A stretch of 38,147 bases of DNA from the NCBI GenBank assembly GCA_947623935.1, contig CANQIE010000009.1:1-38147 (forward strand). Reading direction: 5' to 3'. The position numbers were made by a program, and so were the translations under genes. The notes below the pieces were generated by a model. That model saw nothing but the letters and a program-made list of their open reading frames with translations. It was not told the origin of the DNA and did no database searches. This stretch comes from an uncultured Bacilli bacterium (GTDB taxonomy: Bacteria > Bacillota_I > Bacilli_A > RF39 > UBA660). Numbering within the stretch: position 1 is the first letter of the stretch; each line of letters starts with the position of its first letter. Below are positions 1 through 38,147 of the stretch, in pieces.

Positions 1-1008
1 GAGGGAACAAGCGGAGATAAAAGTACTTGCACCTTTTCAGGTAGGGTATATGATTGCTATTCAAATCCAGGAGAAATAAAAGTTAACTTTATAAGTGGAA
101 CTAGTAATATAGCAAGCAATAATTATATAGTACATCCAGCGTTTACATTTGGTGATGATGAATTAACAGGATTATGGTTTGCAAAATTTGAACCTAGTGA
201 TAAAGAAAAATGTACGATAGAAGATTATGCTATTGGAAGTGGCTGTGATAAGGATACATTTACTCCAGAAATAAAACCAAATGTGACTTCATGGAGAGGA
301 ATAAGATTAGCCACATCGTTTGTAGTATCCCGAAAAATGTCAAATGAAAACAAAATGGTATATGGCTTTGGAGACAATGTTGATACACATATGAGTAAGG
401 ATAGGGAATGGATATCCGTAGCCTACTTATCTCAAAGCCAATATGGAAAATATGGAAATGATGGAGAAGAAGTGTATATCAATAATTGCTCTCAATTGAT
501 AACAGGAATAGCAGGAGATACAGCAGGTGCAGGACAAAGTAATACTTGTACAAACACTTATGAAACTTTGAAAGGACAAAAAGCATCTACAACCGGAAAT
601 ATTACAGGAGTCTATGATATGAGTGGTGGATCATATGAACGTGTGATGGGTGTTTTAAGCAATGAAAATGGTATTCCAATTGTTACCTCTGAATCAGGAT
701 TTAATGGACTATTAAGCGATGGAAATACTGTATCAGGTAAAGTCGATCTTCCTGAACCAAAGTATTATGATTTATATGGAAAAAATGAAAATACTGCTTG
801 TAATAATGGAGCATGTCATGGATATGGCATATCGGAAACAGCAGGATGGAACAATGATTATTATATTTTTCCAAATACTTTCCCGTGGTTTCTTCGCAGC
901 GGTGCTATACACCACGGTGCTACATCAGGAGTATTCTTTCTCAGTTCCAACCATGGCCCGTCACAAAACGACGTTACATTCCGTATTGTACTTACTCCTA
1001 TTGAATAA
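1..1008 (+). CDS. Variable surface protein, paralog A (5' truncated by window edge)
   Basis: The frame is open from base 1 and ends at TAA 1006-1008, so 335 residues of a longer protein are visible. It is collinear with the C-terminal halves of the genes at 10971 and 36085: VHPAFTFG, LTGLWFAKFE, IKPNVTSWRGIR, the THMSKD/E-W block, AYLSQSQYGKYGN, INNCS, GQKASTTGNITGVYDMSGG, KYYDLY, then W-F-L-R-S-G ... SGVF ... FRIVL. The layout resembles formylglycine-generating-enzyme/C-type-lectin-like domains used as targets of diversity-generating retroelements (family knowledge; assignment is inference). Paired cysteines near KCT..GCD, NNCS and CNN..AC suggest an extracellular, disulfide-bonded fold. The N-terminus and promoter lie outside the window. 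An in-frame ATG at 283 is internal to the conserved domain and not a credible start. A terminator follows at 1032. Confidence 0.85.
   Translation, partial: EGTSGDKSTCTFSGRVYDCYSNPGEIKVNFISGTSNIASNNYIVHPAFTFGDDELTGLWFAKFEPSDKEKCTIEDYAIGSGCDKDTFTPEIKPNVTSWRGIRLATSFVVSRKMSNENKMVYGFGDNVDTHMSKDREWISVAYLSQSQYGKYGNDGEEVYINNCSQLITGIAGDTAGAGQSNTCTNTYETLKGQKASTTGNITGVYDMSGGSYERVMGVLSNENGIPIVTSESGFNGLLSDGNTVSGKVDLPEPKYYDLYGKNENTACNNGACHGYGISETAGWNNDYYIFPNTFPWFLRSGAIHHGATSGVFFLSSNHGPSQNDVTFRIVLTPIE
886..1002 (+). other. Candidate hypervariable region of paralog A (VR-A)
   Basis: The last ~38 codons from Trp 886-888 differ in composition from the gene body. By hand count about 25 of 114 bases are A and 54 of 114 are G or C. 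NNC/NNT codons abound (CAC CAC, TCC AAC CAT GGC, AAC GAC). Fixed anchors are W-F-L-R, SGVF and FRIVL; residues between them share nothing with the paralogs. This fits a DGR variable region in which template adenines (AAC codons) were randomised. It is the least extreme of the three. Confidence 0.55.
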
Positions 1009-1031
1009 TAAAAAAATTGATTTTAATTTTT

Positions 1032-1067
1032 AAAACCTATCTTTTTATGAGATAGGTTTTATTTTAT
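1032..1067 (+). terminator. Intrinsic terminator after paralog A
   Basis: AAAACCTATC (1032-1041) pairs with GATAGGTTTT (1051-1060) around a 9-base loop, followed by ATTTTAT. Confidence 0.75.
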
Positions 1068-1076
1068 AAAAATCTG

Positions 1077-1105
1077 TTGCAATTTAGATTTAATTGTTAT
1101 ATGAT
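1077..1105 (+). promoter_or_regulatory. Sigma-A-type promoter of spoVG
   Basis: TTGCAA (1077-1082), 17-base spacer, TATGAT (1100-1105), about 37 bases before the ATG. In Bacillus subtilis spoVG is a SigH target; what I see here fits the vegetative consensus better. Confidence 0.55.
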
Positions 1106-1141
1106 ATAAGTGTAAAGTTTTACTTTAAGGAGGGACAAGAT

Positions 1142-1429
1142 ATGAAGATTACATCAGTCAACGTTCGTAAGATTGAAAAAGAAGGATCACGTATGAAAGG
1201 AATTGCATCTGTTCTATTAGATGACAGTTTTGCAGTTCATGATATTCGTATCATCGAAGGTGACAATGGATTATTCATCGCTATGCCAAGTCGTAAGACT
1301 GCAACAGGTGGATATAGAGATATTGCTCATCCAATTAATCCAGAAGTTCGTTCAATGTTTGAAGACGCTATTCTTGAAGCATATGAAAATGCTGAAGAAC
1401 CAGCTGAAACTGAAACGGAAGAAGAATAA
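1142..1429 (+). CDS. spoVG: SpoVG family RNA/DNA-binding regulator
   Basis: A 95-residue protein matching Spo[13 protein letters not shown] start, [19 protein letters not shown], then [11 protein letters not shown] and a Y-R-D-I-A-H-P-I-N block, the most conserved part of the family. SpoVG proteins bind nucleic acid and affect sporulation, septation and virulence regulators in Firmicutes (established knowledge). ATG 1142 is chosen because AAGGAGG lies 8 bases upstream; a GTG/TTG-type extension to 1094 has no ribosome site. The last ~14 residues are Glu-rich. It is monocistronic, with its own promoter and terminator, and sits just upstream of yabP. Confidence 0.95.
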
Positions 1430-1438
1430 GAATGTTAG

Positions 1439-1464
1439 GACAAGCTTAATGCTTGTCTTTTTTT
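1439..1464 (+). terminator. Intrinsic terminator after spoVG
   Basis: GACAAGC (1439-1445) pairs with GCTTGTC (1451-1457), loop TTAAT, then seven T. Confidence 0.9.
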
Positions 1465-1466
1465 CT

Positions 1467-1495
1467 GTTCTATTTATCTATTTATTGCATACCCT
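1467..1495 (+). promoter_or_regulatory. Possible SigE-like promoter of yabP-yabQ
   Basis: CATACCCT (1488-1495) resembles the SigE -10 element (CATACAnT), with an A/T-rich GTTCTATT about 13 bases upstream. In Bacillus subtilis yabP is transcribed by SigE in the mother cell. Weak match; no clear sigma-A promoter competes in this 50-base gap. Confidence 0.25.
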
Positions 1496-1513
1496 TTACT
1501 AGGAGGCAATCAT

Positions 1514-1807
1514 ATGGATAAAGAAAATCAAACCATACATAACTATAATCATGGAATTACTATTATAGAAAGAAAAAGTGCATTAATCTCAGGTGTTAAA
1601 AAAATTGAAAGTTTTGATGACGAAGAATTCTTGATGGATACAGTCATGGGCATGCTAGTCGTTAAAGGAGAAGGACTAGAGCTACTCAAATTAGATACTT
1701 TACAGGGAAATGTATCCATCAAAGGGCTTATAAAATCACTTGCCTATATTGAAGAAGGAACCAAAAAAGACAAAGAAAATAGTATTATTAATCGCTTATT
1801 TAAATAA
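1514..1807 (+). CDS. yabP: YabP-family sporulation protein
   Basis: A 97-residue soluble protein with the YabP/YqfC pattern: an N-terminal N-H-x-I-x-I-x-x-R-K stretch, a V-K-K-I-E-S-F-D-D-E-E-F strand/turn, then T-x-M-G-x-L-x-V-K-G-E-G-L-E-L-L-K-L-D and a G-x-I-K-S-L-x-Y end. YabP is needed for spore formation in Bacillus and related forms (established). AGGAGG lies 8 bases before ATG 1514. Its stop overlaps the next start (TAATG), so it is translationally coupled to yabQ. With yabQ it is the best direct sign that the host can sporulate. Confidence 0.85.
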   Translation: MDKENQTIHNYNHGITIIERKSALISGVKKIESFDDEEFLMDTVMGMLVVKGEGLELLKLDTLQGNVSIKGLIKSLAYIEEGTKKDKENSIINRLFK

Positions 1808-2115
1808 TGCTTTTAGAAACACAAATACAATCAATGATCTATTCCTTTGTCTATGGACTCTTCTTTTCTTTTTTATTAAATTTAAATTATCGAATTCTTT
1901 TTTCTAGTAAAAAAATTATTCAAATACTTGGAAATCTTTTCTTTATAATCGATAATGTGCTGTTATACTTTATTCTCTTAAGATATATTAACGAGGGAAT
2001 GTTACATACCTACTTTTTAATCCTTTTAATCTTAGGTTTTTATGTAGGAAATTTTACAACCAAAAAGATACGTTATAAGAAATGGTTTTCTTGGCTTCGA
2101 AAGAATCAAAAATGA
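1807..2115 (+). CDS. yabQ: YabQ-like spore cortex membrane protein
   Basis: A 102-residue hydrophobic protein with three or so membrane segments (around residues 8-26, 37-58 and 65-82) and a basic C-terminus (K-K-I-R-Y-K-K-W). Size, topology and position right after yabP identify it as YabQ, required for spore cortex assembly in Bacillus; the sequence itself is weakly conserved. The start shares one base with the yabP stop and has no separate strong ribosome site, as expected for coupling. Its 3' end forms the first arm of a terminator. Confidence 0.75.
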   Translation: MLLETQIQSMIYSFVYGLFFSFLLNLNYRILFSSKKIIQILGNLFFIIDNVLLYFILLRYINEGMLHTYFLILLILGFYVGNFTTKKIRYKKWFSWLRKNQK

Positions 2116-2125
2116 TTCTTTTTTT
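2100..2125 (+). terminator. Intrinsic terminator overlapping the yabQ stop
   Basis: AAAGAATCA (2100-2108) pairs with TGATTCTTT (2113-2121), followed by T to 2125. The TGA stop is part of the stem. Confidence 0.8.
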
Positions 2126-2171
2126 CTTGACAATTATTTTTGTAAAATTATGAAAAGAATTGTCTATTGTA

Positions 2172-2201
2172 TTGAAAAGATTTTTTTCTTTATACTATAA
2201 T
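2172..2201 (+). promoter_or_regulatory. Promoter of the divIC-tilS-ftsH operon
   Basis: TTGAAA (2172-2177), 18-base spacer, TATAAT (2196-2201). A TTGACA at 2127-2132 just after the yabQ terminator has no good -10 partner. Confidence 0.6.
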
Positions 2202-2226
2202 ATATGTTAGAAAAGTGGGTGAAAAT

Positions 2227-2523
2227 ATGGCTAGGAAAAGAAGTCAAATTAAGACTAAAAGACGTCTTATCTTTTTAGTAAGTACTTCGTTAGTTATTGT
2301 TTTCACAGTGCTTTTTACCATTGGTGGGTATTGGGTAGATATTATTTCGAAATATAAAGAAAAACAAGTATTAGAGCAACAATTAGTTGATTTAAAAAAT
2401 GAAGAAGCTGTTTTAAAAGTAGATGTAGAGAAATTAAAAGACTCTGATTACATTGCAAGATATGCAAGAGAAAAATATCTTTATTCCAAAGAAGGAGAAT
2501 TTATTATTAAAATTCCTGAATAA
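2227..2523 (+). CDS. divIC: DivIC/FtsL-type septum formation initiator
   Basis: A 98-residue bitopic membrane protein: basic N-terminus (R-K-R-S-Q-I-K-T-K-R-R), one membrane segment (about residues 14-36), then a coiled coil (K-E-K-Q-V-L-E-Q-Q-L-V-D-L-K-N-E-E) and the D-S-D-Y-I-A-R-Y-A-R-E-K motif typical of the septum-initiator family. These proteins form the FtsL-DivIC-DivIB complex at the division septum (established). ATG 2227 is preferred over GTG 2215 because the GTGGGTGA stretch is then the ribosome site. It sits directly upstream of tilS and ftsH, as divIC does in Bacillus. I cannot separate DivIC from FtsL on sequence alone; synteny favours DivIC. Confidence 0.85.
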   Translation: MARKRSQIKTKRRLIFLVSTSLVIVFTVLFTIGGYWVDIISKYKEKQVLEQQLVDLKNEEAVLKVDVEKLKDSDYIARYAREKYLYSKEGEFIIKIPE

Positions 2524-2541
2524 CAAGATGTGGGGGAAATT

Positions 2542-3867
2542 ATGCAAGAGAAGGTATTAGCATTTTTAAATAAATATCATGTTACCGAAGAAGATTGTTT
2601 AGTAGTAGGTGTATCAGGGGGACCTGATTCACTTACGTTATTAGCGATACTTAAGGAGTTATCAAAAAAGATTCCTTATTCTTTAGTGTGTGCTCATGTC
2701 AATCATAATGTGCGTAAAGTAAGTGCGAAAGAAAAAATTTTTGTAGAAGATTGGTGTAAAAAACACGATATTGTGTTTGAATCGATGACCATTGAAAAAT
2801 ATGGAGATGATAATTTCCATAACGAAGCAAGGAACTTGCGTTACCAATTTTTTGAAAGTTTAGTCCATAAATATCATGCATCTTATTTAGTAACAGCCCA
2901 TCATGGAGACGATTTGATGGAAACGATTTTGATGCGGATTGTAAGAGGATCAACCCTTAAAGGCTATAGTGGCTTTAGTGAATATGTAGATATGGGTGAT
3001 TATGCTATTTTAAGACCATTTATTTCTTTTACCAAAGAAGAGATTACAAAGTATGCGGTTAAAAATAAGATTCCATATGTCATTGATAAATCCAATTTTA
3101 AAAGCAAATATACAAGGAATCGGTACCGTAAAGAAGTTCTTCCTTTTTTACGAAAAGAAGATCCGCTAGTACACGAGAAATTCTTAAAGTTTAGTCGTCT
3201 TTTAGGAGAATACAATGACTTTATTGATCGTGAGACCAAGAAGGCTTTATCAAAAGTATATCAAGATAATGTCTTATCGATTTCGAAATACGAAGAGTTA
3301 GAACCTTTATTAAAGACCGAAGTCATTCATTCCATTTTAGAGCAAGTCTATCAAGATGATTTAATGCTTATTAACGATCGACATGTCAGTTTGATTAAAG
3401 AATTAATTGCATCTAGAAAGAGTAATGCCTTTATCTATTTACCGAATGAAGTAAAAGTGGTTAAGAGCTATGATGAAGTACGCCTAATTGTGGAAACAGG
3501 AGAAGTCGCTAGTTACGAAATAGAACTTATTGATTATGCTTTTCTTCCGAATGGAAAACATTTAGAGCTTGTGAATGAATGTGAAGAAAATGATAATAAT
3601 ATTTGTAGATTAGATAGTAGTGAAATTAGCTTGCCTCTTTATGTAAGGACCAGGAAGCATGGCGATAAAATGGAACTTTTAGGAACAAAAGGGCACCGTA
3701 AAATTAAGAATATTATGATTGATAAAAAAATTCCGATGGATGAAAGAGAACTTTGGCCTGTGGTCATTGATTCCAAAGGCGTCATCGTGTGGTTACCAGG
3801 CCTTAAAAAAAGTAAATTTAATAAGACAAAACAAAGTAAGTGTGATATAATAATAAAATATTATTAA
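2542..3867 (+). CDS. tilS: tRNA(Ile)-lysidine synthetase
   Basis: A 441-residue enzyme that converts C34 of the CAU-anticodon tRNA(Ile) to lysidine using ATP and lysine, letting it read AUA. The PP-loop SGGPDS is at residues 25-30, followed by the family's A-H-V-N-H-N-x-R and T-A-H-H-G-D-D-x-x-E-T-I-L-M-R blocks. The C-terminal TilS domain with R-T-R-K-x-G-D-K-M is also present. Start ATG 2542 follows GGGGGAA; GTG 2530 overlaps that site. The gene lies 18 bases after divIC and 16 before ftsH, one operon. Length is normal. Confidence 0.96.
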   Translation: MQEKVLAFLNKYHVTEEDCLVVGVSGGPDSLTLLAILKELSKKIPYSLVCAHVNHNVRKVSAKEKIFVEDWCKKHDIVFESMTIEKYGDDNFHNEARNLRYQFFESLVHKYHASYLVTAHHGDDLMETILMRIVRGSTLKGYSGFSEYVDMGDYAILRPFISFTKEEITKYAVKNKIPYVIDKSNFKSKYTRNRYRKEVLPFLRKEDPLVHEKFLKFSRLLGEYNDFIDRETKKALSKVYQDNVLSISKYEELEPLLKTEVIHSILEQVYQDDLMLINDRHVSLIKELIASRKSNAFIYLPNEVKVVKSYDEVRLIVETGEVASYEIELIDYAFLPNGKHLELVNECEENDNNICRLDSSEISLPLYVRTRKHGDKMELLGTKGHRKIKNIMIDKKIPMDERELWPVVIDSKGVIVWLPGLKKSKFNKTKQSKCDIIIKYY

Positions 3868-3883
3868 GCAAGGAGGAAAAAAC

Positions 3884-5854
3884 ATGAATCGTAAAACAGT
3901 AAAAAGAGGATTACTTCCTTATGTATTTTTACTTGTATTAATGTTAGGAGTTTTTTACTTTATCAATGTTTTAAATCAAAAAGTAAATGTCTTAACCTAT
4001 GATGAATTATTATCAAAATTACAAAGTGGAGAAGTTACAGAAGTATTGGTAACGCCAAAAGAGAGAGCCTTAATTTATGAAGTTAGAGGATCGTTAAAAA
4101 GTTATCAAGAAAATGAATCTTTCTATGCAAGAGTTCCTTTAAGTGATGAAGTGATGAAAACCATGCTTGATGCTTATCAAAATCATCCTTTCACTTTTGA
4201 TACAGAAGCAGATCCTGAATCAAGTTCTCTATTATTGATTCTAGTAAATGTAGTACCACTTCTCTTATTGGGAGGAATCTTTATCTTCTTCTTTACAAGA
4301 CAAGTCAATAGTTCGAATAAGTCTCTTGATTTTGGAAAGAGTAAAGCTCAATTAAGTAGTGATAAAAACAAAGTCACTTTTAATGATGTGGCTGGTCTTA
4401 AAGAAGAAAAAGAAGAAGTCAAAGAATTAATTGATTTCTTAAAGAATCCAAAACGTTTCCAAAAATTAGGAGCTAGAATTCCTAAAGGAGTCCTTTTAGT
4501 AGGTCCTCCCGGAACTGGTAAAACTTTACTTGCTCGTGCGGTTGCAGGAGAAGCGAATGTTCCTTTCTACTACATTAGTGGTTCAGACTTTGTAGAACTC
4601 TTTGTAGGTGTTGGAGCAAGCCGTGTAAGAGATATGTTTAAACAAGCTAAACACAATGCACCATGTCTTATCTTTATCGATGAAATTGATGCCGTTGGAA
4701 GACAACGTGGAACAGGACTTGGTGGAGGACACGATGAACGTGAACAAACCCTTAACCAATTATTAACCGAGATGGATGGGTTTGGTGCCAATGAAGGAAT
4801 CATCGTTATTGCTGCTACCAACCGTGCCGATGTATTGGATCCAGCTCTTCTTCGTCCAGGACGTTTTGACCGTCAAGTAACAGTTGGACTTCCAGATGTA
4901 AGAGAACGTGAGGATATTTTAAAAGTCCATGCTAGAAACAAAGTATTAAGTCGTAATGTCGACCTTAAAAATATTGCCAAAAGAACCCCTGGTTTTAGTG
5001 GAGCAGATCTTGAAAACTTACTCAATGAAGCTGCTTTACTTGCCGTAAGAAGAAATAAAGAACAAATCACTTTAAGTGATATTGATGATGCAACGGATCG
5101 TGTTATTGCAGGTCCTGCTAAAACAAGTCGTAAATACACGGATCACGAAAAAGAACTCGTTGCTTATCATGAATCAGGTCATGCTGTAATTGGATTAAAA
5201 CTTAGAAGTGCAGAAGAAGTACAAAAGATTACCATTATTCCCCATGGTAGTGCAGGTGGATACACCATGTCTTTACCAAAAGAAGAAAGATATTTTGCCA
5301 CCCGTTCAGAATTAATTGAGCAAATCACCGGTCTTCTTGCAGGTCGTGTTTCGGAAGAAATTCACTTTGGAGAAGTATCAACAGGTGCTCATAACGACTT
5401 TGAAAGAGCTACGAAGATTGCTCGTGCTATGGTTACCGAATATGGTATGAGTGATTTAGGACCTGTTCAATTAGAACAACAAGAAGGTGGCGTCTTCTTA
5501 GGAAGAGATTACAATAAGACACGTAACTTCTCTAACGAAGTAGCCCATGAAATCGATATTGAAATGCGTAAGATTATCGATGAATGTTATCAAGATGCCA
5601 AGAAAGTATTGCTTGAAAATCAAGATCTTGTAAAACTTCTTGCTGATACCTTGATTGAACATGAAACACTTACCAAAGAACAAATCGATTACTTAGTTGA
5701 GCATAAAACTTTACCTCCAGAAGATATCGTTGTAGAGGAAGAAGAAAAAACTTCGGTAACGGAACTTCGTAAACAGGCAAGAGAGTTAGGTATCAAAGGT
5801 TATACAAAAATGACCGAAGAAGAATTAGAAGAAGAGATTAAAAAGCATCAATAG
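3884..5854 (+). CDS. ftsH: ATP-dependent zinc metalloprotease FtsH
   Basis: A 656-residue membrane AAA+ protease that degrades membrane and regulatory proteins. Two membrane segments (about 10-29 and 115-137) flank an external domain. Walker A GPPGTGKT is at 207-214 and Walker B LIFIDE at 262-267. The second region of homology with its R-P-G-R-F-D-R arginines is near 311-330, and the zinc site HESGH is at 429-433. AAGGAGG precedes ATG 3884. Odd feature: the last 33 residues (624-656) form a separate short domain, with the pattern L-R-K[18 protein letters not shown], resembling Rho-N/SAP-like helix-extension-helix modules. Most FtsH proteins end in an unstructured tail instead. Confidence 0.98.
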
Positions 5855-5866
5855 GATGCTTTTTTT
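5841..5866 (+). terminator. Intrinsic terminator overlapping the ftsH stop
   Basis: AAAAGCATC (5841-5849) pairs with GATGCTTTT (5855-5863); the loop holds the TAG stop; T-run to 5866. Confidence 0.85.
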
Positions 5867-5905
5867 CTTTGTTATTTTGTGATAAAATGTTGAAAGGTGA
5901 TTTTT

Positions 5906-6890
5906 ATGCCGTGGAAAATAGGAAATGTAGAAATTCAAAATAGAGTGGTACTTGCCCCAATGGCAGGTGTGGGGAATGCCAGTTTTCGAAAGATTATTAA
6001 AGAGATGGGAGCGGGTCTTATCTACTGTGAAATGGTAAGCGATAAAGCCCTTTTCTATCAAAATAAAAAAACCGTTGATATGCTTTATATGGAAGAAGTA
6101 GAAAGACCTATTGTCCAACAAATTTTTGGGAATGACATTGAATCTTTTGTAGCAGCAAGTAAGTTTATTTATGAAAATATGAAACCGGATATCATCGATA
6201 TTAATATGGGATGTCCCGTTCCAAAAGTAGCCGTTCATGCCCAAGCAGGGGCAGCGCTCTTAAAAGATCCAGCTAAAATATATGAAATCGTAAAAGCAGT
6301 AGTTGAAAGTGTGCCTATTCCAGTAACGGTCAAAATTAGAAGTGGTTGGGACAGCGAACATATTAATGCAGTAGAAGTAGCTAAAGTTGTGGAGAAAGCC
6401 GGGGCTAGTGCCATTGCAGTTCATCCAAGGACTAGAAGTCAAGGTTATAGTGGGAAAGCGGATTGGAACATCATTAAAAAAGTCAAAGATGCCGTATCTA
6501 TTCCCGTGATTGGAAATGGGGATGTAACGAGTCCTATCCTTGCTAAAAAGATGCTCGATGAAACGGGATGTGATGCGGTTATGATAGGCCGCGGCGTATT
6601 AGGAAATCCTTGGCTCATTAAACAGACGGTTGCCTATTTAGAAAACGGTATTCTACTACCTGACCCTACGCCTCAAGAAAAAATTGATATGTGCTTACAT
6701 CACTTAGATTACCTAGTTAAATTAAAGGATGAAAAAGTTGCTCGCTTAGAAATACGAAATCACATTGTATGGTATTTAAAAGGTCTAAAAGGAGCCAACG
6801 CGGTGAAAAAGAAAATCTTTTCTCTTCCTACGATTAATGATATAATCGAGGTGTTAGAAAGTTATAAAAAAGAGATTATGGAGGCGTCCG

Positions 6891-6898
<8 letters not shown>
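5906..6898 (+). CDS. dusB: tRNA-dihydrouridine synthase
   Basis: A 330-residue FMN TIM-barrel enzyme reducing uridine to dihydrouridine in tRNA with NADPH. Family marks are V-V-L-A-P-M-A-G-V near the N-terminus, D-I-N-M-G-C-P with the catalytic Cys, V-K-I-R-S-G-W-D, A-V-H-P-R-T-R-S-Q-G-Y-S-G, and the phosphate-binding I-G-N-G-D-V and M-I-G-R-G. ATG 5906 is chosen, with AAAGGTGA five bases upstream; GTG 5897 lies inside that site. The gene is just after ftsH, as in Bacillus, and overlaps the next gene by 8 bases. An extended -10-like TGTGATAAAAT near 5879-5888 may drive it. Confidence 0.93.
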
Positions 6899-9250
<2,352 letters not shown>

Positions 9251-9252
9251 CC

Positions 9253-9280
9253 AAAAACCACCTTAAAAAGTGGTTTTTTT
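9253..9280 (+). terminator. Intrinsic terminator after lysS
   Basis: AAAAACCAC (9253-9261) pairs with GTGGTTTTT (9270-9278) and continues into a T-run. Confidence 0.85.
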
Positions 9281-9301
9281 GTATTTTTTTTCTTGAAATT
9301 A

Positions 9302-9330
9302 TTGGTATTTTTAAATCCTTGTTGTATAAT
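9302..9330 (+). promoter_or_regulatory. Promoter of the YfcC-like gene
   Basis: TTGGTA (9302-9307), 17-base spacer, TATAAT (9325-9330), 17 bases before ATG 9348. Confidence 0.55.
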
Positions 9331-9347
9331 GAAGATGGGAGGATTTT

Positions 9348-10778
9348 ATGAAAAAACATAATTTGTTAAAAGTAATTTTAATTACTATTGTGGTTGCTTT
9401 GCTATTAACTTGGTTGTTGCCAACAACGAGTACACAAATGGATTCGTATGGGCAATATACGGTTATTGAAGGAGCAAGAGAACAATTGGGACTACTTGAT
9501 TTGTTCACTTATCCAACATTAACATTATATTACTTCACTACTGTATTTGTATTTGTGTTAGTAACAGGTGCATTCTACGGAGTGTTATCTAAAACAAGTG
9601 CTTATCGTAATTTGCTTGATAAGATTGTTAAAAAATTTAAAGGAAAGGAATCTATTTTTCTTGCGTTAACGATTTTCTGTATTGCTATTCTTACATCTCT
9701 TTCAGGACTTAACTATGCAATGCTTTTCTTATTCCCAATGGTGATTTCAGTCATCTTACTCATGGGTTATAATAAGTTAGTTGCAGCATCTGTTACGGTG
9801 GGTTCTCTATTAGTTGGTATCATGGGAACTACTTATGGTTTAGAAAATTTAGGAGGCATGACTTCTTACTTAGGATTAACCGCTCAATCAGAAATTTTAA
9901 CCAAAGTATTAATTCTTGCTGTGGGTATTGTTCTACTTGTATTCTTTGTTTTAACAACAGCTAAGAAAAACAAAAGTAAAAATAAGAATGAATTAATTGC
10001 ATCCTATGTTCCGGAAGCTAAAGATAAAAAGAAAAGTGTTTGGCCTCTAGTTGTTATTTTTGACCTTACTTTATTAGTCATGGTTCTTGCTTATATTCCA
10101 TGGGAAAGCGCATTCAATATTACTTTATTTAGCGATATTGCAGATTGGATTTCAAATTTCTCTATTTTTAATTTTCCAATTTTATCTAAAGTATTAGGAA
10201 CAATTTTACCTTATGGACAATGGACATCTTTAACTCAAACACCATTCTTTAATTTAGCAAGTATTATTTTAATTGCTTCTGTACTAGTTGCATTATGTTC
10301 TAAATTAAAACTTAATGATTATTTAGAAGGAGCTATAAGTGGAGTTAAGAAAGCACTTAAACCAGCCTTAATTATGATGGCACTTTATACTGTATTACTT
10401 ATCATGACATTCCATCCAGTACAATTAACCATCTATAAAGCCATTTTAGGATTATCTAAAGGATTTAATATTGTTACCATGGGAGTAGTTGGTATCCTTG
10501 CATCTATCCTTAATGTAGATATGGCATATACGGCACAAGGTATCTTACCTTATGTAACGTTAATCTTTACAGATACAACCTATTATCCATTAATTGCTGT
10601 TATGCTTCAATCACTTTATGCTACAACCATGTTATTAGCACCTACTAGTGTAATCCTTATGGGGACACTTGCTTACTTAAATGTTTCTTACAAAGATTGG
10701 CTTAAATATGTTTGGAAATTAGTAGTAGCTTTATTTGCATTACTATTCATTATATTTACAATTCTATTACTTGTTTAG
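9348..10778 (+). CDS. YfcC/C4-dicarboxylate-carrier-like membrane transporter
   Basis: A 476-residue polytopic membrane protein with roughly 11-12 hydrophobic segments. The start (L-L-T-W-L-L-P after the first helix, then a short external loop), an L-T-S-L-S-G-L-N-Y stretch and a central charged cytoplasmic loop near 205-225 are reminiscent of the YfcC/ArcD-like anion or amino-acid carrier group. Assignment is by overall look only; substrate unknown. GGGAGG precedes ATG 9348. It is monocistronic between the lysS terminator and a UUCG-loop terminator at 10798. No partner gene hints at a substrate. Confidence 0.6.
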   Translation: MKKHNLLKVILITIVVALLLTWLLPTTSTQMDSYGQYTVIEGAREQLGLLDLFTYPTLTLYYFTTVFVFVLVTGAFYGVLSKTSAYRNLLDKIVKKFKGKESIFLALTIFCIAILTSLSGLNYAMLFLFPMVISVILLMGYNKLVAASVTVGSLLVGIMGTTYGLENLGGMTSYLGLTAQSEILTKVLILAVGIVLLVFFVLTTAKKNKSKNKNELIASYVPEAKDKKKSVWPLVVIFDLTLLVMVLAYIPWESAFNITLFSDIADWISNFSIFNFPILSKVLGTILPYGQWTSLTQTPFFNLASIILIASVLVALCSKLKLNDYLEGAISGVKKALKPALIMMALYTVLLIMTFHPVQLTIYKAILGLSKGFNIVTMGVVGILASILNVDMAYTAQGILPYVTLIFTDTTYYPLIAVMLQSLYATTMLLAPTSVILMGTLAYLNVSYKDWLKYVWKLVVALFALLFIIFTILLLV

Positions 10779-10797
10779 AAAAAGAAATTTTCAAAAG

Positions 10798-10830
10798 ACC
10801 TAACTTCGGTTGGGTTTTTTCTTTTGAAAA
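10798..10830 (+). terminator. Terminator after the transporter, UUCG loop
   Basis: ACCTAAC (10798-10804), loop TTCG, GTTGGGT (10809-10815), then T. Outer arms TTTTCAAAAGA (10788-10798) and TCTTTTGAAAA (10820-10830) extend the symmetry, so it may work in both directions. Confidence 0.85.
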
Positions 10831-10875
10831 AAAAATTAACAAAAAGTTGACGTGGGGGGGGGTAGTTTTATAATA
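10826..10875 (+). repeat. Repeated promoter cassette, copy 1
   Basis: An A-tract, TTAACAAAAAG, TTGACG, the G-run and TAGTTTTATAATA are base-for-base the same as 36007-36054, apart from two extra A in the A-tract. The two copies precede the two complete members of the variable surface-protein family. Confidence 0.85.
10847..10874 (+). promoter_or_regulatory. Poly-G spacer promoter of paralog B (candidate phase-variable)
   Basis: TTGACG (10847-10852) and TATAAT (10869-10874) are separated by 16 bases, nine of which are an unbroken G-run (10854-10862). One added G would give the optimal 17-base spacer. Slipped-strand changes in such a tract alter promoter strength in known phase-variable genes such as Neisseria porA and opc (established). 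The effect here is inferred. Confidence 0.75.
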
Positions 10876-10970
10876 AAAATAGAATAGATAGTTTCTTTTT
10901 AGTTAACTTTTGTGTTTTTATAATAAAAATAAACTATAATGGAAAGTATAAATAATAAGGAAGTGATTCC

Positions 10971-12761
10971 ATGAAAGATAGAAGTAAAGTATTATTTGGA
11001 TTCGTAATGTTACTAATGGTGGTAGGAATTCTTGGTTTTAGTTATGCCATATTTACAACGAAAGTAGAAAAGAAAGGTGCACTTAATATCGTGGCAGGAA
11101 CAGTAACTTGCCCCATACAAATAGAAGGAATAGAGGGTAACCAAATTGAATTAGTAAATCAAACCGAAAAAGAAATCGAAGTAACGATAAGAAATGATAG
11201 TCAAGTACCAATACATTCAACCATTACTTATTCAAAAAATGAGAATGTAGAAGTATTAGCTTCTTCTAGTAATGGAGATCTCATAAATAAAGAAAGTTTA
11301 TCTGTAGGAGAAACAAGAACCTATACCATAAAATTAATAAATAAAACGAATACAACCCAGACAGTAACGTTAAATGGAAAATGTGGATTAAGTAATAAAA
11401 CATTAGCTATAGCAGACACAGAAGAAGAAATTACAGGAAATTATGAAAGAGTGGAACCTAATGCACCTGAATTAGTAACAGGATTAATCCCAGTTGTCTA
11501 TGATGAAAGTCAAAGCTCATGGGTAAAAGCAGATACAACAAAGAAATGGTACAACTATGACAAACAAGAATGGGCGAATGCTGTAACTATTGGATTAGAT
11601 GAAGATGGAGTAGGTACTAAGAAAAGAGAGAGTTATCAAACAGCAGAAGCAGGAACTAAAATATCAATGGATGATATCAACACAATGTGGGTATGGATAC
11701 CAAGATATGAATATAATTATGTTGCTATAAAGGCAGCCGGAGGAGAATTCACTCCCTATAGAGGGAACGACGCGGATGGGCACATACTTCCATATGGATA
11801 TTTAAAACCCGGGGAAATCATAATCAATTTTTTAAATGAAACAGATAATACACCAAGTAGTGAAAATTATAAAGTACATCCAGCGTTTAATTTTGGAGAA
11901 GATAAATTAACAGGATTATGGTTTGCAAAGTTTGATACTAGTAAGGAAGAAAATGAGTGTATTCCAGTAAACAATTCAGCAGGAACAAATTGCGATTTAG
12001 ATATATTTACTACTCAAATAAAACCAAATGTAACACCTTGGGTAGGCATACGTGTGGCAACTGCTTTTTATGTGGCACGAAAAATGCAAACAGAAAGATA
12101 TAATAATTATGGTTTTATAAATACAGATAATTATAATATTCACATTAGTAAGAATAGTGAATGGGGAGCAGTAGCCTACCTATCTCAAAGTAAGTATGGA
12201 AAATATGGAAATGATATATATGGAGAAGATGACAAAGAAGTATATATTAACAATTGTTCTAAAATGATTACAGGAATAGCGGGAGATACAGCAAGTGCAA
12301 GAGAAAGTGAAGACACTTGTAATAGAAATACCTATGAAACAGAACAAGGCCAAAAAGCATCAACAACAGGAAACATCACAGGAGTTTATGATATGAGTGG
12401 TGGAGCATGGGACATGGTAATGGGGGTAGTAAAAGATAGTGATACAAATCAACCAATAATTGAAAGAGGGTCTGGTTTTACTGCAAATGGAGGAACTAAA
12501 CCAATACCAGAAGAAAAATATTATGATTTATATACAAAGGATACTTCATCATATGTATGTAATGAGCAAGAATGTTATGGTCATGCCTTATCTGAAACGC
12601 CCAATTGGTATGGAGACTATTATGTGAAATTTTATGGTTATTGGTTCCTGCGTGGTGGTAATTTCTTCACTGCCTGGCCTTCTGGTGTCTTTGCCTCAAG
12701 CGACAACACCACCGGTACTTCGTGGGAGACCTACTCGTTTCGTTTGGTGCTTGCTCCATAA
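10971..12761 (+). CDS. Variable surface protein, paralog B
   Basis: A 596-residue exported protein. Residues 8-28 are a hydrophobic export segment. The following F-T-T-K-V-E-K-K-G-A-L-N-I-V-A-G-T-V resembles the start of mature TasA/camelysin-type proteins handled by SipW-like signal peptidase (inference). A beta-rich domain runs to about 150, then G-L-I-P-V-V-Y-D and W-Y-N-Y-D-K-Q-E-W-A-N-A-V. From about 239 (M-W-V-W-I-P-R-Y-E-Y) a formylglycine-enzyme/C-type-lectin-like domain runs to the end, with Y-D-M-S-G-G-A-W-D near 474 and a hypervariable tip at 558-596. Residues 1-235 are nearly identical to the gene at 36085; the C-terminal half diverges. AAGGAAG precedes ATG 10971. Monocistronic, with a poly-G promoter and its own terminator. 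Function is likely adhesion or ligand binding; unproven. Confidence 0.85.
   Translation: MKDRSKVLFGFVMLLMVVGILGFSYAIFTTKVEKKGALNIVAGTVTCPIQIEGIEGNQIELVNQTEKEIEVTIRNDSQVPIHSTITYSKNENVEVLASSSNGDLINKESLSVGETRTYTIKLINKTNTTQTVTLNGKCGLSNKTLAIADTEEEITGNYERVEPNAPELVTGLIPVVYDESQSSWVKADTTKKWYNYDKQEWANAVTIGLDEDGVGTKKRESYQTAEAGTKISMDDINTMWVWIPRYEYNYVAIKAAGGEFTPYRGNDADGHILPYGYLKPGEIIINFLNETDNTPSSENYKVHPAFNFGEDKLTGLWFAKFDTSKEENECIPVNNSAGTNCDLDIFTTQIKPNVTPWVGIRVATAFYVARKMQTERYNNYGFINTDNYNIHISKNSEWGAVAYLSQSKYGKYGNDIYGEDDKEVYINNCSKMITGIAGDTASARESEDTCNRNTYETEQGQKASTTGNITGVYDMSGGAWDMVMGVVKDSDTNQPIIERGSGFTANGGTKPIPEEKYYDLYTKDTSSYVCNEQECYGHALSETPNWYGDYYVKFYGYWFLRGGNFFTAWPSGVFASSDNTTGTSWETYSFRLVLAP
12642..12758 (+). 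other. Candidate hypervariable region of paralog B (VR-B)
   Basis: From the W-F-L-R-G-G codons the base composition flips: by hand count about 15 of 117 bases are A and 63 of 117 are G or C, in a gene whose body is strongly A-rich. The run GCC, AGC, GAC, AAC, ACC, ACC, then GAG ACC TAC looks like AAC codons with altered first and second bases. Constant anchors are WFLRGG, SGVF and SFRLVL. Matches the expected form of a DGR variable region at the 3' end of its target gene. Confidence 0.65.
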
Positions 12762-12777
12762 TCTTTTTTCTCTTTTT

Positions 12778-12808
12778 AAGTAATGAAGATATTCATTGCT
12801 TTTTTTTT
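12778..12808 (+). terminator. Intrinsic terminator after paralog B
   Basis: AAGTAATGAA (12778-12787) pairs with TTCATTGCTT (12792-12801, one G-T pair), loop GATA, then a run of eight or nine T. Confidence 0.8.
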
Positions 12809-12888
12809 GAAAAAATTATTTTGTTGTTTGAAAGAATCAGTTTTTTCACATAATAAACATAGACTAGATAATAGAAAGGGGAATAAAT

Positions 12889-15201
12889 ATGTTTTCAAAG
12901 TTTAACGAAGAAGCACAAAAAGTATTAGTTCTAGCAAAGAGTGAGATGTCCTCTTTAAAACATCCTTATGTGGGAAGTGAACACCTTCTTTTAGCGATAC
13001 TCAAAAATAAGAATAATGAAATTGCCAAAAAATTATTGTCCTATGACCTTACCTATAAAAAATTAAGAGAAGAAATTGTGAAAGTGATAGGCATGGGAAC
13101 CGAAGAAAACAGTTGGTTTTTATATACACCTCTTTTAAAAAGAATATTAGAAGGAGCTATTTTAGAAGCAAAAGAAAATAACGATGGAGAAGTGACTGTG
13201 GAACATTTATTTTTGTCTTTATTAGAAGAAGGTGAAGGAGTAGCGATTCGGATTCTTTTAGGACTGGGAATTGATTTAGATGAACTATATCAATCTTTCT
13301 CTAATCATTTAGTGAAGAAAACGGGGAAAAATCATAAAAAATTATTAGTCGAAGAGTTTGCTATAGATTTTAACGAACGTGCTCTTAAACAAGAAATAGA
13401 TCCTGTTATTGCAAGAGATAATGAATTATCTAGAGTAATGGAAATCTTATCTAGAAGAACCAAGAATAATCCTTTACTAATCGGTGAAGCAGGAGTCGGA
13501 AAAACAGCTATTGTGGAAGAACTTTCCCGTCTTATTGTATCCGATATGGTACCTCCTAAATTAAGAGGAAAAAGAATTCTTTCTTTATCCATTGCGGGAT
13601 TAGTTGCAGGTACAAAATACCGAGGAGAATTTGAAGAACGAGTCAACAAAATACTAAAAGAAGTCGAAGAAAATACCGACATCATTTTATTTGTGGATGA
13701 GATTCATACATTAATTGGAGCAGGGGGAGCTGAAGGAGCGATTGATGCATCCAATATTTTAAAACCCATTCTAGCTCGTGGAAAGATTCGTCTTATTGGG
13801 GCCACCACCACGGAAGAATACAAAAAATTTATTGAGAAAGATAAAGCTTTTGCAAGACGTTTTCAAACGGTTATAGTGGAAGAGCCAAATCAAGAAAAGA
13901 CGCTGGCTATTTTAGAAAAATTAAAGCCTTTATACGAAGGATATCATCACGTACAAATTTCTTCTTCCTTAATTAAATTAATTGTTGACTTATCAAATCG
14001 TTATTTCTTTGATCGAAGACAGCCTGACAAAGCGATCGATTTATTAGATGAGGTTTGTGCGAAAGTGGCATTAAAAAGTGATACCTTGTTAGAAAAAATA
14101 GATGATTTAAAAGAAAAGATAAGGAAAGTACAAATGAACAAAAATCAAGCTATTATGGAGCAAGATTTTAAGAATGCGAGTCTTTGGAAAGAAAAAGAGA
14201 AAAGATTAGAAGATAAGAAAAATCGATTAGAATTAAAACTATCTTCTTCGAAAGAACCTAAGAAAGTAACTAAAGAATTCATTTTATCACTTTTAGAAGA
14301 AAAGACGAAGATACCTGTTTACGATTTAACCGTTTTTCCGAATAAATATTTTTCTCGCTTAGAAGAAGAATTAAAAAAAGAAGTCTTAGGTCAAGATAAA
14401 GCGATTCATGAACTTTGTTTAGAGACCAAACGAATTCAATTGGGTTTAAAAGAAGAACATCGTCCTAGTTCGTTCTTACTGGTCGGAAAAACAGGTGTAG
14501 GGAAAACAGAGTTAGTAAAGGAATATGCATCCTTCATGGTTGGAGAAGAACATTTTATAAGACTTGATATGAGTGAATATAAAGAAAGTCATAGCATTAG
14601 TAAAATTATTGGATCTCCTCCAGGTTATGTCGGTTATCAAGAGTCAAATACGGTGTTAGAACAAATTAGGACCTATCCTTATTCCATTCTTTTATTAGAT
14701 GAAATTGAAAAAGCACATCCTTCGGTTTTACAATTATTTTTACAAGCATTAGATGAGGGAAAGATGAAAACTTCCGATGGTACTATGGTGAGGTTCGATC
14801 ATGTAACGATTTTTATGACTTCTAATATTGGATATAATAAAGAGAATATTGGTTTTCATGAGGATGCCAAGGCAAGTGTCTTAAGTAAATTAAAAGAAGT
14901 TTTATCGATTGAGTTCTTAAACCGGATTGAATATATCTTACTTTTTGAACCAATGAGTGAAGAAGTTGTTAAGGCGATTATTAAAAAAGAATTAAAGAAA
15001 GCCGTGGACTTATTTGCTAAAAGAGGTATCACTTTAAAAATAAATAAACAAGTGGAAAAAGATATTCTAGAGTTAAGCAACTACGAAGAGTTTGGTGCTC
15101 GTAAAATTAAAACCCTTATTCATAAGAAAATGGATACCTTAGTTTTAGATCAAATCTTAGAAGGAAACGAGAATATATCTGTAAAAAGCCTAACAGGATA
15201 A
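12889..15201 (+). CDS. clpC: ATP-dependent Clp protease ATP-binding subunit ClpC
   Basis: A 770-residue Hsp100 unfoldase that feeds ClpP. It starts with the repeated Clp N-domain (F-N-E-E-A-Q-K-V-L and H-P-Y-V-G-S-E-H-L-L-L). AAA-1 follows with Walker A GEAGVGKT at 199-206 and the D-E-I-H-T-L-I-G-A-G Walker B. Next come a short coiled M-domain (about 390-460) and AAA-2 with Walker A GKTGVGKT at 533-540 and L-L-L-D-E-I-E-K-A-H-P. ClpC is usually ~810 residues, so this is slightly short, mainly at the C-terminus. In Bacillus it sits in ctsR-mcsA-mcsB-clpC; here those three genes are missing and I see no CtsR operator or CIRCE element upstream. A weak promoter may be TTGAAA (12828) with TAATAA (12851). 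AAAGGGG precedes ATG 12889. Confidence 0.93.
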   Translation: MFSKFNEEAQKVLVLAKSEMSSLKHPYVGSEHLLLAILKNKNNEIAKKLLSYDLTYKKLREEIVKVIGMGTEENSWFLYTPLLKRILEGAILEAKENNDGEVTVEHLFLSLLEEGEGVAIRILLGLGIDLDELYQSFSNHLVKKTGKNHKKLLVEEFAIDFNERALKQEIDPVIARDNELSRVMEILSRRTKNNPLLIGEAGVGKTAIVEELSRLIVSDMVPPKLRGKRILSLSIAGLVAGTKYRGEFEERVNKILKEVEENTDIILFVDEIHTLIGAGGAEGAIDASNILKPILARGKIRLIGATTTEEYKKFIEKDKAFARRFQTVIVEEPNQEKTLAILEKLKPLYEGYHHVQISSSLIKLIVDLSNRYFFDRRQPDKAIDLLDEVCAKVALKSDTLLEKIDDLKEKIRKVQMNKNQAIMEQDFKNASLWKEKEKRLEDKKNRLELKLSSSKEPKKVTKEFILSLLEEKTKIPVYDLTVFPNKYFSRLEEELKKEVLGQDKAIHELCLETKRIQLGLKEEHRPSSFLLVGKTGVGKTELVKEYASFMVGEEHFIRLDMSEYKESHSISKIIGSPPGYVGYQESNTVLEQIRTYPYSILLLDEIEKAHPSVLQLFLQALDEGKMKTSDGTMVRFDHVTIFMTSNIGYNKENIGFHEDAKASVLSKLKEVLSIEFLNRIEYILLFEPMSEEVVKAIIKKELKKAVDLFAKRGITLKINKQVEKDILELSNYEEFGARKIKTLIHKKMDTLVLDQILEGNENISVKSLTG

Positions 15202-15221
15202 TAAGTGGTTAGGTCTTTTTT
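15189..15221 (+). terminator. Probable terminator overlapping the end of clpC
   Basis: CCTAAC (15189-15194) pairs with GTTAGG (15208-15213) over a 13-base loop that includes the stop, then TCTTTTTT. Confidence 0.6.
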
Positions 15222-15235
15222 CTCATGCCAAAAAA

Positions 15236-15244
15236 TGATATACT
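15236..15244 (+). promoter_or_regulatory. Extended -10 promoter of cysS
   Basis: TGATATACT (TGnTATACT) 46 bases before cysS; the -35 region is only T-rich. The 5' leader is about 40 bases with one 5-bp hairpin (15256-15270), too short for a T-box. Confidence 0.5.
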
Positions 15245-15290
15245 AAAAGTAACTTGAGTCAAATAGACTCTTTATAAGAAGGGTGATGTT

Positions 15291-16682
15291 ATGAAACTTT
15301 ATAATAGTCTTCATCGTACAATAGAAGAATTTGTTCCACATGAAGAAGGTGTGGTACGGATGTATACGTGTGGACCTACGGTTTATCACTATGCTCATAT
15401 TGGGAACTTACGTACCTACATTTTTGAAGATATTTTAGAAAAAGGACTCAGTTATTTAGGATACGATGTAAAAAGAGTAATGAATATTACCGACGTAGGA
15501 CATATGACGAGCGATGCCGACGAAGGGGAAGACAAGATGGTGAAGGGAGCAAAAAGAGAACACAAGACAGTGTATGAAATAGCGGACTTTTATACCAAGG
15601 CTTTCTTTGACGATTGTCGTAAATTAAATATTAAAAAACCAGCCGTAGTTGAAAAAGCCAGTGACCAAATCGATATGTATATCAAAATGATTCAAAAAAT
15701 GTTAGATGAAGGATATGCTTATATTTCGAACGGAAATGTGTACTTCGATATCACAAAAGCGAATGATTACTATCAATTATCGGGTAAAAAGCAAGAAGAA
15801 TTGATGGTAGGAGTCCGTGATACGGTGGAAATGGATAATGCTAAAAGAAATCCTTTCGACTTCGGCTTATGGTTTACCTTATCGAAATTTGAAAATCAAG
15901 ATATGAAGTGGGATTCGCCTTGGGGTGTAGGTTATCCTGGATGGCATATTGAGTGTTCGGGAATATCCATTAAATATTTAGGAGAGTATTTGGATATCCA
16001 TTGTGGAGGAGTCGATAATATTTTTCCACATCATACGAATGAGATTGCCCAAAGTGAAGCCTATTTAGGACATCCTTGGTGTAAGTATTGGTGCCATGGA
16101 GAACACTTAAACGATAAAGAAGGAAAGATGAGTAAATCAAAAGGTGAATTCTTAACTTTATCTTTATTAGAAGAAAAAGGATACGACCCTCTTGCTTATC
16201 GTTATTTCTGTTTAAATAGTCATTATAGGAACCAACTTGTATTTAGTTATGAAGGCTTAGATGGTGCAGAACAAGCTTATAAAAAGTTAAAGCAAAGAGT
16301 AAATGCCCTATCACGAACTCCGGATTTGCATGAAGAGAAAATAGATTTTTATGAACAACAATTTAGGGAAGCGATTGAAAATGATCTTAATACTGCTAGT
16401 ATGTTGACCGTGTTATACGATGTATTAAAAGATAATGAACTAACCGATTTTACAAAACTTTATTTAGTGGAGAAGTTTGATCAAGTGTTATCCCTTGGTT
16501 TACTTGATAATCAAGAAGTAGACGAAGATATTGAAAAGGTCATTAAAGAAAAGATTGAAGAGCGAATCGAAGCAAAGAAAAATAAAGACTTTGCAAAAGC
16601 CGATGCTATTCGCTCCGAAGTAGAAGCCCTTGGATACTTATTAATCGATTCAAGAGAAGGAACAACGTTCGTTAAAAAATAG
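15291..16682 (+). CDS. cysS: Cysteinyl-tRNA synthetase
   Basis: A 463-residue class I synthetase charging tRNA(Cys). The N-terminus has Y-T-C-G-P-T-V-Y with a zinc-binding Cys and the HIGN signature (H-I-G-N-L-R). The zinc-site W-H-I-E-C-S-G is near 220 and H-C-G-G-x-D-x-x-F-P-H-H-x-N-E follows. KMSKS is at 279-283. GGGTGA lies four bases before ATG 15291. Only 8 bases separate it from the metalloprotease gene, so the two are cotranscribed. Confidence 0.98.
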   Translation: MKLYNSLHRTIEEFVPHEEGVVRMYTCGPTVYHYAHIGNLRTYIFEDILEKGLSYLGYDVKRVMNITDVGHMTSDADEGEDKMVKGAKREHKTVYEIADFYTKAFFDDCRKLNIKKPAVVEKASDQIDMYIKMIQKMLDEGYAYISNGNVYFDITKANDYYQLSGKKQEELMVGVRDTVEMDNAKRNPFDFGLWFTLSKFENQDMKWDSPWGVGYPGWHIECSGISIKYLGEYLDIHCGGVDNIFPHHTNEIAQSEAYLGHPWCKYWCHGEHLNDKEGKMSKSKGEFLTLSLLEEKGYDPLAYRYFCLNSHYRNQLVFSYEGLDGAEQAYKKLKQRVNALSRTPDLHEEKIDFYEQQFREAIENDLNTASMLTVLYDVLKDNELTDFTKLYLVEKFDQVLSLGLLDNQEVDEDIEKVIKEKIEERIEAKKNKDFAKADAIRSEVEALGYLLIDSREGTTFVKK

Positions 16683-16690
16683 GAGGATTT

Positions 16691-17389
16691 ATGTATTACT
16701 ATTATGGTTATGATATGATTGGATACAGCCTTATTCTTTTAGGTGTTGTTATTACGCTTGCTTCTCAGTTTTTTATCAATCACGCATATAATAGATATCG
16801 AAAAATAGAAACGAAGAAAAAGATGCAAGGTTTTGAAGTGGCAAGAGCAATACTTGATGCGAACGGATTAAATGAGGTGTATGTGACAGAGACAAAAGGT
16901 GTTTTATCGGATCATTATGATCCCAGTCGTAAAGTAGTACGCCTTTCCTCTGAAGTCTATCATGGTACAAGTATTGCTAGTATGGGTGTTGCAGCTCACG
17001 AATGTGGACATGCAATCCAAGATAAGAATGGCTATTTCTTTTTAAGGTTGCGTAGTGCTATTGTTCCTTTTGTAAATCTATCTTCAAAGTTTGGTTATTT
17101 TGCCATTCTCATTGGTTTCCTTTTTAGTTATTATACCGTTGCATGGATTGGTGTAGGCTTAGAACTGGTCATTTTATTCTTTCAGTTAGTTACTTTACCG
17201 GTAGAATTTAATGCAAGTAGTAGAGCAAAACAGCAGTTAGATCGTCTTCATCTTGCCGCTAAAGAGGAACAAGAAGGCGTAAGCAAAATGCTTAAAGCAG
17301 CAGCTCTTACTTATGTAGCATCTGTTGCAACAACGCTTTTAGAAATATTGAGACTGGTATTAATTCTTATCAATAGAGACGACAACTAG
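16691..17389 (+). CDS. YugP-like zinc metallopeptidase, membrane-bound
   Basis: A 232-residue protein with an N-terminal membrane segment (about 9-28), a zinc-protease motif HECGH at 103-107, and further hydrophobic segments (about 120-175 and the C-terminus). V-E-F-N-A-S-x-R-A follows and includes the third ligand region typical of this YugP (peptidase M-neutral type 2) family. Function in the cell is poorly known; proteolysis at the membrane is inferred from the motif. TAGGAGG precedes ATG 16691, immediately after the cysS stop. The stop lies in the loop/stem of a terminator. Confidence 0.85.
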   Translation: MYYYYGYDMIGYSLILLGVVITLASQFFINHAYNRYRKIETKKKMQGFEVARAILDANGLNEVYVTETKGVLSDHYDPSRKVVRLSSEVYHGTSIASMGVAAHECGHAIQDKNGYFFLRLRSAIVPFVNLSSKFGYFAILIGFLFSYYTVAWIGVGLELVILFFQLVTLPVEFNASSRAKQQLDRLHLAAKEEQEGVSKMLKAAALTYVASVATTLLEILRLVLILINRDDN

Positions 17390-17398
17390 TCGTTTTTT
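17379..17398 (+). terminator. Intrinsic terminator at the YugP-like stop
   Basis: ACGAC (17379-17383), loop AACTA, GTCGT (17389-17393), then T to 17398. Confidence 0.7.
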
Positions 17399-17399
17399 C

Positions 17400-17428
17400 T
17401 TGCCTTTTTCCCTTGCTTGTGTTATAAT
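17400..17428 (+). promoter_or_regulatory. Promoter of the gene at 17458
   Basis: TTGCCT (17400-17405), 17-base spacer, TATAAT (17423-17428) with an upstream TG (TGTTATAAT). Confidence 0.7.
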
Positions 17429-17457
17429 AGGACTACTTTAAAAAGAGGGGGAAAATT

Positions 17458-18081
17458 ATGAATTATCCAAGAATAGTAAAAGACTTAGGTTATTTTTATT
17501 CTAATTGTAGCATGAGTGATAAAGAAAAATTAGTAGCAAAACTTACGAAAGAAGGATATAGGGTAAAAATTGCACCTGCTTATACTCCTTATAAAAATCA
17601 AATGGCTGATTGTTGTAGTATCTTTATTGAAAATTATAGGGATTATTTTGAACATCTAGTTGCAGATTCCCTAGGACTTGAAATTACTAGTTTAACGCAT
17701 CCGGTTATAACAAATGAGGGCATGTTTTATAAAAATGTTGATGCTATGACGGTTATAGGATACTTAATTGATAGAAATAATGAGTATACGGATATGGACG
17801 GAAAAAGAGGAAATGAAAAAAAACGTTTAGCGGAACTAGATAAAACGTATGGAATTACTTTTGGTGAAAGTTATCATCCGGTGAATAAAGGAGCAGTTCA
17901 AGGCTTTTTTGGAGATAAAAAGACGAGTACTACTCAAGGAGTCTATATAAAAGATTATGAACATTTTTTACAAGACGGTAGACAACTTCTAGATGATTGG
18001 ATTCAAATTGACCAAGAAAGATTATTGGAAGAAAAAGAATATAAATCTCTAGAACATGCTTCTTACAAAGTAAAAAAATAA
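17458..18081 (+). CDS. Hypothetical protein, 207 aa
   Basis: I do not recognise this protein. It is soluble (no membrane segment or signal peptide), with a mixed charged composition, a Cys pair (D-C-C-S) near residue 53, a central G-Y-L-I-D-R-N-N-E-Y-T-D-M-D-G-K-R-G-N-E-type stretch and a Lys/Glu-rich C-terminal helix. A clean promoter, GAGGGGG before ATG 17458 and a terminator at 18089 show it is a real monocistronic gene. It replaces nothing obvious in the Bacillus order, in which cysS is followed directly by mrnC, so it is probably a lineage-specific insertion together with the YugP-like gene. Confidence 0.75.
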   Translation: MNYPRIVKDLGYFYSNCSMSDKEKLVAKLTKEGYRVKIAPAYTPYKNQMADCCSIFIENYRDYFEHLVADSLGLEITSLTHPVITNEGMFYKNVDAMTVIGYLIDRNNEYTDMDGKRGNEKKRLAELDKTYGITFGESYHPVNKGAVQGFFGDKKTSTTQGVYIKDYEHFLQDGRQLLDDWIQIDQERLLEEKEYKSLEHASYKVKK

Positions 18082-18088
18082 AGACGAG

Positions 18089-18113
18089 ACTTGATATTTT
18101 GTATCAAGTTTTT
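18089..18113 (+). terminator. Intrinsic terminator after the 207-aa gene
   Basis: ACTTGATA (18089-18096), loop TTTTG, TATCAAGT (18102-18109), then TTTT. Confidence 0.8.
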
Positions 18114-18116
18114 ACG

Positions 18117-18125
18117 TGGTATAAT
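18117..18125 (+). promoter_or_regulatory. Extended -10 promoter of mrnC
   Basis: TGGTATAAT (TGnTATAAT), seven bases or less after the preceding terminator; no good -35, as usual for extended -10 sites. Confidence 0.55.
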
Positions 18126-18144
18126 TTAGAAAGGAGGAAGTAGG

Positions 18145-18528
18145 ATGAATGTATTAGAAATCAATGTTTTAGTGCTAGCCTATTTAGGAGATGCCGTATA
18201 CGAGTTATATGTAAGAAAAGCCTTAATCAATCGAAAGATCAATCATGTGAATGAACTACAAACGTCTTCCTTAGATTATGTAAGTGCTAAAAGGCAAGCC
18301 TTCTTTTTGAATCAGTTGCTAGAAGAAAATTTTTTTAACGAAGAAGAACTAACCGTGATTCATCGTGCTAGAAATTATAAGAGTAATAGACATCCTAAGA
18401 ATTGTGATATTTTAACTTATAAACATGCAACCGCTCTAGAAGCCGTAATAGGATATTTATCTTACTTGGGAAAAGACGATAGAATACAACAAATCATGAA
18501 AAAAATAATAGGAGGAGACCTATGTTAG
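18145..18528 (+). CDS. mrnC: Mini-ribonuclease 3
   Basis: A 127-residue RNase III-like protein without a dsRNA-binding domain, involved in 23S rRNA 3' maturation in Bacillus. The signature L-A-Y-L-G-D-A-V-Y-E-L-Y-V-R (catalytic Asp at 16) and the later A-T-A-L-E-A-V-I-G-Y-L with its Glu are present. AAAGGAGG lies before ATG 18145. It overlaps rlmB by 7 bases; cysS-mrnC-rlmB is the standard Firmicutes order, here interrupted by two genes. Confidence 0.93.
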   Translation: MNVLEINVLVLAYLGDAVYELYVRKALINRKINHVNELQTSSLDYVSAKRQAFFLNQLLEENFFNEEELTVIHRARNYKSNRHPKNCDILTYKHATALEAVIGYLSYLGKDDRIQQIMKKIIGGDLC

Positions 18529-19220
18529 TATACGGAAGAAACGTTTTAGAAGAATATTTAAAAAAAACTGAAAAAGTTCGAAAAATCATTTTTCAAGAGG
18601 GGTTTCGAGACGAAAACTTAAAATCCTCTATAGAAAAATTAAACATTCCAGTAGAATTTCGTTCGAAAAATGAATTAGACCGATTTGCAAAGGGAGTACA
18701 TCAAGGTGTAATCTTAGAAGTAGAGGACTACCAATATGTTCCTTTATTCGATTTATTATCGAAGGAAGAAAATAGCATCTTGGTGATTTTAGATCACATT
18801 GAAGATCCCCATAATCTTGGAGCGATTATACGTACTTGTGAAGCGGCTAAAGTAGATGGAATCATTCTTCCTAAAGATCGTTCGGCATCGATTAATGCAA
18901 CCGTTATGAAAACGTCCGTAGGAACTATCGAAAACTTGAAGATTGCGCAAGTAACGAATCTTTCGAAGACGATTGATACGTTGAAGAAAGAAGGTTACTG
19001 GATCGTGGGTACTGCCATGGATGGAAAAGATTTTCGTTCTATTGATTATCATGGCAAAATCGCACTTATTATCGGAAACGAAGGAAAAGGTATGGGTAGA
19101 CTAGTACGGGAGTCTTGTGACTTTGTAGCGAGCATTCCTATGTACGGAAAGGTAAATAGTCTCAATGCCTCTGTTTCGTTTGGAATTATGATTTATGAGG
19201 TGTTAAGACAAACAAGATAA
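18522..19220 (+). CDS. rlmB: SpoU/TrmH-family 23S rRNA 2'-O-methyltransferase
   Basis: A 232-residue SPOUT methyltransferase, expected to methylate the 2'-OH of G2251 in 23S rRNA using SAM. The N-terminal substrate domain starts with V-Y-G-R-N-V-L-E-E-Y. Motif 1 is L-D-H-I-E-D-P-H-N-L-G-A-I-I-R-T, motif 2 I-G-N-E-G-K-G-M and motif 3 I-P-M-Y-G-K-V-N-S-L-N-A-S-V. Slightly shorter than E. coli RlmB. AGGAGG sits in the mrnC end. In Bacillus yacP follows; here the sigma factor comes only 2 bases later. Confidence 0.92.
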   Translation: MLVYGRNVLEEYLKKTEKVRKIIFQEGFRDENLKSSIEKLNIPVEFRSKNELDRFAKGVHQGVILEVEDYQYVPLFDLLSKEENSILVILDHIEDPHNLGAIIRTCEAAKVDGIILPKDRSASINATVMKTSVGTIENLKIAQVTNLSKTIDTLKKEGYWIVGTAMDGKDFRSIDYHGKIALIIGNEGKGMGRLVRESCDFVASIPMYGKVNSLNASVSFGIMIYEVLRQTR

Positions 19221-19222
19221 GA

Positions 19223-19837
19223 ATGAACTATAAAAAAATAAACGATTATGAATTAGTCTACATGGTAGAGGAAAAGAACGATGATGTTTTTCGCTTACTT
19301 TGTGAGAAGTATCATCCTCTTATTTCTAAAATGGCGCTTAAATACCAAGAGGGAGCTCGTAAAAGAGGATACGATTACGATGATCTTTATCAATTGGGTC
19401 TCTATGGTCTTTACTATGCTTACACGCATTATAATGAAAAAAGAGGAGTTCTCTTTTATAGTTATGTTTTACTTTGTATGCAAGCCAAAGTGAGCAATTT
19501 TTTTAGAGCATCCGATACTTTAGCAAAAAAGGCTTTAAATGAGGCACAATTTTTAGATGATAATATGCTAAGCTATTATGAAAATAGCGTTTTGGAGAAA
19601 GAAGATGTTCTAGGAGAGCAGATGCTTTTAAATGAACTAATTACGGAGCTCATTCATTTTGAACATCAACTCAGTTTTGATAGAGCTTGTATCTTTGAAC
19701 TTCGAATGAATGATTTTGCGCCTAATGAAATTTCCGTGTTACTAGATATTCCGCACAAGACTGTAAGCAATGCACTTTACAGTATTAAAAGAGATCTCGC
19801 TTTTTATTTACAAAGAAAAGGATTCAAAAACGTTTAA
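19223..19837 (+). CDS. sigH: Sigma-70 family factor, SigH-like
   Basis: A 204-residue sigma factor with region 2 (Y-D-Y-D-D-L-Y-Q-L-G-L-Y-G-L ... F-Y-S-Y-V-L-L-C-M-Q-A-K-V) and a region 4 helix-turn-helix (F-A-P-N-E-I-S-V-L-L-D-I-P-H-K-T-V-S-N-A-L). Its place between rlmB and secE-nusG matches sigH (spo0H), the transition and sporulation-entry factor. The sequence is diverged, so a related SigH/ECF-like role is possible. The intergenic gap to rlmB is 2 bases and the ribosome site is weak (ACAAGATAAGA), so it is coupled. yacP before it and rpmG after it, usual in Bacillus, are absent. Confidence 0.8.
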   Translation: MNYKKINDYELVYMVEEKNDDVFRLLCEKYHPLISKMALKYQEGARKRGYDYDDLYQLGLYGLYYAYTHYNEKRGVLFYSYVLLCMQAKVSNFFRASDTLAKKALNEAQFLDDNMLSYYENSVLEKEDVLGEQMLLNELITELIHFEHQLSFDRACIFELRMNDFAPNEISVLLDIPHKTVSNALYSIKRDLAFYLQRKGFKNV

Positions 19838-19851
19838 AGATATGCTATAAT
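19823..19851 (+). promoter_or_regulatory. Promoter of the gene at 19875, inside the end of sigH
   Basis: TTCAAA (19823-19828), 17-base spacer, TATAAT (19846-19851) with TGC before it (extended -10). Confidence 0.65.
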
Positions 19852-19874
19852 CACTTTAGAATAGGGTGATGTGC

Positions 19875-20576
19875 ATGAGTTTAAATGAAGATATAAACAT
19901 GAGCAAAATACCACTTAATGAATGGTTGCAGATTCCAAGGACGGAAGAAGAAAAACAAAAAGACTATCAATCTTTATTTTATGGACTACAACATACCTCT
20001 CATGTATTAGCTAATTCTTATCATGCTTTTATTCCCTATTTTGATTCCTATTATGCATCGTCCCTTGATAAAATACTTCATTATGTGTATGTCGGGATAG
20101 AACCTTCTAATATTTCCTTTATTGGAAGCCAAGAGATTCCTTCATCTAAACTAGAAGAAGCCAAAGAACGAAATATTTCCTTTATGACAACTTTTATGTT
20201 AGGTCTTTACTTAGGATACGATCCTAAAAATGGACTTTTGAACGAAGCCTTTATTGAAAATAATTTTAATCAGTGCAAACAATTTCTTCCTCCTGAAGAT
20301 GTGCCTTATTATGAACAAGTATTAATTCGTCATCAATATATCTATTATGATGATTATGTAAATAAGGCATCTTATAATGAAGGTGGAAGAGGACGGAGTT
20401 ATACCAAGAAAACAAATGCTCAAGTTTTACCCGATCAAGAAGGCATCTTTAGTGTTAATCGTCTTGAAGGAAATGATTATTCCAAGGCAGGATTTTCTAA
20501 AAACATCGCCTTTTTACTCGTCTTACTAGGTACGGTTCTAATTGCTTTAGGAGTAGCTCTACTGATTTATAGTTAA
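19875..20576 (+). CDS. Hypothetical tail-anchored protein, 233 aa
   Basis: Not recognised. A soluble region of ~205 residues, rich in Tyr, Phe and acidic residues, ends in one hydrophobic segment (about 211-231; I-A-F-L-L-V-L-L-G-T-V-L-I-A-L-G-V). It is therefore likely anchored by its C-terminus with the bulk in the cytoplasm. A G-G-R-G-R-S-Y-T-K-K-T stretch near 172-182 looks like a flexible linker. ATG 19875 is chosen because GGTGA lies five bases before it; upstream GTG 19866 overlaps that site. It has its own promoter in the end of the sigma-factor gene. In the Bacillus order this slot holds rpmG. Confidence 0.75.
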   Translation: MSLNEDINMSKIPLNEWLQIPRTEEEKQKDYQSLFYGLQHTSHVLANSYHAFIPYFDSYYASSLDKILHYVYVGIEPSNISFIGSQEIPSSKLEEAKERNISFMTTFMLGLYLGYDPKNGLLNEAFIENNFNQCKQFLPPEDVPYYEQVLIRHQYIYYDDYVNKASYNEGGRGRSYTKKTNAQVLPDQEGIFSVNRLEGNDYSKAGFSKNIAFLLVLLGTVLIALGVALLIYS

Positions 20577-20593
20577 CATTTTACTAAAATTAT

Positions 20594-20623
20594 TTGACAA
20601 AACGCTTTTCTTTGTGCTATTTT
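20594..20623 (+). promoter_or_regulatory. Promoter of secE-nusG
   Basis: TTGACA (20594-20599), 18-base spacer, TATTTT (20618-20623) with TGC directly before it (extended -10). Confidence 0.6.
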
Positions 20624-20693
20624 ATAGGTGACACAAAAAAGTGTTTTTATTTTGATATAAAAACATAAAATGAAGAAAGATGGGTGTATAACT

Positions 20694-21059
20694 ATGGCTA
20701 CTACAAAAAAGAATGCAAAAGCAAAGAAAAAGGTTTCTTCTAAAAAACAAGAAGAAAAAGTTTTAAACGAAGAAATCAAAGAAGAAAAGAAAGGGAAAAA
20801 AGTAAAAGAAGATAAGAAGAATCAAAAGGGTGAAAAGAAAGAAGTAAAAAAGGAAACAAAAAAAGAGAAAAAACCAAAGAAGAAAGGTCGTATTCGTGAG
20901 TTCTTCCGTGAAGTAAAAAAGGAAGTAAGTCTCGTTAAATGGCCAAGCAAAAAAGATATGGTTAAATACTCTATTGCGACCATCGTATTTGTTCTTTTCT
21001 TTGCACTATTCTTCTATATCATCGACATCATTGTTGCGGCATTAAAAATGTGGGTGTAG
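20694..21059 (+). CDS. secE: Preprotein translocase subunit SecE with Lys-rich extension
   Basis: A 121-residue protein. Residues ~68-121 are a normal minimal SecE: amphipathic helix (F-F-R-E-V-K-K-E-V-S-L-V-K-W-P) and one membrane segment (about 95-118), which clamps SecY. Residues 1-66 are an unusual Lys/Glu-rich, low-complexity extension. ATG 20694 is preferred, with GGGTG upstream; ATG 20670 has no ribosome site. nusG starts 3 bases after the stop. Confidence 0.92.
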   Translation: MATTKKNAKAKKKVSSKKQEEKVLNEEIKEEKKGKKVKEDKKNQKGEKKEVKKETKKEKKPKKKGRIREFFREVKKEVSLVKWPSKKDMVKYSIATIVFVLFFALFFYIIDIIVAALKMWV

Positions 21060-21062
21060 AAA

Positions 21063-21596
21063 ATGGATAAACAATGGTATGTAGTAAATACTTATTCAGG
21101 ACATGAGAATAAGGTAAAAGAAAAACTTGAAATGCGTGCAGAATCGATGGATATGAAGGATTATATCTTTCGTGTTATCGTTCCTGAACAAAAAGAAATT
21201 GAAGTCAAAGATGGCGTTCAAAAAGAAAAGATTAAAAAGATGTTCCCAGGTTACATTTTAGTGGAAATGGTCATGAGTGATGAAGCTTGGTATGTAGTTC
21301 GTAATACGCCAGGTGTCACAGGATTTATAGGATCGAGCGGAAAAGGTGCAAAGCCTACCCCATTACAACCTTATGAAGTCGATAAAGTCTTAGCCAATAT
21401 GGGTATTAGTCGTCTCGATGTCGATAAAGAACTTGAAGTGGGGGCTCGTGTTAAGATTATTGCAGGACCTTTCACCGGTATGTTTGGAGTGATCGATAGT
21501 ATCGACTTACCAAATCAAAAGATTAACTTGACGGTGGATCTCTTCGGACAAGAAACGTCAGTAGAAGTAGAACTATCGCAAATCCAAATCGCCTAA
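21063..21596 (+). CDS. nusG: Transcription elongation/antitermination factor NusG
   Basis: A 177-residue factor bridging RNA polymerase and, in some species, Rho or ribosomes. The NGN domain starts W-Y-V-V-N-T-Y-S-G-H-E-N-K-V and contains M-F-P-G-Y-I-L-V and V-R-N-T-P-G-V-T-G-F-I-G. The C-terminal KOW domain has G-A-R-V-K-I-I-A-G-P-F-T-G-M-F-G. Length is normal. It is in the conserved secE-nusG-rplK order. Confidence 0.97.
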   Translation: MDKQWYVVNTYSGHENKVKEKLEMRAESMDMKDYIFRVIVPEQKEIEVKDGVQKEKIKKMFPGYILVEMVMSDEAWYVVRNTPGVTGFIGSSGKGAKPTPLQPYEVDKVLANMGISRLDVDKELEVGARVKIIAGPFTGMFGVIDSIDLPNQKINLTVDLFGQETSVEVELSQIQIA

Positions 21597-21610
21597 ATCT
21601 AGGAAAATGC

Positions 21611-21639
21611 TTGCAATTAGCAAGAAATCATGTTATTAT
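21611..21639 (+). promoter_or_regulatory. Promoter of rplK
   Basis: TTGCAA (21611-21616), 17-base spacer, TATTAT (21634-21639), just after nusG. Confidence 0.65.
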
Positions 21640-21672
21640 TTAGAGGCTATATTATTTATTTAATATAGATTT

Positions 21673-21722
21673 AGTGGGAGGCATTAAGCTTTAAGAAGCG
21701 GATAAAAGCTATTTGGACCACT
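21673..21722 (+). promoter_or_regulatory. rplK leader structure (ribosomal-protein autoregulation candidate)
   Basis: AGTGG (21673-21677) pairs with CCACT (21718-21722), enclosing GAGG and a hairpin region, before the AGGAGGT ribosome site. A similar GTGGGAGG ... CCAC element precedes rplA, as in L1-type mRNA leaders that mimic the rRNA site. Assignment inferred from position and pattern. Confidence 0.5.
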
Positions 21723-21754
21723 CGCGAAAACAAAATTTATAGGAGGTGTTTTTC

Positions 21755-22360
21755 GTGGCAAAAGAAGTTGTTAAGAAAATTAAGTTACAAATCCCTGCAG
21801 GAAAAGCTACACCTGCTCCACCCGTTGGAACAGTTTTAGGACCTGCTGGAATCAACTTACAAGATTTTTGTACGCGTTATAACGATGCAACAAGAGAAAG
21901 TATGGGAGATATCTTACCAGTTGAAATTTCGATTTACGATGATCGTAGTTTCGACTTTATCATTAAGACTCCCCCTACAGGATTCTTATTAAAGAAATAT
22001 GCAAAAATCGATAAAGGTTCAGTTAAAGGAGCAAACCAAGTAGTAGCAACTTTAACACAAGATCAAATTCGCGAAATTGCGCAAATCAAATTACCAGATT
22101 TGAATTGTTACGATGTAGAAGCCGCTATGAAAGTAGTGGAAGGAACGGCACGTAACATGGGGATTGCTGTTAAAGGTGTTAACGACCAAGAGTTAGCTGA
22201 ACAAGCAAAAGAAGCAGCGGAAGAAGAAAAAGAACAAGCTGAACGTGAAGCTGAACTTGCTGAAATGGAAGCTGAACAACAAGCAGGACATCAAGCTCAA
22301 GAAGTTCCTGTAGTTGAAAAAGAAGATAAGACGGAAGACGAAAATTCCGCAGAAGAATAG
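21755..22360 (+). CDS. rplK: 50S ribosomal protein L11 with acidic C-terminal extension
   Basis: A 201-residue protein. Residues 1-~145 are normal L11: [16 protein letters not shown] near the N-terminus, [14 protein letters not shown] and [13 protein letters not shown]-x-V. Residues ~152-201 add a Glu/Ala/Gln-rich, probably helical tail not found in standard (~141-residue) L11. The start is GTG 21755, with AGGAGGT 8 bases before it; an upstream GTG at 21746 lies in that site. L11 binds the GTPase-associated region of 23S rRNA. Confidence 0.95.
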
Positions 22361-22401
22361 GTAATATAACCTAGTGGGAGGAACCGCTTACTCCGATTAC
22401 C
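22360..22401 (+). promoter_or_regulatory. rplA leader hairpin (L1-binding-site-like)
   Basis: GGTAAT (22360-22365) pairs with ATTACC (22396-22401), and GGAG (22377-22380) pairs with CTCC (22391-22394) inside. The GTGGGAGG-loop pattern matches L1 operator leaders known in bacteria (inference). Confidence 0.5.
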
Positions 22402-22419
22402 ACATAAGGAGGAATTAAA

Positions 22420-23118
22420 ATGAAAAAAAGAGGAAAGAAATATCTAGATGCATTAAGCAAAGTAGATAAGACTAAAACTTACTCTAAAGAAGAAGCTGTT
22501 AAGTTAATTAAAGAAACATCGGTAAGTAAATTCGATGCTTCCGTAGAACTTGCTATCCGTCTTAACTTAGATACCAAAAAAACGGATCAACAATTAAGAG
22601 GAGCTATTGTTCTACCACACGGAACAGGAAAAGATAAGAAAGTTTTAGTAGTTGCTCGTGGAGAACAAGCACGTCTTGCTAAAGAGGCTGGCGCAGACTA
22701 TGTTGGAGATGTCGACATGTTAGAAAAAATCGAAAAAGAAAACTGGTTCGATTTTGATACCATGATTGCAACTCCTGATATGATGCCCCTTCTTGGTAAA
22801 TTAGGTAAGGTATTAGGTCCTAAAGGATTGATGCCAAACCCTAAGACGGGAACGGTAACAACCGATGTTGTAAAAGCCGTTAACGAAGTAAAAGCAGGTC
22901 GTGTTGAATATCGTACCGATAGTTTCGGTAATGTACACGGCATCATTGGTAAGGCTTCTTTCAAAGAGAACGACTTACTTGAAAACTTAGATGCTTTTGT
23001 AGCAGTTATTTTAAAAGCAAAACCATCTTCTGTTAAAGGAGATTATGTTAAAAATATTGCGTTATCTACCACCATGGGTCCTGGAATTAAAGTTTCATTG
23101 AATTCATTTGACAAATAA
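22420..23118 (+). CDS. rplA: 50S ribosomal protein L1
   Basis: A 232-residue L1 protein, part of the L1 stalk and often a translational repressor of its own mRNA. Landmarks are G-K-K-Y start, [20 protein letters not shown][26 protein letters not shown] with P-K-T-G-T-V-T, and [15 protein letters not shown] precedes ATG 22420. The promoter for rplJ overlaps its stop codon. Confidence 0.98.
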
Positions 23119-23136
23119 TAGGTAACGTACTATAAT
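23108..23136 (+). promoter_or_regulatory. Promoter of rplJ-rplL
   Basis: TTGACA (23108-23113) lies in the last codons of rplA; 17-base spacer; TATAAT (23131-23136). A perfect consensus. Confidence 0.85.
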
Positions 23137-23150
23137 AAAGTTAATTTTAT

Positions 23151-23249
23151 TAGTGCCAAAGACAGTAGGTCATTTGTAAATCCTACCGAGGACTTCCTTT
23201 TATTTAAGAGTTTTCGGGGGATTCCCTCGAAAACTTTTATTTTGGCACT
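23151..23249 (+). ncRNA. L10 leader (cis-regulatory RNA)
   Basis: AGTGCCAAA (23152-23160) pairs with TTTGGCACT (23241-23249) as a closing stem. Inside are a small hairpin GTAGG/CCTAC (23165-23169 with 23082+100 to 23186) and a long stem (23207-23220 with 23224-23237) followed by TTTTATTTT. Position 30 bases before rplJ fits the known L10(L12)4-binding leader; the long stem with its T-tail may act as an attenuator. Confidence 0.8.
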
Positions 23250-23279
23250 CCTAAAATAAAAACGAAAGGAGACAAAGAC

Positions 23280-23774
23280 ATGGCAAGTGAAAAGATTTTA
23301 GCAGCAAAACAATTAGTTGTTAATGAAATCAAAGACAACATGAGTAATGCTGCAACTTACGTATTATTCGATTACCGTGGCTTAACCGATGCTGAAAGTA
23401 AAGAATTAAGACGTAAGTTAAGAGATACCGGATCGGACTACAAAGTATACAAAAATACGTTGATGGCAAGAGCTTTAAAAGACTTGAACGTCGATATTGA
23501 TGCAAGCCTTGTAGGACCTAGTGCATTAGCGTTCGGAAACGATCAAATTGCACCGATCAAAGTATTATCTGATTTTGCTAAAAAACATCAAGCGTTAGTT
23601 TTGAAAGTAGGAGTTGTAGACGGTGTTATTTCCGACAAGGACGAACTACAAAAACTTGCAAGTATTCCATCACGTGAAGGATTACTTACGATGTTGGCTG
23701 GTGGTATGATCCAGATAGCAAAAGATTTATCCATCTGCTTAGATTTATATGCACAACAAAAAGAAGAAAAATAA
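23280..23774 (+). CDS. rplJ: 50S ribosomal protein L10
   Basis: A 164-residue L10 that anchors the L7/L12 stalk. Pattern: K-x-x-x-V-N-E-I-K-D-x-x, V-L-F-D-Y-R-G-L-T-D, L-R-R-K-L-R-D-T-G-S-D-Y-K-V-Y-K-N-T-L, and G-P-S-A-L-A-F-G, with a C-terminal helix for L12 binding. AAAGGAGA precedes ATG 23280. Expected autoregulation through the leader at 23151-23249. rplL follows after 30 bases. Confidence 0.97.
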   Translation: MASEKILAAKQLVVNEIKDNMSNAATYVLFDYRGLTDAESKELRRKLRDTGSDYKVYKNTLMARALKDLNVDIDASLVGPSALAFGNDQIAPIKVLSDFAKKHQALVLKVGVVDGVISDKDELQKLASIPSREGLLTMLAGGMIQIAKDLSICLDLYAQQKEEK

Positions 23775-23804
23775 TTTAGAAAAAATATAAGGAGGAAAAA
23801 GAAA

Positions 23805-24179
23805 ATGGCTAAATTAACAAAAGAGAGCTTTATTGAAAGTTTAAAAGAAATGACTCTTTTAGAAATTAAAGAGTTAGTAGATGCAATGAAAGAGGAATTT
23901 GGAGTAGATCCAAGTGCAGTAACAGTAGCTGCTGCTCCAGCACAAGGTGCTGCTAGTGAAGATGACGGACCTAGCACAGTTACAGTTAACCTAGTAAACG
24001 CTGGTGCTGCTAAAGTTAACGTTATCAAATTAATCCGTGAAATCACTGGTTTAGGTTTAAAAGAATCTAAAGATATCGCTGATAACGGTGGAGCAGTTAA
24101 AGAAAACATCTCTAAAGAAGAAGCTCAAGACATCAAAGCTAAACTTGAAGAAGCTGGCGCTGAAGTAGAAGTTAAATAA
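23805..24179 (+). CDS. rplL: 50S ribosomal protein L7/L12
   Basis: A 124-residue stalk protein recruiting translation GTPases. N-terminal dimerisation helix pair (M-T-L-L-E-I-K-E-L-V-D-A-M-K-E-E-F-G-V), an Ala-rich hinge near 43-53, and the C-terminal domain K-V-N-V-I-K-L-I-R-E-I-T-G-L-G-L-K-E-S-K. AAGGAGG precedes the ATG. Followed by a terminator, not by rpoB. Confidence 0.98.
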   Translation: MAKLTKESFIESLKEMTLLEIKELVDAMKEEFGVDPSAVTVAAAPAQGAASEDDGPSTVTVNLVNAGAAKVNVIKLIREITGLGLKESKDIADNGGAVKENISKEEAQDIKAKLEEAGAEVEVK

Positions 24180-24199
24180 GTTTAACACTTTCGTTTTAT

Positions 24200-24224
24200 A
24201 GGACCTCAGGATAGGTCCTTTTTT
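24200..24224 (+). terminator. Intrinsic terminator after rplL
   Basis: AGGACCT (24200-24206), loop CAGGAT, AGGTCCT (24213-24219), then six T. Confidence 0.85.
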
Positions 24225-24281
24225 GTATGCTTTTTTCTAATAGCAAGTAGTTTTCTTCCCTATGCAGGTTTTCTGTTTCCT

Positions 24282-24290
24282 CATAAAATA
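24282..24290 (+). promoter_or_regulatory. Possible mother-cell sigma (SigK/SigE) -10 element
   Basis: CATAAAATA fits the SigK -10 pattern CATAnnnTA and resembles SigE. No clear -35 is seen. It precedes the collagen-like gene by about 24 bases; related genes in Bacillus are mother-cell expressed. Confidence 0.3.
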
Positions 24291-24313
24291 GTACTAGGAA
24301 AGGAGATTACAAT

Positions 24314-25102
24314 ATGAACCCACAAAATACCAATAGTTGTGAAAACAATCCTTCTAAAAAGTCCTCTTGTTTTTGTTTTATAGCGGGACCTACTGGACCA
24401 ATAGGACCCACAGGACCACAAGGGGCACCTGGAATGGGTTTTGTTGGTCCCACAGGACCCACAGGCCCTGCTGCTATGACAGTTCGGATTGGAACGATTC
24501 GAACAGGAGATCCTGGAAGTGAAGCAACCGTTACCAATGTAGGAACCGATACAGATATTATTCTTGATTTTGTTATACCAAGTGGCATAACAGGAGATCA
24601 AGGAGAAATAGGACCCACCGGTGCCACTGGACCACAAGGTGAACAGGGACCTAAGGGAGACCCTGGTATAGAAGGACCTACAGGACCAGCCGCAGGACTA
24701 AATGCTTATGGAGGACTTTTCTCGACAACAAGACAAGACTTTACGCAAATACAAGACCCTCTTACAGTCACTTTGGATAAACCGATGGAAGATTACCGTG
24801 TTACCGAAGCGAACAATACCGTAACTATCGTTGAAGGAGGCATTTACGAAATCAATTACACGGTTTCAGCCACCCTAAATGAAACAGGAAATCTAGAAGT
24901 TGATGTTAGAAGTGCTGGTAGAACAATTGATGGATCAAAAGCAGTCCTTGAATTAACGCAAGGAGTAACAGGGACTCTAGCTAAGAGCTTCATTGTCGAT
25001 TTAACCGATGGAGCAGCACTTTCTCTTGCCTTAGTTTCATCCACTTCCCAAACGGGAGGATCGATTAGCCAAGCTACTTTGTCCGTTAAACTATTAGATT
25101 AA
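24314..25102 (+). CDS. Collagen-like (BclA-type) spore-surface protein candidate
   Basis: A 262-residue protein. Residues 1-24 are Cys- and Lys-containing with no classical signal peptide. Gly-X-Y repeats, mostly G-P-T-G-P, run at 25-54 and 94-128. Between them sits a module of the type I-R-T-G-D-P-G-S-E-A-T-V-T-N-x-G common in Firmicutes collagen-like proteins. Residues 130-262 form a beta-rich tail resembling the trimeric C1q/TNF-like head of exosporium proteins such as BclA. A hair-like glycoprotein of the spore surface is the likeliest role (inference from domains and the sporulation genes nearby). GGAAAGGAG precedes ATG 24314. It is flanked by terminators, so monocistronic. Confidence 0.85.
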   Translation: MNPQNTNSCENNPSKKSSCFCFIAGPTGPIGPTGPQGAPGMGFVGPTGPTGPAAMTVRIGTIRTGDPGSEATVTNVGTDTDIILDFVIPSGITGDQGEIGPTGATGPQGEQGPKGDPGIEGPTGPAAGLNAYGGLFSTTRQDFTQIQDPLTVTLDKPMEDYRVTEANNTVTIVEGGIYEINYTVSATLNETGNLEVDVRSAGRTIDGSKAVLELTQGVTGTLAKSFIVDLTDGAALSLALVSSTSQTGGSISQATLSVKLLD

Positions 25103-25107
25103 ATTTT

Positions 25108-25144
25108 AAAACTGTTTTACTTGCTTAAGTAGAGCAGTTTTTTT
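25108..25144 (+). terminator. Intrinsic terminator after the collagen-like gene
   Basis: AAAACTG (25108-25114) pairs with CAGTTTT (25135-25141), inner stem TACTT/AAGTA, then a T-run. Confidence 0.75.
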
Positions 25145-25164
25145 AATAGAAAATTTAAAAAAAC

Positions 25165-25193
25165 TTGACTTTACGAGTAATAAAGACTAGCAT
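25165..25193 (+). promoter_or_regulatory. Possible promoter of the Nudix gene
   Basis: TTGACT (25165-25170), 17-base spacer, TAGCAT (25188-25193); the -10 is imperfect. Confidence 0.45.
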
Positions 25194-25248
25194 TTATCTT
25201 AAACAAACACGAATAATTATAACAATTTAATTATTAGGAGGAAAGAAA

Positions 25249-25755
25249 ATGGAGTATTGGGATTTATACGACAAAAATAGAAACAAACTAGATAAGATTG
25301 CAAAAAGAGGAGATACCCTTTTAGAGGGAGAATATCATTTAGTCGTCAATGCTTGGGTACGAAATAGTAAAAATGAATTTTTAATTACGCAACGTGCAGC
25401 CAATAAAAAGTTTGCTTATATGTGGGAATGCACAGGTGGTTCAGCACTTAAAGGGGAAACATCGATTGAAGCAGCAGTACGGGAAGTGCATGAGGAATTA
25501 GGAATTGAAGTCGATGCTACCAAAGGAATATTAATTGGTTCAACGTTAAGACAGTATCCTCATTGTCCTGATATACTCGATGTATGGCTATTTGAAAGTG
25601 ATGTTCCTATTGATGAAGTCAAAATTCAAGAAGAGGAAGTATGTAACGCCATGTGGGCAAGTGTTGATCAAATAAAGGAATTGTATCAGAATCATCAGTT
25701 TGAAGCAAATGCCTTTTTTGACGAAGCACTTAAACAATTGAAAAAAACAAGATAA
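25249..25755 (+). CDS. Nudix hydrolase (isopentenyl-diphosphate-isomerase-like group)
   Basis: A 168-residue protein with a perfect Nudix box around residues 64-86: G-S-A-L-K-G-E, seven residues, R-E-V-H-E-E-L-G-I, which binds the metal and cleaves X-linked nucleoside diphosphates. The N-terminal W-D-L-Y-D-K-N-R and H-L-V-V-N-A-W-V-R, and Q-R-A-A-N-K-K-F-A-Y-M-W-E-C-T-G-G, match a common Firmicutes Nudix subgroup related to the IPP isomerase fold. The substrate is unknown. TTAGGAGG precedes ATG 25249. It has its own promoter and terminator. Confidence 0.9.
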   Translation: MEYWDLYDKNRNKLDKIAKRGDTLLEGEYHLVVNAWVRNSKNEFLITQRAANKKFAYMWECTGGSALKGETSIEAAVREVHEELGIEVDATKGILIGSTLRQYPHCPDILDVWLFESDVPIDEVKIQEEEVCNAMWASVDQIKELYQNHQFEANAFFDEALKQLKKTR

Positions 25756-25762
25756 ATAAATG

Positions 25763-25783
25763 AGGACGAATTTGTCCTTTTTT
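25763..25783 (+). terminator. Intrinsic terminator after the Nudix gene
   Basis: AGGAC (25763-25767), loop GAATTT, GTCCT (25774-25778), then six T. Confidence 0.7.
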
Positions 25784-25784
25784 A

Positions 25785-25813
25785 TTGACAAAGTAAGCTC
25801 TTTTCTTTATAAT
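25785..25813 (+). promoter_or_regulatory. Strong promoter of the 25840-27915 transcript
   Basis: TTGACA (25785-25790), 17-base spacer, TATAAT (25808-25813): full consensus on both elements. Confidence 0.85.
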
Positions 25814-25839
25814 AAGCCATTACCAAAAGAGGTGAAAGG

Positions 25840-25893
25840 ATGCTTTATAATAAACCTATTTATATTATGTTACACCTACGAATATTTTTATAA
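25840..25893 (+). CDS. Candidate 17-codon leader peptide
   Basis: ATG 25840 follows GAGGTGAAAGG, an ideal ribosome site, and opens a 17-residue frame (M-L-Y-N-K-P-I-Y-I-M-L-H-L-R-I-F-L) ending at TAA 25891-25893. It lies 27 bases after a consensus promoter and 50 bases before the next gene. It may be a small hydrophobic peptide or a regulatory leader ORF. Supported only by the translation signals. Confidence 0.5.
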   Translation: MLYNKPIYIMLHLRIFL

Positions 25894-25942
25894 TGAGCAC
25901 CTTTAAACAGCAGTTAAAAAGTATATAAAGGAAGGATAAAAA

Positions 25943-26962
25943 ATGAAGAATATTGAAATAAGTTTATTATCGCTTGAAGAAGCAAACAATTTAAAAGTAT
26001 TAAAAAAATATGGACATCGCATGATTGGAACCGATTTTGTCTTGTTAACAGGAGCAGAAGGCTATTCACTTAATGGAACGATGGAGTTAAAAGATCCGGA
26101 TGAAGTAGATTCTGATATGAACTCGGAAGTGATTAGTTCTTACTATACGAAAAGTATTAACAAAGATCGTAGTATCAATTTTATCAATCATATAGGTTAC
26201 CAAAGTACAATAGGAGCTATTGCTCGTTATTTAGCTATTCGACCTACCATTAAAATAACGCCTAAACTAGAAAACGTACTTGCTCATAAACATTTGAATA
26301 AAGAAGGTGTTTATGAAGTTGATTTTGGTGCTTATCCTCAAGAGGTAGTGGGCTATTACGATGCGATTCGCCTTGAAAATGCATTTAAGAGTGGAAATAT
26401 TACGAAAACTGGAAAGACCTATACCATCGATAAAGAAATGTACTCTAATAGTAGTTTAGGTTTTACGCCACTAGATTTAGATGAGTATCAAATAGGGGAT
26501 AAGAAATACATTCGTATAAAGATGAGTTCTTTCTACGATGGAAGATTTTTCTCTTTATCCAATGGACAATGCTACCGAAACGATAAATTTATTTGGGTAG
26601 AAGTAAGTCCTGTTACTTGGTTAATTGATGATGAAAGTCAAATGCTTATTGCTAAAAAAGGACTTTTATCAGGAATTGCTTACAAACCAACTTCAACGAA
26701 ATTCGAAGATAGTTTTATGGCTACTTACTTAAATCGTTATATGGCAAAAAACTTATTCCAAGGAACTTTTGCCGATAGAAGAAGTAGTATAATCGAAGAA
26801 AAAACGATTGATGAACGTCTTACGCTTCTAGAAGAAAAACTTCGCAAGTTAGACCCTAATAACCAATACTTCAAAGAAGAAATTGCACTTTTAGGAGACT
26901 ATGTCAAAGGAATAAGAGAAGATTATCAAGAAGAAGTGAAAGCACCTCAAAAACACCTATAG
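25943..26962 (+). CDS. DUF6273-like hypothetical protein, 339 aa
   Basis: Not firmly recognised. A soluble protein without a signal peptide. A central V-D-F-G-A-Y-P-Q-E-V-V motif, followed by W-V-E-V-S-P-V-T-W-L-I-D ... M-L-I-A-K-K-G-L-L-S-G-I-A-Y, resembles the F-G-x-Y-P-Q / I-x-W-x-x-L pattern of DUF6273 proteins common in gut Firmicutes. The C-terminal ~60 residues form a charged helical region (E-R-L-T-L-L-E-E-K-L-R-K-L). The next gene has the same layout, so the two are tandem paralogs. AAAGGAAGGA precedes ATG 25943. The gap to the next gene is 11 bases. Confidence 0.75.
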   Translation: MKNIEISLLSLEEANNLKVLKKYGHRMIGTDFVLLTGAEGYSLNGTMELKDPDEVDSDMNSEVISSYYTKSINKDRSINFINHIGYQSTIGAIARYLAIRPTIKITPKLENVLAHKHLNKEGVYEVDFGAYPQEVVGYYDAIRLENAFKSGNITKTGKTYTIDKEMYSNSSLGFTPLDLDEYQIGDKKYIRIKMSSFYDGRFFSLSNGQCYRNDKFIWVEVSPVTWLIDDESQMLIAKKGLLSGIAYKPTSTKFEDSFMATYLNRYMAKNLFQGTFADRRSSIIEEKTIDERLTLLEEKLRKLDPNNQYFKEEIALLGDYVKGIREDYQEEVKAPQKHL

Positions 26963-26973
26963 GAAGTGGGAAA

Positions 26974-27915
26974 ATGACTTTAACGATTATGGCTGCCAAG
27001 CAATTGCAGATGAGTGAGCACTTAAAAATAAATCGTACTGCTCAAGCCACGGATCTTTATTTATTGACTTCTGGAGTATGGAAAAATAGAACGTGTAAAA
27101 GTAAAGAGTTATCGGTTCCTTATTGGCTTAAAATAGAGTCGCATTCTTTGAGTACTCTAACTTACCCAGGTTTTTTACATTATTGTAATGCCAATGGAAA
27201 ATTAAAAACGCCGCATTATCTTTCTCCAAAGATAGGTATTCGATTAGCTATCGAGTGCGTTAGAATACCAAAAGGGAATATTACATGGCTTGATAACAAC
27301 CATACAGAAGCTTATTTTGGATATTATCCACAGTTTATTGAAACAGATCCTAAAAAAATTGAAAAACTAACTGAGTTATGTAAGCAAGATCCTTCCAAAG
27401 AACAAAAAATTATTTTGTGTCAAGATAAGGGGTATAAATTTAAAGGGAATGAGCCCATAACGTATGAATTAGATGGAGCAAGCTATGTTCCTTATCGCCT
27501 TTCCAAAAAACTTCGTTACTTTCTTAAAATAGAACCGCTAAAATGGCAGTATGATTTCGCGTGGGAAATGTTGATTTCTGAAAATGTTTTGACCGCAGGA
27601 TTTTTACGTGGAGAAAACGATGATTATGCACTTTCGAAATTAAGCGATCCCCTATATAATATAGGAAATGCCATGATGGGCTTTAACGCACTTATCCGTC
27701 CAAAAGAAAAAGTGGAAGAAAAAGAAGAAGAAGCTCTACCATTGGAATCCTCCGAAGACAAGATTCAAAAACGTCTTACTTGGTTAAGGGAACGTCTCGG
27801 TGTTTATAGAGTTACTTCCCCTGAAGCAAACGATACTTTTCAACTTTTAAAAGCCGGATTAGATGCCTTAGAAACCGATATTGATACTGCTTTTCAAAAA
27901 GAAAAAACTTTATAA
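26974..27915 (+). CDS. DUF6273-like hypothetical protein, 313 aa (paralog of the preceding)
   Basis: Same order of features as the 339-aa neighbour at low identity: Y-F-G-Y-Y-P-Q-F-I-E in the middle, then Y-F-L-K-I-E-P-L-K-W-Q and M-L-I-S-E-N-V-L-T-A-G-F, and a C-terminal helix pair (K-R-L-T-W-L-R-E-R-L). No membrane segment or signal peptide. GGAAGTGGG precedes ATG 26974. The divergence suggests an old tandem duplication. Function unknown; conserved W/P/YPQ motifs suggest a shared fold, perhaps ligand binding. Confidence 0.75.
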   Translation: MTLTIMAAKQLQMSEHLKINRTAQATDLYLLTSGVWKNRTCKSKELSVPYWLKIESHSLSTLTYPGFLHYCNANGKLKTPHYLSPKIGIRLAIECVRIPKGNITWLDNNHTEAYFGYYPQFIETDPKKIEKLTELCKQDPSKEQKIILCQDKGYKFKGNEPITYELDGASYVPYRLSKKLRYFLKIEPLKWQYDFAWEMLISENVLTAGFLRGENDDYALSKLSDPLYNIGNAMMGFNALIRPKEKVEEKEEEALPLESSEDKIQKRLTWLRERLGVYRVTSPEANDTFQLLKAGLDALETDIDTAFQKEKTL

Positions 27916-27921
27916 AAACGG

Positions 27922-27950
27922 TTGACCTCAAAAGGATTTTGTAGTATTAT
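27922..27950 (+). promoter_or_regulatory. Promoter of rsmC
   Basis: TTGACC (27922-27927), 17-base spacer, TATTAT (27945-27950). Confidence 0.7.
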
Positions 27951-27965
27951 ATAGACACGAAAGGA

Positions 27966-28005
27966 GAACTAACTATATTTGTTGATAGTTAGTTCTTTTC
28001 TTATT
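27966..28005 (+). terminator. Terminator-like hairpin in the rsmC 5' leader (attenuator candidate)
   Basis: GAACTAACTAT (27966-27976) and ATAGTTAGTTC (27985-27995) form an 11-bp perfect stem with an 8-base loop, followed by TTTTCTTATTTT. It lies after the promoter and before the start of rsmC, so it would end transcription early unless relieved. Confidence 0.7.
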
Positions 28006-28010
28006 TTGGG

Positions 28011-28610
28011 GTGATAGATACGGGACAATATTTTAGTAACGAAGCATTACCTAGCAAATTAAAAGATTATAAAGCCTTTGTTTTGGGACAAGCCTTTACT
28101 TTTACGACCGATAATGGAGTTTTTTCCAAAGAAGGTATGGATTTTGGAACTCGATTATTACTTGAAAACATCGATTTAGCCGATATTAAAGGAAATGTTT
28201 TAGATATGGGATGTGGCTATGGTGTGATAGGAATTGTTTTGGGGAAAGTAACCTCTTCTAAAATGACAATGTGTGATGTCAACCGAAGAGCTCTACATTT
28301 GGCAAAACAAAACGCTAAGAAGAATCAAGTAGATGATGTAGAAATCTTAGAAAGTGATGCCTACCAAGCATTAGAGGATAGATTATTCGATTGTATTGTG
28401 ACCAACCCTCCTATTCGAGCGGGAAAAGAAAAAGTATATGAGATCCTGCTTAACGCAAGGCATCACTTAAAAAAAGACGGCGTTCTCTATATCGTTGCAA
28501 GAAAAGAACAAGGTGCTAAGAGCATGATTGAAGACTTAAAAGAATACTATCAAGTGTCCATTCAAGAGCGTAAAAAAGGTTTTTTTGTAATAAAGTGCAA
28601 AATTGGTTGA
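28011..28610 (+). CDS. rsmC: 16S rRNA methyltransferase of the RsmC/YbxB type
   Basis: A class I SAM methyltransferase of about 196-199 residues, orthologous by position and sequence to Bacillus YbxB (upstream of rpoB). Motifs: N-V-L-D-M-G-C-G-Y-G-V-I-G (SAM binding), C-D-V-N-R-R-A, and the catalytic T-N-P-P-I-R-A-G-K. The F-T-T-D-N-G-V-F-S stretch near the start matches YbxB. The start is odd. The only canonical option is GTG 28011, buried in the Shine-Dalgarno sequence GGGGTGA (28008-28014). The codon exactly where ATG is expected (five bases after GGTGA, as in several other genes here) is ACG 28020-28022, giving M-G-Q-Y-F-S-N-E. Confidence 0.9.
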   Translation: MIDTGQYFSNEALPSKLKDYKAFVLGQAFTFTTDNGVFSKEGMDFGTRLLLENIDLADIKGNVLDMGCGYGVIGIVLGKVTSSKMTMCDVNRRALHLAKQNAKKNQVDDVEILESDAYQALEDRLFDCIVTNPPIRAGKEKVYEILLNARHHLKKDGVLYIVARKEQGAKSMIEDLKEYYQVSIQERKKGFFVIKCKIG

Positions 28611-28635
28611 CTTGTTGCAAAAAATGTGTTATTAA
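28607..28635 (+). promoter_or_regulatory. Promoter of rpoB-rpoC
   Basis: TTGACT (28607-28612) overlaps the rsmC stop; 17-base spacer; TATTAA (28630-28635). This leaves a ~77-base A+T-rich leader before rpoB with no clear stem-loop. Confidence 0.5.
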
Positions 28636-28718
28636 TATAAATTGGCAATGTGTTATTTTTAACAAAAAATACGTTCTTTGATTAAAAAATTTAATATTAT
28701 GTATAGGGGTGAATTTTC

Positions 28719-31700
28719 GTGGCATATAAAACTGTTAATTGCGGTGATTACCGTAAAAGAAGAAATTTTTCAAGAATTAAAAATACTTACGAATTAAAGG
28801 ATTTATTAGAAATTCAAACCAAGTCCTATCAATGGTTTGTTGATACGGGAATAAAGGAAGTTTTTGAAGACTTATTACCAGTCGAAAACTTTTCTGGAAC
28901 GTATTCTTTAGAGTTTGGCGATTATCATTTTGATGAACCGCGTTTTTCGATTAAAGAATGTAAGGATCGCGAAACGACTTATGCGGCTCCTTTAAAAGTG
29001 GAAGTACGTCTTTTTAATAGGGAAACAGGAGAAGTTAAAGAACAAGAAATATTCCTTGGTGATATGCCTATCATGACCGATAGTGGAACGTTTGTCATCA
29101 ATGGAGCAGAACGTGTTATTGTATCACAGTTGGTACGTAGTCCAAGTGTGTATTTTAATCGTGAAACCGATAAAAACGGAAGAGAACTTATCACTTCTCA
29201 AATTATTCCAACACGTGGAACATGGCTTGAATTTGAAACCGATGCAAGAGATGTTTTATATGTTCGAATCGACCGTACACGTAAAGTTACTTTAACAACG
29301 CTTTTACGTGCTTTTGGATTATCAAGTGACGAAGATATCTATAAAGTATTTGGAAAAAATAGATACCTTGAAAATACAATTGCAAAAGATTCAACGCGTA
29401 ATACCGATGAAGCTTTAATTGAAATTTATGAAAAATTAAGACCAGGTGAGCCTGCAACCCTTGATTCATCTAAGAACCAAATTATCACCCGTTTCTTTGA
29501 TGAATTCCGTTACGATTTAGCGCGTGTTGGTCGTTATAAATTTAATCGAAAATTAAATATTACCGACCGCCTACTAAATCAAACATTAGCAGAAGACGTT
29601 AAAGTAAATAAAGAAGTTGTTCTTGAAAAAGGAACCCTTATCAATAAAGAAGTATTAGAACAATTAAAAGGATTATTTAAAGATGGTTATGGTCTTCATG
29701 AAGTAAAAATCAATGAAGAATTAGATACCTACAATAAAGTACAAGAAATTAAGATTTTAAATCCGACCAATAAGAAAGAAAAGATTGCTGTCATCGGAAA
29801 CGATCAATCCATCGATGTTAAACGTTTGACGATTTCAGATGTTTATGCTTCTGTTTCTTATTACTTAAACTTATTAGATGGTGTTGGAAACTTTGATGAA
29901 ATCGACCACTTAGGAAATCGTCGTATTCGTCAAGTAGGAGAACTTTTACAAAATCAATTCCGTATTGGTGTATCACGTATGGAACGTGTTATTCGTGAAC
30001 GTATGACGACTCAAGAAATGGAAGAAATTACCCCTAAAACACTAATTAATATTCGTCCTGTTACCGCAGCAATGAAAGAGTTCTTCGGAAGTAGCCAATT
30101 ATCCCAATTCATGGATCAGATTAACCCAATTTCAGAGTTAACCAATAAACGTCGTTTATCGGCCTTAGGACCTGGTGGATTATCAAGAGATCGTGCCGGC
30201 ATGGATGTACGTGATGTTAATACGTCTCACTATGGTCGTATTTGTCCGATTGAGTCTCCAGAAGGACCGAACATTGGACTTATTACTTCCCTAGCAAGTT
30301 ATGCCAAAGTCGATGATTATGGATTCATTATGACTCCTTACCGAAAAGTCGTTAATTGCCACATTACCGACGAAGTAGATTATTTAACAGCCGATGAAGA
30401 AAACGATGTTATTATTTCACAAGCAACGGTTACGACCGATGATGACAACAACATGATTGATACTCAAGTTGCTGCTCGTTTCCGTGGTGAAAATATTTTA
30501 GCAAAACCAGAACAAGTAGATTATATCGATGTATCACCTCAACAAGTCGTATCAGTAACCACTTCTTGTATTCCATTCTTGGAACACGATGATGCAACTC
30601 GTGCTTTGATGGGTGCCAACATGCAACGTCAAAGTGTACCATTGTTAAAAGCGGAAGCTCCATTTGTTGGAACAGGTGTTGAATACATTGCAGCACGTGA
30701 TTCAGGTGCAGCCATCAATGCCAAAGCCGATGGTGTTGTAGAATATGTTGATGCCAAACGTATTGTTATTAAAAATAAAACGGGAAAAGATACGTATTAT
30801 TTAGCAAACTTTGAAGAAAGCAACCAAGACTCTTGCTACCATCATCGTCCAATCGTTCGTGTAGGCGATAAAGTAAAACGTGGACACGTTATAGCTGATG
30901 GTCCAAGTATGGATAAAGGAGAACTTGCTCTTGGTAAAAACATGGTCGTTGCTTTCATGACCTTTAATGGTTATAACTATGAGGATGCCGTTATCTTAAA
31001 TGAAAACTTAGTTAAAGATGATGCTTATACCTCAATTCATATTGAAGACTACGAAATGCAATGTCGTGAAACGAAACTAGGTCCTGAAGAAATTACCCGT
31101 GATATTCCAAATGTTAGTGAAGATGCACGTAAGAACCTAGATGAAAACGGAATTGTCGTTGTTGGAACCGAAGTTAAAGAAGGCGACATCTTAGTAGGTA
31201 AAGTAACTCCTAAAGGAATGGCTGAACTTACTTCAGAAGAAAAACTATTACACGCCATCTTCGGTGAAAAGACCCGTGAAGTAAGAGATACTTCCCTTCG
31301 TGTACCACATGGTGGAGAAGGAATTGTTCATGAAGTTAAAATTTATTCACGTAAAGAAAACGATGAATTACCTGCTGGTGTAAGCAAAGTTATTCGTGTT
31401 TACATCGCTCAAAAGAGAAAAATTCAAATTGGAGATAAAATGTCTGGACGTCATGGTAACAAAGGTGTTATTTCCCTTATCCTACCACAAGAAGATATGC
31501 CTTACTTACCAGATGGAACGCCAGTTGATATCATGCTTAACCCACAAGGTGTACCTTCTCGTATGAACCTAGGACAGGTTCTAGAACTACACTTAGGTAT
31601 GGCGGCTAAGAAATTAGGTGTCCATGTTGCAACACCCGTATTCGATGGTGCTAGCAGTGAAGACATTCAAGCCATGATGAAGGAAGCCGGAATGGATGCC

Positions 31701-32351
31701 GATGGAAAAGTCGTACTTCACGATGGACGTACAGGAGAACCATTTGATAACCGTATTTCCGTTGGAGTTATGTACATGTTAAAACTTCACCACATGGTCG
31801 ATGATAAATTACATGCACGTTCGACTGGACCTTACTCTTTAGTAACACAACAACCTCTTGGTGGTAAAGCACAGTTCGGTGGTCAGCGTTTTGGAGAAAT
31901 GGAAGTTTGGGCTCTATACGCATATGGTGCAGCTCATACCTTACAAGAAATCCTAACCGTTAAATCCGACGACGTTGTAGGCCGTGTTAAAGTTTATGAG
32001 TCGATTGTCAAAGGACAAGAGATCAACCAAGCCGGTGTTCCAGAAAGCTTTAGAGTTCTTATGAAAGAGTTCCAAGCCTTAGGACTTGACTTAAATATTA
32101 TCGATACCGATCACAATGTCCTTGATCTAAAACAAATCGAAGAAGAGGAAGCCAAAGAAGATATGCGTACACCTTCCGATGCGGAAGAAAAGATTGCAGA
32201 AACCGTGCCGTATGGTGGCGATGGCGAACCACCTCTTGAAGATGCGGAAGAAGATGACTTCGATGAAGAAGAAATGGATGATGAAGATTTCGAGCCAGAA
32301 TATGGCGATGGAATCGATTCGTTCGATAGTATGGAAGGGGATGAGGAATAA
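28719..32351 (+). CDS. rpoB: RNA polymerase beta subunit
   Basis: A 1210-residue beta subunit. Landmarks include the rifampicin pocket [13 protein letters not shown] near 462-475, [23 protein letters not shown] and the [20 protein letters not shown]-terminal block. The start is GTG 28719 with AGGGGTGA upstream. Two oddities: Asn476 sits at the place of E. coli His526, and residues ~1140-1210 are a very acidic tail ([14 protein letters not shown]). Its stop overlaps the rpoC start (TAATG). rplL and rpoB, usually close, are separated by ~4.5 kb. Confidence 0.99.
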
Positions 32352-35300
32352 TGTTAGCTGTAGATAAATTTGAAGCCTTAAAAATAGGTATTGCCTCACC
32401 CGATAAAATTCGTGAATGGTCTTATGGTGAAGTAAAGAAACCAGAAACCATTAACTACCGTACTTTGCGTCCTGAAAGAGATGGACTCTTCTGTGAAAAA
32501 ATCTTTGGACCTACTAAAGATTTCGAATGTGCTTGTGGAAAATACAAACGTGTTCGTTATAAAAATATCGTGTGTGATCGATGCGGTGTAGAAGTAACGC
32601 GTGCCAAAGTACGTCGTGAACGTATGGGACACATCGAACTTGCTACTCCAGTATCACATATCTGGTTCTTTAAGGGCGTTCCTTCGAGAATGGGATTAGT
32701 ACTCGATATGAGTCCAAGAGACTTGGAAGAAGTTTTATACTTCGTAAGTTATGTTGTAATCGATAAAGGAATTGCTCCTTTAGAGAACAAACAAACTTTA
32801 TCTGAAAAAGAATATCGTGCTTACTATGAAAAATATGGCAATGGCTTTACCGTTGGTATGGGAGCAGAAGCCATCAAGGAACTTCTTAAGAAAATTGATC
32901 TTGAAAAAGAAATTGCCGAAATCAATAAAGAACTTGAAACAGCACAAGGACAAAAACGTACTCGTCTATTAAAACGAATCGATGTCTTAGATGCTTTCCT
33001 TAAATCAGGAAACCGTCCTGAATGGATGATTTTGGATTGTATCCCTGTTATCCCTCCAGAATTAAGACCGATGATTCAACTAGATGGTGGACGTTTTGCT
33101 ACTTCCGATTTAAATGATTTATATCGTCGTGTTATTAACCGTAATAACCGTCTTAAAAAATTAATTGATTTAGGTGCTCCAACGATTATCATTCAAAATG
33201 AAAAACGTATGTTACAAGAAGCCGTAGATGCCTTATTCGATAATGGTCGTCGTGGAAGAAGTGTAACTGGAGCAGGAAACCGTCCATTAAAATCGATTTC
33301 TAGTATGTTAAAAGGAAAACAAGGACGTTTCCGTCAAAATCTATTAGGAAAACGTGTTGACTATTCAGGTCGTTCCGTTATTGTCGTAGGACCTAGTCTT
33401 AAAATGTATCAATGCGGAATTCCTAAAGAAATGGCCCTTGAATTATTTAAACCACATGTTATTCATGGACTTGTTTCAAAAGATTTAGCACACAATATTA
33501 AAGCCGCTAAAAGAATGATTGAAAATCAAGATGAACAAGTTTGGGATATCGTTGAAGAAGTCATCAAAGAGCATCCAGTTTTATTAAACCGTGCGCCAAC
33601 CCTACATAGACTTGGTATTCAAGCATTTGAACCCGTTTTAATCGGTGGTAAAGCGATTCGTCTTCACCCATTAGTATGTCCTGCTTTCAATGCAGACTTC
33701 GATGGTGACCAGATGGCTGTACACGTACCATTGTCAGAGGAAGCTCAAGCCGAAGCAAGACTCTTAATGTTAGGTGCTAATAACATCTTAAAACCATCGG
33801 ATGGAAAACCAATCGTTACACCATCTCAGGATATGGTTTTAGGTAACTACTATCTAACAATGGAAAAAGCAGGTCTTGAAGGAGAAGGAAGAATCTTCCG
33901 TAATCCAGATGAAGCTTTAATGGCTTATGAACGTCGTGAGATTACCCTTCATACGCGTATTGCTTTACCAGTGGATTCTTTCAAACATAAATTATTTGCG
34001 GAAAATCAAAAAGGTAAATATTTAGTAACGACAGTAGGTAAGATTAAATTTAATGAAATTTTACCAGATTCATTCTCTTATATTAATGAACCAACCGATG
34101 AGAATATTCAAAAGGTAACGCCTAATAAATACTTTATTGAGCGTGGTCAAAATATTCCAGAAGTTATTAAAGCAATGCCTTTAGTAAAACCTTTCCCTAA
34201 GAAAACGCTAGAAAAAGTAATTGCTCAAATCTTTAAACGTTATAAGACGACAGAGACCTCTATTTTCCTTGATAAATTAAAGGATTTAGGATTCCATCAC
34301 TCTACTTTAGCCGGAATAACGATGTCAATAAGCGATGTTATCGAGGCTAAAAATAAAGGTAAGATCGTTGAAGAACATCAAAAGATTGTAGATACGATTA
34401 ACAAACAGTATAAAAAAGGATTAATTACTGAAAACGAACGTTATGAAAAAGTCGTTGCTACATGGAACGATGCCCGTGACGAAGTACAAAAAGAATTACA
34501 AGAAATATCCGATAGTGATATCGATAACCCAATCTTCATGATGATGCACTCTGGAGCTCGTGGTAATATCTCGAACTTTACTCAGATGGCAGGTATGCGT
34601 GGATTAATGGCAAAGCCTACAGGTGAGCCAGTAGAAATCCCCGTACTATCTAACTTCCATGAAGGATTATCCGTATCTGAATTCTTCCTATCGAGCCATG
34701 GATCTCGTAAAGGTAGTGCAGATACAGCCTTAAAGACAGCCGATTCTGGATACTTGACAAGACGTTTAGTCGATGTTAGCCAAGACTTAATCGTCAAAGA
34801 AGAAGATTGTGGAACTGAAAATGGTGTGGTTGTTCGTGATTTCTTAAACGACAAGACCGGTGCTGTTATCGAATCTCTATACGATCGTATTTTAGGAAGA
34901 TTCTCGAATAAGAAGATTATCAATCCTGAAACGAAAGAAGTTATTTGTGATAAATTAACGTATATTACGGAACCAATTGCCGATAAGATTATCGAAGCAG
35001 GTATTAAAGAAGTAGAAATCCGTACGGTTTTGACTTGTAACACTCATGGTGGCGTATGTCAAAAATGTTATGGACGTAACCTTGCAACTGGTAACTTAGT
35101 AGAAGTAGGAGAAGCTGTTGGTATTATGGCTGCTCAATCAATTGGTGAACCAGGTACTCAGTTAACCATGCGTACTTTCCATACCGGTGGTATTGCAGGT
35201 GGAGAAGATATTACACAAGGTCTTCCACGTGTTACCGAGTTGTTCGAAGCACGTAATCCGAAAGGTAAAGCAACCATTGCGGAAATCGATGGTAAGATTA

Positions 35301-35983
35301 CAAAGATCGATGACGATCATGGTAAATTTAAGATTTCGATTAAAAACGATGTTGAAACCAAAGAACATACCACGAACTATGGGGCTAAACTTCGTGTAGC
35401 GGTAGGAGATAAAGTTTCAGCAGGAGATAAGTTAACAGAAGGTGCTATTAACCCTAAAGAATTACTTGCTGTAACCGATCCGTTAACAACTCAAGAGTAC
35501 ATCTTAAAAGAAGTACAATATACGTACCGTTCACAAGGTGTTGATATTTCCGATAAACATATTGAAATGATTGCTAGTCGTATGATTAGTAAGATTCGTA
35601 TTATCGAAAGTGGAGATACAAAGTTCTTACCAGGAAGCTTAGTTAAATTCCACGAGTTTACCGATGGTAACAAAGAGGTTATCATTCAAGGTAAACGTCC
35701 TGCTGTAGGACGTCCTGTATTACTTGGTATTACAAAGGCTGCTCTAGAGACCGATTCATTCCTATCTGCTGCATCCTTCCAAGAAACGACACGTATCCTT
35801 ACTGATGCTGCTATTAGAGGAAAAGTGGATCCACTTTCAGGATTAAAAGAAAATGTCATTATTGGTAAATTAATCCCGGCTGGAACAGGACTTAGAAAAT
35901 ATCAAAATGTGGAATACGAATTAAAAAGTCAATTCATCGACGAAGAACCATTAGAGACTTTGGAAGACGAATTCATGGAATAG
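32351..35983 (+). CDS. rpoC: RNA polymerase beta' subunit
   Basis: A 1210-residue beta' subunit. N-terminal zinc finger C-A-C-G-K-Y ... C-D-R-C-G-V-E-V, catalytic [10 protein letters not shown] (three Mg-binding Asp), the G-A-R-G-N trigger-loop/bridge area, and the second [13 protein letters not shown] cysteine cluster. Starts one base before the end of rpoB, so it is coupled. The length agrees with Bacillus-type RpoC. The TAG stop lies within a terminator. Confidence 0.99.
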
Positions 35984-36006
35984 GCAAAAGCCTATTCTTT
36001 TTTTTT
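35978..36006 (+). terminator. Intrinsic terminator at the rpoC stop
   Basis: GAATAGGC (35978-35985), loop AAAA, GCCTATTC (35990-35997), then nine T. The stop TAG is in the stem. Confidence 0.9.
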
Positions 36007-36054
36007 GAAAAAAATTAACAAAAAGTTGACGTGGGGGGGGGTAGTTTTATAATA
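36007..36054 (+). repeat. Repeated promoter cassette, copy 2
   Basis: Same sequence as 10826-10875 apart from two fewer A in the leading A-tract. It begins directly after the T-run of the rpoC terminator. Confidence 0.85.
36026..36053 (+). promoter_or_regulatory. Poly-G spacer promoter of paralog C (candidate phase-variable)
   Basis: TTGACG (36026-36031), 16-base spacer holding nine consecutive G (36033-36041), TATAAT (36048-36053), 31 bases before ATG 36085. Same tract length as the copy at 10854. Confidence 0.75.
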
Positions 36055-36084
36055 GAAATAGATAAATAATAGGGAAGTGGTTCC

Positions 36085-37902
36085 ATGAAAGATAGAAACA
36101 AAGTATTATTTGGATTTGTCATGTTATTAATGGTGGTAGGAATTATTGGTTTTAGTTATGCACTTTTTACTACGAAGGTAGAAAAGAAAGGTGCTTTAAA
36201 TATAGTCGCAGGAACAGTTTCTTGTCCTATACAAATAGAAGGAATAGAGGGTAATGAAATAACATTAGTAAACCAAACCGAAAAAGAAATAGAAGTAACA
36301 ATCAGAAATGATAGTAAAGTACCAATACACTCAACCATTACTTATTTAAAGAATGAGAATGTAGAAGTATTAGCATCCAATCAAAATGGAGATCCTATCA
36401 ATAAAGAAAGTCTATCTGTAGGAGAAACAAGAACCTATATGATTAAACTAATAAATAAAACAAATACAACCCAGACAGTAACGTTAAATGGAAGATGTGG
36501 ATTAAGTAATAAAACATTAGCTATAGCAGATACAGAAGAAGAAATTACAGGAAATTATGAAAGAGTGGAACCCAATGAACCTGAATTAGTAACAGGATTA
36601 ATCCCAGTTGTCTATGATGAAAGTCAAAGCTCCTGGGTAAAAGCAGATACAACAAAGAAATGGTACAACTATGACAAACAAGAATGGGCGAATGCCGTAA
36701 CTATTGGATTAGATGAAGATGGAGTAGGTACTAAGAAAAGAGAGAGTTATATGACTGCCCAGGCAGGAGAACTAATTTCAATAGATGACATTAACACCAT
36801 GTGGGTATGGATACCAAGATATGAATATAATTATGTAAGTATAAAAAATGCTGGAGGAGATAAAAGCAATTGCACAAATAGTGTTGTAAGTAATTATGAA
36901 TGCTACCTAAATCCAGGGGAAATTAAAGTCAACTTTATCAATGGAACTAGTAATACCCCAAACAATGATTATATAGTGCATCCAGCCTTTACTTTTGGAG
37001 ATAAAGAATTAACAGGAATGTGGTATGGAAAGTTTGAAACAAGTAGTAAAGAAGAATGTATCGCAGCAAGTGGTTCAGTAAATACTGAATGTGATATAGA
37101 AACGTATACTCCAGAAATAAAACCAAGTGTAACTTCATGGAGAGGAATCCGAGTATCAACTGCTTTTGAAGTAAGTAGAAGGATGCAAACAACAAATTAT
37201 AATATTTATGGATTTTCTAGTAGTCAAACCAGTTATGATACACATATGAGTAAGAATAGTGAATGGGGTGCAGTAGCCTACTTATCACAAAGTAAATATG
37301 GAAAATATGGAAATAGTAATTATGGAGTAGATGACAAAGAAGTATATATTAACAACTGTTCAAATTATATAACTGGAATAGCAGGAAATACAGTAGGTGA
37401 AAGAATAAGTGCAGAAACTTGTAAAACAAATACTTATGAAACAAGTAAAGGTCAAAAGGCATCGACGACTGGAAATATTACAGGAGTCTATGATATGAGT
37501 GGTGGAGCATGGGATCGTGTCATGGGCGCTTTGGAAGATAGTAACAATTCAGGAAAACCAACAAACACAGCATGTGGATTTTTTGAAGGTGAAAATGGTA
37601 ATAAAATACCAGACAAAAAGTATTATGATTTATATAGAAGTACTGATCGAAGTTCGACGGATGGAAACTTGTCATTAACTGCATGTGGTGAGGGAGTTTG
37701 TTATGGACATGCCTTATCAGAAACATTAGGTTGGTATGGAGATTATTATGTCTATGTAAACTATTCGGGCTCATGGTTCAATCGCGGCGGCGGCACCTAT
37801 GCCGATGCCTCGAGCACAGGTGTATTCCTCTTCTACTACGTGTATGGTGGTTCGGAGGGGGGCAGCTCGTTCCGCCTTGTGCTTTCTCCTATAGGAGCTT
37901 AA
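36085..37902 (+). CDS. Variable surface protein, paralog C
   Basis: A 605-residue exported protein, nearly identical to the gene at 10971 over the first ~235 residues: hydrophobic segment 8-28, TasA/camelysin-like G-A-L-N-I-V-A-G-T-V, and the W-Y-N-Y-D-K-Q-E-W-A-N-A-V block. The C-type-lectin/formylglycine-enzyme-like half is more diverged: W-V-W-I-P-R-Y-E-Y-N-Y, V-H-P-A-F-T-F-G, Y-D-M-S-G-G-A-W-D-R-V-M-G and C-Y-G-H-A-L-S-E-T. That half is closer to paralog A in places (N-P-G-E-I-K-V-N-F-I). The hypervariable tip is at 564-605. AGGGAAG precedes ATG 36085. It sits directly behind rpoC with its own poly-G promoter. Conserved Cys pairs fit an extracellular protein. A ligand-binding or adhesin role is inferred. 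Confidence 0.85.
   Translation: MKDRNKVLFGFVMLLMVVGIIGFSYALFTTKVEKKGALNIVAGTVSCPIQIEGIEGNEITLVNQTEKEIEVTIRNDSKVPIHSTITYLKNENVEVLASNQNGDPINKESLSVGETRTYMIKLINKTNTTQTVTLNGRCGLSNKTLAIADTEEEITGNYERVEPNEPELVTGLIPVVYDESQSSWVKADTTKKWYNYDKQEWANAVTIGLDEDGVGTKKRESYMTAQAGELISIDDINTMWVWIPRYEYNYVSIKNAGGDKSNCTNSVVSNYECYLNPGEIKVNFINGTSNTPNNDYIVHPAFTFGDKELTGMWYGKFETSSKEECIAASGSVNTECDIETYTPEIKPSVTSWRGIRVSTAFEVSRRMQTTNYNIYGFSSSQTSYDTHMSKNSEWGAVAYLSQSKYGKYGNSNYGVDDKEVYINNCSNYITGIAGNTVGERISAETCKTNTYETSKGQKASTTGNITGVYDMSGGAWDRVMGALEDSNNSGKPTNTACGFFEGENGNKIPDKKYYDLYRSTDRSSTDGNLSLTACGEGVCYGHALSETLGWYGDYYVYVNYSGSWFNRGGGTYADASSTGVFLFYYVYGGSEGGSSFRLVLSPIGA
37774..37893 (+). other. Candidate hypervariable region of paralog C (VR-C)
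   Basis: The strongest of the three composition switches. By hand count about 14 of 114 bases are A and 67 of 114 are G or C; a control stretch of the same gene (37321-37380) has 27 of 60 A and 15 of 60 G or C. Runs such as ACC TAT GCC GAT GCC and TTC CTC TTC TAC TAC are what randomised AAC/AAT codons would give. Anchors: W-F-N-R-G-G, S-T-G-V-F, S-F-R-L-V-L. Confidence 0.65.
37886..37897 (+). repeat. Perfect 12-base palindrome at the end of paralog C
   Basis: CTCCTATAGGAG, spanning the last codons of the gene just after the variable region. Paralogs A and B keep only the left half (ACTCCTATT, GCTCCATA). Confidence 0.6.
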
Positions 37903-38022
37903 TCGACTGACTTTTCTGTAACATGAAGAAATATCTAAATTAAGGTATTCTGATTTTATTATAGAGTGTTTAAAATTTCTATTAAAGGTAAAAAAAATAA
38001 AATACTATATAGACTCATCTAT

Positions 38023-38047
38023 GATGAGTTTCCTTTATATTAAATTT
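38023..38047 (+). terminator. Possible terminator downstream of paralog C
   Basis: ACTCATC (38023-38029), loop TAT, GATGAGT (38033-38039), then TTTCCTTT. It lies ~120 bases after the stop; the intervening 37903-38022 is A+T-rich with nothing else I can identify. Confidence 0.45.
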
Positions 38048-38113
38048 AATTGGTAGAGAATATTTTTATTTGAAATATGATTGATTTTTCTAGATCTTAA
38101 TAAGTCTCAATTA

Positions 38114-38142
38114 TTTACAAAGAAATAAAAATTTAGTATACT
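38114..38142 (+). promoter_or_regulatory. Promoter at the right window edge
   Basis: TTTACA (38114-38119), 17-base spacer, TATACT (38137-38142), directed out of the window; its gene is not visible. Confidence 0.5.
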
Positions 38143-38147
38143 AATAA

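Follow-up and report, generated by a model that had tools for sequence, protein, structure and literature searches.

To our knowledge, diversity-generating retroelements (DGRs) are the main known system of targeted hypermutation in prokaryotes, and we know of hardly any studies on the fate of a repertoire once its mutator has been lost. In Treponema denticola isolates without a core DGR, leftover targets still exhibit a bias at template adenines (PMC4891356), and in Nostoc remnant homology between template repeat (TR) and variable repeat (VR) persists at a locus without a reverse transcriptase (RT) (PMC7517822). Multi-target DGRs acting in trans have been described for Trichodesmium, with 18 TR/VR loci (PMC8867640), and for Thiohalocapsa PB-PSB1, with 15 targets (PMC10907252). 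For one Pseudomonas, 91 TR-VR pairs were described as atypical with few A-to-N changes (PMC6642488), for which reason this count was left out as a yardstick. Our literature search for work joining DGRs with RF39, the lineage of the genome used in our study, returned no paper.

The study genome (G000) is a draft assembly of 1.15 Mb in 50 contigs and is 93% complete. The window, the whole stretch of 38,147 nucleotides analysed here, contains a gene whose product consists of an N-terminal hydrophobic (transmembrane/signal) segment, a beta-rich domain and a C-terminal FGE/C-lectin-like variable-protein domain (Table 1). For positions 12642-12758, the final 39 codons of this gene, an earlier note had described an abrupt switch out of A-rich DNA with 15 A and 63 GC among 117 nt. 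The recount gave exactly these values (A 15, C 33, G 30, T 39). The remaining gene contains 41.5% A, and in a scan along the gene only 8 of 1672 segments of 117 nt had 15 A or fewer. The excess of NNC/NNT codons held as well, since 28 of the 39 codons end in C or T, as against a share of 43% elsewhere in the gene. WFLRGG, SGVF and SFRLVL, which had been taken to be constant anchors, all occur in the protein and are conserved across its paralogs. Such a sharp change in composition might also be expected from a mere GC-rich island or from recently acquired DNA. However, the tip is in frame and conserved throughout a family of about 42 members, and the TR match in the same genome refutes this explanation, to which we assign virtually no probability.

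A plain nucleotide search with the VR of the window gene yielded only the self-match, and the TR was located via the tails of the paralogs instead. It lies on contig C2, about 130 nt 3' of the stop codon of one paralog, and has the nucleotide sequence CCGTGGTTCAAACGCGGCGGCAACTATAATGATGGCACGAATGCTGGGGTGTTCAACTTCAACAACAACAATGGCAATGCGAACAGCAACAACTCGTTCCGCCTCGTTCTTGCGCCT with the hypothetical translation PWFKRGGNYNDGTNAGVFNFNNNNGNANSNNSFRLVLAP, also written ...GVFNFNNNNGNANSNNSFRLVLAP. The TR aligns with the VRs over its full length and was the sole such copy found in the assembly. In the window gene, TR homology begins at 12639, one codon before the segment pointed out in the earlier note, and ends at 12758, making this VR one codon longer than the TR. 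In the paralog at 36085-37902 the nucleotide match to the TR covers positions 37774-37891.

Table 1. Coordinates of target genes, variable repeats and template repeat in the study genome (window positions unless a contig is named).
Feature	Position	Strand	Basis or comparison
Paralogous target gene, truncated 5' by contig start	283..1008	+	family match 58-999
VR of paralog 283-1008 (L038)	883..999	+	vs TR: 29 non-A, 19 A changes
Exported target protein, 596 aa	10971..12761	+	ORF
VR of window gene, 40 codons	12639..12758	+	alignment to TR
Paralogous target gene	36085..37902	+	73% identical to 10971-12761
VR of paralog 36085-37902 (L003), 40 codons	37771..37890	+	vs TR: 18 non-A, 20 A changes
TR, noncoding, ~117 nt, AAC-rich	contig C2, 58874-58990	-	match to paralog tails

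VRs and TR were compared by gapped alignment, as ungapped alignment inflated the non-A changes in VRs of other lengths. The statistics are based on the 36 VRs with small gaps out of 41 VRs compared. Mean mismatch to the TR was 0.63 at A columns and 0.30 at non-A columns (p 5e-10). At codon positions 1-2, 62.6% of the A columns but only 16.3% of the non-A columns were mismatched, a difference that not one permutation out of 20,000 attained (p = 5e-5). Because this test is restricted to codon positions 1-2, a silent third-position effect is removed. The VR of the window gene taken alone is changed at 21 of 31 template A and at 30 of 86 non-A positions, 20 of the latter 30 being located at codon position 3 (Fisher p 0.0016; p 6.5e-5 for codon positions 1-2 only). 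The genome thus holds a TR as anticipated in the earlier note, although the mismatches are not found only at template A as had been supposed. The noncoding TR matching a 3'-terminal VR and the concentration of mismatches at template adenines are as in DGR targets. Faithful copying of non-A template positions, which would point to recent homing, was not observed in any of the 41 VRs compared.

Alternatively it might be that no DGR was involved and that the tips of a paralogous surface-protein family diverged via positive selection and gene conversion. The many non-A changes and the one-codon length difference of the window VR as well as the large size of the paralog family would fit such a history. 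It is nevertheless strongly disfavoured and in our view highly improbable, since it conflicts with the presence of a noncoding AAC-rich template copy in the genome, with changes tracking template adenines within codon positions 1-2, and with the homologous TR beside RT and Avd in the same genus and the A-only TR/VR pairs in relatives described below.

Compared with its own genome, the window protein gave 47 matched stretches, corresponding to about 42 to 43 target loci after merging pieces belonging to one gene. A distinct, alignable VR was obtained from 41 of these loci. The earlier note had suspected a set of diversified surface proteins; such a family exists, but with about 42 genes it is far bigger than this wording implied. 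The summed open frames of the targets amount to ~75 kb. There were no in-frame stops inside the family matches, and two members (C40, C13) look frameshifted, each being matched in two frames. The C-terminal domain is common to the target subfamilies, whereas their N-termini differ. Three target copies are located within the window (Table 1), the first of which has the tail ...SGVF...TFRIVLTPIE*. Five tandem paralogs of ~290 aa (MDDFELTIL...FWTSS...GILPVLVPS) with variable inner segments are encoded on the minus strand of C2 (L046:2315-6662). A Pfam search of two of the five gave no match, and they are another expanded family apart from the VR targets.

The Pfam family PF03781 (FGE-sulfatase) matched the window protein below the threshold (19.5 bits, cut-off 23.3). 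The structure was modelled for residues 161-596 (pTM 0.84), with the VR loop residues at low confidence. The best PDB match of this model was the DGR variable protein TaqVP of Thermus aquaticus (5vf4, E 8.9e-7), and three 5vf4 chains were the only significant PDB matches. Phage tail collar and sulfatase-modifying-factor-like proteins are among the viral matches. A fold search with the model of the full-length protein, which was poor, gave nothing significant, and an HMM search of the PDB using the family profile gave no match. With TaqVP as best match and the weak PF03781 hit, these results place the VR, whose own residues are of low confidence in the model, in a C-type-lectin/FGE-like fold and agree with the C-type-lectin/formylglycine-enzyme-like domain proposed earlier. 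The architecture, with export and a membrane anchor, is suggestive of ligand binding outside the cell. In the most likely reading, the window protein is anchored in the membrane and binds extracellularly, with the VR as ligand surface.

A DGR cassette with RT and Avd was found in the same genus. G003 (CANRHM01) is a MAG, presumably from rabbit gut judging from the isolate name 'Lapin', and carries on a 3.1-kb contig, in this order, the end of a target gene, leader, TR, 3' flank, a MutS domain I protein, Avd and RT. From VR tail via leader and TR to the 3' flank, this locus shows 92% identity to the C2 locus of the study genome over 506 nt. Avd of G003 matched NF033474 with 80.3 bits (cut-off 80) and PF22296 with 72.9 bits (cut-off 40). 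The RT matched PF00078, and its best PDB match was 8ub7, a reverse transcriptase of 328 aa which we take to be the Bordetella phage DGR RT (E 2e-47, compared to 2e-12 for group II intron RTs). In the 39 assembled nt of the cognate VR of G003, every difference to the TR is at a template A. Relative to the one assembled TR, the VRs of G003 have 8-44 non-A differences (median 18). G001, another genome of the genus, contains two DGR-type RT loci, C92 and C79 (L051, L052, L101, L102), on small contigs. The TR at C92 comprises the 3' part only, with unrelated sequence in place of the 5' part, and this cassette may have a truncated template. In G002, likewise of the same genus, neither targets nor RT were found. 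Group II intron RTs in G001 and G003 (L047, L048, L049) are not DGR RTs and were set aside. In cassettes of the genus, a MutS domain I gene (PF01624) is located directly upstream of Avd and RT (L050:391-861, L051:2731-3117). Taken together, the TR in the same genome, the adenine-biased mismatches, the RT and Avd at a homologous TR in the same genus and the fold match to TaqVP bear out the DGR origin claimed for the tip.

In the assembly of the study genome itself, profile searches for RVT_1 (PF00078) and Avd (PF22296) and a search for homologues of the G003 RT were empty at E<=10, while the RVT_1 model gave matches in control genomes, G001 and G003. RT and Avd, which belong to a complete, autonomous DGR, were accordingly not detected in the 93% complete assembly. 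On C2, a contig of 77 kb, similarity to G003 ends exactly where the G003 operon begins, and the TR 3' flank is followed by housekeeping genes (putative yqfC/yqfD-like, named by sequence and position) with no operon. On C18, a target gene runs straight into the TR 3' flank and then into the first ten codons of the MutS_I gene, which end in a stop (VSKLYNKYLE*) and are followed by DNA located downstream of the RT in G003. The end of C16 shares 155 bases with this sequence and carries on into the flank located downstream of the RT. These 155 identical bases, including the operon scar, are found at two contig ends (C18:1-460 and C16:24850-25096), suggesting that C18 and C16 may be genomic neighbours. 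The scar corresponds to the loss of MutS_I, Avd and RT by a deletion of ~1.8 kb, at one locus or two.

The VRs point in the same direction. Among the 41 aligned VRs the lowest number of non-A changes was 13, and the cognate VR beside the C2 TR had 15. The fewest non-A changes in any 80 nt were 8 in the study genome, 2 in G003 and 0 in relatives. Because the VRs of the RT-bearing G003 carry many non-A differences too, such differences might also derive from an unseen second TR or from older homing. A complete DGR has a hairpin/cruciform just downstream of the VR, and for BPP-1 Guo et al. showed that efficient homing depends on such a hairpin (PMC3240598). The window VR lacks this structure. In all 7 relatives with a readable VR tail a short hairpin is located at the stop codon, and a short GTAAGCGACTTAC is retained at L046 and L020. 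With empty RVT_1 and Avd searches, the operon scar and the non-A differences of the window VR, the live, strictly adenine-specific system implied by the earlier note was not recovered in this genome. Most likely, DGR activity has been lost and a large repertoire is now frozen.

An active DGR would require an intact RT/Avd operon in the unassembled ~7% of the genome, acting in trans from the C2 template. The 92% identity of C2 TR, leader and 3' flank to the RT-bearing G003, the 93% completeness of the assembly, the two RT cassettes on small contigs in G001 and the trans diversification reported in another system (PMC10907252) are in favour of this possibility. In relatives the RT is found on contigs of 3-6 kb, which could be lost in binning. 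We nevertheless consider a still active DGR unlikely. The C2 TR is located inside its 77-kb contig with no operon adjoining, all aligned VRs including the TR-adjacent one have at least 13 non-A changes compared to none in 80 nt in cognate pairs of relatives, and both the deletion scar at C18/C16 and the missing hairpin argue against it. That the window tip is the VR of a DGR target, whose RT operon has since been deleted leaving the tips frozen, is the explanation we hold to be quite probable.

According to this deletion scenario, which follows established DGR biology for the past homing, an error-prone RT, assisted by Avd and an accessory resembling MutS domain I, would have copied RNA of the ~117-nt noncoding TR, with random bases placed opposite template adenines during reverse transcription. 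The cDNA would then have replaced the 3' ends of surface-protein genes scattered over the genome. All of the about 42 targets would apparently have been supplied in trans from the single surviving template. Mutagenesis of this kind turns AAY into NNY codons. Among these the TAY-type tyrosine codons alone resemble stop codons, and since no NNY codon terminates translation, the reading frames would have stayed open. After deletion of the RT operon the tips would be frozen and drift like ordinary genes, their reading frames being kept.

Homologous targets were detected in 52 of 117 genomes of the same family, with highest first-look counts of 70, 49 and 37. RTs at least 50% identical to that of G003 occur in ~16 of the same-family genomes, a comparison limited by draft completeness. 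In relatives with similar RTs, many cognate TR/VR pairs differ at 9-22 template A and at no other position in 80 nt. These A-only pairs are located in the same WFxRGG...AGVF...FRLVL domain, which ties this domain family to adenine-specific diversification. Several target-rich genomes lack such an RT (e.g. G048, G027, G033) or have a DGR RT homologue broken by in-frame stops (e.g. G030:C13:1416-2207 and G096:C61:4151-5013), which suggests repeated loss of the diversifier. Tentatively, and with slightly less confidence than an even balance would imply, we propose that in a family of small-genome gut Bacilli one template can serve tens of dispersed surface genes, similar to an antibody repertoire, and that its lineages lose the diversifier time and again but retain the diversified library as fixed genes under selection, a domestication of the frozen repertoire. 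Since sister genomes range from those with RT and ~30 targets to those with no targets, active and frozen repertoires can be compared inside one genus. Large DGR repertoires will escape screens that demand an RT or a low number of non-A changes. The study genome spends ~6.5% of its 1.15 Mb on ~42 DGR-written surface genes.

With cellular DGRs of the type of TvpA (T. denticola) and TaqVP (T. aquaticus), the study genome shares the TR/VR pair, the adenine bias and a 3'-end VR in an exported CLec/FGE-like protein, the structure being closest to TaqVP. The Avd and RT cassette is shared by its relatives, in which, unlike in the TvpA/TaqVP type, a MutS_I-like gene precedes Avd. A further difference is the number of ~42 targets in 1.15 Mb, combined with an apparently lost RT. 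In keeping VR traces the study genome resembles the RT-less T. denticola genomes and the RT-less Nostoc locus. These remnants comprise up to seven genes in T. denticola and one gene in Nostoc compared to ~42, and in contrast to them the study genome has retained TR and leader and shows an operon scar. Dispersed remote targets are common to Trichodesmium, Thiohalocapsa PB-PSB1 and the study genome, whose repertoire is larger, is encoded in a much smaller genome and consists of one homogeneous target family. Two features are unusual here, a repertoire so large for its genome and a diversifier that has visibly been lost from beside a template that was kept.
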